Shown here: piece after piece, positions 1 to 64,000 of the stretch
How positions within the stretch are numbered: position 1 is the first letter of the stretch
Layout: each line of letters begins with the position of its first letter
Assembly: GCA_017942005.1 (NCBI GenBank)
Contig: JAGAVJ010000005.1
Location: 1 to 64,000, forward strand
Direction of reading: 5' to 3'
Length of the DNA stretch: 64,000 nucleotides
Origin: Clostridia bacterium
Lineage (GTDB): Bacteria; Bacillota; Clostridia; Oscillospirales; CAG-272
Made by a program: the position numbers and the translations under genes
Notes under the pieces: model-generated
What the model saw: the letters and a program-made list of their open reading frames with translations, nothing else
Databases searched by the model: none
What the model was told of the DNA's origin: nothing

Positions 1-128
1 GATACCATTTGCTATATGCGGAATGCCCCCTGCCTTTGTTATATCAGACACAGGAAAGCGGCGCAATTCTATGCTATTATAGTTATAGTCTTTCATCATT
101 ATTATCAAAAAGAAAGGAACTTAACAAA

Positions 129-575
129 ATGAAAGTTGTTTTATTACAGGATGTCAGAGGACAAGGTAAAAAAGGAGACGTCATCAATGTTTCCGACGGA
201 TACGCACGGAACTTTCTGTTCCCCAAAAAGCTTGCTGCAATTGCAGATGCACAGGTCATGAATGAATTAAAGGGAAAAGAAGAAGCGCGTCTGCACAAAA
301 TTGAAGTTGACAAGCAAAACGCACGTGCGACTGCCGAAAAATTACAGTCGATTTCCGTAAAGATTCCCGCATCGGCTGGCGCTGACGGAAAAATTTACGG
401 TTCCGTTACAGCAAAGGACATTGCAGAGGCGCTCATGGCACAGCATCAAATTGAAATCGACAAGCGCAAGCTCCAGTTGAACGACGCCATCAAAACCTTC
501 GGCACTCATGTCGTGGAAATCAAACTGTATCCCGAAATCACCGGTAAAATCAATGTGGTTGTTGTAGAAGCATAA
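129..575 (+). CDS. rplI: 50S ribosomal protein L9
   Basis: Structural protein of the large ribosomal subunit that binds 23S rRNA near the base of the L1 stalk. The 148-residue product begins [17 protein letters not shown] and continues with the family signature [17 protein letters not shown] at about residues 20-36, then the long central helix rich in Lys/Glu and a C-terminal domain ending [10 protein letters not shown]. The length is normal for L9. The reading frame is open upstream to position 9, but the ATG at 129 is preceded by AGAAAGGAAC and gives the conserved N terminus, so the longer form is not real. dnaB follows 12 bases later, the usual Firmicute rplI-dnaB order. Confidence 0.97.
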
Positions 576-587
576 ACGGTTTTTTCA

Positions 588-1949
588 ATGGATTCTATTA
601 CACGTAAGCTTCCCTTCTCTCTGGAAGCCGAACAGTCTGTACTCGGTTCCATTCTCGTCAAACCGGACAGCTTCAACGAGGTTGCGGGCATACTGCGCCA
701 TGATGATTTTTATCTGGATGAGCATAAGGAAATATTCCTTGCAATGCAGGATCTGTATCTGCAAAACCGCGATATCGACTATGTCACCTTAATTGATATG
801 ATGGTTGCACGCGGTATCTATGACGATGAACAGTCCAAAAACTACATCCGTCTGATCACAGAGGTTGTCCCTTCTGCAAAGAACGTCCGGGATTATGCAA
901 AAATTGTCAAGGACAAAAGCCTTCTGCGGCAGCTGATCAATGCGTCCGATGAAATCGGAGAATCTGCCTACAGTGAGCAAGGCGATGTGGAAACCATTCT
1001 TGATCATGCAGAACAGACCATCTTCAATATTGCAGAGAACAACGAAACAAAAGGCTTTGTCCATATCAAGGACGTTCTGATTCAGACATATGATCATTTG
1101 CAGCAGCTGCGTGAAAATAAGTCTGATGCCATCGGTACGCCGACCGGCTATTCAGACATCGACCGTATTATGGTCGGCATGGGAAAATCCGACTTGATTT
1201 TGGTCGGTGCACGCCCCGGTATGGGTAAAACCTCCTTTGCATTGAACATTGCGACCAACGTTGCAAAGTCCACAAAGAAAGCGGTATGCGTGTTTTCCCT
1301 TGAAATGTCCAATGAACAGCTGGTCACACGTATGCTGTCGAGCGAAGCCTTGGTCGACTCTCATGCACTGCGATCCGGCGAAATTACAGGTGAGCAGTGG
1401 ACAAAACTGGCACAAGCGGCTGCAATGCTTTCGGAATGTGACGTCTATATCGACGATACCACCGGTATTACCGTTACAGGGATGAAAGCAAAGCTGCGGC
1501 GCATCAAAAATCTGGGGTTGGTCATCATCGACTATCTGCAATTGATGCAAAGCGATAAACGCATTGACAACCGTGTACAGGAAGTCGGCGAAATTTCCCG
1601 TAATCTGAAGATTCTCGCAAAAGAACTGATGGTTCCGGTCATTGTATGTGCGCAGCTGTCCCGTGGACCGGAATCACGTACTGATAAGCGTCCAATGCTT
1701 TCCGACCTGCGTGACTCCGGCGCCATCGAGCAGGACGCAGATATTGTCATGTTCCTGTATCGGGACGAATATTATGATTCCGACCCCGAAAAGGCAAACA
1801 CCGCAGAATGTATCTTAGCCAAAAACCGTCATGGTTCTACAGGCAATATCTCCCTCGGCTGGCAGGGAGAATTCACCCGGTTCTACTCCCGCGATACCGA
1901 ACGGCAGGAACCGGGTGCGCCCAGCAGTACGTCCGGAACAGGTGCATAA
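588..1949 (+). CDS. dnaB: Replicative DNA helicase DnaB/DnaC type
   Basis: Hexameric 5'-3' helicase that unwinds DNA at the replication fork. The 453-residue protein has the N-terminal DnaB domain (LPFSLEAEQSVLGSIL at about 8-23) and the RecA-like C-terminal domain with Walker A GARPGMGKT at about 207-215, a Walker B ending in VIIDYLQLM, and the DLRDSGAIEQDADIVMFLYR segment typical of the family. The length matches bacterial DnaB. The start has no strong Shine-Dalgarno and lies 12 bases after rplI, suggesting read-through or coupled translation. tilS begins 4 bases after the stop. Confidence 0.97.
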   Translation: MDSITRKLPFSLEAEQSVLGSILVKPDSFNEVAGILRHDDFYLDEHKEIFLAMQDLYLQNRDIDYVTLIDMMVARGIYDDEQSKNYIRLITEVVPSAKNVRDYAKIVKDKSLLRQLINASDEIGESAYSEQGDVETILDHAEQTIFNIAENNETKGFVHIKDVLIQTYDHLQQLRENKSDAIGTPTGYSDIDRIMVGMGKSDLILVGARPGMGKTSFALNIATNVAKSTKKAVCVFSLEMSNEQLVTRMLSSEALVDSHALRSGEITGEQWTKLAQAAAMLSECDVYIDDTTGITVTGMKAKLRRIKNLGLVIIDYLQLMQSDKRIDNRVQEVGEISRNLKILAKELMVPVIVCAQLSRGPESRTDKRPMLSDLRDSGAIEQDADIVMFLYRDEYYDSDPEKANTAECILAKNRHGSTGNISLGWQGEFTRFYSRDTERQEPGAPSSTSGTGA

Positions 1950-1953
1950 CAGC

Positions 1954-3609
1954 ATGTCTATGATCCCTACTCCTCCTACGGTTGACCAAACGGTCAAACC
2001 TGCACTTACGCGCGCACTGCATCTTCCGCGCACATTTACGGAAGAATTGTATGCATGCGGTCTTCCCTATGCAGATGCGCATATTGCAGTCGCTTTTTCC
2101 GGCGGCGCAGATTCCACAGCGCTTCTCCACATGGTATATACGTATGCAAACATGCAAAGGAAGCCGTTTGCAGTTTCTGCGGTCCACATCCATCACGGCA
2201 TCCGCGGGGTGGAAGCCGACCGAGACGCTGCATTCTGCCGGACATTCTGCGAGGAATATGGCATTCCTTACAGCGAATACCGCTGTGATGTGCCAAGACT
2301 GGCTGCATTGTCCGGGCGTTCCCTTGAGGAAGAAGCCAGAGAACAGCGATATGCACTGCTTGCACAGCATATAGATGCACACCCCGAAATCACGCACCTT
2401 TTGACGGCACACCATGCAGATGATCAGGCAGAAACGGTTCTGTTCCGAATGCTGCGCGGCACATCTGCCGCCGGTATTGCGGGAATTGCACGCAAGCGGG
2501 ACTTTCCGACTGCGAAGCGTATCATTCCACTGATCCGTCCGCTTCTTCATATGACCAAACAAGAGCTTCTTTCCTATTGCGCACAACACAACCTCTCCTA
2601 TGTCACGGACAGCACCAACGAAACGCCGGATGCTTCCCGCAATCTTCTGCGAGTAGTGATGCTTCCTGCTGCACAAAAAATCAATCCCGCGTTCACAGAT
2701 GCTTTGCTCCATTTATCCAAGGATGCAGAAGAAGATGAGGACTATTTCAAGACACAAACCAATGCATTCTTCTCCGCATATCAAACGGAAGCGGAAGGAA
2801 TCCCCCTACTGCCGCTGACCATATTAAAAACGCTTCATAAAGCGCTGTCAGGACGCATTTTAACGCGATTGTACCGGGAAACTGCGGAAATCACCGTTCC
2901 CTGTTCCCGCAAGCATATATACGCAATGACAGAGATTCTATCCGCATCAAAAGCAGCATCCATCCGTCTTCCATCCGGCTTTTCTTTTTTTATAGAACCG
3001 GATTATGATCGGTGCTATATCGCCAAAAACGCGCTTTTGCACACCGCTGCAAATGAAATGACTGTCATTTTGCTGCCGCCTGACACACCTGTGACCATTT
3101 GGAACCAAAATGTGTGCTTTTACGACAGCAAAACGCCGGAAAGCGAAAAAAAACTCCGGGATTTGAAAAATATTTACAAATTCTTTATATCAACGCATAT
3201 AAATTCTGATAAACTATTAGGTAGTGTTTTTGTCCGTACAAGAAACCGTCATCATCAGCATACTGACAACGATGTGGATTTGTGTACGGATGCGCAGCCA
3301 TGCAGCGGCAATCCGTGCTTCGATGCAAATCGGAGCTTTGACAGCTGGCTCAAAAAAATAAATGACGCACCGGATGTTTATCTGTGCGGCGGAAGCAGAA
3401 AATCTGTGCGGGATGCCCTATCCTCGCATAAGGTTCCGCTGTCAGAGCGTGCAGAAATTCCGCTTTTCTGCGATGAAGAAGGAATTTTTTGGATTCCTTT
3501 CTGCGGCATTCGGGATTCTGTAAATCCGCGTTTTATGTGTGAGGAACATGTTCCTCACAAGGAAAAGATTCATGATGTATATTATTTTTATAGCAAGGAA
3601 AGGACATAA
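1954..3609 (+). CDS. tilS: tRNA(Ile)-lysidine synthase
   Basis: ATP-dependent enzyme that converts C34 of tRNA-Ile(CAU) to lysidine so that it reads AUA codons. The N-terminal PP-loop SGGADS lies at residues 49-54, followed by HHGIRG and LTAHHADDQAETVLFRMLRG, both family signatures; the TilS C-terminal domain is more divergent. The product is 551 residues, longer than many TilS proteins (about 430-480). The frame is open back to 1831 inside dnaB, but the ATG at 1954 has AGGTG upstream and leaves the PP-loop at a normal distance. The gene sits between dnaB and hpt; tilS-hpt-ftsH is a widely conserved Firmicute gene order. Confidence 0.93.
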   Translation: MSMIPTPPTVDQTVKPALTRALHLPRTFTEELYACGLPYADAHIAVAFSGGADSTALLHMVYTYANMQRKPFAVSAVHIHHGIRGVEADRDAAFCRTFCEEYGIPYSEYRCDVPRLAALSGRSLEEEAREQRYALLAQHIDAHPEITHLLTAHHADDQAETVLFRMLRGTSAAGIAGIARKRDFPTAKRIIPLIRPLLHMTKQELLSYCAQHNLSYVTDSTNETPDASRNLLRVVMLPAAQKINPAFTDALLHLSKDAEEDEDYFKTQTNAFFSAYQTEAEGIPLLPLTILKTLHKALSGRILTRLYRETAEITVPCSRKHIYAMTEILSASKAASIRLPSGFSFFIEPDYDRCYIAKNALLHTAANEMTVILLPPDTPVTIWNQNVCFYDSKTPESEKKLRDLKNIYKFFISTHINSDKLLGSVFVRTRNRHHQHTDNDVDLCTDAQPCSGNPCFDANRSFDSWLKKINDAPDVYLCGGSRKSVRDALSSHKVPLSERAEIPLFCDEEGIFWIPFCGIRDSVNPRFMCEEHVPHKEKIHDVYYFYSKERT

Positions 3610-3615
3610 TCTGTA

Positions 3616-4164
3616 ATGCATCCCGATATTGACCGCATTTTGATTGATGAAGAACAATTGGATTCTATCATTACCGATATCGCGCATCAAATCGACCGCG
3701 ATTATGCCGGAGAAGACAAACGTCTCCTTCTGCTCTGCATTTTAAAAGGTTCTGTTGTCTTTATGGGGGAGCTGATGAAGAAGCTGACAGTTCCTGTAGA
3801 AATTGATTTCATGAAGGTCTCCTCTTACGGTGCACAAACCAAATCGACCGGAAACATCAATATCATCCTTGATCTGTACCGTCAGGATCTTCATACCTGT
3901 GATATCCTGATTGTTGAGGATATCATTGATTCCGGAAAGACACTCTCATACCTTGTCGATTATTTGAATTTGAAAGGCGCAAAAAGTGTAAAAACCGTAA
4001 CGCTCCTTGATAAACCTTCCCGCCGGGAGGTGGATTTTCAGCCTGACTATCATGGCATTGAGATTCCCGACTTTTTTGTCGTCGGCTACGGTCTTGATTA
4101 TGCGGAAAAATACCGCGCACTGCCGTATGTCGGAATCTTAAAGCCCGAAATATATACGCATTAA
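3616..4164 (+). CDS. hpt: Hypoxanthine phosphoribosyltransferase
   Basis: Purine salvage enzyme joining hypoxanthine (or guanine) to PRPP to form IMP (GMP). The 182-residue protein has the PRPP-binding loop [14 protein letters not shown] at about residues 95-108, the early [11 protein letters not shown] segment and a C-terminal region with [14 protein letters not shown], all typical of Hpt. Length is normal. It starts 6 bases after tilS and precedes ftsH, the classic tilS-hpt-ftsH order. A 9-bp hairpin follows the stop. Confidence 0.96.
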
Positions 4165-4171
4165 CCCAAAC

Positions 4172-4204
4172 AATTCTGTGTGACAGCGGCCTCACAGAAT
4201 TTTA
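4172..4204 (+). terminator. Hairpin between hpt and ftsH
   Basis: Perfect 9-bp inverted repeat (AATTCTGTG at 4172-4180, CACAGAATT at 4193-4201) with a 12-base loop directly after hpt, followed only by TTTATG rather than a long T run. It could be a weak terminator or an mRNA-processing hairpin ahead of ftsH. Confidence 0.4.
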
Positions 4205-4250
4205 TGCACAGTTTTATGTATCATTTTTGCCGCTGAGAATGGATCGTGCT

Positions 4251-6368
4251 ATGAAGAACAGCCTAAAGGTGATCATTTTCTATGTTGTCCTCATTGCCGT
4301 TGTGCTTTTGGCATCCTCGGTTGTGTTCAACACCGTAGAAAACGAACAAACACTGTACAGCGACATCGTTCGCTATTTCGATGAAGAACAGGTCGACTCC
4401 TTCGTCCTGACGTCAGACAATGAGCTGAAGCTGCGTCTGAAAGACGGCTCTATTACAGCGTTCCAGCTGCGCAGCTATGACACCTATTTAGAGTATTTTG
4501 CACCGCTTGCAGAGCAGCAATATAAGGACGGCATCATCAAAGATTATGATGTAGAACCGCCCACCTCATACCCGTGGTGGCTGTCGCTTCTGCCCTATCT
4601 GCTTGTCATCATCTTCTTTATTGCCATGTGGATTTATGTAATGAATCAGGCAAACGGCAAAGGAGGCGCCGGCAAAATTGCCGGTTTTGGAAAAGCGCGT
4701 GCAAAGCTTGGCTCCGACGAAAAGAAAAAAGTTCTGTTTTCCGATGTTGCCGGTGCAGATGAAGAAAAGGAAGAACTGCGTGAAATCGTAGATTTCCTGC
4801 GCGATCCTACGAAATTTACAAAGCTCGGCGCCCGCATTCCGCACGGCGTTCTGCTCGTAGGCCCTCCCGGTACCGGTAAAACCTTGCTCGCAAAGGCTGT
4901 CGCCGGCGAAGCAAATGTTCCGTTTTATTCCATTTCCGGTTCTGATTTTGTAGAAATGTACGTCGGTGTCGGTGCATCCCGTGTACGTGATTTGTTTGAT
5001 ACCGCAAAGAAAAATCCGGCAGCAATCATTTTCATCGATGAAATTGATGCAGTCGGCCGTCACCGCGGCGCCGGTCTTGGCGGCGGTCACGACGAGCGTG
5101 AACAAACCTTAAACCAGCTGCTTGTGGAAATGGATGGCTTTGGCGGCAATGACGGCGTCATTGTCATGGCAGCAACCAACCGGCCTGACATTCTCGACCC
5201 AGCACTTCTGCGTCCCGGACGGTTTGACCGTCAGGTCACAGTCAGCTATCCCGATATGCAGGGACGTGAGGACATTCTCCGGGTGCATGCAAAAGGAAAG
5301 CCCTTTGAAGGAGATGTCAATCTTCACGACGTTGCACAGACGACCTCCGGCTTTACCGGCGCCGATCTTGCAAACCTGCTGAATGAGGCAGCGCTTCTTG
5401 CCGCAAGAAAAGGCAAGCATTTAATTGGCAAAAACGATATTGAAGAAGCAACCATTAAGGTCATTGTAGGACCGCAGAAGCGCGGCAAAAAGCGCTCGGA
5501 GCATGATGTCAAGCTGACAGCCTACCATGAGGCAGGTCACGCCGTATGCACGAAGCTGCTGCCCACACAGGACCCTGTCACACAGATTTCGATCATCCAA
5601 TCCGGACGTGCCGGCGGCTATACGCTTTCACCGCCTGTAGAAGATAAATCCTATATGTCCAAACGCGGCATGGAAGAAGAAATTGTTTCTCTGCTTGGCG
5701 GACGTGTGGCAGAGCAGCTGATTTTCGGCGATATCTCCACCGGTGCTTCCAATGATATCCAGCGTGCCACAAATATGGCAAAGAGTATGGTTACCCGATA
5801 CGGTATGAGCGATAAGCTCGGTCCGATTGTATACGGTTCTGAGCATTCCTCCGACGAAGTGTTCTTAGGCCGTGATTTCAATTCCTCCAGAGATTACTCT
5901 GAGAAAACGGCGAATGATATTGATGAAGAAATCCGCAGAATTGTAGAAACCGCATATGCAGAAGCCATGCGGATTTTAAACGAAAACATGGATAAACTTC
6001 ACTTCATTGCTGAGTATCTGATGAAGAACGAAATTATGGACGGCGCCCAGTTTGAAGCGGTTATGACCGGCAATCCTACAATGGAAGATCTCGACGCCAT
6101 GGTTGCAGAAAAACGCCGGATCAGTGAAGAAGAAAACCGCAGAAAAGCACAGGCAGAAGCCGAAGCGCGCAAACGCGATGAGGAAGAATCCAAACTGCGT
6201 GATCAGTTGATTGAGGAACAAAAGAAAAAGGCAGAGACAAACCGCCCGCTCTCTCCAATGGAGCAATATGCAAAACGCTTGGAAGAAGAACAGCGGCAGC
6301 AGCAACAAAAAGAGAACGACGAAGCCAATCAGGATGCGTCTGATGATGATTCCAACGACAACAAATAA
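4251..6368 (+). CDS. ftsH: ATP-dependent zinc metalloprotease FtsH
   Basis: Membrane-anchored AAA+ protease that degrades misassembled membrane proteins and short-lived regulators. About 705 residues: an N-terminal transmembrane helix (about 3-27), an extracytoplasmic domain, a second transmembrane helix (about 108-132), AAA domain with Walker A GPPGTGKT at about 204-211, Walker [12 protein letters not shown], the second region of homology ending RPGRFDRQV, and the zinc site HEAGH. The C-terminal tail is a charged coiled coil rich in Glu, Lys and Gln ending in an acidic Asn/Asp stretch. The start is uncertain: ATG at 4251 has GGA seven bases upstream; ATG at 4239 and TTG at 4227 are in frame. 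No gene follows for about 290 bases. Confidence 0.95.
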
Positions 6369-6393
6369 ATAAACAATCAAACCTGATAAAAAA

Positions 6394-6600
6394 ACGTGAG
6401 TTCGATGAGGAGGTGCTTTTTGAAAAAAGCACCTCCTCAAACTCCTCCGCAAAAACTTTCATACAGAGAAACCCACAAATAATTGGGCAAATTATCTGCG
6501 CAAATTTTGCCTTATTTTTCTATATAAAGTTTTTTGAAAGGGATTCGGGGAAAACTTTTTTGAAAAAAAGTTTTCCCCGAGAATTCCATCGAACTTACGT
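6394..6600 (+). repeat. MITE-like composite palindromic element, full copy 1
   Basis: 207-bp element downstream of ftsH. Its ends are inverted repeats (ACGTGAGTTCGAT at 6394-6406; ATCGAACTTACGT at 6588-6600; 12 of 13 match). It contains two strong hairpins: one pairs GAGGAGGTGC with GCACCTCCTC around 6408-6439, the other pairs CGGGGAAAACTTTTT with its complement around 6546-6580. It is flanked by a perfect 7-bp direct repeat TAAAAAA (6387-6393 and 6601-6607). The inverse copy is at 58257-58471. Short open frames inside it are not genes. Confidence 0.75.
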
Positions 6601-6612
6601 TAAAAAACAAAA

Positions 6613-6646
6613 GGGCTGCTGCACTGTGCTGTGCAGCAGCTTTTTA
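6613..6646 (+). terminator. Rho-independent terminator (GCTGCTGC family)
   Basis: 10-bp stem GCTGCTGCAC / GTGCAGCAGC with a 6-base loop, followed by TTTTTAT on the plus strand. It follows the repeat after ftsH and faces the convergent gene at 6660. It belongs to a family of GGGCTGCTGCA hairpins used repeatedly in this window. Confidence 0.8.
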
Positions 6647-6659
6647 TAAAAATCAATGA

Positions 6660-7136
6660 TTACTCGTCGTCTTCGCCATCAAGCTTTTTCAGATCGTCAC
6701 AGGAATCGCAGGAATCACAATCCTCGCATCCGCCGTCAAATTCATCACAGATACATGAAAATGCCTGATTGCATGCAGGACAGATGACGTTGTCCGGGTC
6801 AACAGAATCGTCAAAGTAGACGGTTTCGCCGCAATAAGGACACTCGACCTCAATGAATTCATCATCGTCGTCATCCTCATCGTCCTCTTCTTCTTCGTCG
6901 TCGAAATCATCTTCGTCATCAAAGACCACATCTTCCACATCTGCAAGATCGTCATCCAGTTCATCAAGATATTCCTGTGCATCGTCCATATTCGATTCCA
7001 GATCGGCAACAGACTTTGCCATGTCGTCAAGAATATCTGCCATTACTTTGAGCACCTTGCCTTCAGCAGTTTCACTGCCGACATTCAAGCCCTCCATCAG
7101 ACCCTTAAGATATGCTACTTTTTCGGTCAGAGTCAT
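6660..7136 (-). CDS. CD1247-type acidic protein with zinc-binding Cys pairs
   Basis: The 158-residue protein starts MTLTEKVAYLKGLMEGLNV, which matches the N-terminal domain known from the C. difficile CD1247 group. A predicted coiled coil (about 35-70) leads into an extremely acidic stretch (about 72-93, almost only Asp/Glu), then a zinc-ribbon-like region with CPYC and CPAC pairs, and a Cys/Asp-rich tail with CEDCDSCDSC. The function of the family is not established; the composition suggests a metal- or nucleic-acid-associated scaffold, which is inference. A Shine-Dalgarno GAGGAGGG lies upstream. It precedes the convergent ftsH terminator and follows efp on the same strand. Confidence 0.8.
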   Translation of the reverse strand: MTLTEKVAYLKGLMEGLNVGSETAEGKVLKVMADILDDMAKSVADLESNMDDAQEYLDELDDDLADVEDVVFDDEDDFDDEEEEDDEDDDDDEFIEVECPYCGETVYFDDSVDPDNVICPACNQAFSCICDEFDGGCEDCDSCDSCDDLKKLDGEDDE

Positions 7137-7227
7137 TTTAAACCCTCCTCTTCCTTTTTGAAGATCGTCTTTTTTCTTATTTCAAGTGCAGTCCCCTTAC
7201 TCAGGGCACTGTACAGCACGGTTTCTG

Positions 7228-7785
7228 TTATGCTCTTTCGAGATATTCACCGGTTCTGGTATCGATGCGGATGACCGTACCGTTATCAATAAACAGCGGA
7301 ACCTTAATAACAGCACCTGTTTCCAATGTAGCAGGCTTTGTGGTACCGGTAGCGGTATCCCCCTTGAAGCCAGGCTCGGTATCAACAATTGCCAGTTCTA
7401 CAAACATCGGCGGTTCTACAGAGAAAACAGAACCCTTGTAGGAGTTGATACGGCACATCATTTCTTCCTTGACAAACTTGAAGTTGTCATCCAGCAGTTC
7501 CTTGCCGACCGGAATCTGTTCATAGGACTCCATATCCATGAAGTAGTACAGATCACCGTCATTGTACATATACTGCATATCTTTTCTTTCGATATGTGCC
7601 GGCGGGAACTTTTCTGTGGGGGAGAAGGTCTTTTCAATGACGGAGCCATTGATGACATCTCTCAGCTTGGTTCTGACAAATGCTGCACCTTTACCCGGTT
7701 TTACGTGCTGGAACTCGATAACCTGAACAACCTTGCCATCCATTTCAAATGTGACGCCGTTCTTAAAATCGCCTGCGATAACCAT
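7228..7785 (-). CDS. efp: Elongation factor P
   Basis: Translation factor that rescues ribosomes stalled at polyproline stretches. The 185-residue product begins [19 protein letters not shown] and has the KOW-like N-terminal domain with the loop [10 protein letters not shown], whose Lys is the equivalent of the modified position in other EF-P proteins. OB domains II and III follow, ending [13 protein letters not shown]. The frame is open to 7812, but the ATG at 7785 has GGAGG upstream and gives the normal N terminus. The mRNA leader is long (see 7786-8051). Confidence 0.96.
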
Positions 7786-8051
7786 AGTATTTAAAAACCT
7801 CCAGATATTCAATCAAATGGCTTGCCACGTCATTCAACGCAGCAAGGGCCGGCAAATATGCCGACCTGCGGTCAGATACGTATTTTTACATTAGAATTTA
7901 CAATTTCTGATTACAATAATTGCTTTCTTTTTCTTCTGACCGCAAAATGACACCCGCCGCTTCTAAAGACGAGGACATCCTGCCTAAGTTATAAAGACAA
8001 TAAACAGCCAAACAATAATAGTATTATACTATATTTTGGCATTTTTTTCAA
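7786..8051 (-). promoter_or_regulatory. efp promoter and long structured 5' leader
   Basis: A sigma-A type promoter reads on the minus strand: -35 TTGAAA at 8046-8051, 17-base spacer, -10 TATAAT at 8023-8028. Transcription would start near 8015, giving a leader of about 230 bases. Within it TGCGGTCAGA (7867-7876, plus strand) is the exact inverse of TCTGACCGCA (7935-7944), allowing a 10-bp long-range stem, and a second hairpin of GGC/GCC type lies at about 7850-7865. No open reading frame is convincing here. Whether the leader regulates efp is unknown. Confidence 0.6.
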
Positions 8052-8076
8052 GTGTTAAGACATAAAAACTTTCCAT

Positions 8077-8149
8077 GTTATTTTCTGCGATTCTTGTACA
8101 ATTCATTCAAAAAAACACAAAATGTTTTTTGCAGCGCGCAGAAAATAAC
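8077..8149. repeat. 73-bp nested inverted repeat
   Basis: A 13-bp perfect inverted repeat (GTTATTTTCTGCG at 8077-8089, CGCAGAAAATAAC at 8137-8149) encloses an inner hairpin (AAAAAACA / TGTTTTTT around 8109-8130) and an 8-bp palindrome TTGTACAA. It lies between the end of the M24 peptidase gene and the efp promoter; the inner hairpin could terminate the peptidase transcript. It may be a small palindromic mobile element, but I saw no second copy. Confidence 0.5.
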
Positions 8150-8158
8150 AACTGTTTC

Positions 8159-9229
8159 TTAAAGTACAATCAAATTCTTTTGAGAATGTGTGATATCTTC
8201 TGCACGGTTATGATGAATGATGACCATATCTTCAATCCGCACGCCAAATTTCCCATTCAGATAAATACCGGGTTCTACCGTCACAACATGACCGTTTTCA
8301 AGCAGACTGCCTTTACAGCCGCTGTGCAGCCGCGGCTGCTCATGGATATAAAGACCGACGCCATGGCCAAGCGAATGCCCAAATGCACCGCGGTACCCTG
8401 CACGGTCTATGATTTCACGTGCAATGCGATCCATTTCTCCACAGTCAGAATGCCAGTCGATGACATCTAAAACCGCGCGCTGTGCCGCAAGTACCGTAGA
8501 ATAGACATCCTTCATTTCCTGCGTCACTTCCCCAACGGCAACCGTGCGTGTCATATCGGAACAGTACCCGCGATAGATACAGCCGAAATCCATTGTGATA
8601 AATCCCTTTTCAATCGTTCTGTTTTTCGGTTCCCCATGCGGCAGAGAGGTCGCCGTTCCAGAAATGCAGATCGTCGAAAACGAGGTTCCCGACGCACCAA
8701 GCTTCCGCATGAAATATTCCAGCTCCAACGCAATTTCTGTTTCGGTACGCTCCGGCGTGATAAAACCGAGGATGTGTGTAAATGCTGCGTCACCGATTTC
8801 CTGCGCCTTCTTGATCATTTCAAGTTCATACTCGGTCTTGATGGTTCGCTGATCTTCCAATAATCCCCCAATTGGTACCAGTGTAAACGAATCGGCAAAC
8901 ACCTGCCGATACCGTTCCAGTGCGGAAACAGTGACAAAACGGTCTTCAAATCCAACCGTCTTTACCCCCGCCGCCGAAAGTGTGTCCCGAATGAAGTCAA
9001 GCGAGGTATTCATATGAATCGTAAACGCTGTTGTGTCAATTTCCGCCTGTGCCGCTTCGATATAACGGAAATCCACAAACACATATGCACGGTCGCGAAG
9101 AATGACGACATATCCATCTTCAATATGAAATCCGGTCATATAAAACTGGTGCATTTCCGAGGTCAGCAGTACAGCATCCATGCCTTTTGGAAAATGGGTT
9201 TGCAAAGTGTGTAAATTTTCAAGTGTCAT
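8159..9229 (-). CDS. M24 family aminopeptidase P-like (Xaa-Pro) peptidase
   Basis: Cytoplasmic metallopeptidase predicted to remove N-terminal residues before proline. The 356-residue protein has an N-terminal creatinase-like domain and a pita-bread catalytic domain with metal ligands visible as MDFGCIYRGYCSDMTRTV, the HSLGHGVGL motif, VEPGIY and GVRIEDMV. Length and layout match PepP/YqhT proteins. efp lies downstream, an arrangement common in Firmicutes. The start is taken at 9229 because it sits after a Shine-Dalgarno/hairpin/tail element like those at six other genes; the in-frame ATG at 9241 is the alternative. Confidence 0.9.
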   Translation of the reverse strand: MTLENLHTLQTHFPKGMDAVLLTSEMHQFYMTGFHIEDGYVVILRDRAYVFVDFRYIEAAQAEIDTTAFTIHMNTSLDFIRDTLSAAGVKTVGFEDRFVTVSALERYRQVFADSFTLVPIGGLLEDQRTIKTEYELEMIKKAQEIGDAAFTHILGFITPERTETEIALELEYFMRKLGASGTSFSTICISGTATSLPHGEPKNRTIEKGFITMDFGCIYRGYCSDMTRTVAVGEVTQEMKDVYSTVLAAQRAVLDVIDWHSDCGEMDRIAREIIDRAGYRGAFGHSLGHGVGLYIHEQPRLHSGCKGSLLENGHVVTVEPGIYLNGKFGVRIEDMVIIHHNRAEDITHSQKNLIVL

Positions 9230-9271
9230 TTTAGTAACCATCGCTTTCGATGAGCGAAAGCTTCCTTTCTT
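9230..9271 (-). promoter_or_regulatory. SD-hairpin-start element of the M24 peptidase gene
   Basis: On the minus strand the order is AGAAAGGAA, the perfect 7-bp hairpin GCTTTCG-ctcat-CGAAAGC (plus-strand 9243-9261), then GATGGTTACTAAA and the ATG at 9229. The Shine-Dalgarno is about 33 bases from this ATG in linear distance but close if the hairpin forms. A terminator-like hairpin CGCGTGAA/TTCACGCG lies further upstream at about 9339-9362. Confidence 0.55.
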
Positions 9272-9375
9272 TCAGAATTGCGGGTGGTTTTGCGCAGCAA
9301 AATCGCTGTCTTGCAATAACGAAAAACACAAAATTCGCGTGAAACTGTTTTTTCACGCGGTTCTCCCGATATCGG

Positions 9376-9906
9376 TTACATGGATGCATCCGTAATTTTG
9401 ACATCCAGTGTAAAAATGGTGTGTTCTGCCGCAGCGCCATGAATTTCCACAAGGTAATCCAGCTGGATGCTGCCGCCCTCCATGGTCAGATCATTCTTGA
9501 CACTGCGCGCATAAATACAAATTTCAAACGGCATGACCTCTGTATTATAGACGCAAATATGGCGGACTCCCTGCTCAAATACAAGTGCCGTCGAAACAGC
9601 GCCGCTGCGCAGCATCGTAATCAGGTTCGGTGCTTTTTTGGAAAAGGACACTTGTGTAGTTGAGCCCTGCATTCCTGTCAATTCCGTTTCATCATAAGAC
9701 AGGATCATGCGTCCGTTTTTTTCGCTGAGCGTGCCGGCAGTGCGCAGCTCCAGTGACATTTCTTCGTCTTGATCCGCTTCCATTGAGGAACCCAGATCAA
9801 TCTCATCTCCAAAGGTTTCCACAATGTTATGAAAGAGCTTGGTATTTGCAGCTTCTTTTTGCCGTGACTGTAAATGAATGGCAACACTGCGTGGCGTTTC
9901 GTTCAT
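9376..9906 (-). CDS. DUF1934 (YwiB-like) protein
   Basis: The 176-residue protein carries the hallmarks of the DUF1934 family: SLELRTAGTLSEKNGRMILSYDE near the start of the barrel, ITMLRSGAVSTALVFEQG in the middle and a C-terminal LDYLVEIHGAAAEHTIFTLDVKI. Family members are small beta-barrel proteins, usually next to argS or rpoE in Firmicutes, with no proven role. Here the neighbours are an M24 peptidase and DUF1836, so context does not settle a function. It starts with a modest GAAAGA Shine-Dalgarno and has no signal peptide. Confidence 0.8.
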   Translation of the reverse strand: MNETPRSVAIHLQSRQKEAANTKLFHNIVETFGDEIDLGSSMEADQDEEMSLELRTAGTLSEKNGRMILSYDETELTGMQGSTTQVSFSKKAPNLITMLRSGAVSTALVFEQGVRHICVYNTEVMPFEICIYARSVKNDLTMEGGSIQLDYLVEIHGAAAEHTIFTLDVKITDASM

Positions 9907-9950
9907 GAGTATTTCTCTATCTTTCTATTCTTTTTTTTGGGGGTACGGTG

Positions 9951-10562
9951 TTATGCTTGTACGGTACCTTCGGTTTTGCTCAAATCAGCGGCACTGGCGT
10001 TGCCGGCAATTGCAGATTCTTTGTCCAGCACTGTATTGGATCTTGCGGCTGACAGCAGTTTTTCCACATAATTTTTATTGATAAATGCGATTGCAGTCGC
10101 CGTCAGCATGTCGTCCTCCACTGATTTTTTCGCTGTTTGTATATGGTTCTGTGTGCCGGTTACTGTATCATGGATCACATCCTCAAAAATTTGACAGAAT
10201 CGATTATATGCACAGACAGGGTCCTCCCTCCAGCGACAGCAGGCAATCAAGGTACCGGTCATACCGATCGACAGTACCTGCTTTGCGCAGAACAGAACAA
10301 TCAACGCCGATAAACAGGCACGGTCGTACCGCTTCTTTACAGGCGCTGCGATAATTTTCTGCTTGACATAATTGTTGATCATGGTCGGCGTGATATACTG
10401 TCCCGTTTCCGTCTCATCTGCACCGCAAAATACCGACAGCTTCTGGTTCAGATATCCCACCACCTGATCCATATACAGATCCACCTCCGGCAACTCTTCC
10501 CAACGCGGAAAATGAAACGCCGATATCTGCGCTTTCCATACATCCAGTTTTTCGTTTTGCAT
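9951..10562 (-). CDS. DUF1836 domain protein
   Basis: The 203-residue protein has the DUF1836 core: FPRWEELPEVDLYMDQVVGYLN at about 18-40 and ITPTMINNYVKQKIIAAPVKKRY at about 56-78, a region resembling a MerR-like winged helix that could bind DNA. A hydrophobic, Cys-containing segment follows (LIVLFCAKQVLSIGMTGTLIACC), then a helical C-terminal part. DNA binding is an inference from the helix-turn-helix resemblance. A consensus promoter lies directly upstream. The divergent neighbour is a radical SAM gene. Confidence 0.8.
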   Translation of the reverse strand: MQNEKLDVWKAQISAFHFPRWEELPEVDLYMDQVVGYLNQKLSVFCGADETETGQYITPTMINNYVKQKIIAAPVKKRYDRACLSALIVLFCAKQVLSIGMTGTLIACCRWREDPVCAYNRFCQIFEDVIHDTVTGTQNHIQTAKKSVEDDMLTATAIAFINKNYVEKLLSAARSNTVLDKESAIAGNASAADLSKTEGTVQA

Positions 10563-10595
10563 ACAAAATCTCCCGGTATTTTTATTCTACATAAT

Positions 10596-10623
10596 ATTAT
10601 ACCACAAATTCGAGCATTGTCAA
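10596..10623 (-). promoter_or_regulatory. Promoter of the DUF1836 gene
   Basis: Minus-strand -35 TTGACA (10618-10623), 16-base spacer, -10 TATAAT (10596-10601), about 35 bases upstream of the start codon at 10562. Confidence 0.75.
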
Positions 10624-10676
10624 GGAAATTCCAAAACAGATTGTATTGCAGGCATCGAAAATTCAATGATTGCCAC

Positions 10677-10705
10677 TTGAAATCCAAAGCAAAATATGGT
10701 ATCAT
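10677..10705 (+). promoter_or_regulatory. Promoter of the radical SAM gene
   Basis: Plus-strand -35 TTGAAA (10677-10682), 17-base spacer, -10 TATCAT (10700-10705), about 28 bases before the start at 10733. Confidence 0.7.
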
Positions 10706-10732
10706 ATTCTTATCAAAAAAAAGGAGACTCCC

Positions 10733-11611
10733 ATGTCCTGTCAAAATCCAGCAAAACACAGAAAAGCGTTTCTTGAAATCACCAATATATGCAATCTCTC
10801 CTGTACATTCTGCCCCAAGACCACACGTCCGCCGCAGATGCTCACAGAATCGGAATTTCATATTCTTGCAAACAAACTGAAACCGTTTGCTGAATATTTA
10901 TATTTTCACTTGATGGGAGAACCGACAGCACATCCGCTGCTCCCGCATTTTTTACAGGCTGCAAATCAAATGGGCTTCCGTACCATGCTCACAACCAACG
11001 GTACACTGCTTTCTCCCTGCGGCGATGCGCTGCTTGTTGACAGGGCGGCGCCGTATAAAGTCAGCATCTCTCTGCATGCCTTTGAAGCCAATGACATTGC
11101 GCTTTCGTTTCATGACTATCTCGCCGGATGCATACACTTTGCCAAAAATGCAGCGGCGCACGGTACCATAACAGCACTGCGGCTGTGGAATCTGGACGGC
11201 AGGACATCAGGCGCACTGCATGAAAAAAACGATATGATTTTGTCATTTCTGCACGATGCGTTTCCCGGAGTGTGGCAGGAAAACCGCTCTGGATATAAGC
11301 TTTCGGACCATATATTTTTAGAATGGGGCGAAAAATTTGACTGGCCAAATCTTCAAGCAAAGGAATATGCGGAGACCGGGTTCTGTTACGCACTCCGCGA
11401 TCAGATCGGCGTTCTGTCCGACGGGACTGTCGTTCCCTGCTGTCTTGATCGGAACGGCGACCTTGCACTTGGGAACCTGTTCTGTGAGGATTTAAACACG
11501 ATTCTCGCCTCTCCGCGTGCCAGACGTATCTATGATGGGTTTTCTTCTCACATCTGCGCAGAAGCGCTCTGCCGCCGCTGTATGCGTGCCGGCTATTACA
11601 GAGCAAAATAA
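10733..11611 (+). CDS. Radical SAM protein with SPASM-like C terminus
   Basis: Predicted [4Fe-4S] S-adenosylmethionine radical enzyme. The 292-residue protein has the cluster motif CNLSCTFC at about residues 18-25, HLMGEPTAHPLL, and a C-terminal Cys-rich part (VVPCCLDRNGDLALGNLF, then CAEALCRRC) that resembles a SPASM or twitch auxiliary cluster domain. Proteins of this layout often modify peptides or act as maturases, but no peptide precursor is visible nearby, so the substrate is unknown. The ATG at 10733 follows AAGGAGAC at ideal spacing; the upstream ATG at 10670 overlaps the promoter. A strong terminator follows. Confidence 0.85.
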   Translation: MSCQNPAKHRKAFLEITNICNLSCTFCPKTTRPPQMLTESEFHILANKLKPFAEYLYFHLMGEPTAHPLLPHFLQAANQMGFRTMLTTNGTLLSPCGDALLVDRAAPYKVSISLHAFEANDIALSFHDYLAGCIHFAKNAAAHGTITALRLWNLDGRTSGALHEKNDMILSFLHDAFPGVWQENRSGYKLSDHIFLEWGEKFDWPNLQAKEYAETGFCYALRDQIGVLSDGTVVPCCLDRNGDLALGNLFCEDLNTILASPRARRIYDGFSSHICAEALCRRCMRAGYYRAK

Positions 11612-11618
11612 AAAATGC

Positions 11619-11653
11619 GGGGCTGCTGCAAGTTGCAAACTTGCAGCAGCCCC
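11619..11653. terminator. Bidirectional terminator (GCTGCTGC family)
   Basis: 16-bp perfect stem GGGGCTGCTGCAAGTT / AACTTGCAGCAGCCCC with a 3-base loop, between the convergent radical SAM and GH42 genes. Nearly identical hairpins are at 27945 and 37127. Confidence 0.75.
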
Positions 11654-11733
11654 TGTGTATGTACGTCTCAATACAGCGTTATGTGTATGCTAAGGCACAA
11701 ATGAAACCTTAAATGGGCGACAGCCTGACGTAT

Positions 11734-13731
11734 TTAATTTTTAAGTTCTTCCAGTACCAATATACCGTATGGCGGAATTTCCAGACGTCCTTCAACCGTC
11801 TTTTCTGCCACAATATCCCGCATCGGATGATCGAGCGTATAGGCGGCGCCTGCACCGGCATATTCGACGAGAATCAGACCGGATGTAGTTTCCCCTGCAC
11901 GCGGAACCACCATCAGCTGTCCTTCTGATGCGCCGTATGCAACACCGGCATTCTCCAATGCGTGCGCGTACAGCTTTTTCAGTGCGTTGTAATCCGGGAA
12001 TGTACCGAGCAGAATCACTCTGCCCTGCCCGACCTTGCGTTCCACAATACATGCCTTGCCGTCAATCGCACTGTGACCGCCGTGAACAACGGCAAGTGTA
12101 TTTTCCGGCGCTTCATCCCAGATATCGTACCATAACTCGCTGCCCAGCGCCTCACCGCACGCCGTGCAGGTTGCCGTAATGCGCTTTTCTCTGTCCGGAA
12201 TACCGTACAGCCATTTTGCGCCTGTCAGTTCCTCCAGCATACCGAACGGCTTGTGCTGATACCGTGCACCGATGGCATTGCGGATATCGGACAGCGGACC
12301 GACAACCCAGACGCCGCCGTTTTTCACCCATTCTTCCATGCGTGCAGGCAAATTGCCTTCCTCCAGGGTCATCATCATCGGAGAAACGATCATCTTGTAT
12401 TTGGAAAGGTCTTCACAGGCATCAATGACGTCCACGCGAACACCAAGGTCACAAAGCGGCTTGTAGAATCCCGGAATTTTTTCGTTGGCTGCACCAGCGA
12501 CCATCGTTTGTGTGTTGTGCATGTTCCAGTTTCTGGAGGTATAATGGAAGCCAACTTCTGCGGCAACACGGGTATTGTTGATGAAATCCGCGGTCTTTGC
12601 AAACAATTCTGATGTCTGCTGTACCTCGCCAAAGGTATGCATCGGTCTTCCGGAAGCATCAAGCACAGAGCCGTGCGAAAGCTCATGTCCTGCCCAGTGG
12701 GTACGCCAAATCCAGTACATGTTGGCTTCTCCCCCCAAGGCAAGCGGTAGGAATGAGTTGACGCGGCACCAGCCGTCCGGCTTGATGCTTTGTCCGATTT
12801 CCGTAGAACCGTTCCAGCAGGTCTGCGTTTCTGTATTCCAGAACGGATGCGCACGCATCTGACGGAGATAGTCAAACCACAGACACACCTGCCATTCATT
12901 CTGCGGTTCGTTGTAATGATTAAACTGTACGACATCCAGCTTTTCGTTGAGACGGCGGTAATCCATTCCGTTGAAGGGCATGGTGTCCGTACCAATCGGC
13001 ACGCCTGTCTTTACATATTTATGAAGAATATCAGCCTGCATATGTACATACCGGATGTGGCTGTCATTTGCAAAAATCATCCATTCCTGGCGCAGATGCG
13101 GATTGTGCCATGCGTCGCGGGGGGCGGGAATTTCGGAAAAATCGTCATATGCCTGGCTGAACAGATTCAGGTTCCATGCTTCATTGAGTGCATCAATGGT
13201 CTTGTATTTTTCCCGCAGCATCTCGCGGAACTGACTCTGACAATGCGGACAATAGCAGCCGTCCCAGGCATAAATTTCATTATCGATCTGCCAGCCGATG
13301 ATTGCCAGATCGTCTCCGAATTCCTTTGCCATTGCTTCCACAATTTTTGCAGAATACTTTTGATAATTGGGGTTGTTGGAGCAGCAGTGCCGTCTGCCGC
13401 CGTGCGATGCGGGACGGTCGCCTGCATTGATTGTCATCACATCGGGGTGCAGATTGGAAAGCCACTTCGGCGGTGTTGCGGTCGGTGTACCCATGACAAC
13501 AGCAATACCGGCTTCTCCAAGCTTATCAACAACCTTATGCAGCCAGCCAAAGTCGTACTGACCCGGCTTCGGCTCCATTTTTTTCCATGCAAATTCACCG
13601 ATTCGGGCGGCAGTGATACCGGCTTCCTTCATTTTGGCGATATCATAATCGATTTCATCTTCCGGCCAATCCTCCGGATAATATGCTGCGCCAAGATACG
13701 GCGGCAAAGGCAGCTTCACGTTCTGGTTCAT
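11734..13731 (-). CDS. GH42 family beta-galactosidase
   Basis: Hydrolyses terminal beta-galactosides. The 665-residue protein begins with the TIM-barrel motif YLGAAYYPEDWPE, and carries GWQIDNEI (acid/base Glu after Asn), the zinc-binding CYCPHCQSQFREML loop, and HPFWNTETQ containing the likely nucleophile Glu. The trimerisation domain and small C-terminal beta domain follow, ending LEIPPYGILVLEELKN. Length is typical of GH42. There is no signal peptide, so it probably acts on imported oligosaccharide. The start at 13731 follows AAGGAG; the longer frame to 13791 overlaps the promoter. An extracellular sugar-binding protein gene lies just upstream on the same strand. Confidence 0.93.
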   Translation of the reverse strand: MNQNVKLPLPPYLGAAYYPEDWPEDEIDYDIAKMKEAGITAARIGEFAWKKMEPKPGQYDFGWLHKVVDKLGEAGIAVVMGTPTATPPKWLSNLHPDVMTINAGDRPASHGGRRHCCSNNPNYQKYSAKIVEAMAKEFGDDLAIIGWQIDNEIYAWDGCYCPHCQSQFREMLREKYKTIDALNEAWNLNLFSQAYDDFSEIPAPRDAWHNPHLRQEWMIFANDSHIRYVHMQADILHKYVKTGVPIGTDTMPFNGMDYRRLNEKLDVVQFNHYNEPQNEWQVCLWFDYLRQMRAHPFWNTETQTCWNGSTEIGQSIKPDGWCRVNSFLPLALGGEANMYWIWRTHWAGHELSHGSVLDASGRPMHTFGEVQQTSELFAKTADFINNTRVAAEVGFHYTSRNWNMHNTQTMVAGAANEKIPGFYKPLCDLGVRVDVIDACEDLSKYKMIVSPMMMTLEEGNLPARMEEWVKNGGVWVVGPLSDIRNAIGARYQHKPFGMLEELTGAKWLYGIPDREKRITATCTACGEALGSELWYDIWDEAPENTLAVVHGGHSAIDGKACIVERKVGQGRVILLGTFPDYNALKKLYAHALENAGVAYGASEGQLMVVPRAGETTSGLILVEYAGAGAAYTLDHPMRDIVAEKTVEGRLEIPPYGILVLEELKN

Positions 13732-13762
13732 ATAGAAAACTCCTTTTTGTTTTTTTATTATC

Positions 13763-13791
13763 ATTTTACTACATTTTTTTAACAATGTCAA
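13763..13791 (-). promoter_or_regulatory. Promoter of the GH42 gene
   Basis: Minus-strand -35 TTGACA (13786-13791), 17-base spacer, -10 TAAAAT (13763-13768), about 30 bases upstream of the start codon, so the gene is not solely dependent on the solute-binding gene upstream. Confidence 0.75.
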
Positions 13792-13840
13792 GTCTTTTCA
13801 ACAGATGCAGTATATTCAAATTGCCATGAAAACGGAAATT

Positions 13841-15352
13841 TTATTGCAGCGCTTCTTCATACTTTTTAATCAAATCATTTAGCGATTTAATAGAAGATTT
13901 TTCGCGTTTTGCATAATATGAAGCATAATCATTCGTTTTTTGTGCAATTAATGTACGCATAATCGCACCGATATCATTCATCGCTGCGGAATATAAATAA
14001 GCAAAATCGGTTGCTGCATTGTCATGTATGATGTCAATGATCTGAGAAGATACTGCATCGCGGGAATATTTTGTTTTCAAAGCAGTTTCATAATAGAGAG
14101 GCGTCACCTGATAATAACTGTAGTACGCCATTGCTTCCAAAGCCGCACTCACCGGTTCTGTATTGACGCAGGTAACCGGTATGCACATCGGTGTAGCAAT
14201 ATCGTGTATGACCGAATAATAGGTTTCCTGTTTTTCATCGAATTTAGGATACGGAATGATTCCGTAATCCTCCTTCATATCACGCAGCTCTTCCGATGTA
14301 TAAAGGAATCCGGATAAGAAAAGCGCTTCACCGGATTTAAATTTCTGAATATTGTCATGTGTTGTATTATTTCCTTTGGTATTCATATAAACACTCGGAG
14401 TTTCCATAACCATTTTGTAGATTTTATTATAAATATCAACGTTATGTTCATCTCCTAATGTGAGATATGGCATATTGTTTTCGTCCCGCTCCGTAAATTT
14501 CATTCCCATTCCGAAATTGAATGCGTCAATATTATTATAGGAATTTGTTAAAATACCGAAACGGTCATCAGGAGATACCTGATTGTCCCCGTCCAAATCT
14601 AAATACGCGCTCTGACTGTATGTAAGCAATTTATCGTATGTCCAGGTACCATTTAAGACATCTTCATAAATCAAATCTGCGGAATCATATAAAGCGTTTA
14701 ATAAATTTTTATTGAAATACATCGCGGCAAGGCAGCGAATCATATCTAATGAAATATCACCCGCAAGGAAGAAACAGCTGTCTTTCCCAATCGAAAAGGC
14801 ATTCATATATTCCTTAGACCACCACGGCTGATCAAGGTCAAGATACGGCAATCCGGAAACATCCATAAAACAGTGTTCCAACGCCAGCTTTGTCGTATTC
14901 CATTGCAAAACGCTGAACAGATCATAGGAAGTATCCCCTGCCATCATCAATTTTTGAATAGCTGGTCCGACAGAACCGCTTCCCACGCCAGTATCTTCAT
15001 ATTCAAGCGTTACATTCAAGGTTTCCTCCACATACCGATTGCGATCATAAAGAGAAGCCTCTATCATATCTCCCTCTGGATTTCCCTGTAAATCATAAAA
15101 ATGTTCCGCTGAATTATCACTTTTGTTAAAATACCATATCCGGATCGTTTGATTTTCAAAGTCCAATGTTTCCGGAAGCCCCAATGGAATTTTTTCTGTG
15201 TCCGCAGTTTCATTTTCTGCTTCCGAATTCGCTGTCGCTTCTGTTTCCGGTTTTGAATCCAGATCAGCCGATGTATCACTGCATGCAGAATTCATAGAAG
15301 CTATCAGGATACAGAACAGGGTAAGCGCGATTTTCGCATGTTTCATAATCAT
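13841..15352 (-). CDS. Extracellular solute-binding lipoprotein (sugar ABC type)
   Basis: Predicted substrate-binding component of a carbohydrate ABC importer. The 503-residue protein starts with a charged MIMKHAKI followed by a hydrophobic signal and Cys at SMNSACSD (about residue 24), a weak lipobox, then a Ser/Glu/Thr-rich linker. The mature part resembles family 1 extracellular solute-binding proteins (segments such as PWWSKEYMNAFSIGKDSCFFLAGDIS and LNGTWTYDKLLTYSQ). No permease or ATPase gene is nearby, so it must work with components elsewhere. The ATG at 15352 follows GAGAGGTG; the frame extends to 15442 without a better start. GH42 downstream suggests a galactoside ligand, an inference. 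Confidence 0.83.
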   Translation of the reverse strand: MIMKHAKIALTLFCILIASMNSACSDTSADLDSKPETEATANSEAENETADTEKIPLGLPETLDFENQTIRIWYFNKSDNSAEHFYDLQGNPEGDMIEASLYDRNRYVEETLNVTLEYEDTGVGSGSVGPAIQKLMMAGDTSYDLFSVLQWNTTKLALEHCFMDVSGLPYLDLDQPWWSKEYMNAFSIGKDSCFFLAGDISLDMIRCLAAMYFNKNLLNALYDSADLIYEDVLNGTWTYDKLLTYSQSAYLDLDGDNQVSPDDRFGILTNSYNNIDAFNFGMGMKFTERDENNMPYLTLGDEHNVDIYNKIYKMVMETPSVYMNTKGNNTTHDNIQKFKSGEALFLSGFLYTSEELRDMKEDYGIIPYPKFDEKQETYYSVIHDIATPMCIPVTCVNTEPVSAALEAMAYYSYYQVTPLYYETALKTKYSRDAVSSQIIDIIHDNAATDFAYLYSAAMNDIGAIMRTLIAQKTNDYASYYAKREKSSIKSLNDLIKKYEEALQ

Positions 15353-15507
15353 TTTCACACCTCTCAACAGTTCATTTTCATCGTATCGCAAACGGATTTC
15401 CGCACGGAGCCATATAAAAGTAACAGCTCCTTTTCTGAACATATCAATATTTATTAAAACAAATTACAGTGTCATTAATATATAATATTGATAAATATGT
15501 CGTATCA

Positions 15508-15536
15508 ATTATAACATGGTAAAGTAATTCTGTCAA
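15508..15536 (-). promoter_or_regulatory. Promoter of the solute-binding protein gene
   Basis: Minus-strand -35 TTGACA (15531-15536), 17-base spacer, -10 TATAAT (15508-15513); the leader would be about 150 bases of AT-rich sequence. Confidence 0.75.
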
Positions 15537-15555
15537 TATCATAAATGATAAAAAA

Positions 15556-15759
15556 TTATTTTTGATAATATTCTTCAAACAAATCGTTTGGCGTACATTC
15601 AAGGATATCACAGATGGTTTTCAGATTTTCAAATTTGATTCCGGTCGTCTGGTTGTTGACAATTTTATTGAAATTCTGATAACTCAATCCCAATTGAATA
15701 TACAGCCAATATTTTGTTTTTCCTTTTTCCTTCAGAATATCAAGAATCCGCAGTTTCAT
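15556..15759 (-). CDS. Small Xre-like helix-turn-helix regulator
   Basis: The 67-residue protein is a single helix-turn-helix domain: MKLRILDILKEKGKTKYWLY, then the recognition region LSYQNFNKIVNNQTTGIKFENLKTICDILECTPNDLFE, which matches the compact Cro/C1 (HTH_26-like) regulators. A Shine-Dalgarno GAGGTGAT lies 5 bases from the ATG. It is divergent from the zinc-ribbon membrane protein at 16006, and two related palindromes lie in the space between them, so it probably represses itself and its neighbour; this is inference. Confidence 0.85.
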   Translation of the reverse strand: MKLRILDILKEKGKTKYWLYIQLGLSYQNFNKIVNNQTTGIKFENLKTICDILECTPNDLFEEYYQK

Positions 15760-15775
15760 AATATCACCTCAACAA

Positions 15776-15797
15776 TATATAATGTTTACATTATATA
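15776..15797. promoter_or_regulatory. Palindrome 1, candidate operator
   Basis: Perfect 10-bp inverted repeat TATATAATGT-tt-ACATTATATA, 17 bases upstream of the small HTH gene. It overlaps a plausible minus-strand promoter (TTGTCA then TATAAT-like bases). Its half-site ATAATG recurs in palindrome 2 at 15833. Confidence 0.6.
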
Positions 15798-15809
15798 TTA
15801 AAATCTCGC

Positions 15810-15852
15810 TTGACAAATAGACTTATACATGATATAATGTATGCATTAGATA
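15810..15852 (+). promoter_or_regulatory. Consensus promoter overlapped by palindrome 2
   Basis: Plus-strand -35 TTGACA (15810-15815), exact 17-base spacer, -10 TATAAT (15833-15838), a perfect sigma-A consensus facing the gene at 16006 with a leader of about 160 bases. The -10 is embedded in an imperfect palindrome (TAATG-TATG-CATTA, 15835-15848), so a protein bound there would block initiation. Confidence 0.7.
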
Positions 15853-16005
15853 TTTTATTGATGCAGAACAGCTGCATCACGAGAAAGAGATTATTATTTA
15901 ATCTGACTTATCATTTATTACTTTTCGTTTTGTATCACTTATCATTTTCATCAAATTGAAAATAAATAAGCATTCTACTTTGTATAGAAAGGAATTCCAG
16001 TTCAT

Positions 16006-16308
16006 ATGTTCATCTGTCGGCGATGCAGAAAAGAAATCATCCACACAGCGTTTCCCTGTCAATACTGCGGGTGCCGTGTTTTCTTTGTCAAATTTATAAA
16101 AGAAGATCAGATATGTGATGCATTTTGTTTATTATCCTGTCTGCTTCCGCTGTTCGGTATTCTGTATTATGGATGGATGCGTCAAAAAAATCCGCATACG
16201 GCAAGAGTATACGGCATTCTTTCACTTTTCACTTGTCTTTTTCTATTGATGATCGCCATCTTTTACGCCGCTGCACTCTCTCAGATGCTCGCTGCACAAA
16301 GGTTGTAG
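16006..16308 (+). CDS. Small zinc-ribbon membrane protein
   Basis: The 100-residue protein opens with two Cys pairs (CRRC at 4-7 and CQYC at 18-21, then another Cys) forming a probable zinc ribbon, followed by two transmembrane segments (about 42-58 and 70-92). I do not recognise a family. It is predicted to sit in the cytoplasmic membrane with the zinc ribbon at its N terminus. It has a Shine-Dalgarno AAAGGA 13 bases upstream and is driven by the consensus promoter at 15810. The divergent HTH regulator is the likely controller. A repeat fragment and terminator follow immediately. Confidence 0.65.
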   Translation: MFICRRCRKEIIHTAFPCQYCGCRVFFVKFIKEDQICDAFCLLSCLLPLFGILYYGWMRQKNPHTARVYGILSLFTCLFLLMIAIFYAAALSQMLAAQRL

Positions 16309-16315
16309 CCAATTT

Positions 16316-16386
16316 AAAGTTTTTTGAAAAGGGCATGGGGAAAATCTTTTTTTGGGGAAAAGTTTTCCCATATATCAAACGCACAT
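16316..16386 (+). repeat. Half-copy of the MITE-like element
   Basis: Starts AAAGTTTTTTGAAAAGGG and continues through the GGGGAAAA hairpin to an eroded end ATCAAACGCACAT. It matches the second half of the copy at 6394-6600. Confidence 0.6.
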
Positions 16387-16390
16387 AAAC

Positions 16391-16428
16391 AAAAAAATCC
16401 CGCCTCATGACAGAGACGGGATTTTTTT
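16391..16428. terminator. Bidirectional terminator
   Basis: Stem AAATCCCG / CGGGATTT (extended with CTC/GAG inside) flanked by A and T runs on both sides, serving the convergent zinc-ribbon gene and hydA. Confidence 0.85.
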
Positions 16429-16448
16429 ATCACATGACAAATGTCGTA

Positions 16449-18188
16449 TTAAAACTTTTTGCCGGGCTTATAGGTGGTGTGCAGATCGTGATGTGCCTTA
16501 TGGCATCCATAGCCATCCTTGTAGTATTCTTCATACAGAGCCTTTACCACAGGAGACTCGTGAGACTTTCTGTGTACAGAAGCTTCATCCTGATCATACA
16601 GCACTTTGGAGCGCAGTGCGTGGATATCCACGGTATCGCGGACATACTGCGGGTGAATCGGCTGACCGCCGCCGGTGACACAGCCGCCCGGGCAGCCCAT
16701 GATTTCAACAAACGTCCAATCAGCTTCACCGGATTTGATCTTCTTCATGACTTCATTAGCAGCCTTACCGCCGGATGCAACGGCAACCTTGATGGTCATG
16801 CCGGCAATGTCCAGCGTTGCTTCCTTGATGGAGTCCTGTCCGCGGACAGCATCAAATACGATTTCGGTGTTGTCCTTGCCGGTGAGCCAGTCATTGGCTG
16901 TACGGAGTGCAGCTTCCATAACGCCGCCGGTGGTACCGAAGATGACAGCTGCGCCGGTATCTTCACCAAGCGGATTGTCAAATTCTTCGTCTGGCAGTGC
17001 ATTGAAGTTCAGACCGATGCGCTTGATCATACGGGCAAGCTCACGGGTGGTGATGGAAACATCGACATCCGGAACACCTGCTGCGTCTTCATCGTCACGG
17101 TTGATTTCATACTTCTTTGCAGTACACGGCATCACAGCCACAACTACGATATCCTCAGGCTTGAGACCTTCCTTTTCTGCATACCAGGTCTTGATAATGG
17201 CGCCTGTGATCTGCATAGGAGACTTGCAGGAGGACAGATGGTCAATCTGATCCGGATAATACTGTTCACAGAAACGAACCCAGCCGGGAGAACAGGAGGT
17301 GATCATCGGGAGAACACCGCCGTTCTTTACACGGTCAATCAGCTCTGTTGCTTCTTCTACAATGGTAACGTCTGCGCCAAAGTCGATATCAAAGACCTTG
17401 TCTGCGCCCATACGGTGCAGAGCAGCGACCATCTTGCCTTCCACGCCGGTACCGATCGGATTGCCGAATTCTTCACCGAGTGCGGCACGGACAGCGGGCG
17501 CTGTCATCATGACAACATGCTTTTCGGGGTTGGCAATGGCAGCCCAAACCTTATCGGTGTCATCCTTTTCCGTCAGGGCGCCGGTCGGGCAGACAACAGT
17601 ACACTGACCGCAGGAGATACACGGTGTATCGTTCAGCTTCAGCTTGAACGCCTGACCGATATTGGTATCGATACCACGGTCATTGGCGCCGAGAATGCCG
17701 ACGAACTGCTGGTTACAAACAGCAACGCAGCGGCGGCAGAGAATACATTTGTTATTGTCACGAACAAGGTGTGCAGCGGAATCGTCGATTGCATATTCCG
17801 GCTTGAAGCCTTCAAATTCGGTTCCGGTGACGCCGTAGTCGTTGCACAGCTTCTGCAGTTCGCAGTTTGTGGAACGGACACAGGACAGACACTTCTTGTC
17901 GTGGGTAGAAAGGATCAGCTCCAGCGTCGTCTTGCGTGCAGCCTGAACCTTTGCGGTATTGGTCTTGATCTCCATGCCTTCGTTTACCGGATAAACGCAT
18001 GCAGGAACCAGTCCGCGCGCGCCGGTTGCTTCCACCACACAAATGCGGCAGGCACCGATGGCATTGATTTCTTTCATATAGCAGAGGGTCGGGATTTCCA
18101 CACCTGCTGCTCTTGCGGCTTCCAGAATTGTGGAGCCCTTCGGTACGCTGACAGCGATACCGTTTACTTTGCAATTGATCATATCCAT
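16449..18188 (-). CDS. hydA: [FeFe] hydrogenase catalytic subunit of the HydABC type
   Basis: Catalytic subunit of the trimeric NADH-linked, probably electron-bifurcating [FeFe] hydrogenase. The 579-residue protein has an N-terminal [2Fe-2S] ferredoxin domain, a His-Cys3 cluster region (HDKKCLSCVRSTNC), two [4Fe-4S] clusters (CILCRRCVAVC and CISCGQCTVVCP), then the H-cluster motifs TSCSPGW (about residue 297), MPCTAKK and MGCPGGCVTGGG. The C terminus is a small-subunit-like tail ending HTTYKPGKKF. It is last in the hydC-hydB-hydA operon, 18 bases after hydB. It oxidises or evolves H2 in the cytoplasm together with the other two subunits. Confidence 0.95.
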   Translation of the reverse strand: MDMINCKVNGIAVSVPKGSTILEAARAAGVEIPTLCYMKEINAIGACRICVVEATGARGLVPACVYPVNEGMEIKTNTAKVQAARKTTLELILSTHDKKCLSCVRSTNCELQKLCNDYGVTGTEFEGFKPEYAIDDSAAHLVRDNNKCILCRRCVAVCNQQFVGILGANDRGIDTNIGQAFKLKLNDTPCISCGQCTVVCPTGALTEKDDTDKVWAAIANPEKHVVMMTAPAVRAALGEEFGNPIGTGVEGKMVAALHRMGADKVFDIDFGADVTIVEEATELIDRVKNGGVLPMITSCSPGWVRFCEQYYPDQIDHLSSCKSPMQITGAIIKTWYAEKEGLKPEDIVVVAVMPCTAKKYEINRDDEDAAGVPDVDVSITTRELARMIKRIGLNFNALPDEEFDNPLGEDTGAAVIFGTTGGVMEAALRTANDWLTGKDNTEIVFDAVRGQDSIKEATLDIAGMTIKVAVASGGKAANEVMKKIKSGEADWTFVEIMGCPGGCVTGGGQPIHPQYVRDTVDIHALRSKVLYDQDEASVHRKSHESPVVKALYEEYYKDGYGCHKAHHDLHTTYKPGKKF

Positions 18189-18206
18189 TTATCGGCTCCT
18201 CCTCGA

Positions 18207-20105
18207 TTAATGCTTGGAAATGGCGTCGAACTTACAGCCAGCGATACATGCGCCGCACTTGATACACTTGGAAGTGTCAATCTTCATGGACGGCAGACGG
18301 TGACCGGGTGCGACATAATCGGTTTTTACAATGGTATTGACCGGGCAGTTTCTTGCACACTTGCCGCAGCCGATACATTTATCCTGGTCGATGACAAAGG
18401 AAACGAGCTTCTTACAGACACCAGCAGGACATTTCTTGTCAACGACATGGGCAACATATTCATCGCGGAAGAACTTCAGGGTTGCAAGCACAGGGTTCGG
18501 TGCTGTCTGACCCAGACCGCAGAGAGAGTTGGACTTGATGTAATTACACAGCTCTTCCAGTTTGTCGAGGTCTTCCAGTGTACCTTCACCGCGTGTGATC
18601 TTGTCCAAAATTTCAAGCAGACGCTTGGTACCGACACGGCACGGTGTGCACTTGCCGCAGGACTCATCGACGGTAAACTCAAGGAAGAACTTCGCCATAT
18701 CGACCATACAGTTGTCTTCGTCCATGACAATCAGACCGCCGGAGCCCATCATACAGCCCATAGCAATCAGGTTATCATAGTCCACAGCAACGTCCATCAG
18801 GTTTGCAGGGATACATCCGCCGGAAGGACCGCCGGTCTGTGCAGCCTTGAATGCCTTTCCGTTCGGAACGCCGCCGCCGATTTCTTCACTGATTTCACGC
18901 AGGGTAATACCCATCGGAATTTCCACAAGACCGGTGTGCTTGATCTTGCCGCCGAGCGCGAATACCTTGGTACCCTTGGACTTCTCGGTACCCATAGAAG
19001 CAAACCATTCTGCACCGCGCAGAATGATCTGCGGGATATTTGCAAAGGTTTCTACGTTGTTTTCTACCGTCGGGCAGCCGAACAGACCCTTAACAGCCGG
19101 GAACGGAGGACGGGGTCTCGGTTCACCGCGGTTGCCTTCGATGGAGGTCATCAGTGCGGTTTCCTCACCGCAGACGAATGCGCCTGCACCAAGGCGGATT
19201 TCCATATCAAAGCAGAAATCCGTACCGAAAATATTCTTGCCGAGCAGACCGTTTGCACGGGCGTCGTCAATGGCTCTCTGCAGACGGGTAACAGCGATCG
19301 GGTATTCTGCACGAACATACACATAACCCATATCTGCACCGACTGCATAACCGGCGATGCTCATTGCTTCGATGATACAGTGCGGGTCACCTTCCAGCAC
19401 CGATCTGTCCATGAATGCGCCGGGGTCACCTTCATCGGCGTTACAGACAACGTACTTCTGAGGACCGTCTGCGATAAAGGACCACTTCTTGCCGGTCGGG
19501 AATCCGCCGCCGCCTCTGCCGCGCAGACCGGAATCCAGAACGATTTGAACAACCTCTTTCGGTGTCAGCTCAGTCAGACATTTTGCAAGTGCCTGATAGC
19601 CGTCACGTGCGATGTACTCATTGATATCTTCCGGGTTGATGAAACCGCAGTTGCGCAGTGCAACACGAACCTGCTTTTTATAGAAGTCGGTTTCATTGTA
19701 CTTTTTGATGGAACCGTCTGCAAGCACGGTTTCCTTATATAAGAATTTTTCGACGATTTCGCCGCCGACAAGGTGCTTTTCTACGATTTCAGGAATATCC
19801 TCTGCCTGTACCATAGAATAGAAGCAGCCTTCCGGATACACAATCATAATCGGGCCGAGTGCACAGAGGCCGAAGCAGCCGGTACGGACGACCTTCACTT
19901 CATCTGCAATGCCGTGGCGTTCAAGCTCTGTATGAAGTGCATCAATAATTGCCTCAGAGTGAGAGGAGGTACAGCCGGTACCGCCGTAGACGAGGACATT
20001 TCTTTTATATTTTGTTTTGGATGCAAGTGCAGGATCACCGAGACGCAGGGCGATTTCGCTCATCGACGCTTCCTTGATCTCCTGCAGTTGAGCAACTGTT
20101 TTCAT
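18207..20105 (-). CDS. hydB: NADH/FMN subunit of the [FeFe] hydrogenase (NuoF-like)
   Basis: Flavin- and NAD-binding subunit. The 632-residue protein has an N-terminal thioredoxin-like [2Fe-2S] domain (GTGCTSSHSE, RTGCFGLCALGP), the NuoF core with the NADH/FMN site (LRGRGGGGFPTGKKW at about 191-205, then CNADEGDPGAFMDRS), the [4Fe-4S] motif ESCGKCTPCRVGT, and two C-terminal ferredoxin clusters (CIGCGKCARNCP, CIKCGACIAGC). This fusion is characteristic of HydB/HndC. AAGGAGG stands 11 bases before the ATG. The opposite strand carries a 1111-codon open frame, which I regard as a codon-bias shadow. Confidence 0.95.
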   Translation of the reverse strand: MKTVAQLQEIKEASMSEIALRLGDPALASKTKYKRNVLVYGGTGCTSSHSEAIIDALHTELERHGIADEVKVVRTGCFGLCALGPIMIVYPEGCFYSMVQAEDIPEIVEKHLVGGEIVEKFLYKETVLADGSIKKYNETDFYKKQVRVALRNCGFINPEDINEYIARDGYQALAKCLTELTPKEVVQIVLDSGLRGRGGGGFPTGKKWSFIADGPQKYVVCNADEGDPGAFMDRSVLEGDPHCIIEAMSIAGYAVGADMGYVYVRAEYPIAVTRLQRAIDDARANGLLGKNIFGTDFCFDMEIRLGAGAFVCGEETALMTSIEGNRGEPRPRPPFPAVKGLFGCPTVENNVETFANIPQIILRGAEWFASMGTEKSKGTKVFALGGKIKHTGLVEIPMGITLREISEEIGGGVPNGKAFKAAQTGGPSGGCIPANLMDVAVDYDNLIAMGCMMGSGGLIVMDEDNCMVDMAKFFLEFTVDESCGKCTPCRVGTKRLLEILDKITRGEGTLEDLDKLEELCNYIKSNSLCGLGQTAPNPVLATLKFFRDEYVAHVVDKKCPAGVCKKLVSFVIDQDKCIGCGKCARNCPVNTIVKTDYVAPGHRLPSMKIDTSKCIKCGACIAGCKFDAISKH

Positions 20106-20135
20106 GTATGCGTATTCCTCCTTGAAAAGGTTTGA

Positions 20136-20633
20136 TTACTTACCGTACTTTCCGAGAATGTCGGCGACATCAGACTTTTGCAGTCTGCCGTAAACCTCGC
20201 CGTTCACCGTCATAACCGGCGCCAGACCGCAGGCACCGATGCAGCGGCTTGCTGCCAGAGAGAATTTACCGTCTGCGGTACATTCGTCTCCTGCAATTCC
20301 CAGCTGGCTCTGAAGCTCGTCATAAATGGTACCGGAACCTTTGACATAGCAAGCAGTGCCCAAACATACGGCGATATGGACCTCACCCTTCTGTGTGAGG
20401 GAGAACTGAGCGTAGAAGGTTGCAACGCCGAAAACTTTTTCCAGCGGAACTTCCATACCCTCTGCGATGATATTCTGCACTTCCAGCGGAAGATAGCCGT
20501 AAATATCCTGTGCCTGCTGCATGACAGCCATCAAACGGCTTTTGTCATGCTTATTTGCGGCGATGATACTCTGCAGCTTTGCTTCCTGCTCCGCCGTGCC
20601 GCGGAATGGAGTAGCGCTGATTTTCTTTTGCAT
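20136..20633 (-). CDS. hydC: NuoE-like [2Fe-2S] subunit of the hydrogenase
   Basis: Electron-transfer subunit of the HydABC complex. The 165-residue protein has the NuoE fold with four cluster Cys: CLGTACYVKGS (about 91-101) and SRCIGACGLAP (about 133-143). Length matches NuoE/HndA. It is the first gene of the operon, with GGAGG upstream and a separate promoter at 20723-20751; hydB follows after 30 bases. Confidence 0.95.
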   Translation of the reverse strand: MQKKISATPFRGTAEQEAKLQSIIAANKHDKSRLMAVMQQAQDIYGYLPLEVQNIIAEGMEVPLEKVFGVATFYAQFSLTQKGEVHIAVCLGTACYVKGSGTIYDELQSQLGIAGDECTADGKFSLAASRCIGACGLAPVMTVNGEVYGRLQKSDVADILGKYGK

Positions 20634-20722
20634 GGATCTTTATCCTCCTTAAAAATAATGCCGGATCGTCTGTATAAAGTCTTTTGAACCATCCGATCAC
20701 ACATCATTGAATTCCAGTATAG

Positions 20723-20751
20723 ATTATAACATATTTTTTTGTGTTTCGCAA
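20723..20751 (-). promoter_or_regulatory. Promoter of the hydCBA operon
   Basis: Minus-strand -35 TTGCGA (20746-20751), 17-base spacer, -10 TATAAT (20723-20728), about 90 bases before hydC. I saw no Rex-type palindrome that I could defend. Confidence 0.65.
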
Positions 20752-20833
20752 GGGGTTTTACGAGAAAATGTCAGAATCTTGTCAAACAATTGCGTTAATT
20801 TTATGACAATCATGTGGAATTTTTCCGGAACAC

Positions 20834-20862
20834 TTGACATTACAGCGCAAAAAGGGTAAAAT
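20834..20862 (+). promoter_or_regulatory. Promoter of the small membrane protein / mutS-like genes
   Basis: Plus-strand -35 TTGACA (20834-20839), 17-base spacer, -10 TAAAAT (20857-20862). The leader of about 130 bases contains a GGGGC-gatgct-GCCCC hairpin at about 20957-20972, 30 bases before the start codon. No known riboswitch class was recognised. Confidence 0.7.
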
Positions 20863-21000
20863 ATAAATAGAATGATATTTATTACAAGTAAGAGATTCTT
20901 CCCTCTCCCGCCTCTATAGGCAGAAGTTATATACGCATGTGCTTTTGTTGAATGCCGGGGCGATGCTGCCCCGTATTGAAATTGTAGGAGAGCCTTACCA

Positions 21001-21324
21001 ATGTTTCATCCGATACAGGATATCCGTGCAATCCTTGATGACAGCTGTCCGCGCCATCTGTTTATTCCGCGCGGTACGCTTTTGTTTTTGGCGCTTCTGA
21101 CCGCAGGACTGCATTTTGCTGCATTTTTTCTGTTTTGGGGCATATGGATCATCATTTCTGTCGTTCTGTTCTTTACCTCGTCATTATTTCTATATTTATA
21201 TTATCAGGTATGGAAAAAATATTACGCCGGCGCAGCGTTTTTCCTTGTTGTAGTGCTTGAACTGATCTGCATGTATGGGGCGGCACAGCTTGCACAGCAT
21301 GGTTTCGAGATGCTGCTTTCGTAA
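21001..21324 (+). CDS. Small integral membrane protein
   Basis: The 107-residue protein has a polar N terminus (MFHPIQDIRAILDDSCPRH) and three hydrophobic segments (about 25-44, 46-66 and 76-98), predicting a three-pass inner membrane protein. I do not recognise the family. AGGAGAG lies upstream of the ATG. An 11-bp hairpin separates it from the MutS-family gene downstream on the same strand. Confidence 0.7.
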   Translation: MFHPIQDIRAILDDSCPRHLFIPRGTLLFLALLTAGLHFAAFFLFWGIWIIISVVLFFTSSLFLYLYYQVWKKYYAGAAFFLVVVLELICMYGAAQLAQHGFEMLLS

Positions 21325-21331
21325 AATAGGC

Positions 21332-21356
21332 AATTGTAAAACTCCGTTTTACAATT
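21332..21356 (+). terminator. Hairpin between the membrane protein and mutS-like genes
   Basis: Perfect 11-bp stem AATTGTAAAAC / GTTTTACAATT with a 3-base loop, no T run after it on the plus strand. It may be an attenuator or a processing site rather than a full terminator. Confidence 0.45.
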
Positions 21357-21392
21357 AATAAGCTTTCGTAGAATATAAGGAGAAAACAGAGA

Positions 21393-22967
21393 ATGCATGA
21401 TCATTTTTTACAGAAAAGCAACGATGTCATCTGTTCAAAGGATATTTTGAAAGCATTAAAAGCCGACAATTTCCTATATCTGCGCGGCGTTGATATTACG
21501 GAATATCTGTCTGCCGATGCATCTCTTCTGGAAAAACGCAGCCGTGTTCTGCGCGATACTGCCGAGGTTCCGGGACTGCATGCGCTTGTGGATGAGTGGA
21601 TTGCGCAAATCACTTACCTATCTGAAATGGTGAAAAAGAAAAGCGAGCATGCAAGCGGCGAGGAAAGTCTGTATTCCGTAAAGCAGCTGGAGCTGTATTT
21701 CTCCATTGTCGACACAACCTGTGCCTATGCAGAAGAACATGCCGCAGCATGTACCTCATCGGAATATCAAACATTATTTGAAGCCTTCCTTCGCATCGCA
21801 GACACAGAGTACAATCAGCTTAAAGTCAAAACCAAAAAATTACTTGACCAGATTTCACAGATCAAAAGCATTTCAATCGGATTCAATTTTGACGCGTCAC
21901 TCACACCGTATGAAGCGGGAATTCTTTCTGTCAATCAACGCTATATTGAATCCGGAACACTCATCGACCGTCTTCTGCGCGGAGATACCGGGCAGGAATA
22001 TTGTTCCATCGCACCGCTTGTCGTTTCCAAACGGCAGATTGGTTCAGGTGAATTTGACGTTCTGGAGCACGCACTGTATACCGGCATTGACAAGCTGTTT
22101 AAAAAACAACTCCGCCAATGGGAGCCGGAAATTCTTACGTTTTTACAAAATCGGCTTGGATTTTTATTGGATATTCTGCCTGATCTGCAATTTATATCCG
22201 AAATTACTGCCATCAGCGAACGGATGCGCAGCGCGGGTCTGCAATTGTGCAAGCCGGAATATTCTGTTTTCGATACATGCACTTCTGAACTATGCGGTTT
22301 TTATCATCCTGTGCTTGCATTGAATTTTGCAGAGCACAGGGAGAGTACGGAAAATACCATTGTAAAAAACGACATCACCTTTGATCAAAACGGTATGCTG
22401 TATATCCTCACCGGACCGAATAACGGCGGGAAATCTGTATATCTGTCTGCGGTCGTACTCATCCAGCTGATGGCACAGCTCGGCATGATGGTTCCCGCAG
22501 AAAAGGCGGTACTCACACCGGTACACGGGATTTTTGTCCATTTTCCAAAGCACGGCTCTTTACATGAAATGGGACGGCTTGCAGAGGAATGTGAAACCAT
22601 TGCAGCTATTTTCTCCGCACTTCCAAAGCGCAAATCTGCACCGGCGCTTGTCGTCATGGACGAAGCCTTTTCTTCTACTGACGCCAAGGACGCAATCCAG
22701 TTATCCGACACGGTACTGCGGGCGCTCTCTCATTGTCGGGTACGCGGCATTTATGCAACACATTTTCATGAACTGTATGAATATGCAGAAGCTGCCAACG
22801 CCGCACGCGGTCCAGATGACAGCCCGATTGATTATCTGGTTGCCGGCATTGATAAGAATGAAACGCGTACCTACCGTATCGAACGCAGGAAGCCGGACGG
22901 CAAAAGTTATGCACAGACCATTGCACAAAAATACGGGATTCTCTATGAAACATTGATTCAGATATGA
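21393..22967 (+). CDS. MutS-family ATPase without the mismatch-recognition domain
   Basis: The 524-residue protein has the MutS core and clamp helices (about 60-330) followed by the ABC ATPase: Walker A GPNNGGKS at about 346-353, signature-region HGSLHEMGRLAEE, Walker B LVVMDEAFSSTD and the ATHFHEL switch. The mismatch-binding and connector domains of MutS1 are absent, and there is no Smr domain, so it is neither MutS1 nor typical MutS2. Members of this reduced group are of unknown substrate. AAGGAG lies 11 bases upstream of the ATG. Confidence 0.85.
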   Translation: MHDHFLQKSNDVICSKDILKALKADNFLYLRGVDITEYLSADASLLEKRSRVLRDTAEVPGLHALVDEWIAQITYLSEMVKKKSEHASGEESLYSVKQLELYFSIVDTTCAYAEEHAAACTSSEYQTLFEAFLRIADTEYNQLKVKTKKLLDQISQIKSISIGFNFDASLTPYEAGILSVNQRYIESGTLIDRLLRGDTGQEYCSIAPLVVSKRQIGSGEFDVLEHALYTGIDKLFKKQLRQWEPEILTFLQNRLGFLLDILPDLQFISEITAISERMRSAGLQLCKPEYSVFDTCTSELCGFYHPVLALNFAEHRESTENTIVKNDITFDQNGMLYILTGPNNGGKSVYLSAVVLIQLMAQLGMMVPAEKAVLTPVHGIFVHFPKHGSLHEMGRLAEECETIAAIFSALPKRKSAPALVVMDEAFSSTDAKDAIQLSDTVLRALSHCRVRGIYATHFHELYEYAEAANAARGPDDSPIDYLVAGIDKNETRTYRIERRKPDGKSYAQTIAQKYGILYETLIQI

Positions 22968-23058
22968 AAACCGATCCGTATTTGGCAGCTCTATCGCCTG
23001 TAAACGGCGGAAAACCAGGGCGAAAAACAAATTTTCAAAAAGGAACGATTTTATCATA

Positions 23059-23910
23059 ATGACACAGACAAACACTCCCATCCTCATTGCCAATTATCAT
23101 ACCCACACCACCCGCTGCGGTCATGCGCGCGGATGCGAGCGGGATTATATTGAACAAGCCATCCGTGCCGGCGTGCGCATTCTCGGATTTGCCGACCATG
23201 CGCCATACCCATTTCCGGACGGTTACAACTCTGGTTTTCGCATGCGGGTCGAACAAACCGCAGACTATACGGAAACACTCTGTGCATTGCGGGAGGAATA
23301 CAAGCAGGATATCGAGATTTACATCGGATACGAAACGGAATATTATCCGGATTTCTTTTCGGACGCAATGCAGAATCTATGCGCGTATCCCGTGGATTAC
23401 TTGATTTTAGGACAGCACTTTCTTGAAAATGAAATCACAAAGATTTATTCCGGGGCGCCGACCGATGACGAGGGCCGTCTTTCCGCCTATGTCGATCAAA
23501 TTTCCGCGGGACTTTCCACCGGGGTATTCTCCTGCGTTGCACACCCTGATCTGCTGCATTTTACAGGCGACAACGCCATTTATGAAACACAGATGCGCCG
23601 CCTGTGTGAAAATGCCAAGCGGCTTGACATTCCGTTGGAAATCAATTTCCTTGGACTAAAAGAACACAGACACTACCCCTGCGATCGGTTTTGGCAGATT
23701 GCCGCAGACGTCGGAAACAGCGTCATTTTCGGATGCGACGCGCACACCCCGGATATGCTGTCCGATTTCGGATTGTTCCAAAGTGCCGCAGCTTATGCCG
23801 AGCGTTTTGGACTGCACCCGCAAAAAACGCTGACCCTGCGTGACCCGCACTCTTTTTTTAAAAAAACTACCCCAATCAGTAATTGCCAAACTGTATGCTG
23901 CAATTGTTGA
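23059..23910 (+). CDS. PHP-domain histidinol-phosphatase family protein
   Basis: Predicted metal-dependent phosphoesterase; family members of this length dephosphorylate histidinol phosphate. The 283-residue protein has the PHP motifs NYHTHTTRCGHA near residue 14, GFADHAPYP, IGYETEYYP, AHPDLLHF and FGCDAHTPD. The His biosynthesis genes are not nearby, so the physiological substrate is not certain. AAAGGAA lies 13 bases upstream. The C-terminal dozen residues (TPISNCQTVCCNC) are Cys-rich and probably poorly conserved. Confidence 0.85.
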   Translation: MTQTNTPILIANYHTHTTRCGHARGCERDYIEQAIRAGVRILGFADHAPYPFPDGYNSGFRMRVEQTADYTETLCALREEYKQDIEIYIGYETEYYPDFFSDAMQNLCAYPVDYLILGQHFLENEITKIYSGAPTDDEGRLSAYVDQISAGLSTGVFSCVAHPDLLHFTGDNAIYETQMRRLCENAKRLDIPLEINFLGLKEHRHYPCDRFWQIAADVGNSVIFGCDAHTPDMLSDFGLFQSAAAYAERFGLHPQKTLTLRDPHSFFKKTTPISNCQTVCCNC

Positions 23911-23936
23911 AAAATCACAACCAAAGGAGAAAACAC

Positions 23937-24776
23937 ATGCTTGTTACTTTAAAGGAAATCCTTTCCATAGCAGAAACAAAAAAAATTGCGGTCGGCTCCT
24001 TCAATACGCCGAATCTCGCATCCCTGCGCGCTATCATCGGCGCCGCAGAAGCGCTTTGCCAGCCGGTCATACTCATGCATGCACAGGTACACGAAGAAAT
24101 GGGACTGTGTACCATGGAGGAAGTTGCACCGATCATGCTTGCAGCCGCCAAAAAAACTTCCGTTCCTGTCTGCGTACATCTGGATCACGGTACAGACGTG
24201 GAATACATCCGGCGCGGTCTTACACTCGGTTTTACCGGCGTCATGTTTGACGGCTCTGCCCTTCCCACCGAAGAAAACTTTGAAAAAACAAAAGAAGTTG
24301 TGCGTATGGCAGCGGAAACCGGCGCCAGCGTGGAAGCGGAAATCGGCTCCATGGGTTCAAGAGAAGGCGGCAATGCCGCTGACATGGAGCATCCGGAATC
24401 CATTTATACAGATCCGGTTATGGCAAAACAGTTTGTTGAGGAAACAGGAATTGATGCGCTCGCCTGTGCATTCGGTACCGTACATGGTCTGTATGTCAAA
24501 GAGCCGAAGCTCGACTTTGACCGTTTGTCCGAAATCGACGCGCTGGTTTCTGTCCCGCTGGTCATGCACGGCGGGTCCGGTGTTTCGGAGGAGGACTACC
24601 GCCGTGTCATTGCACGGGGTATTGCCAAAATCAATTACTATACCTACATGGCAAAAGCAGGTGCAGAAGCGATAAACGGCAAGACCTTCACACAGTATCA
24701 CGATATTGTAAGGGCAGCCACAGAAGCCATGCAGCAAAACGTTGCCGCTGCCATCCGTGTATTTTCCGGGTTATAA
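23937..24776 (+). CDS. Class II fructose/tagatose-bisphosphate aldolase
   Basis: Zinc-dependent ketose-bisphosphate aldolase splitting a hexose bisphosphate into dihydroxyacetone phosphate and glyceraldehyde 3-phosphate. The 279-residue protein has VHLDHGTDVEYI with the zinc His and catalytic Asp region (about 80-91), VEAEIGSMG, CAFGTVHGLY and the phosphate loops HGGSGVSEEDY and GIAKINYYTYM. The substrate could be fructose or tagatose bisphosphate; length fits the GatY/KbaY and short Fba groups. The ATG at 23937 follows AAAGGAG at 6 bases; the frame extends to 23883 without a better start. Confidence 0.92.
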   Translation: MLVTLKEILSIAETKKIAVGSFNTPNLASLRAIIGAAEALCQPVILMHAQVHEEMGLCTMEEVAPIMLAAAKKTSVPVCVHLDHGTDVEYIRRGLTLGFTGVMFDGSALPTEENFEKTKEVVRMAAETGASVEAEIGSMGSREGGNAADMEHPESIYTDPVMAKQFVEETGIDALACAFGTVHGLYVKEPKLDFDRLSEIDALVSVPLVMHGGSGVSEEDYRRVIARGIAKINYYTYMAKAGAEAINGKTFTQYHDIVRAATEAMQQNVAAAIRVFSGL

Positions 24777-24808
24777 TCGGTTATCAAAAAATACAGCGGG
24801 ATGCAGAA

Positions 24809-25819
24809 TCAAATAAATGGTCTGCGATCCAGCACCAGCTTCAGGGGAACATCGGAAATCAGCTTCCCGCGCAGGGTCTGCTGTAATTCCGCAAGACAGC
24901 AAACACCGCCAAACAGCGTATGCAGATCGTTGACCGTCTCATTTCTGTCCCAATCGACATGGCACCAGAAGTCAAGATAGGTTTCTGTAAAAACTTCCAG
25001 ACACTTTTGTACCTCATAAAAACGATGCGGCGTCTGACGCTGTGCACGTGTCAAACAAAATACCCAGTCTATCTCCAGAAAATCTGCTTTTTTCCCAAAA
25101 TTCTGCGGCAGCTCTCCTGGTGTATCATACATCGCAATGCAGGTATCGATCATACGGTCGGGATATTGCAGCGGCATGTGTGCATATTCATGATTGAAAA
25201 GATAGTGGAAAGACCCTGCCATGTAAAAATACATCGGCGCACGGCGTTCTATCTGGAGACAGCGCGGTTTCATCCACATTCCGGTTTCTGCATCTGCATT
25301 TTCAGCAAACCAGGCAAAGTACTGTTCATTCCATTCCCGTGCTGCAGCGCCGGTCAAATTCAATGCAACATAGATGCCTGCGCCTTTGTGTGAATCTCTC
25401 CACGGATTGTTTGCCCAATCCAATGTTTCCATAAGACCAATGAACTTATCAAAGTCGAGATACGGTAAAAGCGCTGTGCAGGGATGTGCCGGCGCAGCGT
25501 CGAACAGCTCCAGTGCGGCTGCACAGTGCGCCGTTGTGTGTATCGCATGATGGGTTTCCTCATGGAAAAGACCGTCTTCCCCCTGCATATTCTGCAAAAC
25601 AGAAACCCAGCTTTCCCGTTCTTTTTGATTTTTGGGGAATGCTCCTATCGAATAGAGAATATTTGCGGCGTCAGCACAGCCATATGGATTGGAACCAAGT
25701 GTGCGTGTACCGCTCTCATTCTGCCAGCGCCAACGCGCATAGCTTCCGTCCGACAGCTTGTGAGACGCAACCGTCTTTTCGATATTTTTGATTATCGGTG
25801 TGATATTGTAGGGTTTCAT
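24809..25819 (-). CDS. Alpha/alpha-toroid (prenyltransferase-like) protein of unknown function
   Basis: The 336-residue protein contains repeats of the terpenoid-cyclase/six-hairpin toroid type: LQNMQGEDGLFHEETHHAIHTTAHC (quoted in part), GCADAANILYSI and NETVNDLHTLFGGV. Trp and His are frequent and no catalytic DXDD motif is visible, so it is not an obvious cyclase. A role on glycans or lipids is speculation. No signal peptide is present. The ATG at 25819 follows GGAGG at 7 bases. A second protein with the same kind of fold is at 31980. Confidence 0.6.
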   Translation of the reverse strand: MKPYNITPIIKNIEKTVASHKLSDGSYARWRWQNESGTRTLGSNPYGCADAANILYSIGAFPKNQKERESWVSVLQNMQGEDGLFHEETHHAIHTTAHCAAALELFDAAPAHPCTALLPYLDFDKFIGLMETLDWANNPWRDSHKGAGIYVALNLTGAAAREWNEQYFAWFAENADAETGMWMKPRCLQIERRAPMYFYMAGSFHYLFNHEYAHMPLQYPDRMIDTCIAMYDTPGELPQNFGKKADFLEIDWVFCLTRAQRQTPHRFYEVQKCLEVFTETYLDFWCHVDWDRNETVNDLHTLFGGVCCLAELQQTLRGKLISDVPLKLVLDRRPFI

Positions 25820-25858
25820 ATACACTCCTCCAGCGGGATAAAATTTTTATTTGATAAC

Positions 25859-25887
25859 ACTATATCACAGTTAGATGCTATTGTCAA
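25859..25887 (-). promoter_or_regulatory. Promoter of the first toroid gene
   Basis: Minus-strand -35 TTGACA (25882-25887), 17-base spacer, -10 TATAGT (25859-25864), about 40 bases from the start codon. A weaker plus-strand -10 TATAAT at 25933-25938 may serve the divergent hydrolase gene. Confidence 0.7.
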
Positions 25888-26022
25888 GTTTTTTGACTGT
25901 TTTCTCTGTTTGTTGTTAAAAAAATATATGTCTATAATAAAATATACCAATATAACTGAAATATTGAAAAATCCATGTATCGAAATTTTAATAAAATCAG
26001 TATGGAAAGTGAGGTTTATTAC

Positions 26023-27078
26023 ATGAATATCGGATTATTGCCTATGGAATTCCACACACGACAGCTGCGTGCGGCAGGTGTCGCCCCCGCCTGTCGCTGG
26101 GACGGTAAAGAAGACCCCGAGACATGGCGTATCCGCGCAAAAGAAACGCTTTCTGCCTTAATCGGTCTGCCGGAAATTGCGCACCACAGTACCGCCCCCA
26201 TTATGCAGATAGAATTGAATCGGCTGGACGAAGAAAATGGATACCGGGAAATTCGTTTCCGTTTCGTCACAGAGGAACAGGTTACCGTTCCCTGCCACCT
26301 TTTAATCCCCATCCATCACTGGAATGCCGGCAAGCCGCTTCCTGTGGTGATCTGCCTGCAAGGCCATTCTACCGGCATGCACATCTCACTCGGACGTCCG
26401 AAATTTCCGAAAGATGAGCAAACATGCCATGGCGGTGACCGCGACTTTGCTGTCCGCGCAGTCAAAGAAGGCGTCTGTGCGGTCGCAATGGAGCAGCGCT
26501 GCTTTGGTGAGTGCGGAAGTACCGAAACGGGAAGCCCGAACTGCCGACAGGCGGCGATGCGCGCACTTCTGCTTGGCCGTACTCTCATTGGGGAACGCGT
26601 ATGGGATGTCATGCGCTGCATTGACGTTCTTTGTGATCACTTCACGGATTATATTGATCCCAAACAGATTCTGTGCCTTGGCAATTCCGGCGGCGGTACC
26701 ACAACAACCTATGCTGCGGCGCTTGATGAACGCATCCAAATTGCGGTGCCGTCCTGTGCAGTCTGCACTTATGCAGATTCCATCGGCGCCATTCTGCACT
26801 GTGAGTGCAACTATGTCCCTGGTATTGCTAAAGCGTTCGACATGGGAGATTTGTGCGCCATGATCGCGCCGCGGTCTCTTGTCGTTGTATCAGGAGAACG
26901 TGACCCCATCTTCCCGCTTGCCGGCGCAAAAGAATGCGTGACACAGGGAATGCGGATGTATGATGTACGCGGTGCGCATGACCGCCTTGTACATGTAATC
27001 GGTGACGGCGAACACCGGTTTTATGCCGACGATGCATGGCCACTCATCCATCGGATGCTTGACGCACTTGTATTATGA
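26023..27078 (+). CDS. Alpha/beta hydrolase (acetyl-xylan-esterase/dienelactone-hydrolase type)
   Basis: The 351-residue protein has the alpha/beta hydrolase layout: PVVICLQGHSTGMHI (oxyanion strand), nucleophile elbow CLGNSGGGTTT with Ser near residue 227, acid Asp in VVSGERDPIFP, and a late catalytic His in VIGDGEHRFY. It resembles cytoplasmic acyl-esterases such as acetyl xylan or glucuronoyl esterase relatives. No signal peptide. The ATG at 26023 follows GAGG at 8 bases; the frame extends to 25975. The next gene overlaps its stop by 4 bases (ATGA), so the two are translationally coupled. Confidence 0.8.
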   Translation: MNIGLLPMEFHTRQLRAAGVAPACRWDGKEDPETWRIRAKETLSALIGLPEIAHHSTAPIMQIELNRLDEENGYREIRFRFVTEEQVTVPCHLLIPIHHWNAGKPLPVVICLQGHSTGMHISLGRPKFPKDEQTCHGGDRDFAVRAVKEGVCAVAMEQRCFGECGSTETGSPNCRQAAMRALLLGRTLIGERVWDVMRCIDVLCDHFTDYIDPKQILCLGNSGGGTTTTYAAALDERIQIAVPSCAVCTYADSIGAILHCECNYVPGIAKAFDMGDLCAMIAPRSLVVVSGERDPIFPLAGAKECVTQGMRMYDVRGAHDRLVHVIGDGEHRFYADDAWPLIHRMLDALVL

Positions 27079-27929
27079 AGACACTTTTTGTCACCGATCT
27101 TGACGGCACGCTCCTTGGCCCGGATGCAGCGCTTGCCCCCAAAGATGCCGCATGCATCAACCGTATGACCGCTGACGGCATTCCGATTGCGTTTGCGACC
27201 GCCCGTACCATTGAATCAGTACGCCATATTTTAAAGGACATCCGATTCAGACCCGGTATGCCGCCAGCCGCACTGATGAACGGCGTTTTGCTGCGCGATA
27301 TGGAAAAAGGCGTTTATATCGACCGTGCCGTATTTTCAAAGGAAACAGCCGACTGCTTGCTTTGGACGATGGAATCGCTCGAGGCCTATCCGTTTATCTA
27401 TGCTCTTCAACAGCAGCAGCACCCCAAAACGATGCAGGCATGCGAGCAGCTTATGACCTATTACAAGGAAATTCCAAACCCTGCCATGCAGGCTTTTATG
27501 GACGAACGCATCCAGCGCTATCAGAAGCCGTTCCGGCAAATACAGAAGGTATCGGAAATTGATGGCGAAATTATTTATTTTTGCCTGGTTGCACCGGAAG
27601 ATATTATGAAAAAGACCGAACAGGCAATCTGTACGATTCCGCACATCAAGTACACCTCCTATCGGGATCACTATGATCAAAGCGTGTTCTATCTTGAAAT
27701 TTTTGACGAACGTGCATCCAAAAAACATGCCATCGAATTTCTGCGTACTTACACAGGAGCAGAAACTGTCGTCTGCTTTGGGGACAATTTAAACGACCTT
27801 CCGATGTTTGAAGCTTCCGATATCCGTGTTGCTGTGGAAGGAGCACATCCGGAACTGAAGGAAAAGGCAGATTTCATCGCGCATGACGGTGTTCCGGCAT
27901 TTATCCTACAATATTTGAAAAATCAATAA
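27075..27929 (+). CDS. Cof-type HAD phosphatase
   Basis: Haloacid dehalogenase-superfamily hydrolase with a C2B cap. The 284-residue protein has motif I DLDGTLLG (catalytic Asp pair at residues 8 and 10), motif II in FATARTIES, and motif III/IV ending VVCFGDNLNDLPMFEAS. Such enzymes dephosphorylate sugar phosphates or flavin-related compounds; the substrate here is unknown. It overlaps the upstream alpha/beta hydrolase gene by 4 bases, implying a shared pathway. A strong terminator follows. Confidence 0.9.
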   Translation: MKTLFVTDLDGTLLGPDAALAPKDAACINRMTADGIPIAFATARTIESVRHILKDIRFRPGMPPAALMNGVLLRDMEKGVYIDRAVFSKETADCLLWTMESLEAYPFIYALQQQQHPKTMQACEQLMTYYKEIPNPAMQAFMDERIQRYQKPFRQIQKVSEIDGEIIYFCLVAPEDIMKKTEQAICTIPHIKYTSYRDHYDQSVFYLEIFDERASKKHAIEFLRTYTGAETVVCFGDNLNDLPMFEASDIRVAVEGAHPELKEKADFIAHDGVPAFILQYLKNQ

Positions 27930-27944
27930 AACATAAAACAAACG

Positions 27945-27977
27945 GGGCTGCTGCAAGTTTTCAACTTGCAGCAGCCC
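27945..27977. terminator. Bidirectional terminator (GCTGCTGC family)
   Basis: 15-bp perfect stem GGGCTGCTGCAAGTT / AACTTGCAGCAGCCC with a 3-base loop, between the convergent HAD phosphatase and antiporter genes; the minus strand continues into a T-rich stretch. Confidence 0.75.
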
Positions 27978-27984
27978 GAAAACC

Positions 27985-28046
27985 AAGTTTTTGCGGTGGA
28001 GTTTGAGGAGGTGCTTTTTGAAAAAAGCACCTCCTCATCGAACTCT
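27985..28046 (-). repeat. Half-copy of the MITE-like element
   Basis: Matches the GAGGAGGTGC hairpin half of the full element, from AAGTTTTTGCGG to the terminal ATCGAACTCTC. It lies next to the terminator at 27945. Confidence 0.65.
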
Positions 28047-28088
28047 CTTTTTTTATGTTTTCCAGTTTGTATAACCGTCTATTGAAGC

Positions 28089-29882
28089 TTATGCGTTTTT
28101 CTTTTGCGTAATCATACGAATCACAAACAAGGTTCCGAGCATCAGCACAATTGCAATCGGAAGCGCAATCCATGCGGAGCGGATAAAGCCTGTAATCAGG
28201 TAGCTGACAAAGGAAACCACGGTGACGGTCATCGCATACGGCAGCTGCGTAGAAACGTGATTGATATGATCGGACTGTGCGCCGGCAGACGCCATGATGG
28301 TGGTATCCGAAATCGGGGAGCAGTGGTCACCGCAGATTGCACCTGCCATGCAGGCAGAAATGGAGATGATCATGATTTCATTGCCCATGTCACCGCCGAA
28401 CACTGCCACAACAATCGGAATGAGGATACCGAAGGTGCCCCAGGATGTACCGGTTGCAAATGCAAGGAAGCTTGCAATCAGGAAGATGATTGCCGGCAGG
28501 AAATTTAAGAAGCCGCCAGCAGAAGCCTTCACTACTTCAGCGACATAGGTTGCTGCGCCAAGGCTGTCGGTCATTGCTTTCAGGGTCCATGCAAAGGTCA
28601 GAATCAGAATTGCGGGAACCATTGACTTAAAGCCTTCTGGCAATGCGTTCATACATTCCTTAAAGGAAAGCACACGGCGGCAGCAATAGTAAATGACGGT
28701 AATGACCAATGCGATAAACGAGCCGAATACAAGACCAACCGATGCGTCAGAATCAGAGAATGCATCCACAAAGCTTGCACCGTCAAAGAATCCGCCGGTA
28801 TAAATCATACCGATAACGCAGAACACGATCAAAACAATGATCGGGAAAATCAGGTCGAGGACACGTCCCTTTTCGTTGACCTCTCCTTCTGCCTTATAAG
28901 GACGCATGCCGGTGGTGAATAAATCGCCTTTTTCTGCGTTCTTTTCATGTACTGCCATGGGACCATAGTCAAACTTCATCACAGCCAATGCAAGCATCAT
29001 GACAATGGTGAGCAGTGCGTAGAAATTGTACGGAATCGCACGGATAAACAGATCCAGACCGTTAACGCCGTCCACAAAACCGGTTACAGCAGCTGCCCAG
29101 GAAGAAATCGGTGCGATAATGCAAATCGGCGCAGCCGTTGCGTCAATGATATACGCAAGCTTTGCACGGGAAATTTTATGCTTGTCACAGACCGGCAGCA
29201 TAACGGAACCGACCGTCAGACAGTTGAAATAGTCATCAATGAAAATCAGACAGCCAAGCGCAATGGTGGCAAGCTGCGCACCGATGCGGGTCTTGATATG
29301 GACGGATGCCCAGCGGCCGAATGCGGCAGAACCGCCTGCACGATTCATTAAGATGACCATAGCGCCGAGAATGACAAGGAAGATCAGAATACCGACATTC
29401 CAGCTGTCAGAGAGCTGTGCAATCATACCTTCCGGGAAAATGTGCTCAATTGCAGGAACAATACTGCCGTTTGTGTACAGAAGTCCGCCGACTAAAATAC
29501 CGACAAACAGAGAAGAATATACTTCTTTGGTAATCAGTGCCAGCGCAATGGCAATGACCGGAGGGAGAAGGGCAAGCGGTGTTGCATACGCTTTGATGTT
29601 GTGCTTATTGATTAAATAATTTGCACGTTCCAGAAGCTCTGCGTTGTCTTCCGCAAACGCTTCCGCTTCATCATCCAGCGTATCTGCATAGTCAAGCAAT
29701 GCAGTCGCTTCCTCATAGGTCATCGTTTCGGCATCGAGCGCTGCGACATCCATAACAGATGCTTGGGCTTCTTTGGGAGAAGAAGCATCGTCCTCTGTAT
29801 CCGCAAAAATCGTAATTGCGGACAGGGAGAGAATCAGCGCTGCAATCATAAAAAACAGTGTGAAACGTCTTGTTTTTCGCAT
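28089..29882 (-). CDS. NhaC-family Na+/H+ antiporter with extra N-terminal domain
   Basis: Predicted secondary transporter of the Na+/H+ antiporter (NhaC/ion transporter) superfamily. The 597-residue protein has about 11 transmembrane segments and the hallmark CGDHCSPISDTT near residue 519, plus GCLIFIDDYFNCLTVG. It is unusual in beginning with a signal-like helix (about 8-27, ending in FADTEDD) followed by about 65 acidic, mostly Ala/Asp/Glu residues before the first transporter helix at about 102. This segment would be extracytoplasmic. GGAGG precedes the ATG. Substrate could be Na+ or an organic ion such as malate/lactate. Confidence 0.87.
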   Translation of the reverse strand: MRKTRRFTLFFMIAALILSLSAITIFADTEDDASSPKEAQASVMDVAALDAETMTYEEATALLDYADTLDDEAEAFAEDNAELLERANYLINKHNIKAYATPLALLPPVIAIALALITKEVYSSLFVGILVGGLLYTNGSIVPAIEHIFPEGMIAQLSDSWNVGILIFLVILGAMVILMNRAGGSAAFGRWASVHIKTRIGAQLATIALGCLIFIDDYFNCLTVGSVMLPVCDKHKISRAKLAYIIDATAAPICIIAPISSWAAAVTGFVDGVNGLDLFIRAIPYNFYALLTIVMMLALAVMKFDYGPMAVHEKNAEKGDLFTTGMRPYKAEGEVNEKGRVLDLIFPIIVLIVFCVIGMIYTGGFFDGASFVDAFSDSDASVGLVFGSFIALVITVIYYCCRRVLSFKECMNALPEGFKSMVPAILILTFAWTLKAMTDSLGAATYVAEVVKASAGGFLNFLPAIIFLIASFLAFATGTSWGTFGILIPIVVAVFGGDMGNEIMIISISACMAGAICGDHCSPISDTTIMASAGAQSDHINHVSTQLPYAMTVTVVSFVSYLITGFIRSAWIALPIAIVLMLGTLFVIRMITQKKNA

Positions 29883-29902
29883 AGGAAAAAACCTCCATTG
29901 TT

Positions 29903-29944
29903 GTAGAATGGTTACATAGTATCACATTCTACGCAAAAAATCAA
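29903..29944 (-). promoter_or_regulatory. Antiporter promoter with overlapping inverted repeat
   Basis: Minus-strand -35 TTGATT (29939-29944), 17-base spacer, -10 TACTAT (29916-29921). An 8-bp inverted repeat GTAGAATG / CATTCTAC (29903-29910 and 29925-29932) straddles the -10, a good position for an operator. Its regulator is unknown. Confidence 0.55.
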
Positions 29945-30097
29945 TAGTTTCTTTACAATTTCTTAATTAACATGAAATTTTTTTCTTTAAAAAATACCTA
30001 TTTGTGTATTTTTCCAAAGAGATTCGACACTCGCTACATACAATTTCTATCTCTGTGTTTCGCTTTCAATGTACAGAAAACCATCGCTTTCTTTACT

Positions 30098-31669
30098 TCA
30101 TTCCTGTGTCCCGACAATGGCATACAATTCCCGCTTTGTGACATTGTCGTCATAGGTAGAATAGCGCACATGCAGCATGTCCCCTTCCCCAAGCGTTTTA
30201 TCTCCGCGCTGGTCCAGTTCTTCACTGTGCGCTTCCGCTTTTTTTACAGAAAGCACAAAGGTATTGGCAGGCCAGAAAATATCACGGACCTGTTTCCCAA
30301 CCGCAAAGGTATCCTTCTGCACAGTCACCGTGACATCCCGCACAACCGGTACTTTATCCCCGCGGATTTCCTTCAGACGGTGCTCAAGGACATAGTCGTT
30401 GATGGATTCCACACCAAACACCTCTGTAATCAGATAGGCAATACAGGACGCAAGCAGAACCGGAATCACATTTTCAAATGCCATTAACGCTTCAAAAGCG
30501 AAAATGACTGCTGTCAGCGGCATTTTCATCATGCCGGCAATGCAGGAGGTAATGCCGATTACAACAATGATGGAATAGTATTCACTGCTAAGGTCGGTAT
30601 AAACAATCAGAAATCTGCCGATGATAGAAGAAATCATTGCGCCCAGCGCCATAATCGGCAGAAACATACCGCCTGTAATACCGGCGCTGTTTGCAAGAAA
30701 CATCAGCGTGGTACGTACTAAGATATATCCAAACAGAAGATACCAGATATGATGCCCCAACAGCAGATTCTCAATCATATGGTGACCGGAGGAAAGAAAA
30801 CTGGGAGAGATCAATCCAAAGATCAGCGTCAGCAGCAGTACGCCCAAAATGCGCACATATTCCGGCAGACGTTTTCCATATTTGCTCCAGAACCGTTTCA
30901 GAATCGTATGGTACTTTAAAAACGCAACGGAAAACAACCCGACGACCACCGCAATGAATACCGGCATCCACAAGTCCTGCAAACGGAATACCGCCATCTT
31001 AATTTGCGGAAACAGCTGTGTAGAAACGCCGAAAATCGGCGATAAGATTGCACAGGCAATTTTTGATGCAGTCACAGATACCGTAGACACCAGAATGATC
31101 ATCGGTGAAATACGCTGGTGCGCTTCTTCAATTGCAAACATCATTCCGGAAATCGGCGCATCCGTCGCTGCGGTAAATCCCGCACAGGCACCGCCGGTCA
31201 TCAGATATCGATCCCATGCCATATGTTTTTTTGCAAAAATCTTTGTAATTCCACGTCCAAGCGCCGTGCCGATTTGTACGCTCGGTCCTTCGGTTCCAAG
31301 CGGTACGCCGATGAGGAACGTCATCAGCGACAAAAAAAAGACGCCGATGAAATTGTATATCCAGTGGAACGGAATCAAACCGCGCAGAATACCGATACAG
31401 GTCGGAATTCCGCCGCCGCGGAGATTGCTGTGCCGTCTGTAGGAAATCAGATAAATTCCTGCCGCCGCACACAATACCGCTGCCGCGCCGATTCCATACA
31501 CCGGATGCTGCCGCAGTACCGTGTAAATGGTATTCGACCAACCGATGATCATATTGGCACAGAACTTAAAGATGACAATGACAATGCCCACCACTGTTCC
31601 CGTGAAAAAACTGTAGATCAATGCCGGAAACATCAGATGATAAATATAGTTTTTTTGACTTTTCTTCAT
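30098..31669 (-). CDS. CLC-family chloride/proton antiporter with RCK C-terminal domain
   Basis: The 523-residue membrane protein has the CLC signatures GTEGPSVQIGTALG (gating Glu present) and GGMFLP, and the proton-path Glu in FAIEEAHQR, so a Cl-/H+ exchanger is likelier than a channel. The first selectivity motif reads RGGGIP in place of GSGIP. After about 11 membrane helices a C-terminal TrkA-C/RCK-like domain (about 440-520) may sense ligand. The start codon is preceded by a G-rich stretch rather than a close Shine-Dalgarno; a consensus promoter lies about 130 bases upstream. Confidence 0.9.
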   Translation of the reverse strand: MKKSQKNYIYHLMFPALIYSFFTGTVVGIVIVIFKFCANMIIGWSNTIYTVLRQHPVYGIGAAAVLCAAAGIYLISYRRHSNLRGGGIPTCIGILRGLIPFHWIYNFIGVFFLSLMTFLIGVPLGTEGPSVQIGTALGRGITKIFAKKHMAWDRYLMTGGACAGFTAATDAPISGMMFAIEEAHQRISPMIILVSTVSVTASKIACAILSPIFGVSTQLFPQIKMAVFRLQDLWMPVFIAVVVGLFSVAFLKYHTILKRFWSKYGKRLPEYVRILGVLLLTLIFGLISPSFLSSGHHMIENLLLGHHIWYLLFGYILVRTTLMFLANSAGITGGMFLPIMALGAMISSIIGRFLIVYTDLSSEYYSIIVVIGITSCIAGMMKMPLTAVIFAFEALMAFENVIPVLLASCIAYLITEVFGVESINDYVLEHRLKEIRGDKVPVVRDVTVTVQKDTFAVGKQVRDIFWPANTFVLSVKKAEAHSEELDQRGDKTLGEGDMLHVRYSTYDDNVTKRELYAIVGTQE

Positions 31670-31798
31670 AAAGATAACCGCTGCCCCGCCGAAATAGAAA
31701 GAAATCCTCTCTCTAAAACGGACAAATTCCTTTGATACATACTGTGATCATGCAAAACAGCGCAAACCCGACACCCCGCTGCAATCACACATCTTTAT

Positions 31799-31827
31799 AT
31801 TATAATACATTCCCCAAAAAATGTCAA
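31799..31827 (-). promoter_or_regulatory. Promoter of the CLC gene
   Basis: Minus-strand -35 TTGACA (31822-31827), exact 17-base spacer, -10 TATAAT (31799-31804). The leader of about 125 bases was not matched to a fluoride riboswitch or other known class. Confidence 0.75.
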
Positions 31828-31867
31828 GTGGCAATTCTATGTATAAACAAAGCAACAGCTAATAATT

Positions 31868-31925
31868 GATGAGGAGAACTTTTGAAAAAGTTCCCCTCAT
31901 ACTCCCCTCAAAACTTTTTATCGGG
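31868..31925 (+). repeat. Diverged half-copy of the MITE-like element
   Basis: TGATGAGGAGAACTTTTGAA continues into a matching inverted arm (AAGTTCCCCTCA) and then CCCCTCAAAACTTTTT, the same order as the left half of the full element but with several substitutions. It occupies the gap between the CLC and second toroid genes. Confidence 0.5.
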
Positions 31926-31979
31926 GCAAAATTATATATACTATTCCAGAAAGATTCATTGACACGGCGATTTTCTTTT

Positions 31980-32891
31980 TTATTTCTCGATTCTGTCGAA
32001 TTGCAGCAAAATTTTAGCACGCTTCACTGTGATATATCCAATCCAGTTCTGCGTCACCTGTCTGGCAACCGCACTGTCAACACCCCATGTGAAATTCGGA
32101 TTCCACACGCCATCTGCATTGATCGTGTCAAACCAATACTCAAAGTTCTGCTCAATTCCCTGCTTTACAACATCATACCACAAAGAATCCGGAGAGGAAA
32201 CAAAGTCAAGCGGTGTAAAGCAATATTCCTCATATCTGCTCACATCAAAGCAGGTATTTTCATAAATTCTCCGGCGCAGCGCTGCAACAACTTCCTCTGT
32301 GATCAAATCGGAATGTATTGCCAAAAGCTGTTCTACCAATACCTGCAAGTTCAGTGTATCATGGTCGCCGCAATCGCCGCTGCCAACAAGCAGCGAAAGA
32401 CAGTCCTGTGCGACTTTGTTTCCAAGTGCACGCTGTTGTTCCGTTCCATACCGGATCAAAGCAGACGCTGCACAGGCGCAGGGGTTCGGCGTAAATCTGG
32501 TACCTGGATCCGCATGCCACCACGGTGCATGCGGGCTGTCCATAGCTTCCTTTGGGCAGTCCTCCCAATATTTTGGAATATCCTGTACGGAATGCTCAAA
32601 ATAGGAAAGAATGTTTTGAAACCAGGCGGCACTGCAGTCAAGATCATATTCATATGCCTGAAAGATTGCTTCTGCCGACGGAATTGCCGCAGAAAGCGGG
32701 CTTTGAATATCCGATTCAAAGCCATGCCCTATACCGCCGTCTGGATTCTGATATGAGATCAGTTCTTTTACAATCGCGTCCTTTTCCCCGTCATGAAAAA
32801 GATAGTTCCACTTTGCCCGGTCATACAAACGCGCATGTTCCTGCATCCACGCATCCATTTTGACAAGCTGTACTTTTGTCAGTTTTCTCAT
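31980..32891 (-). CDS. Second alpha/alpha-toroid (prenyltransferase-like) protein
   Basis: The 303-residue protein shows toroid repeats: LISYQNPDGGIGHGFESDI (about 40-58), PSAEAIFQAYEYD and a late NADGVWNPNFTWG, resembling prenyltransferase/squalene-cyclase repeats. No DXDD catalytic motif is visible; function unknown. A short frame with its own Shine-Dalgarno ends in the overlapping ATGA at this start, so translation is probably coupled. The alternative start is TTG at 32921. It follows the GyrI-like gene on the same strand. Confidence 0.6.
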   Translation of the reverse strand: MRKLTKVQLVKMDAWMQEHARLYDRAKWNYLFHDGEKDAIVKELISYQNPDGGIGHGFESDIQSPLSAAIPSAEAIFQAYEYDLDCSAAWFQNILSYFEHSVQDIPKYWEDCPKEAMDSPHAPWWHADPGTRFTPNPCACAASALIRYGTEQQRALGNKVAQDCLSLLVGSGDCGDHDTLNLQVLVEQLLAIHSDLITEEVVAALRRRIYENTCFDVSRYEEYCFTPLDFVSSPDSLWYDVVKQGIEQNFEYWFDTINADGVWNPNFTWGVDSAVARQVTQNWIGYITVKRAKILLQFDRIEK

Positions 32892-32932
32892 AGATTTCTG
32901 TGTTTTTCGCACACACAGCAAATGCCGGGCAT
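32888..32932 (-). CDS. Possible 14-residue leader peptide
   Basis: ATG at 32932 follows AAAGGAAG at 8 bases and encodes MPGICCVCEKHRNL before a TGA that overlaps the ATG of the toroid gene (ATGA). The three Cys are notable. It may couple translation or may simply be chance inside a hairpin-rich leader (AGCAA/TTGCT and ATGCC/GGCAT arms, then CTGTGT/ACACAG). Confidence 0.3.
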   Translation of the reverse strand: MPGICCVCEKHRNL

Positions 32933-33004
32933 GCGAGTTGCTTCCTTTCGTTTCTATCGTATTGAAAATCGTAAAACACGGTTATGGCAACGCGTTTCGG
33001 CGTT

Positions 33005-33508
33005 TTACTTTACGTAATAACAATAATCAAGGATGATATTTCCCTTTTCATCCGGCGTGGTATAACGCGGACAGGTGCAGTTTTCAAAGGACCACACTCC
33101 GCCATTCTCGTCTTTCCAGAGGGTAAGCCCTGCCTGTTCTACCGCTGTTTTGCAGGTGCTGGTATCATGCACCTCATTTTCTTTGCCGTAAATCCAAGTG
33201 GTGCCAAGATGTACCGCCGGAAAATCCACACAGGCAAATCCCTCTGGCACTGGAGTATCTGCCGGGGTAAACATGCCAATCCAGTATTCAAACGGCTGAC
33301 CGTCCGCGCGGCGTTCGAGTCCCACATAACCGCCCCCGTTTTCCCAGATAGAAACAATACGGTCAACACCACCCATCGCTTCTTCTAATTTGTCAAACCA
33401 GCCGTTTGCGAACCATTCTCCCCACATAGGGCCAAAGTCCGGATATTTTTTGCCGATAAAGCGCATTGGCGGTACGTCTTCCCTGAATGTTTTGATGATT
33501 TCTGCCAT
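33005..33508 (-). CDS. GyrI-like (effector-binding) domain protein
   Basis: The 167-residue stand-alone protein has the SOUL/GyrI-like fold typical of the effector-binding domain of AraC/MerR regulators: FIGKKYPDFGPMWGEWFANGWFD (in part), EYWIGMFTPADTPVPEGFACVDFPA, and a Trp/Tyr-rich pocket. No DNA-binding domain is attached. Relatives bind small hydrophobic ligands or inhibit gyrase; which applies here is unknown. It lies 24 bases after the helicase gene, so it may be in the lexA-helicase transcript. AAAGGA lies 10 bases from the ATG. Confidence 0.75.
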   Translation of the reverse strand: MAEIIKTFREDVPPMRFIGKKYPDFGPMWGEWFANGWFDKLEEAMGGVDRIVSIWENGGGYVGLERRADGQPFEYWIGMFTPADTPVPEGFACVDFPAVHLGTTWIYGKENEVHDTSTCKTAVEQAGLTLWKDENGGVWSFENCTCPRYTTPDEKGNIILDYCYYVK

Positions 33509-33532
33509 AATAACGTATCCTTTCTTTTTCGT

Positions 33533-35704
33533 TTAAAATAAATGGCTTAAGCCATTGTAATTGAAATTGATCGGTTTTACACCATTGACAAACCGGATAT
33601 AGTAGGTTCTGGTTTTTTCTTCCACTTCTTCGATCATTCCCTCTCCAAACACCTTGTGTCGGATCTGATCGCCGACCTTGTATACCTCGGCTTCCGTTTT
33701 ATCAAACCGTTTGATCTGTAACCGCTGTTCCGCCTTGAGTTCATCCGGAATTTCACCAATGCAGTCAAGCAGACTTTCATCGATGTCAGATAAAAACCGT
33801 GACGGTACCTTGGAATAGCCCTTCACGCCAAAGCCTTCGCTTTCCGTCAGATACAGCTGCTTCTTTGCACGTGTGACCGCAACAAAGCACAGTCTGCGTT
33901 CTTCCTCCAATGCATCGCGTTTCCGCTCCTCCAGGCTGCGTGCAGATGGGAAAATACCTTCTGTCAATCCGACTAAGAATACACGATCAAACTCTAAGCC
34001 TTTTGAGGTATGAATGGTCATAATCCGGACACAGTCGGTTTTATCTTCCTCTGCGTCGCTGTCACGCATCAGCGTGATATTCTGCAAAAAGGCAGAAAGC
34101 GACAGGGGTTCTCCAAACTCTGTTTCCTGTGCTACGACACTCCGAATCAGTTCTGTCACGTTGTCAAGCCGTTCAATGTCGCCGCTTTCCCGGATATACA
34201 GCTCATATCCGGTATCGGACAGAATCCTTTGCAGAAGTTCCGACACAGGCAGTGTTTCAGTCAGGCGCCGCAGGTTTTCCATGACCGCAATAAATTCTTT
34301 TGCTTTGGTGCCTTTGAAAAGATCGGTTCCGCACAAGACGCGCAGTGCCTCATAAAGCGGCACACGATGTTCTTCTGCATACCGTGCAAGCGCTTCCATT
34401 TTGATTTTACCGATTTTCCGCCGCGGCATGTTGATGATCCTTTTAAAAGAAAGATCGTCGTCCAACCGATTGACAAGACGCATATAAGAAAGTACGTCTT
34501 TGATTTCTGCACGTTCATAAAATCCCACACCGCCATATACGACATAGGGGATATTCTCACTCAAAAAACCTTGCTCAACAAACCGTGATACATGACCCGA
34601 ACGGTACAATACTGCGAAATCAGAATATTTCCCGCCGTTTTTGACATGCTCCTTCATTTCTTTGGTAATGTACGCAATTTCTTCTTTATCATTTTTTGCA
34701 TGGAGATATTGAACGCGCTTCCCCTGGACCGTATCGGTATAGAGCTTTTTTTCCACACGGTTTTGGTTCTTTTCAATCAGAGAATTCGCCACATTCAGAA
34801 TTTGTGCTGTGGAACGGTAATTGCGGCTGAGTACGATATCCTGCGCCTTTAATTGCAGTTGATTTTCAAAGCAGGGATTGTTCAGCCACTCCTCAAAGTC
34901 GACAATGACGCCGATGTTCGCGCCGCGCCACTCATAAATATTCTGGTCTGGATCACCGACCACAAACAGGTTTTGATTGTATTCTGACAGTCTGCGAATC
35001 AGTTTAAATTCCTTTGCCGTAATGTCTTGAAACTCATCCACCATAATATAGCAAAGCCGCTTCTGCCATTTCAACAGCACATCGGGATACTTGCGGAATA
35101 AATATATGGTAAAATTGATGAGATCAAAGAAATCCAGACCGAAATATTTGCGTTGTTTTTTGATATATCGGAAAATAATTTCATCGGACGGTGTTTTGGA
35201 GGTCAGCGTGCTGTAATCAAAATCAGGATTGGAAAGGTACTCGACATAGGTAATCAGATTCTTATAGTACCGAATCTGGTCAATCATAAATTTAAAGCTT
35301 GCCGTATCCATTTTGATTCCCATCTCATCATAGACTTCTTCCAGAATCTTCTTTTGGTCTATGTTATCAAGTACGATAAACTGGTCAGGATAAAACAGCT
35401 TTGAAATTTCTTCTCTTAAAATCCGCGTACAAAACGCATGCAGTGTTGCAACAAACGATGTATCAAATTCTTCGCCCAGCATGGCTTTTATCCGTTTTTT
35501 CATTTCACGCGCCGCTTTATTGGTAAACGTAATACACAGAATGTTGGACGGTGAAATGCCAAGCTCATTGACTAAATATGCATACCGATGCGTCAATGCT
35601 TTGGTTTTGCCTGTCCCTGCTCCGGCGATCACACGGATATACCCCTCCGTCGTTGTCACTGCTTTGATTTGTGATTCGTTTAATTCCTGAAATATGTCCT
35701 GCAT
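33533..35704 (-). CDS. UvrD/PcrA-type ATP-dependent 3'-5' DNA helicase
   Basis: Superfamily 1A helicase acting in nucleotide excision repair and removal of recombination intermediates. The 723-residue protein has Q-motif LNESQIKAV, Walker A AGAGTGKT at about 28-35, motif Ia FTNKAAREMKKRI, motif II MVDEFQD, motif III GDPDQNIYEWRGA, motif IV LSRNYRST, motif V TIHTSKGLEFDRVF and motif VI FVAVTRAKKQLYL. A tudor-like C-terminal domain (about 660-720) ends near GDQIRHKVFGEGMIEEV, as in PcrA. It lies 81 bases after lexA on the same strand. Confidence 0.93.
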   Translation of the reverse strand: MQDIFQELNESQIKAVTTTEGYIRVIAGAGTGKTKALTHRYAYLVNELGISPSNILCITFTNKAAREMKKRIKAMLGEEFDTSFVATLHAFCTRILREEISKLFYPDQFIVLDNIDQKKILEEVYDEMGIKMDTASFKFMIDQIRYYKNLITYVEYLSNPDFDYSTLTSKTPSDEIIFRYIKKQRKYFGLDFFDLINFTIYLFRKYPDVLLKWQKRLCYIMVDEFQDITAKEFKLIRRLSEYNQNLFVVGDPDQNIYEWRGANIGVIVDFEEWLNNPCFENQLQLKAQDIVLSRNYRSTAQILNVANSLIEKNQNRVEKKLYTDTVQGKRVQYLHAKNDKEEIAYITKEMKEHVKNGGKYSDFAVLYRSGHVSRFVEQGFLSENIPYVVYGGVGFYERAEIKDVLSYMRLVNRLDDDLSFKRIINMPRRKIGKIKMEALARYAEEHRVPLYEALRVLCGTDLFKGTKAKEFIAVMENLRRLTETLPVSELLQRILSDTGYELYIRESGDIERLDNVTELIRSVVAQETEFGEPLSLSAFLQNITLMRDSDAEEDKTDCVRIMTIHTSKGLEFDRVFLVGLTEGIFPSARSLEERKRDALEEERRLCFVAVTRAKKQLYLTESEGFGVKGYSKVPSRFLSDIDESLLDCIGEIPDELKAEQRLQIKRFDKTEAEVYKVGDQIRHKVFGEGMIEEVEEKTRTYYIRFVNGVKPINFNYNGLSHLF

Positions 35705-35785
35705 GGTTTCGTTTCCTCACAACCGTCCAAACGATTTTTCTGTCAAAAACAACTATCGCTTATCGTTTCTTCCAATTGCTTTTCG

Positions 35786-36391
35786 TTATAAGCGTTTTAA
35801 TACATAGTTTGCCACGCCTTGGATGACGATATCATCGTAGATTTGATCCGGATACCTGCTCTTATCATCATTTTCTGCACGCAGCACAATTTTCTTTTGC
35901 TTTTGATCAAGGGTGAACGTCTTCAGCGTCGCGCTGTCCTCGATAAGCGCTGCAACAATTTCGCCTTCCATGGCGGTATTCTGTCTGCGTATCAATACAA
36001 AATCACCATTTTCAATTCCAGCATTGATCATGGACTCCCCTTGTGCACGCAGCCAGAAATATTCTCCCTTTCCAATCAATGCATCCGGTATCGGAAGCAT
36101 ACTGTCATGCTGTTCTACCGCATAAATCGGAGACCCACATGCGATATCACCGCAGATCGGTGCGTCAAACCGATTTTGCATCTCCTCAATATATGGCGTA
36201 ACAATATGCCTGCCATCGAAAGAGAGCTGTTCCATCGCTGTCATTCTGTGCAAATATTTGTGCACCGTTCCAACAGCCAAGGACAACCTGCGTGCAATTT
36301 CAGAAATTGTCGGAGAGTAACCGTTTTCACTGTAATAGGTATTCACAAAGGCGATGATCCTCTGCATGGTTTCTTCACTTAAATATCGCAT
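35786..36391 (-). CDS. lexA: LexA-like S24 repressor
   Basis: Predicted SOS repressor that self-cleaves when stimulated by RecA filaments. The 201-residue protein has an N-terminal winged helix-turn-helix (about 1-65) and a C-terminal S24 domain with nucleophile Ser in RAQGESMINAGI and base Lys in SATLKTF. The scissile bond is Cys-Gly (DIACGSPIYA), as in UmuD, rather than Ala-Gly. The recognition helix (SLAVGTVHKYLHRM) differs from the usual LexA consensus. ATG at 36391 follows AAGGG at 6 bases. The helicase gene follows, so the two are probably co-regulated. Confidence 0.85.
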   Translation of the reverse strand: MRYLSEETMQRIIAFVNTYYSENGYSPTISEIARRLSLAVGTVHKYLHRMTAMEQLSFDGRHIVTPYIEEMQNRFDAPICGDIACGSPIYAVEQHDSMLPIPDALIGKGEYFWLRAQGESMINAGIENGDFVLIRRQNTAMEGEIVAALIEDSATLKTFTLDQKQKKIVLRAENDDKSRYPDQIYDDIVIQGVANYVLKRL

Positions 36392-36417
36392 GTACATCCC
36401 TTCGTGCATAAGATAAA

Positions 36418-36468
36418 TGAAAATTTTTTCACGATAAGATTATAGCATACTTCCATCTGTTTGTCAAT
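36418..36468 (-). promoter_or_regulatory. lexA promoter and palindrome
   Basis: Minus-strand -35 TTGACA (36463-36468), 17-base spacer, -10 TATAAT (36440-36445), a perfect consensus. Between promoter and start is the palindrome TGAAAAA-t-TTTTTCA (36418-36432), a candidate autoregulatory site. No classical CGAAC...GTTCG LexA box was seen. Confidence 0.65.
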
Positions 36469-36826
36469 AGCTGTTTTCAATAATTGGTGATATCGCCCCG
36501 TCATGTGGACATTCGATGGCGAATTGTACCGCTACCGGAAAAAGTAAGTCGATCTGTTGAGTTATAAATAACTGATATATACACTTAAGTGGAAATTTCA
36601 CAATGAAAATTAAACAATCATCTGCGCCGAGATAACTATATAAAAATTTCGTTGATTTTTCCAGACAAACAGTTTTGTGCTTTGACAATGATAACACCGT
36701 CATTTTTACATTGTTGAAACCATTACATTATTTTTGCATGATTAAAAATGGGGGGGAGCTGAATTTACAGCAGAATTTCGTTTTGGAATTTTTGATACAA
36801 AAAAATCAAAAAAATGAAAATTGCCC
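36469..36826. other. Gene-free AT-rich stretch
   Basis: Between the lexA promoter and the tRNA-Pro promoter I see no credible gene. A string GATATCGCCCCGTCAT at about 36490-36505 resembles GATATCGCTCCGTCAT at about 59573-59588, and a run of seven G is at about 36749-36756. Confidence 0.5.
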
Positions 36827-36855
36827 TTGACAAAACTGCAAGGATATGGTATAAT
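36827..36855 (+). promoter_or_regulatory. Promoter of tRNA-Pro
   Basis: Plus-strand -35 TTGACA (36827-36832), exact 17-base spacer, -10 TATAAT (36850-36855), about 40 bases before the mature tRNA. Confidence 0.85.
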
Positions 36856-36896
36856 ATTAAACGTTGATAGGGAATAAATTGATGTCCCATCAATTT

Positions 36897-36972
36897 CTGG
36901 GTGTAGCGCAGTTGGTAGCGCGCTACCTTGGGGTGGTAGAGGCCGCAAGTTCAAGTCTTGTCACTCAGACCA
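36897..36972 (+). tRNA. tRNA-Pro (anticodon GGG)
   Basis: Cloverleaf by eye: acceptor CTGGGTG pairs with CACTCAG (one G-T), D arm AGCGCAGTTGGTAGCGC, anticodon stem CTACC/GGTAG with loop TTGGGGT (anticodon GGG, G37), T arm with GTTCAAG, and encoded CCA at 36970-36972. Confidence 0.93.
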
Positions 36973-36977
36973 AAAAA

Positions 36978-37020
36978 TAGACGAAATGTACAAGTAACGA
37001 GGTCATTTCGTCTATTTTAT
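36978..37020 (+). terminator. Terminator after tRNA-Pro
   Basis: Stem TAGACGAAATG / CATTTCGTCTA with a 15-base loop, followed by TTTTATTTTG on the plus strand. Confidence 0.8.
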
Positions 37021-37124
37021 TTTGTTTTTCAGGCATTTTTCGGGGTATGTCGGATGATTTTTTCTACACCCGTGCGCTACCTTTGAAAAGCGGGCTGTTG
37101 CGTTAAGCCTTCAAAACAAATATA

Positions 37125-37168
37125 GAGCTGCTGCAAGTACCTAAAAATAAAGTACTTGCAGCAGCCCT
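37125..37168 (-). terminator. Terminator of the spoVA operon (GCTGCTGC family)
   Basis: 14-bp perfect stem GCTGCTGCAAGTAC / GTACTTGCAGCAGC with an 11-base AT-rich loop, about 65 bases past the end of spoVAE. A second hairpin GGTCTG/CAGACC (37191-37223) lies between. Confidence 0.65.
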
Positions 37169-37231
37169 AATCGGATCACTTCGTAATCCCGGTCTGCCGC
37201 AAATTTTCTATTTGTAACAGACCCTGTTTTT

Positions 37232-37603
37232 TTACGTTTTCGGTTTTCCATGGAATACAAGCGCTGCAATGAATCCACATGTCATAGCAGCTGTGATGCC
37301 GCCTGCGGTTCCGGTCAAACCGCCGGTCAGGGCGCCAACCAGTCCCCTGTCCCGCACAGCGCCTTCTACACCGCGTGCAAGTGCGTAACCAAAACCGGTC
37401 AGAGGGGTGGAAGCACCGCAGCCTGCCAATTTGATCAGCGGTTCATAAATACCAACCGCAGTTAAAATGACACCAGCAACCACATAGGATACAAGAATCC
37501 GCGCCGGTGTTATTTTGGTAAAGTCAATGAGCAGCTGTGCAATTACACAAAAGCCGCCGCCAACCGCAAAAACCAGCAGAAAATCAATCAGCAATTCTTT
37601 CAT
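37232..37603 (-). CDS. spoVAE: Stage V sporulation protein AE
   Basis: Part of the SpoVA inner-membrane machinery that moves Ca-dipicolinate into the forespore and out during germination. The 123-residue protein has three or four membrane helices and the family motif TPLTGFGYALARGV with GLTGTAGGITAAMTCGFIAALVF near the C terminus. The start overlaps the end of spoVAD by 4 bases (ATGA), implying coupled translation. It is the last gene of a spoVAC-spoVAD-spoVAE set. Confidence 0.92.
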   Translation of the reverse strand: MKELLIDFLLVFAVGGGFCVIAQLLIDFTKITPARILVSYVVAGVILTAVGIYEPLIKLAGCGASTPLTGFGYALARGVEGAVRDRGLVGALTGGLTGTAGGITAAMTCGFIAALVFHGKPKT

Positions 37604-38643
37604 GGAGACACTCCTTCCCCTCCGCCCCCGCAGGCAGGCAGCGTTGATGATATCCGTACCAAATGCGCGATGCCCGCAATCGGCATTCCCTGCTGAACAC
37701 TGCCTGGACTCATCAATGCACCAGTTCCGATAAACAGAATGTTGTTATAGGTACCATTCCGAAAACGCTTCATCACAGGACCGCACATAATACTGCCGGA
37801 ACATCCGCAGCCGGAACCGCCTGCATGTACATCCTGTGTTTTGGCGGAATAAATCATCAGTCCGCAGTCGTTATACATTTTTTTGATATTGAATCCAACC
37901 GCATACAGCATTTCCGCTGTAATTTCATGCCCAATCTGTCCAAGGTCGCCTGTCAGAATGGCGTCAAAGTCCTCCGGTACCGCACCGGAGCAGGAAAAAT
38001 AACGTTTGAGTGTATCGACAGCTGCCGGCGCCATTGCCGCGCCCATGTTGTTTGCGTCCTTTACACCCTTCTGCACACTGATACCGGGCATTACCTCTGT
38101 CACATACGGACCGTTTCCGTCTTTTGCAAGAAGCATCGCACCTGCACCTGTGACCGTCCATTGGGAGGTTGGTGTACGCTGTCCGCCATATTCAATGGGA
38201 AACCGGAACTGCCGTTCCGCAGAGCAGAAATGAGAGGAGCAGACCGCCGCCGCACGTTGGAAAACACCGTTTCCGACCATCAGCGCCGCAAGCATCATAC
38301 TTTCCGCCATGGTGGAGCATGCGCCGTACAGTCCAAAATACGGAATGTTAAAATCAAGCAGACCAAACGAGGAACCTGTGCACTGGTTGAGCAAATCCCC
38401 TGCAAAAATTGCATCGACATCCGTTTCTTTTATGACGCCTTTTTTCAGCATCAATCCAAACGCCAAGCGCTGCATTTCCGATTCTGCCTTTTCCCAGGTG
38501 TCCATACCGAATTTATCGTCATCTGCATGCAGATCAAAATCTGCGCCAAGCGGCCCTTCAAACTCTTTTCTGCCGACGACTGCCGCAGAAGATACAATCG
38601 AAGGCGGATTCTGTATCCGTAAAAGCTGTGATCCCCCCGCCAT
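37600..38643 (-). CDS. spoVAD: Stage V sporulation protein AD
   Basis: Soluble, thiolase-fold component of the SpoVA complex that binds dipicolinic acid. The 347-residue protein (MAGGSQLLRIQNPPSIVSSA..., quoted in part) has the thiolase-like segment YGACSTMAESMMLA, SAERQFRFPIEYGGQRTPTSQ, and the C-terminal GTGALMSPGSVQQG. The ATG at 38643 is preceded by a run of G (GGGGGG) and overlaps the spoVAC stop by one base (TAATG); the frame extends to 38688. Confidence 0.93.
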   Translation of the reverse strand: MAGGSQLLRIQNPPSIVSSAAVVGRKEFEGPLGADFDLHADDDKFGMDTWEKAESEMQRLAFGLMLKKGVIKETDVDAIFAGDLLNQCTGSSFGLLDFNIPYFGLYGACSTMAESMMLAALMVGNGVFQRAAAVCSSHFCSAERQFRFPIEYGGQRTPTSQWTVTGAGAMLLAKDGNGPYVTEVMPGISVQKGVKDANNMGAAMAPAAVDTLKRYFSCSGAVPEDFDAILTGDLGQIGHEITAEMLYAVGFNIKKMYNDCGLMIYSAKTQDVHAGGSGCGCSGSIMCGPVMKRFRNGTYNNILFIGTGALMSPGSVQQGMPIAGIAHLVRISSTLPACGGGGEGVSP

Positions 38644-39095
38644 TATAGAATCCCCCCATTGTGTAAAAAGTAATAAATCACACCCCAAATAACCGATGCA
38701 ATCGTGCCGTAAACAATCACAGGACCTGCAATGATAAACATTTTTGCACCAACACCGAGAACAAAACCTTCTGCTTTTGTATCAATCGCAGGTGAAACCA
38801 CCGCATTGGCAAATCCGGTTATCGGAACAAGTGTACCTGCACCTGCAAATTTCGCAATTTTATCAAACCATCCAAGTCCGGTAAGCAGTGCCGCCAATGC
38901 CACGATTGTCACCGGCGTCATAATACGCACATTCACTTCCGGCATTCCCAAATGCAGATACAGCCGATAAATCCCTTCTGCGATGCAGCATATCACGCCG
39001 CCGACAAGAAAAGCACATGCACAGTCCTTCAGTACGGGAGATTTTTTGGCATGGCTCTTTGCGTATTTCTCGTATGTTTTCGGATCCAGATTCAT
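38643..39095 (-). CDS. spoVAC: Stage V sporulation protein AC
   Basis: Integral membrane protein of the SpoVA complex, shown in B. subtilis to behave as a mechanosensitive channel for dipicolinic acid. The 150-residue protein has an N-terminal cytoplasmic helix (NLDPKTYEKYAKSHAKKSPV) and four to five membrane helices with TLVPITGFANAVVSPAIDTKAEG (in part), a family hallmark shared with SpoVAE. First gene of the operon. The start at 39095 follows a Shine-Dalgarno/hairpin arrangement; the open frame to 39200 has no better start. Confidence 0.92.
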   Translation of the reverse strand: MNLDPKTYEKYAKSHAKKSPVLKDCACAFLVGGVICCIAEGIYRLYLHLGMPEVNVRIMTPVTIVALAALLTGLGWFDKIAKFAGAGTLVPITGFANAVVSPAIDTKAEGFVLGVGAKMFIIAGPVIVYGTIASVIWGVIYYFLHNGGIL

Positions 39096-39134
39096 AATAT
39101 ATCCTGACTTTCGGCAATCGAAAGCACCCTTTCT
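39096..39134 (-). promoter_or_regulatory. SD-hairpin-start element of spoVAC
   Basis: Minus strand: AGAAAGGGT, hairpin CTTTCG-attgc-CGAAAG (39108-39124, plus one G-T pair), then TCAGGATATATT and ATG. No sigma-G or sigma-F promoter that I could defend was seen upstream. Confidence 0.5.
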
Positions 39135-39180
39135 TCTGAGTATCGTGTGCGGTGAATGCCGTTTTCTAAAAAATTTGGAT

Positions 39181-39241
39181 AAAAATACCCTCCGACACAT
39201 TCACCAGATGTTCCTATCTGTAGTGTTTGCGTCGGAGGGAT
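39181..39241 (-). terminator. Terminator of the pyrFEBI operon
   Basis: 9-bp stem CCCTCCGAC / GTCGGAGGG with an inner CAGAT/ATCTG stem, followed on the minus strand by TATTTTTAT, 19 bases past the end of pyrI. Confidence 0.85.
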
Positions 39242-39259
39242 CAATTATGCATTCAATTT

Positions 39260-39679
39260 TTATTTTTCGGCTTTTGTATCGCAGTACAGGCAGCGATATA
39301 CCTGATGTTCTCTGTCTGTCAGACGGAACACGTGCGGCAGCTCCTGCTCACAGGAGGTGATGCAGCGCGGATTTTTGCAGCGAATCAAATGGGTAATGGT
39401 ATCCGGGAGTGCAGGATGCAGTTTTTCTGCACGCTTTCCGTCCCGAATCAGATTGACTGTAATTTTCGGATCGATATAACCAAGAATATCCAGATTGATG
39501 TCGATGGGTGCACCGATTTTGATGATATCCTTTTTCCCGCACTTGCCGCTTTCCGCGTTCTTGATCAGCGCAACCTCACAGTCCAGCTGTCCAAGCTTCA
39601 AATAAGAATACAGCTCCATGCCGCGCCCCGCGGGAATATGATCGATGACAATACCGTCACGAATGCTTCCGATAATCAT
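39260..39679 (-). CDS. pyrI: Aspartate carbamoyltransferase regulatory subunit
   Basis: Regulatory subunit that binds nucleotide effectors and docks to PyrB through a zinc domain. The 139-residue protein has the allosteric domain (DGIVIDHIPAGRGMELYSYL) and four zinc Cys: CKNPRC (about 101-106), then C in ITSCEQ... and YRCLYC near the end. Length is close to E. coli PyrI (153). It lies 120 bases after pyrB with a long hairpin between the Shine-Dalgarno and the start codon. Confidence 0.93.
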   Translation of the reverse strand: MIIGSIRDGIVIDHIPAGRGMELYSYLKLGQLDCEVALIKNAESGKCGKKDIIKIGAPIDINLDILGYIDPKITVNLIRDGKRAEKLHPALPDTITHLIRCKNPRCITSCEQELPHVFRLTDREHQVYRCLYCDTKAEK

Positions 39680-39764
39680 AATGACCTATGACCATAACTT
39701 TTACGTGTTCAGCGAATGCTGAAATGTTCAGCGCACGGAACACGTAAAAGATTATTTCCTTTCT
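39680..39764 (-). promoter_or_regulatory. SD-hairpin-start element of pyrI
   Basis: Minus strand: AGAAAGGAAA, a perfect 12-bp stem CTTTTACGTGTT / AACACGTAAAAG (39739-39750 and 39698-39709) enclosing 29 bases, then TTATGGTCATAGGTCATT and the ATG at 39679. The tail holds another ATG (of ATGGTCATA) out of frame with pyrI. Confidence 0.6.
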
Positions 39765-39799
39765 TATCTTAGAGCGGTAAAAATTCGCAGAATAGCTTC

Positions 39800-40723
39800 T
39801 TATTTTGTAATCCCCAGCAGCTTTAAAAACAACGCCATACGAATAATTTTTCCATTTGTTACCTGACGGAAATATGCCGCACGGTCATCAGAATCCACCG
39901 CAACGGAGATTTCGTTGACACGCGGCAGCGGATGCAGTATCCGCATATCCTTTTTGGCTGAAATCAGCTTTTCCGGCGTCAGGATGTAACTGTCACGCAG
40001 ACGAAGATAATCGGCTTCATTGAAGAAGCGTTCCTTCTGCACACGGGTCATATAAAGGATATCCAGTTCTCCGATGACGTCTTCCAGGGACGTTGTTTCC
40101 ATATAAGGAATATTCTTTGCATCCAGTACCTCAGAACGGACATGCTCCGGAATCCGCAGCTCCTCCGGAGAGATGAAGATAAACTTAACACCTGGATAAC
40201 GGCTCATCGCAGTGACGAGAGAATGGACGGTACGTCCGAACTTCAAGTCTCCGCAGCAGCCGATGACAAGATGATCCATATGACCGATCTCGCGCTTGAT
40301 GGTAAACAAGTCCGTCAGCGTCTGCGTCGGATGATTGTGTCCGCCGTCCCCTGCATTGATGACAGGAATATCAACGTTCATCTGTGCGACAAGCGGTGCG
40401 CCTTCTTTGGGGTGACGCATGGCAATGATGTCCGCATAGCATTCAATGACACGCGCGGTATCCGCGACCGATTCCCCTTTGGAAACCGACGCGCTGGAAG
40501 CCTCAGAAAAACCGATGACGGAACCGCCAAGATCAAGCATCGCAGATTCAAAGCTCAGACGTGTACGGGTAGACGGTTCGTAAAACAGTGTCGCCAGCTT
40601 TTTTCCTTTGCACAGCTCTGAATACGCTTGGGGATGCGCTATAATATCCTCTGCCACATCCATCATGACATCAATTTCTTCTGTCGACAGTTCTGCAATA
40701 TCAATCAGTCCCCGGGTCTTCAT
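39800..40723 (-). CDS. pyrB: Aspartate carbamoyltransferase catalytic subunit
   Basis: Catalyses carbamoyl phosphate plus aspartate to carbamoyl aspartate, the first committed pyrimidine step. The 307-residue protein has the carbamoyl-phosphate motif [10 protein letters not shown] (about 51-60), HPTQTLTDL and the ILHPLPR loop. It starts inside the last codons of pyrE (4-base overlap) and precedes pyrI, so a PyrB-PyrI holoenzyme is expected. Confidence 0.96.
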
Positions 40724-41376
40724 GCCTTTGCTCCGTTTATCTGAAGATAATTCTTGATACGCGCTACATTTTCCGCGTTCTTTTCATCTTCTTCCAGATA
40801 GGCGATGATGTCATAGACATCGACAACAGAGTAAACCGGGAAGCCGTATTCTTCTTCCAGCTCTGCCATTGCCGATTTTTCGGTTTGACCCTTTTCCTTT
40901 CTGTCCACCATAACGAAAACAGCGGCGACCTTGACACCGTCAAGCGCGGACAGCTTCCCCATGCTTTCGCGAATCGCGGTTCCTGCGGTTACAACGTCTT
41001 CGGTAATGACAACTTCTTCACCGGCTTTCGGCACATAACCGACAAACACACCGCCTTCCCCGTGGTCCTTCGCTTCCTTGCGGTCAAAGAAGAACGGGAC
41101 ATCCAACCCTTCTCTGGACAGCGCGACAGCAGCAGAAACCGCAATGGAAATTCCCTTGTATGCCGGACCAAATAAGACGCATCTCTTTTTGCCGACCTTT
41201 TCCAGATAGCTCTTTGCATAGAATTCACCGAGCTTGGCAATCTGATCTCCGGTCTTGATGTCACCTGCATTGATAAAGTACGGAATTTTTCTTCCGCTCT
41301 TTGCTGTAAAATCGCCGAACTTCAACACGCCGGCACCTTCCAGAAATTGGATAAACTCTCTCTTATATGCTTCCAT
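40720..41376 (-). CDS. pyrE: Orotate phosphoribosyltransferase
   Basis: Converts orotate and PRPP to orotidine 5'-phosphate. The 218-residue protein has [15 protein letters not shown] near residue 21, [13 protein letters not shown], and the PRPP loop [17 protein letters not shown] (about 121-137). AAGGAG lies 8 bases upstream. It follows pyrF by 40 bases and overlaps pyrB by 4. Confidence 0.96.
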
Positions 41377-41416
41377 GTTCTGTTATCTCCTTCTATTTGT
41401 CAAGTTTAAAACGGTT

Positions 41417-42115
41417 TCAGTCCACAAATTCCGCAACGCATCTTCTGTATGCCGAAACGGGATCGGGAGCGGCGGTTATCGGGCGTCCGACCACAATGTA
41501 GTCTGAGCCGATCTTCCTTGCCTGTGCCGGTGTCATGACACGTACCTGATCTCCGATATCTCCATCTGCAAAACGGACGCCGGGTGTTACTGTGATAAAA
41601 GAATCTCCGCAGGTTTTATGTACCTTTTCCGCTTCCAGCGGAGAGCAGACAACGCCGTCCAGTCCTGCGTCTGCCGCATTTTTTGCATAGTGCATGACCG
41701 TGACATCCATCGGCGAATCAATCAGAAGTTCCTCCTTCATACGTTCCTCCGAGGTAGAGGTCAGCTGCGTCACCGCAATCAGAAGCGGTCTTGAACCGTC
41801 CGGTCTGGTCAGACCCTCCAGCGCAGCCTCCATCATTGCCTTGGTACCGGCGGCATGCAGGTTGGTCATATCCACATCAAGACCAGACAATACTTTCATT
41901 GCTTTTTTTACCGTATTCGGAATGTCATGCAGCTTCAAATCAAGAAAAATTTTGTGACCGCGCGCTTTGATGTCGCGGACAATCGACGGTCCCTCTGCAT
42001 AAAACAGCTCCATTCCGATTTTTACAAACGGTTTTTCATTTTCAAATTTGTCAAGAAATGCAAAGGTTTCCTTTGCGGACGAAAAATCGCAGGCAATAAT
42101 GACATCTTTTCCCAT
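41417..42115 (-). CDS. pyrF: Orotidine 5'-phosphate decarboxylase
   Basis: Forms UMP, the last step of the pathway. The 232-residue protein has the Asp/Lys catalytic array in [14 protein letters not shown] (about 57-70), [15 protein letters not shown] and the C-terminal [12 protein letters not shown]. Length is normal for group I enzymes. First gene of pyrF-pyrE-pyrB-pyrI. The ATG at 42115 has no adjacent Shine-Dalgarno; the only good one lies behind a hairpin (see next entry). TTG at 42127 is an in-frame alternative. Confidence 0.95.
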
Positions 42116-42157
42116 GGTGTGACCCAAACTTTTACAAAATAAAAGTTGTTCCTTTCT
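42116..42157 (-). promoter_or_regulatory. SD-hairpin-start element of pyrF
   Basis: Minus strand: AGAAAGGAAC, perfect 8-bp hairpin AACTTTTA-ttttg-TAAAAGTT (42127-42147), then TGGGTCACACC and ATG. Linear distance from GGA to ATG is about 35 bases. Confidence 0.6.
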
Positions 42158-42237
42158 GACTTGTTGTTATGATATCAGGGATAAAAATTGTTTCCATAAT
42201 TTTAAAATGAAATTGTGGGTATTGTCCCTTTCAGGCA

Positions 42238-42263
42238 GGCTGTTGCATTAACATGCAGCAGCC
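42238..42263 (-). terminator. Hairpin after pyrD (GCTGCTGC family)
   Basis: 11-bp stem GGCTGCTGCAT / ATGCAACAGCC (one G-T) with a TAAC loop, 25 bases past pyrD; no strong T run follows, so read-through into pyrF is possible. Confidence 0.5.
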
Positions 42264-42287
42264 CCCCTCAAAAGTGTTTTTGCGTTT

Positions 42288-43214
42288 TCAGGCTTTGGCG
42301 CCTCCAATAATTTCTTTCAGGGTATGAATATGATGCTGCTCCATGACAGCCGGCAATGCGGCGATGATGTCGCGGCATGCAAACGGATTTCGTAAGTTCT
42401 CCGCACCGATTTCAACGGCAGTGGCTCCGGCAAGCATCATTTCAATCACATCTTCTGCACTGGAAACGCCGCCCATTCCAACAACCGGAATTTTTACAGT
42501 GCTGGAAACCTGATACACCATGCGGACTGCAACCGGCAGCACCGCAGCGCCGGAATAGCCTCCGGTCGTATTGGCAAGCAGCGGCTTTCTGCGGCGTAAA
42601 TCAATGCGCATACCAAGCAGCGTATTGATTAACGACACGCCGTCAGCGCCGGCAGCTTCCACAGCTCTTGCAATTTCCGTAATATCTGTGACATTGGGAG
42701 AGAGCTTGACAATCAGCGGCTTTTTGACAACATCACGTACCGCACGCACCACTTGTTCCGCAGATGCGGCACACGTGCCGAATGCCATACCGCCGCCGTG
42801 TACATTGGGGCAGGAGATGTTGAGTTCAATCCATCCCACCTGTTCTTCTTTGTCAAGGCGGGAGGAAACCTCCACATATTCGCCGAGCGAAAAACCGGAT
42901 ACATTCGCCATGACCGGTTTGGAAAATACGGCTTTCAAGCGCGGCAGCTCCCGATTGATAACGGCATCGACGCCGGGATTCTGCAATCCGACCGCATTCA
43001 GCATGCCGGACGGGCATTCCGCAATACGGGGTGTCGGGTTGCCGAAACGCGCTTCCCGTGTTGTTCCTTTGAAGGAAAAGGTACCGAGCACATTGATATC
43101 ATATAATTCTGCGAATTCATATCCGTAGCCAAACGTACCGCTGGCAGGAATGATCGGATTGTCGAGCGGGATTCCGCAGAGATCAACCGCAAGTCTATTT
43201 AAGGTTTCTGCCAT
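42288..43214 (-). CDS. pyrD: Dihydroorotate dehydrogenase, type 1B catalytic subunit
   Basis: FMN-containing subunit that oxidises dihydroorotate to orotate. The 308-residue protein has NPIIPASGTFGYG near residue 19, LNAVGLQNPGVD, the active-site segment ELNISCPNVHGGG with Cys, and the FMN phosphate loops VVGMGGVSSAEDV and AVEIGAENL. Works with PyrK, whose gene overlaps its start by 16 bases. Confidence 0.95.
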   Translation of the reverse strand: MAETLNRLAVDLCGIPLDNPIIPASGTFGYGYEFAELYDINVLGTFSFKGTTREARFGNPTPRIAECPSGMLNAVGLQNPGVDAVINRELPRLKAVFSKPVMANVSGFSLGEYVEVSSRLDKEEQVGWIELNISCPNVHGGGMAFGTCAASAEQVVRAVRDVVKKPLIVKLSPNVTDITEIARAVEAAGADGVSLINTLLGMRIDLRRRKPLLANTTGGYSGAAVLPVAVRMVYQVSSTVKIPVVGMGGVSSAEDVIEMMLAGATAVEIGAENLRNPFACRDIIAALPAVMEQHHIHTLKEIIGGAKA

Positions 43215-43942
43215 ATAATCTCCTCCTTGAACAAAACCGGTCCGTCTTTACAGATGCGTTTATTTCCATACAGCGTTTTGCAGGAACAACCCATGCATGC
43301 GCCGAAACCGCATCCCATGCGTTCTTCAAAGCTGTACTGTCCAGATGTTTTGGATGCTTGATACACCGCATAGAGCATCGGTTCCGGACCGCAGCAGTAG
43401 GTGTAGGAATAGTCCCCCGCCATAGGGAATGCATCGGTGACAAAGCCCTTTGTACCGGCAGTGCCGTCTTCTGTTGTCACATAAACCCGGGCGCCGAGCG
43501 CTTCAAATTCTTCTTTATAAAATACATCCCGTGCAGAGCGGAAGCCTAAAATCACCGTCACGTCCTTCCCCTCTGCTATCAGCTTTTTGGCAAGCATGTA
43601 GAGCGGCGGAACACCGACACCGCCGCCAATTAAAAGCGGTCGGTTTCCGGACGGTTTCAAATCATACCCGTTTCCGAGTCCGGATAAAATATCCAGCTCC
43701 TCGCCCGCTCCCATGTGGGACAGGCGGTCTGTGCCTTTTCCTACAATTTTATAAATCAGCGTCAGCGTTTCGTCGTCCATGTCGTTTACCGAAATCGGAC
43801 GGCGCAGGTAAAACCCGTCCAGCATGATGTTGACAAACTGTCCCGGTGCTGTAATCGCGCTGGTGTCACCTTCCAATGTGAGCTTCATCACATCGTGGGT
43901 CAAGGCAATGTTTTCCCTGATGGTGAAGTAGGACTGCTTCAT
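43199..43942 (-). CDS. pyrK: Dihydroorotate dehydrogenase electron-transfer subunit
   Basis: FAD- and [2Fe-2S]-containing subunit that passes electrons from PyrD to NAD+. The 247-residue protein has a ferredoxin-reductase FAD domain ([10 protein letters not shown]), an NAD domain ([14 protein letters not shown]) and the cluster motif [13 protein letters not shown] (about 210-222) with a final Cys in RICKDGP. Overlaps carB by 4 bases and pyrD by 16. Confidence 0.95.
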
Positions 43943-46900
43943 ATTGCGGAAACCTCCATCGTAATTTCTTCCAGTACATCCAAAAGTACCCGGACCGTAT
44001 CCAGCGCTGTGAAAATCGTGACACCGTTTTCTACGGCACAGCGGCGAATTTCCACCCCGTCAGATACCGTATTCATACCGCCGGATGCGCTGATATCACG
44101 AGTATTGATGACATACGTCACATACCCGCCGCGAATAGAATCGAGAATCTCTTCCGAGCCTTCGTTCAGCTTCTTTTTGATTCTTGTACGGATGCCATTT
44201 GCACGCAGGAACATTGCCGTTCCGTGCGTTGCTTCAATGTTGAAGCCCATTTGATAGAAGCGGCGAATCAATGGAAGCGCTTCCTCTTTGTCACGGTCGG
44301 CAAGCGTGACAAGAATGGTACCGTAATTGAGGACGTGCATACCGGAAGCCTGCAATGCCTTATAAAGCGCTCTCGTCATCTTGCGGTCATATCCGATGGC
44401 TTCACCCGTAGACTTCATTTCCGGGGACAGATAAACGTCCATGCCGCGCAGCTTGGAGAAGGAAAACGCAGGAACCTTGACGTACCATTTTCCGGGTGCG
44501 GTATCCGGATAAAGCATATTGTATCCCTGTTCCTTCAGTGTTACACCGAGAATTACCAAGGTACCAATATCTGCCAGATTGATGCCGGTCGCCTTGGAGA
44601 GGAACGGTACTGTTCTGGAGGAGCGCGGGTTGACCTCAATAATATACACCTTGTTGTCCGGGTCAACAATAAACTGAATGTTGAACAGACCCACAATGCC
44701 AATGGCAAGCCCCAAACGCTTGGTATAATCGAGGATGGTCTCCTTGACACTTTCATTTAATGTGAACGGCGGGTAAACGGAAATCGAGTCACCGGAATGT
44801 ACGCCGGTTCGCTCTACCAATTCCATAATACCGGGAACAAAGACATCCGTTCCATCGCAAACCGCATCCACTTCAACCTCACGGCCGACGATATATTTAT
44901 CGACAAGCACCGGCTTATCCTCATCAATTTCCACGGCGGTTTTCAGGTAATGACGCAGCTGCTCCTCGTTTGCGACAATCTGCATTGCGCGGCCGCCGAG
45001 CACAAACGACGGACGGACGAGAACAGGATACCCGACATCTGCCGCTGCACGGACACCATCCTCTAACTTTGTGACGGCATGTCCCTTTGGCTGCGGAATT
45101 CCAAGCGTGGTCAGTACCTTTTCAAACGAATCGCGGTTTTCCGCACGGTCGATGGCTTCCTTGTCCGTACCAATGATGCGCACACCGCGTGCGGCAAGCG
45201 GTTCTGCTAAATTGATTGCAGTTTGTCCGCCAAGCGACGCAATGACACCCCATGGCTTTTCGATATCGATGATGTTCATGACATCCTCTGGGGTCAGCGG
45301 TTCAAAATACAGCTTGTCTGAGCAGGTATAGTCTGTGGAAACGGTTTCCGGGTTGTTGTTGATGATAATGGCTTCACAGCCGTGCGCTTTGATGGTCATG
45401 ACGGCGTGAACCGTGGAATAGTCAAATTCCACACCCTGACCAATACGAATCGGTCCTGCACCAAGCACAATGATTTTCTTGCGGTCGGTAATCACCGATT
45501 CATTTTCGTCGGCATAGGTGGAATAGAAGTACGGAATATAAGAGTCAAATTCAGAGGCGCAGGTATCGATCATTTTATACACCGGAAGAATGCCGTTTTC
45601 CTTGCGCAGGTCTGTAACAGCAAGCTCTGACATATTCCAAAAATCACCGATGGCACGGTCACAGAAGCCATATTTCTTTGCAGAGCGCAGCGCTTTCACA
45701 TCGCACGGATTGGTTTCCAGATACGTTTCCATATGGACAATATTGCTGATCTTGTCCACAAAAAAGCTGTCAATGGCAGTAATCTTGCAGATTGTGTCCA
45801 CATCGGTTCCACGGCGGAGCAATTCTGCAATTGCAAAGACACGGTCGTCCGTTCCGTCTTTAATATAAGTCAGAAGATCGGTGGTCGTATATGCGTCAAA
45901 CTTCTTCATGTGCAGATGGTACACACCGCATTCCAGAGAACGGACGGCTTTCAAAAGGCTTTCTTCCATAGTCCGTCCGATGCTCATGACCTCCCCTGTC
46001 GCTTTCATCTGCGTGGACAGGTGATTGTTGGCATCTGCGAATTTATCAAACGGGAAGCGCGGCATCTTTGTGACCACATAGTCCAGCGTTGGTTCAAACG
46101 ATGCCGGTGTGTTGGCAATGCGGATTTCATCCAGCCGCATACCGACAGCAATCTTTGCAGAAACACGTGCAATCGGATATCCGGAGGCTTTGGAAGCAAG
46201 CGCCGACGATCTTGACACACGCGGATTGACTTCAATGACATAATACCGGAAGGATTGCGGATCCAGTGCAAACTGTACGTTGCAGCCGCCTTCAATTTTT
46301 AAGGCACGGATGATGCGCAGCGCACTGTCCCGCAAAAGGTGATATTCCTTATTGGTCAGGGTCTGGCTTGGGCATACGACAATCGAGTCACCGGTGTGAA
46401 TGCCGACCGGGTCAAGGTTTTCCATGTTGCAGACGGTAATTGCGGTATCGTTTGCATCGCGGATAACTTCATACTCAATTTCTTTATAGCCGCGAATGGA
46501 TTTTTCCACCAACACCTGATGCACCGGAGAAAGCTTGAGCGCATTCTTCATGATCTCGCGCAGCTCTTCTTCATTGTCCGCAAAGCCGCCGCCGGTTCCG
46601 CCGAGTGTGAATGCCGGACGGAGCACCACCGGATAACCGATATCGTTTGCAGCCTTGACGCCTTCTTCCATGGAGTTTGCAATCTCAGACGGACAAACCG
46701 GTTCGCCGATTTCTTCACAAAGCTCTTTGAACAATTCTCTGTCTTCGGCACGCGCAATGGAATCAGACGACGTACCGAGCAGCTCAACACCGCATTCCCG
46801 TAAAATTCCCTTCTTTTCCAGCTGCATGGCAAGATTCAGACCCGTCTGACCGCCAATACCCGGTACAATGGCGTCCGGACGCTCATGACGGACAATTTTC

Positions 46901-47124
46901 GCCACGTATTCCAGCGTCAGGGGTTCCATATAGATTTTATCTGCAATGGCACGGTCTGTCATAATGGTGGCAGGGTTGGAATTTGCCAAAATGACTTCAT
47001 AGCCTTCTTCACGCAAAGCAAGACATGCCTGTGTTCCTGCATAATCGAATTCCGCTGCCTGACCGATAACAATCGGACCGGAACCGATGACCATAATTTT
47101 GTGAAGGTCTGTTCTCTTAGGCAT
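43939..47124 (-). CDS. carB: Carbamoyl-phosphate synthase large subunit
   Basis: Synthesises carbamoyl phosphate from bicarbonate, ATP and ammonia delivered by CarA. The 1061-residue protein has two ATP-grasp halves ([20 protein letters not shown] near residue 13; [20 protein letters not shown] near 558), each with a VLVRP/VVLRP substrate region, followed by an MGS-like C-terminal allosteric domain. Overlaps carA by 8 bases. The single carAB set lies inside a pyr operon, so it is presumably pyrimidine-regulated. Confidence 0.97.
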
Positions 47125-48214
47125 TGACGTTCGCCTCCTTCATAAGTGTCAGAAACTGATCGAATAAATACCCGGAATCCTGCGGTCCCGGTGCGCTTTC
47201 CGGATGATACTGCACAGAAAACACGCGGTCTTCCACACATTCCACACCTTCTGCGGTATTGTCAAGAATATTGATATGTGTCAATTTAAGTCCTGTATTG
47301 GCAAGAGACTTTGCATCCACTGCATAGGAATGGTTCTGGCTTGTGATTTCCACCCTACCGGTCTTTAAATTCTTGACCGGATGGTTGCCGCCGCGGTGAC
47401 CAAATTTCAGCTTGTAGGTTTTAGCGCCGTATGCCAGTGCAATCATCTGATGCCCAAGACAAATTCCAAAAATCGGCAGCTTGCCGCGCAGCTTCCGTAC
47501 AAGTTCAATGACCGGTACGACATCCTCCGGGTCACCGGGGCCGTTGGAAAGGAACAGTCCGTCCGGCTTCATCGCAAGAATCGTCTGCGCATCGGTATTG
47601 TACGGTACTACGGTGACGTTGCAGCCGCGTGCGTTCAGAGAACGAATGATATTCAGTTTGATGCCGCAGTCCACCGCAACCACATTCCATACGTGATCCG
47701 GCGTGCGGGAAAACCAGCGTTTTTTGCAGGAAACACGGGAAACTGCATCGTGCGGAACCGGTGTGTTCCGGATGATTTCCAAGCCGGTTTCAAGGTCGGT
47801 ACCGATGTTTGTGATCAGGACACGGCGGGAACCGTGGTCGCGGATGGAACGGTTCAACTTCCGTGTATCAATGCCCTCAATCCCGGGAATATGATACTCC
47901 TCAAGGATTTCATCCAATGTTTTGGTACAGCGAAAATTGGAAGGATGATCGTTGTATTCCGAGACGATCAGTGCACCGAGCGTCGGGACACGTGTCTCAA
48001 AATCTTCGTCTGTAATGCCGTAGTTGCCAATCAGCGGGTACGTCATCACGACCGCTTGATCGGTATAAGACGGGTCGGAAACAATTTCCTGGTAGCCAAC
48101 CATTGACGTATTGAATACGATTTCACATACACGGTCTTCCAGGTCGCCAAAGGCGTAACCCAGATATTCCACCCCATCCTCCAGTATCAGTTTTCGGTTA
48201 TAGCTGCGTTCCAT
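47117..48214 (-). CDS. carA: Carbamoyl-phosphate synthase small subunit
   Basis: Glutamine amidotransferase subunit supplying ammonia to CarB. The 365-residue protein has the CarA N-terminal domain ([15 protein letters not shown]) and a class I amidotransferase domain with nucleophile Cys in [12 protein letters not shown] and the [11 protein letters not shown] triad segment. ATG at 48214 follows GGAGG at 9 bases; longer in-frame starts run to 48256. It overlaps the end of pyrC by 28 bases. Confidence 0.95.
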
Positions 48215-49395
48215 ACACATTTTCCTCCATATATTGTACCGAGGCACATGCCCCATACCTTCATGCCGTCAAACGGTGTGCTGCGTCCCATGGATACAAA
48301 CGACGATGTATCTACATGTGTTTCCTTGTCAAGTGCCCATACAGAATAGTTTCCTGTATCATATCCTGCATTCCCCAATGCAAAACGCCTGCGGGGATTG
48401 TCCGACATCAGCGCGACCAGGCGATTGAGCGGTAGAATGCCTTTTTTGACAAGTCCTGTATACAGTACCTGAAATGCACATTCCAGACCTACAATGCCAT
48501 TCAGACTGCCTGCAAAGCCCCTCGCCTTTTCTTCGGCGCTGTGCGGTGCATGATCTGTGGCAATCATATCGATTGTACCGTCCTGCAATGCTTCAATCAA
48601 TGCGTCCCTGTCGGACGGCGCACGCAGCGGCGGATTCATCTTCCAGTTTCCGCCATCACACCGCATGGTATCGTCAAGCAGCAGATAGTGCGGACCGGTT
48701 TCACATGTAATATCGATCCCGTCACGTTTTGCCTGCCGGATCAAATCAAGGGAAACCGCAGAGGATACATGACAAATGTGCAGTGCCGCTCCCGTCTCTT
48801 TTGCAAGCAGGATATCACGTTCCACCTCAGACCACTCACTTTTGGGGTCTGCCGGCGGATAGGTCATATCTTCACAATGCGCAGCGATGATTTTACCAAG
48901 CGCCTTTGCCCGCAGCATTGCTTCCCGCATGACAGAAGCATCCGCAACGCCGCAACCGTCGTCGGAAAATCCGGCGACATCAGCCGCCATCGCTTCCATG
49001 TCGGAAAGTTCCTTTCCGTTTTCTGAAACGGTAATCGCTCCCATTGGATGTACATCAATGCAGGCGTCTCTTTTGATACAGTCCAGCTGCACATCAAGGT
49101 GTGCACGGGAATCGGGGACAGGATTCAGGTTTGCCATCGGACACACTGCCGTATAACCGCCATGTGCCGCAGCCAGTGTTCCGGTTTTCACCGTCTCTTT
49201 ATAAGAAAATCCCGGTTCACGCAAATGCACATGTACATCCGCAAATCCGGGAAATATAAAATATTCTGCATTGTTGTTGTCGGAGAGACTGCTGCCTTTG
49301 GCAATACCGCCGTCCTGAAAAACGTCAAAGGTGACTTCTTCCAAAGAGAAAAAGCCGTCACGGTAAACCTGTGCATTTTTTTTCATTCTCATCAT
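48187..49395 (-). CDS. pyrC: Dihydroorotase
   Basis: Zinc amidohydrolase that cyclises carbamoyl aspartate. The 402-residue protein has DVHVHLREPGFSYKE (about 52-66) with metal His, ICHVSSA, and IATDHAPHS with the catalytic Asp. Length and motifs match class I PyrC. First gene of the pyrC-carA-carB-pyrK-pyrD operon; AAAGGAAC lies 8 bases upstream of the ATG. The leader carries an attenuator and PyrR-like site. Confidence 0.94.
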   Translation of the reverse strand: MMRMKKNAQVYRDGFFSLEEVTFDVFQDGGIAKGSSLSDNNNAEYFIFPGFADVHVHLREPGFSYKETVKTGTLAAAHGGYTAVCPMANLNPVPDSRAHLDVQLDCIKRDACIDVHPMGAITVSENGKELSDMEAMAADVAGFSDDGCGVADASVMREAMLRAKALGKIIAAHCEDMTYPPADPKSEWSEVERDILLAKETGAALHICHVSSAVSLDLIRQAKRDGIDITCETGPHYLLLDDTMRCDGGNWKMNPPLRAPSDRDALIEALQDGTIDMIATDHAPHSAEEKARGFAGSLNGIVGLECAFQVLYTGLVKKGILPLNRLVALMSDNPRRRFALGNAGYDTGNYSVWALDKETHVDTSSFVSMGRSTPFDGMKVWGMCLGTIYGGKCVWNAAITEN

Positions 49396-49445
49396 AAAGT
49401 GCCGTTCCTTTCCGATAAATCAATCTGCAAGCAAACAGCTTTCAT

Positions 49446-49490
49446 TAAAAAACCTGCCCTAATACCAATCTCGATACAGGCAGGCCATGA
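49446..49490 (-). terminator. Attenuator terminator in the pyr leader
   Basis: Minus strand: stem CCTGCC / GGCAGG with a 20-base loop followed by TTTTTTAATG, about 60 bases before pyrC. Located between the promoter and the first gene, so it should stop the transcript unless antiterminated. Confidence 0.7.
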
Positions 49491-49579
49491 AACTACGGAG
49501 CATGTTCCAAAAAGCCGTTTTATCACAAAATGTGCTGCACAGCCGGATCGATACGAATGCATCATCGCTTCGTTTTAAG

Positions 49580-49625
49580 AATATGCTTCATCTTGTCGGT
49601 ATCTCTGTACGGACTTAAAGATTGC
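49580..49625 (-). promoter_or_regulatory. Candidate PyrR-binding loop in the pyr leader
   Basis: Minus strand, just after the expected transcription start: TTTAA-GTCCGTA-CAGAGA-TACCGAC. The arms pair with one C-C mismatch and present a CAGAGA hexaloop, matching the known PyrR RNA loop CNGNGA with flanking TCC and TTTAA. pyrR itself is not in the window. Confidence 0.6.
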
Positions 49626-49638
49626 TTTTATCTGGAAT

Positions 49639-49667
49639 ATTATATCACAAAGGAAGAATTTTGTCAA
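49639..49667 (-). promoter_or_regulatory. Promoter of the pyrC operon
   Basis: Minus-strand -35 TTGACA (49662-49667), exact 17-base spacer, -10 TATAAT (49639-49644); leader of about 235 bases. Confidence 0.85.
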
Positions 49668-49759
49668 GCAAAACCGCAAATATTTCCGTACTTTCGGCGT
49701 TTTTCACGAATGAATTCTCATTTTCATAAAAAAATTCAAAAACAAGACATCATCTCTTC

Positions 49760-49788
49760 TTGACAATCCATGGAATCCGGTGTATAAT
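49760..49788 (+). promoter_or_regulatory. Promoter of the zinc-ribbon coiled-coil gene
   Basis: Plus-strand -35 TTGACA (49760-49765), exact 17-base spacer, -10 TATAAT (49783-49788); leader of about 205 bases with no recognised riboswitch. Confidence 0.8.
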
Positions 49789-50001
49789 ATTAAATATATC
49801 ATATTATTTATAATTATAACCCGTGCAAATCCGTTTTTCAATCCGGACTGTCTTTTATGTCCTGTGTTGATATTTTTTAAAGCAAACACCCAAATGAAAC
49901 GTGACTTCCATTTGTTTGAAAAACGGCGTTCTTTGTCTCAAAAATCGAGAGAGCGTTTTCACTACGTTTTATTCTTCACATTTTAAGGAGGTAACATACC
50001 C

Positions 50002-50505
50002 ATGGATTTTTTCAAAAATCTTTCCACCAGTTTGACAAAAGCAGCGGAGGCAACCGCAAAAAAAGCAGGAGAGTTGACCGACACTGCAAAACTGAATCTA
50101 AAGAAGGGCCGTATCAAATCCGATATTGAAGATATGTACACCGACATCGGCAGACTGATTTATAAGCAGTACAAGGAATCTGCCGATGAGTCCAATGCCA
50201 TTGCGGAAAAATGCCTTGCCATTGACAAGAGCATGGAAGAGCTTGCCGCAGTCATGGCGGAAATTGAAGCTATCAGAACCGCAGCCGAAGCGGAAAAGGA
50301 ACAACACACCGCCGCAGGTTCTGCATCTGCACCCACACAGGACTGTGCAGAAGAACAGACGCCATCTGAGACACCTGTCATCCCGGCACTCGAAGAAACT
50401 ACCGAAAAAGCAGATGATACGGAAGCCCGTTTCTGCCCCGCATGCGGTGCCGCACTGCCAAAGGATGCCGCATTCTGCAACAAGTGCGGTCAAAAGCAGG
50501 ATTGA
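50002..50505 (+). CDS. Coiled-coil protein with C-terminal zinc ribbon
   Basis: The 167-residue protein has an amphipathic N-terminal helical region (about 5-90, rich in Ala, Lys, Glu, with DMYTDIGRLIYKQYK), an acidic low-complexity linker, and a terminal zinc ribbon with CPAC (about 147-150) and CNKC (about 160-163). This layout is common in Firmicutes but the role is not defined. AAGGAGG lies 9 bases before the ATG. The DUF4234 gene follows on the same strand. Confidence 0.8.
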   Translation: MDFFKNLSTSLTKAAEATAKKAGELTDTAKLNLKKGRIKSDIEDMYTDIGRLIYKQYKESADESNAIAEKCLAIDKSMEELAAVMAEIEAIRTAAEAEKEQHTAAGSASAPTQDCAEEQTPSETPVIPALEETTEKADDTEARFCPACGAALPKDAAFCNKCGQKQD

Positions 50506-50637
50506 GAAAACCGTCTGTTAAAAGCTGTATCCTCTCATATTATCATATTGGAGACACAAATCCCACTGTCAGCGCCTGCAATCACTGCGCCCCATACATC
50601 AACATCTATCTGACGAATTTTTTCTGGAGACAGTCAT

Positions 50638-51012
50638 ATGCAATACGAAAAAAGAAATCCTGTTACTGTACTGCTGTTGTCCATTGTGACATGCGGTATC
50701 TATTCCCTCTATTTGATTTATACCATTTCCAAGGAAGTACAGACATTCCGCGGAGACAGCTCGATTGATCCGGGACTGGAGCTTGTACTTTGTATCATTA
50801 CCTGCGGTTTTTATGAAATCTACTGGTACTACAAATACGGAAAGCTCGTATACGACATGGAATTGAATGTCGGTGTCAACGGCGCCTCCGATATGTCTCT
50901 TGTATTGCTTTTACTTCCGATTTTCGGATTCGGCGTTGTATCCCTTCTGCTTTTGCAGACAGAGTTAAACCGTGTCTGGGATACCATTGCACCCGGCGGC
51001 ACAAACAGTTAA
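50638..51012 (+). CDS. DUF4234 membrane protein
   Basis: The 124-residue protein has the family pattern VTVLLLSIVTCGIYSLYLIYTI (in part), a second ITCGFYEIYWYYKYGKLV and a third hydrophobic segment near LLLPIFGFGVVSLLLLQ, ending with ELNRVWD. Family members often accompany zinc-ribbon proteins, as here; the function is unknown. GGAGA lies 9 bases upstream. A terminator follows at 51160. Confidence 0.82.
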   Translation: MQYEKRNPVTVLLLSIVTCGIYSLYLIYTISKEVQTFRGDSSIDPGLELVLCIITCGFYEIYWYYKYGKLVYDMELNVGVNGASDMSLVLLLLPIFGFGVVSLLLLQTELNRVWDTIAPGGTNS

Positions 51013-51159
51013 CGCCCCAAATGACAAGCAAGCCCACATGATTTCCCGATGGGCTTGCCTATGTGAGCGGTTTGGTGTCATTTTCCTCTGCAAAGACTTC
51101 CCCTTATCCCTTTTCACCTGACACCAAAATCGCAACACAAACGAACAAATCTTTGAAAT

Positions 51160-51205
51160 AATAGGGGACTGCCGCATATCTATCATGCCACAGCCCCTTA
51201 TTTTT
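51160..51205 (+). terminator. Terminator after the DUF4234 gene
   Basis: Stem AATAGGGG(a)CTG / CAGCCCCTTATT with a 19-base loop, followed by TTTTTG on the plus strand. Confidence 0.7.
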
Positions 51206-51236
51206 GATGAAATTTTCTGTTTTCCAAGGAGTACAC

Positions 51237-53186
51237 ATGATCAGCATCAGCTGTGACAATTTAAGCCTTTCTTTTGGCATTGATACCATTCTTGAATCCG
51301 TTTCTTTTTCATTGAACGATGGTGACAAATTGGGAATTGTCGGTGTCAACGGCGCCGGCAAATCCACGCTTTTCCGCCTCATCACAGGAGAATACCAGCA
51401 GAACAGTGGTGCAGTCTATATTGCAAAAGACAAGACAATCGGTCTGCTGGAACAGAATACGGGACTGGTCAGCGAAAAGTCCGTATACGAAGAAATGCTC
51501 TCCTCGTTCCCCACGCTTACAAAAATGGAACAGCGCATTGCCGATATGCAAAATGCGATTACCGCATATGAAACGGAACAAAAACCGCACGACGAAGCGT
51601 TCACCAAGCTTGTGGAGTCATTTTCCTCATTGAGTGAAACGTTTGAAGCGGAAGGCGGTTATGCCTATAAAAACCGGATTCGTTCCATGCTTACACAAAT
51701 GGGGTTCGGCGAGCAGTTTTGGGATATCCCGATTGAAAAACTATCCGGCGGGCAGAAAACGCGTCTTGCCCTGGTGCGTCTGCTGTTATGGGAGCCGGAT
51801 ATCCTCATGCTCGACGAACCGACCAATCATCTCGACATTGACACCCTCTCATGGCTGGAAGAACATCTGCGCGGTTATAAAAAGACCATTCTTGTAGTCT
51901 CCCATGACCGCTATTTTCTCGACCGAATCGCCAATAAAATTCTTGAAATCGAACACAAGCGCGGCACCTTATATCACGGCAATTATTCCGCTTATCTGGA
52001 ACAGAAGGAAAAGAACCGTGAAGTAGAGGAAAAGCATTACCAGAATCAGCAGCGTGAAATTGCCCGCATTGAAGCCTATATCGAGCAGCAGCGCCGCTGG
52101 AACAGAGAACGGAATATCATCGCTGCCGAAAGCCGTCAAAAGCAGCTTGATAAAATGGTCAAGCTGGCAAAACCGCAGGCAGCGCCCGATAAAATCCGGC
52201 TGCAATTTTCAAAATCCGGTGAATCCGGCAACGATGTTCTGGAGCTGAATCAGCTTGCCAAAGCCTATCCCGGAAAGCCGTTGTTTTCCGATGTATCCGC
52301 AATGATCCGCAAGCATGACCATGTATTTGTATACGGTCCCAACGGCTGCGGAAAATCTACCCTTTTGAAAATCCTGATGGATCGTGTTCAGCCGGATCAC
52401 GGCGATTACGAATTCGGCTACAATGTAACCGTTGGCTATTACGATCAGGAGCAGCAGGATTTAAATGAGGACAACACCGTGCTTGAAGAGCTGTGGTCCG
52501 AATACGAGACACTTACACAGACTGAAATCCGCAATGCGCTTGCCTTGTTTCTGTTCCGCGGGGATGACATCGAAAAGAAGGTCTCCGTTCTGTCCGGCGG
52601 CGAAAAAGCGCGTCTGACCTTTGCAAAGTTGATTTTATCCAAGATGAACGTACTCATCCTGGACGAACCGACAAACCACCTTGACATTCCGTCAAGAGAG
52701 GCGCTGGAGTCTGCACTGCTTGCCTTTGACGGTACCATCATCGCCGTTTCCCATGACCGTTATTTTATCAACAAGCTTGCAACACGCATCTTTGATCTGT
52801 CCGACCATACGCTGTTTGATTTTCACGGTACCTACGCAGAATATCTGACATATAAAGAGCAGAAGCGGCAAAAGGCAGCTGCTGCTGTAGCTGCAGACAG
52901 CACACAGGACAGTACAGAATCCGCTTCTGCCGGAAAAGGAAAAGAACAGTTCTTAAAAAACAAGGCTGACGCCGCACAGAAGCGCAAGGAAGAACGCGCA
53001 CGCAAAAAGACCGCAGATGCCATCGCAAAAACAGAGCAGGAAATCGATGATATCGAGGTAGAGATGGCTGGTGAAGCCGCTTCCGATTACAAACGGCTGT
53101 CGGAATTGCAAAGCCGAAAGGATGCATTGGAAGAACTGCTGCTTACCCTATATGAAGAAGCGGAAGCGCAGCAGAACGCAGAGTGA
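51237..53186 (+). CDS. ABC-F family ATPase (ribosome-associated)
   Basis: Soluble protein with two ABC domains, expected to act at the ribosomal E site rather than in transport. The 649 residues contain Walker A GVNGAGKST (about 36-44) and GPNGCGKST (about 367-375), signatures LSGGQKTRL and LSGGEKARL, Walker B segments ILMLDEPTNHLD and VLILDEPTNHLD, an interdomain linker rich in Gln/Arg, and a C-terminal charged coiled coil (about 540-645). It looks like the YdiF/ABCF3-type housekeeping group, but a resistance role is not excluded. ATG at 51237 follows AAGGAG at 5 bases. Confidence 0.92.
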   Translation: MISISCDNLSLSFGIDTILESVSFSLNDGDKLGIVGVNGAGKSTLFRLITGEYQQNSGAVYIAKDKTIGLLEQNTGLVSEKSVYEEMLSSFPTLTKMEQRIADMQNAITAYETEQKPHDEAFTKLVESFSSLSETFEAEGGYAYKNRIRSMLTQMGFGEQFWDIPIEKLSGGQKTRLALVRLLLWEPDILMLDEPTNHLDIDTLSWLEEHLRGYKKTILVVSHDRYFLDRIANKILEIEHKRGTLYHGNYSAYLEQKEKNREVEEKHYQNQQREIARIEAYIEQQRRWNRERNIIAAESRQKQLDKMVKLAKPQAAPDKIRLQFSKSGESGNDVLELNQLAKAYPGKPLFSDVSAMIRKHDHVFVYGPNGCGKSTLLKILMDRVQPDHGDYEFGYNVTVGYYDQEQQDLNEDNTVLEELWSEYETLTQTEIRNALALFLFRGDDIEKKVSVLSGGEKARLTFAKLILSKMNVLILDEPTNHLDIPSREALESALLAFDGTIIAVSHDRYFINKLATRIFDLSDHTLFDFHGTYAEYLTYKEQKRQKAAAAVAADSTQDSTESASAGKGKEQFLKNKADAAQKRKEERARKKTADAIAKTEQEIDDIEVEMAGEAASDYKRLSELQSRKDALEELLLTLYEEAEAQQNAE

Positions 53187-53200
53187 CCGTCCCTAACCGC

Positions 53201-53677
53201 TTACTGCTTTTTAAAACCGTGCAGAAAGCCGTCGGTTTCGGCGGAACAGACGTCTCCGCCAATGACCTTATCTTTATACACCAAAAGGGTAGCAAGCACG
53301 GTGCCGTTGTATCCTTCATAATTGGTGACAGGATACGTATACCGCATGACCTTTTTGCCGCGGTAACGTTCCAGATTTAACCCCTGCTCCTTCTGAATCG
53401 CATTGTAGCCTTCATACACTGCGTCAAACCGGGCAGGAATTGTCACCTCCACACATTCGGCATGTGCTTCGTCCACCTCCAGACCAAACTGTGAAAGAAA
53501 CGCTGTGCGGTTTTCAGGCGTATTGATATGATTGTACTGGATGGATTCCTCTTCCACAAACAGTGAAACCGGCACATAGGTCGGCACAAATACCACCAGT
53601 GCCACAAGCGCAATCACAGACAGCACAATCACACTGACAAACCGCACCGCAGATGCACGTACAGAATACACAAACAT
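53201..53677 (-). CDS. DUF4830 protein, membrane-anchored
   Basis: The 158-residue protein has one N-terminal membrane helix (about 13-36) and an extracytoplasmic domain typical of DUF4830: NRTAFLSQFGLEVDEAHAECVEVTIPARFD (in part), YNAIQKEQGLNLERYRGKKVMRYTYPV and IGGDVCSAETDGFLHGF. The function is unknown. It is convergent with the ABC-F gene and divergent from egsA. Confidence 0.8.
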   Translation of the reverse strand: MFVYSVRASAVRFVSVIVLSVIALVALVVFVPTYVPVSLFVEEESIQYNHINTPENRTAFLSQFGLEVDEAHAECVEVTIPARFDAVYEGYNAIQKEQGLNLERYRGKKVMRYTYPVTNYEGYNGTVLATLLVYKDKVIGGDVCSAETDGFLHGFKKQ

Positions 53678-53780
53678 AAAACTTTCCTCCGTATTATAGG
53701 TATCGGGACACAGCTCCGCTTTGCATCATGCGGTTCTGTGGTTTCATTCTATGCAGAGTAAATGGACAACATGACTGCAA

Positions 53781-53821
53781 AGAAAGGAAAACTCCGCTTG
53801 CGCGGAGTTGTGGTCATCATT
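53781..53821 (+). promoter_or_regulatory. SD-hairpin-start element of egsA
   Basis: Plus strand: AGAAAGGAA, perfect 8-bp hairpin AACTCCGC-ttgc-GCGGAGTT (53790-53809), then GTGGTCATCATT and the ATG at 53822. The right arm contains GGAG, which could act as a closer Shine-Dalgarno only when the hairpin is open. Confidence 0.6.
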
Positions 53822-55144
53822 ATGAATATTACAGAGGTTCTGAATCAGTTTCGGAATCCATGCAGCTGCGGCAAACAGCACACCCTTATTACGGACGCCG
53901 TTTACATCGGTCCGGGGGCATCGCAGCATTTAAAAGACGACATCGTCTCCCGTGGATTTTCAAGCGGCGTTGTCATCGCAGATACCAATACCGCTCCCAT
54001 TGCAGGAGAAGCGTTGGCAAACTCGTTATCGCTTCCGCTCCTCGTGCTTCCGGGAAATGCACACGCAACGGAGATTGTGACGGCAGAGCTGCAAAAAATG
54101 CTTTCTGCACTTACAAAGCAGCCGCAGTTTTATATTGCATGCGGTTCCGGCTCGCTTCACGACACGGTACGTTATACTGCTTGTGAAAATCACATACCGT
54201 TCTATTCGTATCCAACCGCGGCAAGTGTAGACGGTTTTGTTTCCGGTATTGCTGCAATGACCATTCGCGGCACAAAGGTCTCCTACCCTTCCCGCTCCCC
54301 GATTGCGCTGTATGCCGATCCCGCAATTTTTGCCGCTGCTCCAAGCCGTCTGACCGCAAGCGGCGTCGGAGATCTGCTCGGAAAGTACATTTGTCTTGCA
54401 GACTGGCGAATCGCACAGGCACTAACCGGAGAGGAGATTTGCCCTGCCCTTCTTTCATTGGAATATCAGGTGATCAGGGAATTGGAATCGGTGATTGCAT
54501 CCAGCGGCGATGCCATTTTAGAGGACGGTCCCAAACATACGGAATTCGTCTGCCGCGTCATGGAAGGACTTGTCCTCTCCGGTCTTGCAATTCAATTAAA
54601 CGGCAATTCCCGTCCGGCATCCGGTGCGGAACATCATCTTTCCCATTTCTGGGAAATGGCGCGCATCAATGAAGATACCGCCGCACTGCACGGAGAACAG
54701 GTCGGCGTTGCAACGCTGTTGATGCTGGACTGCTATAAAAAAGCTTCCGCCGATTTTGACAAACCGTTTTCCTATCATCCAAAGACACTGTTTTCCCGCG
54801 ACCGGATTTTGCCGGTCTATCGTGAACTGACCAACGATATTCTAAAGGAAAACATGCCCACGGGACATGCAGACAGCTGCTCTTTGGCCGGCATTGCAGA
54901 ACAGGCGCCCCTGCTGCATGCAAAGGAAATACGCGATATCATCGACACACTGCCGGAATATGACACGCTCCTTTCCGAAATGCATGCCTGCGGCTGCAAA
55001 ACAACACTTGCAGAAATCGGCTTACCGCAGACCAATGCGTTTTTAAGCACAACCTTGCGTTTTGCACCCTACGCCCGCAACCGTCTCACCTTTTTAAAGT
55101 ATCTGGCAGCCCAAGATATGATTGAAAATGAAAGACAGACATAA
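53822..55144 (+). CDS. egsA: sn-Glycerol-1-phosphate dehydrogenase
   Basis: NAD(P)H-dependent reductase of dihydroxyacetone phosphate to glycerol 1-phosphate, the archaeal-type backbone enantiomer; bacterial members (AraM) feed heptaprenylglyceryl phosphate. The 440-residue protein has an iron/zinc alcohol dehydrogenase fold: VVIADTNTAPIAG, GSGSLHDTVRY, the family stretch FYSYPTAASVDGFVS, the metal Asp in GVGDLLGKYICLADW, and metal His in GAEHHLSHFWE and LHGEQVGV. The frame opens at 53762, but ATG 53822 follows the SD-hairpin element. Confidence 0.88.
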   Translation: MNITEVLNQFRNPCSCGKQHTLITDAVYIGPGASQHLKDDIVSRGFSSGVVIADTNTAPIAGEALANSLSLPLLVLPGNAHATEIVTAELQKMLSALTKQPQFYIACGSGSLHDTVRYTACENHIPFYSYPTAASVDGFVSGIAAMTIRGTKVSYPSRSPIALYADPAIFAAAPSRLTASGVGDLLGKYICLADWRIAQALTGEEICPALLSLEYQVIRELESVIASSGDAILEDGPKHTEFVCRVMEGLVLSGLAIQLNGNSRPASGAEHHLSHFWEMARINEDTAALHGEQVGVATLLMLDCYKKASADFDKPFSYHPKTLFSRDRILPVYRELTNDILKENMPTGHADSCSLAGIAEQAPLLHAKEIRDIIDTLPEYDTLLSEMHACGCKTTLAEIGLPQTNAFLSTTLRFAPYARNRLTFLKYLAAQDMIENERQT

Positions 55145-55170
55145 AGTTTAAAAGATATAAGGAGGAACCC

Positions 55171-56490
55171 TTGAAATTTGAATGGAATAAACGCGATGTC
55201 ACGCGTACCGTATTTTCTGCAATTCTCATTGTTTTCGCTGTCATCTGTGTGTTTTTCTTCCTTCGTTTTGAAGCATTCGGGAATTTCATTTCAAAAATCG
55301 TCGATGTCTGCAAACCATTATTATATGCGGTAGCCATTGCGTATCTGCTTTGGCCGATTCTGCTGTTTTTTGAAAAAAGCGTCTTCCACGGTTTGGAAAA
55401 AGAAAAACCGCGTAAAAAGCTGGTACGCACACTTTCCATCATTACCACCTATATCATTTTTATTTTAGCGCTGACACTGTTGTTCAGCATTGTCATTCCG
55501 CAGATTACAGACAGTGTCAAAATGCTGATGGACAAAATGAACATTTATATTTCCACAGCACAGACTTGGATTGATGATGTCATCATCAGCAATCCGAAAA
55601 TCCATATCAACGTCGATTTCATCAACGAACAGCTGGAGAAATTAAACGACTGGATCAATCAGTTGATTACATGGATTTACGACAATTTCAAGACACTCTT
55701 TTCCAGCATCACATCTTATGCCACAACCTTTGCTACGGAAATCTGGAATATTGTTCTCGGCGTCATTTTTGCAGTTTACTTCCTGCTTTTCAAGGAAAAT
55801 CTGATCGCACAGATCAAAAAACTGTTCGCTGCAATTCTGCCGCAGTCGTGGTTTCAGAAAGCCGTCCATTACACGCATGTCACCGACAGCACCTTTGGCG
55901 GCTTTATCAACGGAAAACTGCTGGATTCCCTGATCATTGGCATTCTCTGCTTTATCTTAATGAGTATTTTCAGAATGCCGTATGCACCATTAATCAGCTT
56001 AATCATCGGCATCACCAATGTCATTCCGTTTTTCGGGCCTATTATCGGCGCCATTCCAAGTGCATTTTTTATCTTTATCGCCGATCCCGGTATGACTATC
56101 TGGTTCATTGTCTTGATCTTCGCATTGCAGCAGCTTGACGGCAATGTCATCGGTCCGAAAATTCTCGGTGATTTTATCGGTCTGTCTCCGCTGTGGATTG
56201 TCGTTTCCATTACTGTGATGGGTGGATTGTTCGGTGTATTCGGTATGTTTGTCGGTGTTCCGACCTTTGCTGTCATTTACACGATTATCAAGGAAATTAC
56301 CGAGATGAATCTGGAGAAAAAAGGAATGCCCTCCGATACGGATTCCTATTACAGAGAACCGGAATTCAAAGAAATCGTGCATACACCGCAAAAAGAACAA
56401 CGGGAAAACCCCATTGCAAAGCGATTTTCTCTTGCCAAGCAAGCCATTGCCCGAAAATTAAAAAAACCAGGCGATTCGGATAAAAAATAA
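55171..56490 (+). CDS. AI-2E family transporter (PerM/YdiK type)
   Basis: The 439-residue membrane protein has the typical layout: two N-terminal helices, a third near LSIITTYIIFILAL, a long soluble segment (about 110-190), then five helices with the conserved INGKLLDSLIIG and IPFFGPIIGAIP motifs and a GNVIGPKILGD segment. Family members export small molecules or ions; the substrate cannot be told. TTG at 55171 is the start, supported by AAGGAGG 5-7 bases upstream. The C-terminal tail is basic and cytoplasmic. Confidence 0.88.
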   Translation: MKFEWNKRDVTRTVFSAILIVFAVICVFFFLRFEAFGNFISKIVDVCKPLLYAVAIAYLLWPILLFFEKSVFHGLEKEKPRKKLVRTLSIITTYIIFILALTLLFSIVIPQITDSVKMLMDKMNIYISTAQTWIDDVIISNPKIHINVDFINEQLEKLNDWINQLITWIYDNFKTLFSSITSYATTFATEIWNIVLGVIFAVYFLLFKENLIAQIKKLFAAILPQSWFQKAVHYTHVTDSTFGGFINGKLLDSLIIGILCFILMSIFRMPYAPLISLIIGITNVIPFFGPIIGAIPSAFFIFIADPGMTIWFIVLIFALQQLDGNVIGPKILGDFIGLSPLWIVVSITVMGGLFGVFGMFVGVPTFAVIYTIIKEITEMNLEKKGMPSDTDSYYREPEFKEIVHTPQKEQRENPIAKRFSLAKQAIARKLKKPGDSDKK

Positions 56491-56504
56491 AGGAGACATC
56501 TCCC

Positions 56505-57425
56505 ATGAAACGATTGCTTTCCCTCATGCTGATCTGCACCATCGGAATCTTCACCCTATGCATGTGCACTGCCTGTCAAAGCAAAGACGATACTGCTCCC
56601 ACAGAATCAAATTCTGCCGCTGTAGAATCCACGGTGATTTTTGAAAACGAGCTGTTTTACGAGCTGAAAAAAGAAGCCGGAACACTGGATGTTGTCATGT
56701 TCCGTGTCGGCAATGCAGACGCAATCCTTTTCTCGACTGAAAACTGCACCCTTTTGCTTGATACCGGTGAAAAAAATGATTTTGACGCCGACAAAATTCT
56801 CGCATACTGTGCCTCGCAGAACATCACAGCACTGGATGCCGTCATTGTCAGCAATGTGCTGACAGACAACATCGGCGGATATGAAAAAATCTGCAAAGAA
56901 CTTGCCGTTACAGAAGTCATTGCACCTTTTTATAATGCGACCGGGCACCGGTACACCAAATTTCTGCGCACAGTTCTCGCATCAGGCGCTGCTTTGACAA
57001 ATATTTCTGAGGTTACCGCAAGGACATGGGACGATGTCAGTATCACCTTTTACCCCGCTGCTAATCCTGTCGTTTATGATACAGAAGAAGATATGTCGCT
57101 TGTGCTTGCACTCACGCACGGTGATAATACCATGCTCTTCTGCGGCAATATTCGAGAGCCGCGTATTGCAGAAGTGACCGAAACCATTACCGACACCTTT
57201 GATGTGGTAAAGCTGCCGGATCACGGCTTCTTCTTTGACGGCATGGATGCATTCCTTGACCAATATGCGCCGCAGTATGTCATGATATCCGACTCTGCAA
57301 AAAACAGTGTCACCTACGACCTGCTCTCCATGCTGGCAGACAAAAACATCACCTATTACCGTACCGCAGACGCTTATATATGTGCAAGATCCGACGGCAA
57401 AAAGCTGACCTTTACACAAAACTGA
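56505..57425 (+). CDS. Lipoprotein with degenerate metallo-beta-lactamase fold
   Basis: The 306-residue protein has a lipoprotein signal with Cys at about residue 24 (CMCTACQS) and a domain like the ComEC/Rec2 hydrolase: DVVMFRVGNADAILF, LLLDTGEKNDFD, and VKLPDHGFFFDG. The metal motif HXHXDH is replaced by SNVLTDNIGG, so three His are missing and only one Asp remains. It is therefore probably not a zinc hydrolase, perhaps a binding protein. AAGGAG lies 9 bases upstream. It is 14 bases after the AI-2E gene and likely co-transcribed. Confidence 0.8.
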   Translation: MKRLLSLMLICTIGIFTLCMCTACQSKDDTAPTESNSAAVESTVIFENELFYELKKEAGTLDVVMFRVGNADAILFSTENCTLLLDTGEKNDFDADKILAYCASQNITALDAVIVSNVLTDNIGGYEKICKELAVTEVIAPFYNATGHRYTKFLRTVLASGAALTNISEVTARTWDDVSITFYPAANPVVYDTEEDMSLVLALTHGDNTMLFCGNIREPRIAEVTETITDTFDVVKLPDHGFFFDGMDAFLDQYAPQYVMISDSAKNSVTYDLLSMLADKNITYYRTADAYICARSDGKKLTFTQN

Positions 57426-57507
57426 TAGTTTGTGTCATTGTGCCTACGGCTCCTATTGGCATCCCGAAAATAAGTCCAATGAAAATACCTTTTAGCAAAT
57501 AATGCAC
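57412..57507 (-). pseudogene. LysE-family transporter N-terminal remnant
   Basis: GTG at 57507 with an AAGGCGGTGA Shine-Dalgarno opens 31 codons reading HYLLKGIFIGLIFGMPIGAV and then GTMTQ before TAA. This matches the first membrane helix and motif of LysE-family exporters (LLKGIIIGLIFGVPAGAIG pattern). The rest of the gene is missing; the frame ends inside the lipoprotein gene, so it is a truncated relic. Confidence 0.45.
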
Positions 57508-57563
57508 GCAATCACCGCCTTTTTGTCAAATAAGGGAATAACAGTGCTGTCATCCCCTCATTC

Positions 57564-57870
57564 TTGCGCCTTTATGCGCAGCAACACTGCTTTTTTACAA
57601 GAATCTCACCTTTTGCATCAGGAATATCTATAATCATTTCAGATAGAATGTCCGCGAACTTCGGTCAGCTTGTACGGCACCTTGAAATGCCGCACATTCG
57701 CTTCTACGATTTACGTCACACCGCAGCAACCAATATGTACCAGCTCACAGGTGACTTTTCCCTACACCCGTAAAAACCCGCGCCAAAAAAGACACAGCCA
57801 GCAAGGACACCCCCAAGAAAACAAAAAAGAGAAGCAGCGGAATGGAGCTGTGAGGGACGTATCTCTTTAC
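57564..57870 (+). pseudogene. Tyrosine recombinase (phage integrase) C-terminal remnant
   Basis: The frame from about 57640 encodes FGQLVRHLEMPHIRFYDLRH and continues TAATNMYQLTGDF, matching the R-H-x-x-R box region of tyrosine integrases (HIRFHDLRHTAAT pattern). After TGDF the homology stops; a Lys/Thr/Ser-rich tail (VKTRAKKDT onward) in another frame may be the old C terminus, implying an internal deletion. It sits 140 bases from the 3' end of tRNA-Ser, the usual integration site, so it is a scar of an excised or decayed element. Confidence 0.65.
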
Positions 57871-57897
57871 AGCTCCGCGCTGCTTTTTATATGCTTT
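57833..57897 (+). terminator. Terminator after the integrase remnant
   Basis: Stem AGCAGCG / CGCTGCT plus inner GGAGCTGT / ACAGCTCC, followed by TTTTTAT on the plus strand. Confidence 0.75.
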
Positions 57898-57964
57898 TAG
57901 GAAATCCGGGCACCACAGGCACCATTTTAGGAAATCCGACTAAGCAAGGCACCACGGGGAGCAA

Positions 57965-57999
57965 GAGAAAAGCCTTGAAAACGTAATGTTTTCAAGGCT
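57965..57999 (-). terminator. Terminator of tRNA-Ser
   Basis: 12-bp perfect stem AGCCTTGAAAAC / GTTTTCAAGGCT with a 5-base loop; on the minus strand TTCTCTTGC follows, immediately after the tRNA CCA end. Confidence 0.75.
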
Positions 58000-58002
58000 T
58001 TG

Positions 58003-58091
58003 TGGCGGAGAGAGAGGGATTTGAACCCTCGTAGGATTGCTCCCAAACTGATTTCGAGTCAGCCCCGTTATGACCACTTCGATATCTCTCC
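58003..58091 (-). tRNA. tRNA-Ser (anticodon CGA)
   Basis: Minus strand: acceptor GGAGAGA / TCTCTCC, D arm, anticodon stem GCTGA/TCAGT with loop CTCGAAA (anticodon CGA), long class II variable arm (GGGAGC...), T arm with GGTTCAAATC and encoded CCA at 58003-58005. Its 3' end faces the integrase remnant. Confidence 0.93.
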
Positions 58092-58166
58092 ATTTTATAT
58101 ATTTGGTCGTAAAATTTTCTCAAAATTGATCATAAAAATCCGTGTGACCAATCTTTTACAATATAT

Positions 58167-58195
58167 ATTATATCACATGCCTTCAAAAAAATCAA
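58167..58195 (-). promoter_or_regulatory. Promoter of tRNA-Ser
   Basis: Minus-strand -35 TTGATT (58190-58195), 17-base spacer, -10 TATAAT (58167-58172), about 75 bases before the mature tRNA. Confidence 0.75.
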
Positions 58196-58256
58196 GTCTT
58201 TTTTAAAATTTTAGATGGAGATAAAAAATATCACAATCCATTTATATGTTAATAAC

Positions 58257-58471
58257 ACGTGAGTTCGATAGAATTCTCAGAGAAAACTTTTTTGAAAAAA
58301 GTTTTCCCCGAACCCCTTTCAAAAAACTTTATGCGGGAATATAAAACAAAATTTGCATGAATGATTTGTTCAATTTGAACCATACTATACAGTCTCTTCT
58401 GTTTGAAAGTTTTTGCGAAGGAGTTTGAGGAGGTGCTTTTTTCAAAAAGCATCTCCTCATCGAACTCACGT
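58257..58471 (-). repeat. MITE-like composite palindromic element, full copy 2 (inverted)
   Basis: 215-bp copy of the element at 6394-6600 in the opposite orientation, with near-perfect terminal inverted repeats (ACGTGAGTTCGAT at 58257-58269; ATCGAACTCACGT at 58459-58471). Both internal hairpins are kept; the central part differs most. A perfect 7-bp direct repeat TAATAAC flanks it (58250-58256 and 58472-58478). Confidence 0.8.
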
Positions 58472-58591
58472 TAATAACGCAACAACGAAAGGAAAGCGCA
58501 GAAGGTTTACACAATAAAACCTTCTGCGTCTATAATACAAAAAAAGCATAGCTGTATGAAAGCGCATACGTGCTTCGGGCTGCTGCAATGA

Positions 58592-58963
58592 TTATACCAC
58601 ACAATAGCCTTTTGCCTCTAAAGCAGCCATAGCGTTTTCAAAATTTTCTTCTTTTACCAGAATATAATCGGTATTGTATGTAGAAAGTGCAAAGATACCG
58701 ATTTTTTGTTCAGCAAGAATTCCCGATATTTTTGACAGGATTCCGATCAAAGAAAAATCCAGAACACCTTGAATCCGAAATCCTCTAAAACCATCTTCCC
58801 TCTTCCCTGCAACGGTATTGCTGGGTGTATCTTCTGTTTTGCATACAAGAGAAATTTCATCCTTGGTTTTTTCAATGAAATAAAAATCCGTATCCTGTAC
58901 AATGGTATCGACAGATGTTAATTGGCATACAGTGATTTGATACGGCAGTTTTTGCAGTTCCAT
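58592..58963 (-). CDS. ACT-domain amino-acid-sensing protein
   Basis: The 123-residue protein is a tandem ACT-type protein of the kind annotated as ACT domain-containing (CASTOR-like): VCKTEDTPSNTVAGKREDGFRGFRIQGVLDFSLIGILSKISGILAEQKIGIFALSTYNTDYILV, cited in part, gives the second ACT fold with the typical FSLIGILS and STYNTDYI motifs. Ligand binding, probably an amino acid, is inferred from the family. GAGAGGAAC lies upstream. The neighbouring GNAT genes may form a loose cluster. Confidence 0.82.
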   Translation of the reverse strand: MELQKLPYQITVCQLTSVDTIVQDTDFYFIEKTKDEISLVCKTEDTPSNTVAGKREDGFRGFRIQGVLDFSLIGILSKISGILAEQKIGIFALSTYNTDYILVKEENFENAMAALEAKGYCVV

Positions 58964-58987
58964 ATTCGTTCCTCTCCCATGACAGAA

Positions 58988-59545
58988 TCAATCTAAGAAG
59001 CCGTCACGGTTCCACTTCAAAACCGTCTTATACCCCAGCTTTTCATACCACGGTGCAACGCCTGTGTAATGTATGAAGCTGATATCATACCCCTCGTCTT
59101 TTAATATCTGCGTCACCTGCTTCACCATCATCAATCCGATGCCTTTGTGACGGTATGCAGGAAGTGTACCAACGCAGCCGGGACCGCCAACTTTGATTTC
59201 TTTGCCGCCGATACAGTGTGTTCCCATTTCATCAATCAGACAAAAGCTGACCGCTTCTCCATCCATATAGCCGCAATAAATCCGAAGTGTGCCATTGTAT
59301 AACGGTCCCCATCCGGGAGAAACCAGATCGGCCTTTTTCTGTATCTCTGTAAGATCTTCCGTATAAAAACCAAATGAAATACGATCATCTAATTTTTTAT
59401 CATAGATTGTGGGATCAAATGCATCCAGCGAAAGAACCATTTCTTCACAAACACGTTCTTTGGAAAGATTGCGGATATTGTCACCCTCAAAAAAATGTGG
59501 GTAGATATTGTCAAATATTGTGATAAAGTCCTGCCTGTTCATCAT
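58988..59545 (-). CDS. GNAT N-acetyltransferase (first)
   Basis: The 185-residue protein has the acetyl-CoA loop GTLPAYRHKGIGLMMVKQ (about 132-149) and VAPWYEKLGY near the end, standard GNAT motifs A and B. The acceptor is unknown. The ATG pair at 59545/59542 follows GGAG at 6 or 9 bases; the frame is open to 59608 within the upstream gene region. AT-rich like its neighbours. Confidence 0.82.
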   Translation of the reverse strand: MMNRQDFITIFDNIYPHFFEGDNIRNLSKERVCEEMVLSLDAFDPTIYDKKLDDRISFGFYTEDLTEIQKKADLVSPGWGPLYNGTLRIYCGYMDGEAVSFCLIDEMGTHCIGGKEIKVGGPGCVGTLPAYRHKGIGLMMVKQVTQILKDEGYDISFIHYTGVAPWYEKLGYKTVLKWNRDGFLD

Positions 59546-59595
59546 AAAACGCTCCTGTCTTTTCAATATGGGGCGATATCGCTCCGTCATTATAT

Positions 59596-60027
59596 TTATG
59601 AAAACCACTTACAAGGAATGGTTAAAAAATCATCATTGTTGATTTGAAATCCATTTTTCTCATAAAATATACGCGCTGTATCCGTTTGTACCAGCCATTC
59701 AGAATCTCTGCATGCGCTTCTGCACCGTTTCAGCAGTTCTGTACCGATGCCGCGGCGCTGATATTGCGGTAAAACAGCAAAGTCATAAATCACAGAGCGG
59801 AAATGGAGATCACTCAACACCCTCACGCATCCCACCAAGGTGTCTCCGTCCCATGCAGAAAATACAAACGTGGAATTTAAGAACCCAATATTAAAATGAT
59901 CCATCATTTCCTGTGTGGTTTTTATTTCCTGTGTTGCTTGATTTTCTTTCACCCATCCAACGGCGAAAAACAACCGATATAATTGGTCACACGGCAAATT
60001 CTTACAGCTTTTATATTCTATATTCAT
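59596..60027 (-). CDS. GNAT N-acetyltransferase (second)
   Basis: The 143-residue protein has motif A VLPQYQRRGIGTELLKRC (about 87-104) and motif B TARIFYEKNGFQ, and begins with a typical beta-alpha N-terminal lobe. Acceptor unknown. AGAGGATATC lies before the ATG. Its stop is 50 bases upstream of the first GNAT start, so the two may share a transcript. Confidence 0.85.
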   Translation of the reverse strand: MNIEYKSCKNLPCDQLYRLFFAVGWVKENQATQEIKTTQEMMDHFNIGFLNSTFVFSAWDGDTLVGCVRVLSDLHFRSVIYDFAVLPQYQRRGIGTELLKRCRSACRDSEWLVQTDTARIFYEKNGFQINNDDFLTIPCKWFS

Positions 60028-60133
60028 TCGATATCCTCTGGGCGTCTTCCAATTTGATATGCATCAGATATGAAAATCGCCTGATCCAAACGGCAATGCA
60101 GAAAATTCATACCCATCTGCGGTCATTCCCTAT

Positions 60134-60460
60134 TTATTTCTTCTTTTTCGGCTTTGGCTTCGGTGCCGGTAGTTCCTCATACATTGCACGGAAAAGTCCG
60201 GCAAGAAGCGCGCGGTCATCCACATCCTCTACCAACAGCATTTCCTTTGCATTTGCATACGGATGCTCCAGCACAGCATGCGGCAGATAAGCGATGGCAG
60301 ACGCTGTCGGTTTTACAAGAAGTCTGTTGTCATAGATTCCGCCTGCAACTTTTCCGCGATAATAAATAAGGTATTCCCCCATCATTGCACGTGCGCTGAC
60401 TTCTTCCAAATTCGATAACTGTTCCAATATAAACTGTACATATTCCTTACTTGATGCCAT
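60134..60460 (-). CDS. TfoX/Sxy N-terminal domain protein
   Basis: The 108-residue protein has the TfoX N-terminal fold: VSARAMMGEYLIYYRGKVAGGIYDNRLLVK (in part) with the conserved Met-Met-Gly-Glu segment and PYANAKEMLLVEDVDD. The C-terminal tail is a Lys/Pro repeat (KPKPKKKK). TfoX is a competence activator in gamma-proteobacteria, but short Firmicute members are of unknown role. ATG at 60460 follows GGGAGGGG; the frame opens at 60523. Confidence 0.82.
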   Translation of the reverse strand: MASSKEYVQFILEQLSNLEEVSARAMMGEYLIYYRGKVAGGIYDNRLLVKPTASAIAYLPHAVLEHPYANAKEMLLVEDVDDRALLAGLFRAMYEELPAPKPKPKKKK

Positions 60461-60479
60461 ATGGTTTTCCCCTCCCTTT

Positions 60480-60959
60480 TTACTTACGATTCTGACGGTG
60501 TTTTGTTTGGTGCAAGCCGTCATTCATCCTTTTTACAGTACACATACCTGTGAAAAACAGTATACACCAAATGATGAGAAAAATCAAGAGAAAAATTCCA
60601 AAATATCGTAAAAAACCGATGATGCTGTGTTCCATCCAGTACGAAAAGTAAGCAACCGGCATCATGATTACCGAAACAATACCAAAATAAACACAGGTCT
60701 GCTTTATAACACTCCAGCTTTCGATTTCCCATATCAACGAACTTGCAGAAAAACCGATGCCCAGTACCCCGCACAGCAGTGTTTGCAGCAGTACCGCACG
60801 AATTTCACTTCCCATCGTGCGAAACAGCTCCGGTTCACAGGAAATATAGTCTCCGTTTGCCCAAATCAAAGATATAATGATGGTAATGATGTATCCAATA
60901 GCGATTCCAATCGGAAACCCCAATAGACTGCGTAATATAAGTTTCTTTTTCCTATTCAT
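60480..60959 (-). CDS. DUF3021 membrane protein paired with LytTR regulator
   Basis: The 159-residue protein has four membrane helices (about 12-34, 53-75, 84-106 and 117-139), a short basic N terminus and a basic C terminus, fitting DUF3021. Such proteins are usually encoded next to a LytTR-type regulator, as here. Function unknown; a membrane sensor or inhibitor of the regulator is inferred. The Shine-Dalgarno is separated from the start by a hairpin (next entry). Confidence 0.75.
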   Translation of the reverse strand: MNRKKKLILRSLLGFPIGIAIGYIITIIISLIWANGDYISCEPELFRTMGSEIRAVLLQTLLCGVLGIGFSASSLIWEIESWSVIKQTCVYFGIVSVIMMPVAYFSYWMEHSIIGFLRYFGIFLLIFLIIWCILFFTGMCTVKRMNDGLHQTKHRQNRK

Positions 60960-61005
60960 ATGATGACTGCTACGTTAACAAACGTATGCATACGCTCCTT
61001 TCCAT
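60960..61005 (-). promoter_or_regulatory. SD-hairpin-start element of the DUF3021 gene
   Basis: Minus strand: GAAAGGAGCG, hairpin TGC(a)TACGTT-tgtt-AACGTAGCA (60968-60990), then GTCATCAT and the ATG at 60959. The upstream context also contains CCGTGTGTCATTTTC. Confidence 0.55.
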
Positions 61006-61083
61006 GTAAAACAATGGTGAAAATGACACACGGGACAGAAAACCATGGATTCAAATGACTTTCTGACTTCTTCCCCCACGCGC

Positions 61084-61536
61084 TCAGATTCCCAATAATT
61101 TTTTCAGCTTTGATACATAGCGTCTGGATACATATGTGACATATCCGTTTGTAAATTTCACACAGATGGTACCTGTAAAACGCAAGTCAAAGTGATCTAC
61201 ATGCTTTAAATTGACAATTTCCGAATTGGAAATGCGAACAAATGGATACGATGGCAGCAGCGCTTCAATTTCATATAATCGGTGCCGCAAAACATATTCC
61301 CCTTTTTGCGTCACCGCAAACACTTTCCCTGCGTTTGCGTAAATACGAATCAAATCTGCCTGTTCCAACACTTCCAGTGCGTTTTCACCAACTCTGCATC
61401 CGGAAATAATGTTGTTCGGCTGTATCTGCATTGTCAGCTGATTGATAATGGTATCCACTTCTTCCGTCATAGAAGCGGTCAGCAGGATAACCTTTGGCTC
61501 CGAATATGCACTGTCAATTTTCACCTCAAGCTGCAT
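61084..61536 (-). CDS. LytTR-family DNA-binding regulator
   Basis: The 150-residue protein has an N-terminal alpha/beta segment without the receiver Asp, then the LytTR DNA-binding domain (about 60-150): DLIRIYANAGKVFAVT, YPFVRISNSEIVNLKHVDHFD and FTNGYVTYVSRRYVSKLKKLLGI (in part). This matches the short LytTR proteins that accompany DUF3021 genes. ATG at 61536 follows AGAGG at 8 bases; GTG at 61545 is the alternative. Confidence 0.85.
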   Translation of the reverse strand: MQLEVKIDSAYSEPKVILLTASMTEEVDTIINQLTMQIQPNNIISGCRVGENALEVLEQADLIRIYANAGKVFAVTQKGEYVLRHRLYEIEALLPSYPFVRISNSEIVNLKHVDHFDLRFTGTICVKFTNGYVTYVSRRYVSKLKKLLGI

Positions 61537-61642
61537 TGCATTCACCTCTTTCTACGCTGTTATTATACAATAAAACGAAAAGAAAAGCAATAGGTTTCAA
61601 ACAGTCGGTCAATTTCGGTATATAAGTGGTCGATGTTCGTTA

Positions 61643-61708
61643 AACGTTTTTGGGGAGGAGTTTGAGGCGGTGCTTTTAAAAAAAAGCATCTCCTCATGAA
61701 ACACACGT
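61643..61708 (-). repeat. Half-copy of the MITE-like element
   Basis: Runs from AACGTTTTTGGGGAGGAG through the GAGGCGGTGC hairpin to the end ATGAAACACACGT; the pairing arm is eroded compared with full copies. Confidence 0.6.
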
Positions 61709-61712
61709 GAAA

Positions 61713-61758
61713 AAAGGATGTATCCCCAAAAACTTGATGTGTACGGGATACATCCTTT
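61713..61758 (-). terminator. Terminator of the aldo/keto reductase gene
   Basis: 14-bp perfect stem AAAGGATGTATCCC / GGGATACATCCTTT with an 18-base loop; on the minus strand it continues TTTCACG. Confidence 0.8.
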
Positions 61759-61781
61759 CGAAAAATGAAAACCGTCTCCGG

Positions 61782-62699
61782 TTACGGCAGCTTTTTGCCG
61801 GAAGCCAGATAGAGCTTGTACCAATCCTCATGCGAAATTTCAGTAGAAAACGCTTTTGCAATCTCACGGATTCTGTCCGGATTTGTCGAGCCGATAATCG
61901 GTTGAATTCCGGCAGGATGGCGAAGAATCCACGCGATGACCAATGCAGAATTGCTTAACTGATATTTTTCGCAGAGCGCGTCTATGGTTCCATTCAGTTG
62001 TGCAAACTTCGGATTCCCAATATAGGTTCCTTCAAAGAATCCGTACTGGAACGGCGACCACGCCTGAATCGTGATATCGTGCAGGCGGCAAAAGTCAAGA
62101 ACACTGCCGTCGCGGTTGACTGCGGCCTCGTTTTCCATATTCACATTTACACCGCTGTCAATCATGGTCGTATTCGTCATACTGAATTGCAGCTGATTGA
62201 TCACAATCGGCTGTTTGACATATTTCTGAAGCAATGCAATCTGCATGGGGTTGTGGTTTGATACGCCAAAATATCTGACCTTTCCGGCAGCATGCAGGGT
62301 ATCAAATACATCTGCAACCACTTCCGGTTCCACTAAAATGTCGGGTCTGTGCAAAAGCAGCGTGTCCAGCTGTTCAATTTGCAGGCGTTTCAGGATTCCG
62401 TCTACCGCCTGTAATAAATGTTCTTTTGAAAAATCATAACAGCCGTTCCGAATACCGCATTTTGACTGGATGATCATTTTGTCACGCAGGGAAGGATGTT
62501 TTTTTAAATAATTGCCAAACAGCGTCTCGCATCCCCCGCCGCCGTAAATATCCGCGTGATCGAAAAAGTTGATTTGACATTCCAGTGCGGTTTGAATCAG
62601 CCTATCCAGTGCCGCTTCATCAAGACCGCCGATGCGCATACAGCCAAGTGCCGCTTTTGATGCATGGAAATCGGTTCCTTTGATACGAAATTCTTTCAT
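61782..62699 (-). CDS. Aldo/keto reductase (YdhF type)
   Basis: NADPH-dependent oxidoreductase. The 305-residue protein has the TIM-barrel with Asp/Tyr of the active site in NFFDHADIYGGG (about 44-55), the Lys in IQSKCGI, His in LLLHRPD, and the cofactor segment PIIGSTNPDRIREIA. Relatives act on carbonyls; the substrate is not known. GGGAG lies 8 bases before the ATG. Confidence 0.9.
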   Translation of the reverse strand: MKEFRIKGTDFHASKAALGCMRIGGLDEAALDRLIQTALECQINFFDHADIYGGGGCETLFGNYLKKHPSLRDKMIIQSKCGIRNGCYDFSKEHLLQAVDGILKRLQIEQLDTLLLHRPDILVEPEVVADVFDTLHAAGKVRYFGVSNHNPMQIALLQKYVKQPIVINQLQFSMTNTTMIDSGVNVNMENEAAVNRDGSVLDFCRLHDITIQAWSPFQYGFFEGTYIGNPKFAQLNGTIDALCEKYQLSNSALVIAWILRHPAGIQPIIGSTNPDRIREIAKAFSTEISHEDWYKLYLASGKKLP

Positions 62700-62768
62700 G
62701 GTAATAACTCCCTATTTTCACAGTTTGATGCAGACTTACCGTAAAATGGCGTCTATCATACAGTTATT

Positions 62769-62797
62769 ATTATAACATATATCAAGATTACTGTCAA
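62769..62797 (-). promoter_or_regulatory. Promoter of the aldo/keto reductase gene
   Basis: Minus-strand -35 TTGACA (62792-62797), exact 17-base spacer, -10 TATAAT (62769-62774), about 60 bases from the start codon. Confidence 0.85.
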
Positions 62798-62856
62798 CAG
62801 CTTTTTCCTATATAACCAATCCTCCATATGTTCAGCCCCTTAAAAAGAAGATAACA

Positions 62857-62885
62857 AAAAAGCTGCCCACACGGAGCAGCTTAAC
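62857..62885 (-). terminator. Terminator after the polymerase-partner gene
   Basis: 7-bp stem AAGCTGC / GCAGCTT with a 9-base loop, followed on the minus strand by TTTTTTG, 18 bases past the small gene. Confidence 0.8.
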
Positions 62886-62902
62886 AATCGAATCCATCTC
62901 TA

Positions 62903-63142
62903 TCACGTTTTTCCTTCAACAAACCATCGGTCGTCCTCTCGAAAAAGATAACTCTGCTTGCCATCAATGCTGACCGTGTACCGTATCCCGCAGCCGCCTA
63001 CTTTCGTTGACGCGGCACGTATGCACTGTAGAATTCGCGCAATCTCATACCTGTGTCCATCTATCCATGTGATCACACGCGGTCGTACCTCTCCATCCGG
63101 ATAAAAGTCAGCATTCACCCGTACATATACCTTTCTTGCCAT
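62903..63142 (-). CDS. Small protein partner of the Y-family polymerase
   Basis: The 79-residue protein (MARKVYVRVNADFYPDGEVR at the start) has RVITWIDGHRYEIARILQCIRAAS and a C-terminal RYTVSIDGKQSYLFREDDRWF. In other Clostridia I recall similar small proteins encoded directly after a UmuC/DinB-like polymerase, comparable in position to YolD of Bacilli; this is memory, not a search. Role in translesion synthesis is inferred from context. Start 63142 follows the SD-hairpin element; the in-frame ATG at 63154 is part of its tail. Confidence 0.7.
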   Translation of the reverse strand: MARKVYVRVNADFYPDGEVRPRVITWIDGHRYEIARILQCIRAASTKVGGCGIRYTVSIDGKQSYLFREDDRWFVEGKT

Positions 63143-63312
63143 AGTTATGACCATGACTTTCGCGTTAGCAAAAGTTTTCCTTTCCTTGTGGAGTTGTGAC
63201 CGCCCGCGGGCGGTCATCGTTGCTTTTCAAGCAACGAAAGTCACAAAACACGGTACGAGAAATCATTTTAAATGATTTCTCATAAAGATATTATCTTTCA
63301 AACTTTCTCCCT
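63143..63312 (-). repeat. Array of hairpins upstream of the small gene, with SD-hairpin-start element
   Basis: Minus-strand order: AAAGATA/TATCTTT, a 12-bp palindrome GAGAAATCATTT/AAATGATTTCTC, CGTTGCTT/AAGCAACG, the GC-rich palindrome GACCGCCC/GGGCGGTC, then GGAAAGGAAA, hairpin ACTTTTG/CGAAAGT (63156-63175) and CATGGTCATAACT before the ATG. TTGTGAC/GTCACAA brackets the two middle hairpins. Confidence 0.65.
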
Positions 63313-64000
63313 CTACGCAAACAACAGCATCCCGGTCGGCATTGTCAAATCAATCTCATCCTCATTTTGCGGCAGCTTATCCAGCTTCAATGTCGCTGCA
63401 CTTTGGAGTGCATTCCAGCCAAATCGCCTGCGTATCTCATCCACCGTCTGATCAATTTTCTCGTTTCGCTCAATATATTCAATATCCCGAAATATGGAAA
63501 GCTGCTCGCCTATGGTATCATCGACCAACCGTATCGCACGTACTGTCAACGCACGCACCGGCTTCACCCAGGGATAATTCTGCATAAACAGTGCAAAGCA
63601 GCGGTGTGCGACATCGCCCATGCTTTGTGTCGGGTACTCCAATGTTCCCTGCCATTCTTTATACGCAAGATCGCAGCATTTCACCGTCAGCGAAACACCG
63701 CGCGCTTTCTTATGTGCTTCACGCAGACGTGACGTCACCTTATCTGACAACGCCAGTATCATTGCCCACACCTCATCGTTACTGTGAAGATCAGAAAGAA
63801 AGGTAATGCCGTTTCCAATGGACTTGATCGGAACATGATAATCACGCGGCATCACTTTGGAATTGTCCTCTCCATTGGCAAATCGCTTCATGCGTGCGCC
63901 GTTGACGCCGAATTTGCATGCTAACAGCGCATCATTGCAGTGTGCAAGTTCTCCTATGGTACGGATACCGTATCGGTTCAGTTCCAGGCTTGCCGCTCTG
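63313..64000 (-). CDS. Y-family DNA polymerase (DinB/UmuC-like), C-terminal part
   Basis: Error-prone translesion polymerase. The gene runs off the window at 64000, so only the C-terminal 228 codons are seen. They contain a helix-hairpin-helix (LNRYGIRTIGELAHCNDALL at about 63930-63990), the little-finger region MKRFANGEDNSKVMPRDYHV onward, KSIGNGITFLSDL and a final FGWNALQSAATLKLDKL. The phrase PIKSIGNG is typical of the Firmicute UmuC/UvrX-like group. ATG at 63891 is internal and not the start. It is followed by the small partner gene. Confidence 0.85.
   Translation of the reverse strand, partial: RAASLELNRYGIRTIGELAHCNDALLACKFGVNGARMKRFANGEDNSKVMPRDYHVPIKSIGNGITFLSDLHSNDEVWAMILALSDKVTSRLREAHKKARGVSLTVKCCDLAYKEWQGTLEYPTQSMGDVAHRCFALFMQNYPWVKPVRALTVRAIRLVDDTIGEQLSIFRDIEYIERNEKIDQTVDEIRRRFGWNALQSAATLKLDKLPQNEDEIDLTMPTGMLLFA

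Follow-up and report, generated by a model that had tools for sequence, protein, structure and literature searches.

What is the short, repeat-bounded and non-coding stretch that lies downstream of an ftsH-like gene in this clostridial genome, and by what means did it come to reside there? A sequence-only reading of the window, which here denotes the whole 64-kb stretch of DNA analysed, had proposed a miniature inverted-repeat transposable element (MITE) carrying two hairpins, lacking a transposase and bounded on both sides by TAAAAAA; its location and each of these features are borne out by the sequence. The element, hereafter W1, spans 207 bp (6394..6600, + strand) as delimited by its terminal inverted repeats (TIRs) and by alignment to 34 other copies, and occupies the space between the ftsH-like gene (+) and a gene for an acidic protein (-). 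With a probability of about 93%, W1 is a non-autonomous MITE whose ends are recognised by transposases from a single IS982-family clade and which was moved in trans, leaving duplications of 7 bp, sometimes of 6 or 8.

Architecture of W1

The left TIR of W1 (ACGTGAGTTCGAT, 6394..6406, + strand) has the same letters as the ends of IS982-family elements, and the right TIR (ATCGAACTTACGT, 6588..6600, - strand; reverse complement ACGTAAGTTCGAT) agrees with it at 12 of 13 positions. The earlier description of 13-bp TIRs is thus right about the presence of the ends and has to be corrected for one mismatch on the right. Target-site duplications of TAAAAAA lie to the left (6387..6393) and to the right (6601..6607) of the element, a low-complexity motif that taken alone constitutes weak evidence. 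When W1 and one TAAAAAA are taken out, what is left is an ordinary short spacer with a terminator-like hairpin of its own at 6615-6640.

The interior of the element is devoid of transposase coding and is organised into two modules, each following a half-unit plan in which a lead, AAAGTTTTTTG, precedes a hairpin. The left module contains hairpin A (GAGGAGGTGC type, 16-bp stem, 6406..6439), and the right module hairpin B (GGGGAAAAC type, 17-bp stem, 6545..6580). Folded as single-stranded RNA, W1 closes back on itself over its whole length, at -86.1 kcal/mol compared with -39.5 +/- 4.1 for shuffled sequences (z = -11).

Copies, duplications and placement

A second copy, anticipated at 58257 in inverted orientation, is indeed present. 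W2 (58257..58471, - strand, 215 bp) has perfect 13-bp TIRs, is flanked by TAATAAC on the left (58250..58256) and right (58472..58478), and is 81.5% identical to W1 over its own length. Fragments accompany these two copies in the window: a solo half-unit consisting of lead, hairpin A and a decayed TIR (11/13) with no partner half (27985..28049, - strand), a decayed half-unit, 85% identical, with one end only (61643..61708, - strand), and a solo decayed right module of the hairpin B type (16312..16369, + strand). At two mismatches or fewer, the 13-mer matches the window six times, against 1.65 expected. A separate recurrent hairpin, GGGCTGCTGCAAGTTTTCAACTTGCAGCAGCCC, is found close to gene 3' ends at 27945-27977 of the window and at several other loci (e.g., L095 and L106), and a related hairpin, GGGCTGTTGCAAG..., is also present inside some MITEs.

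Throughout the organism's own genome (G000), the 13-mer end occurs 157 times with at most one mismatch, compared with 0 for the reversed control, confirming the repeats by the genome-wide search that the sequence-only reading had suggested. BLAST recovered 40 full or partial copies of W1. Copy counts combine searches with fetched stretches, and the fetched stretches alone yielded 63 paired elements, a lower bound, under a pairing rule of two ends lying 40-400 bp apart with no more than four mismatches summed. Most of these are 170-230 bp in length, and a few, of 93-109 bp, carry a single hairpin module.

The earlier proposal had been staked on flanking repeats being present at other copies, and they are: 30 of the 63 paired elements have exact ones (19 of 7 bp, 6 of 6 bp and 5 of 8 bp; mode 7), whereas across 2000 re-pairings of left and right flanks among the elements, exact 6-8 bp repeats averaged 1.4 and never exceeded 6. 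We read the lack of an exact duplication at the other 33 as decay, mis-pairing or other events. The exact 7-mers begin with T in 17 of 19 cases and end with A in 18, and at one locus (L106), where one element has inserted next to another, TATTTTA is repeated at each boundary.

The copies are intergenic and situated mostly at the 3' ends of genes. According to a simple ORF-based gene model, the neighbouring gene pairs are convergent at 21 elements, tandem at 20 and divergent at 6, with 16 not classifiable; the gene calls being crude, this distribution is no more than a hint that the elements either avoid promoters or favour gene 3' ends as targets. No similar DNA was found in phage and plasmid collections. 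A 14-mer scan of viral contigs returned 120 contigs, about as many as chance would give, as roughly estimated from the size of the collection. One plausible element lies among the retrievable contigs, a possible 129-bp one in IMGVR_UViG_2671181164_000006 (L212, 440-568), with TA-rich flanks, one exact 13-bp end and another with three mismatches.

Empty sites within the genus

The site orthologous to that of W1 was located through the convergent neighbour of the ftsH-like gene, the same gene pair being sought in congeners. In three of them (G008, G004 and G002), the short spacer 3' of the ftsH-like gene is present and empty, containing neither the element nor its ends, in a comparison that is between species and not between strains. 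This is the outcome expected of a mobile element, in contrast to the shared orthologous positions in distant relatives that the sequence-only reading had named as evidence against it. In the rest of the genus, eight genomes, the only exact 13-bp end is a lone match in G008. Given the empty sites and the near-absence of exact ends, the insertions are therefore lineage-specific.

These observations bear directly on the view that the repeats are vertically inherited bidirectional terminators or RNA elements, for which the strong fold of W1 and the bias toward gene 3' ends can be adduced. Such an origin is refuted by the absence of W1 from the orthologous place in the three congeners and by the target duplications, and is extremely improbable; moreover, neither hairpin of W1 adjoins a T-run, a terminator scan reported neither, and the Rfam matches comprise two tRNAs only. 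As intrinsic terminators, the W1 hairpins were accordingly rejected, the native terminator being the separate downstream hairpin. A secondary role of the hairpins at transcript ends is possible.

IS982-family elements with the same ends

If W1 is a MITE, which transposase moved it? In the own genome, whose assembly is 88% complete, there is no match to the IS982 transposase (PF13612), and the W1-type copies for this reason look orphaned. Between unpaired ends, where long TIR-bounded elements were sought, only decayed MITEs were encountered and no transposase was seen. Nor does G000 contain a DDE_Tnp_1 match, and it was this search that led to an IS982 element in another genome, G266.

Other genera of the family (G085, G203, G266, G118 and G238) also carry this 13-mer in abundance; there it bounds elements with 7-bp duplications (e.g., TTATTTA, TAATATA and TGATTTA) and with cores unrelated to that of W1; such unrelated cores between the same ends have been found in two other genera. 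G266 harbours both MITEs and a 1031-bp element that shares the 13-bp ends and whose transposase is broken; the part of its frame left intact hits Pfam DDE_Tnp_1_3 (1e-46) and the IS982 equivalog of NCBIfam (176.8 bits against a cut-off of 130). In named genomes, proteins related to this one include some that are encoded in elements of ~1-1.13 kb, bounded on either side by the exact 13-mer and flanked by exact 7-bp repeats, and the IS982-family elements with the 13-mer at both ends have reading frames of 306-322 aa. Those of Pseudobacteroides cellulosolvens are flanked by TAAAATA, TAATTTA and TATTATA, and that of a spirochaete MAG (313 aa frame) by TAATGTA; a copy in a Ruminococcus MAG is flanked by TTTTACA and has one mismatch in its right end. 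The insertion sequence with matching ends that the sequence-only reading had urged us to look for thus exists, as a clade of IS982-family elements of ~1 kb that shares with the MITE its 13-bp ends, 7-bp duplications and TA-rich targets.

Several further observations concern these ends. In G203, a 213-bp element brings together the left end and the 3' part of an IS982 element of this kind; it is a nascent internal deletion derivative and shows the birth of non-autonomous forms. In G118, identical TIR-bounded sequence and the 3' ends of IS982 elements break off where contigs end (L115, L130 and L136, together with C4 and C36 at L289 and L290), a hint that the assembly was broken by recent activity in multiple copies. 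G266 also contains a 46-bp sequence (C23; L261 246-291) with two 13-bp ends ~20 bp apart, and G238 a similar one of 58 bp (L135 1456-1513), both with no clear target duplication.

The features of the family as published, namely ends of the form AC(N)6T... and direct repeats of varying length, IS1187 having one of 7 bp (PMC7335449), fit W1 in that its ends, ACGTGAGTT..., start with 5'-AC and carry T at position 9, in that its repeat is 7 bp, and in that the autonomous relatives found here, ~1 kb long, match the IS982 equivalog model. In contrast to the family, W1 lacks a transposase, lacks IS982 sequence past the 13-bp ends, and lacks the published TT that follows the conserved T (positions 15-16). 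It is not classed as an IS982 insertion sequence, as it encodes no transposase. Since its likeness to IS982 elements stops after the TIR, descent by simple internal deletion of such an element appears unsupported, the 13-bp ends being all that the two sequences have in common.

Could a different transposase family, sharing the 13-bp end and the 7-bp duplication by chance, have moved the MITE? In its favour, G000 has no transposase of the kind sought, the part common to W1 and IS982 elements is confined to the ends, and the families searched there besides IS982 were Pfam DDE_Tnp_1 and Y1_Tnp. A coincidence of this kind is nonetheless highly improbable, considering the 13/13 identity at both IS982 ends, the equal duplication length, the equal target preference, and the presence in G266 of MITEs together with such an IS982 element. 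An IS982-family enzyme is, to judge from the shared ends, most likely the mover of W1. The transposase of one clade would recognise the 13-bp ends and would mobilise W1 in trans, duplicating 7 bp (sometimes 6 or 8 bp) of TA-rich, T...TA targets; it would since have been lost from G000, or be missing there.

Origin of the hairpin core

At least ten right-module matches in G000 lack an intact adjacent 13-mer; of ten such free modules, eight have nothing end-like at up to three mismatches within the fetched stretches, and the other two (L394 and L395), which have decayed ends, are worn MITEs. At another locus (L402), an inverted module pair lacks ends altogether, and the GGGGAAAAC hairpin has been swapped for a GGGCTGTTGCAAG hairpin in an otherwise typical element. 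The modules also occur in related genomes without the 13-mer (G002, G007 and G025). Because modules exist free of ends and hairpins are exchangeable, the core of W1 is built from resident palindromic repeats rather than from IS982 sequence, making the element a composite. Its body probably formed when a pre-existing pair of hairpin modules, inverted relative to each other, became flanked by ends of the IS982 type. Alternatively, two half-elements may have joined, or the free modules may be worn MITEs. As to the head-to-head joining of half-units that had been suggested earlier, modules do exist alone, as do one-module elements of 93-109 bp, which lends the idea partial support and would fit joining and loss alike.

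Modules of this sort invite comparison with REP/BIMEs (PMC2817692), which are likewise intergenic palindromes, single or in inverted pairs, and numerous in each genome. It could be argued that W1 and its kin are palindromes of this type, spread by a RAYT or by duplication, with the 13-mers merely part of the palindrome: modules are found free of ends both in G000 and in related genera, they sometimes form BIME-like inverted pairs (L402), and weak Y1_Tnp matches of RAYT-like size exist in some relatives. For the TIR-bounded elements this is refuted by the exact duplications at 30 of the 63. Their ends are of the DDE-transposase type, identical ends enclose unrelated cores in two other genera, IS982 elements with these ends exist, and no association with a RAYT gene was seen. 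As an account of the whole family it is very unlikely, and for the free modules it is possible. With a RAYT or Y1_Tnp protein as the putative mover of the free modules, a correlation would be expected, and Y1_Tnp does not track module abundance: it is missing from G025, the relative with the most module matches, and the one such gene in G000 is a strong full-domain match as in IS200/IS605, the weak RAYT-like matches being confined to some relatives.

Two other arrangements of modules were noted. On contig C32 of G000 (171857-172190; L399), three near-identical modules without TIRs stand in tandem at a spacing of ~137 bp. In MITEs of another genus, from G085 (L263-L266 and L271), the core is unrelated save for one lead-plus-hairpin module close to one end.

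Discussion

W1 is short and non-coding, has TIRs and a target-site duplication, is dispersed in many copies, is missing from empty sites in congeners, and has an autonomous partner in other genomes, all of which characterise MITEs; an autonomous partner in the same genome, typical of MITEs and not required of them, was not found in G000. The ends, the duplications, the copy number, the empty sites and the presence elsewhere of IS982 elements sharing these ends and duplications are direct observations, and jointly they uphold the MITE assignment from which this analysis set out.

IS982-derived MITEs are already known, as exemplified by MITECca01 of Cardinium (PMC9769881), which at ~240 bp also lacks a transposase and matches an IS982-family parent at its ends. 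That element retains short subterminal parent sequence and coexists with its intact parent, whereas W1 shares only the ends, has no parent found in G000, and possesses a core made of hairpin modules that also occur without ends. W1 stands out for this core, modular and unrelated to the parent, and for ends that have been put to use again in several genera. A broader notion is that a single 13-bp end, recognised by an IS982 clade of wide distribution, has time and again captured resident palindromic repeats that differ from genus to genus, with swappable modules; the family would then be a general shuttle for hairpins between genes and not a set of insertion-sequence deletion derivatives. This notion is tentative and on balance doubtful.

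By way of an exact 13-bp key, the findings tie the abundant, unannotated intergenic repeats of this bacterial family to a specific family of transposases, so that their origin can be put to a direct test. Across at least three genera these ends enclose different cores, and W1 represents a MITE family in which the core consists of resident hairpin repeats and not of the remnants of a parent.
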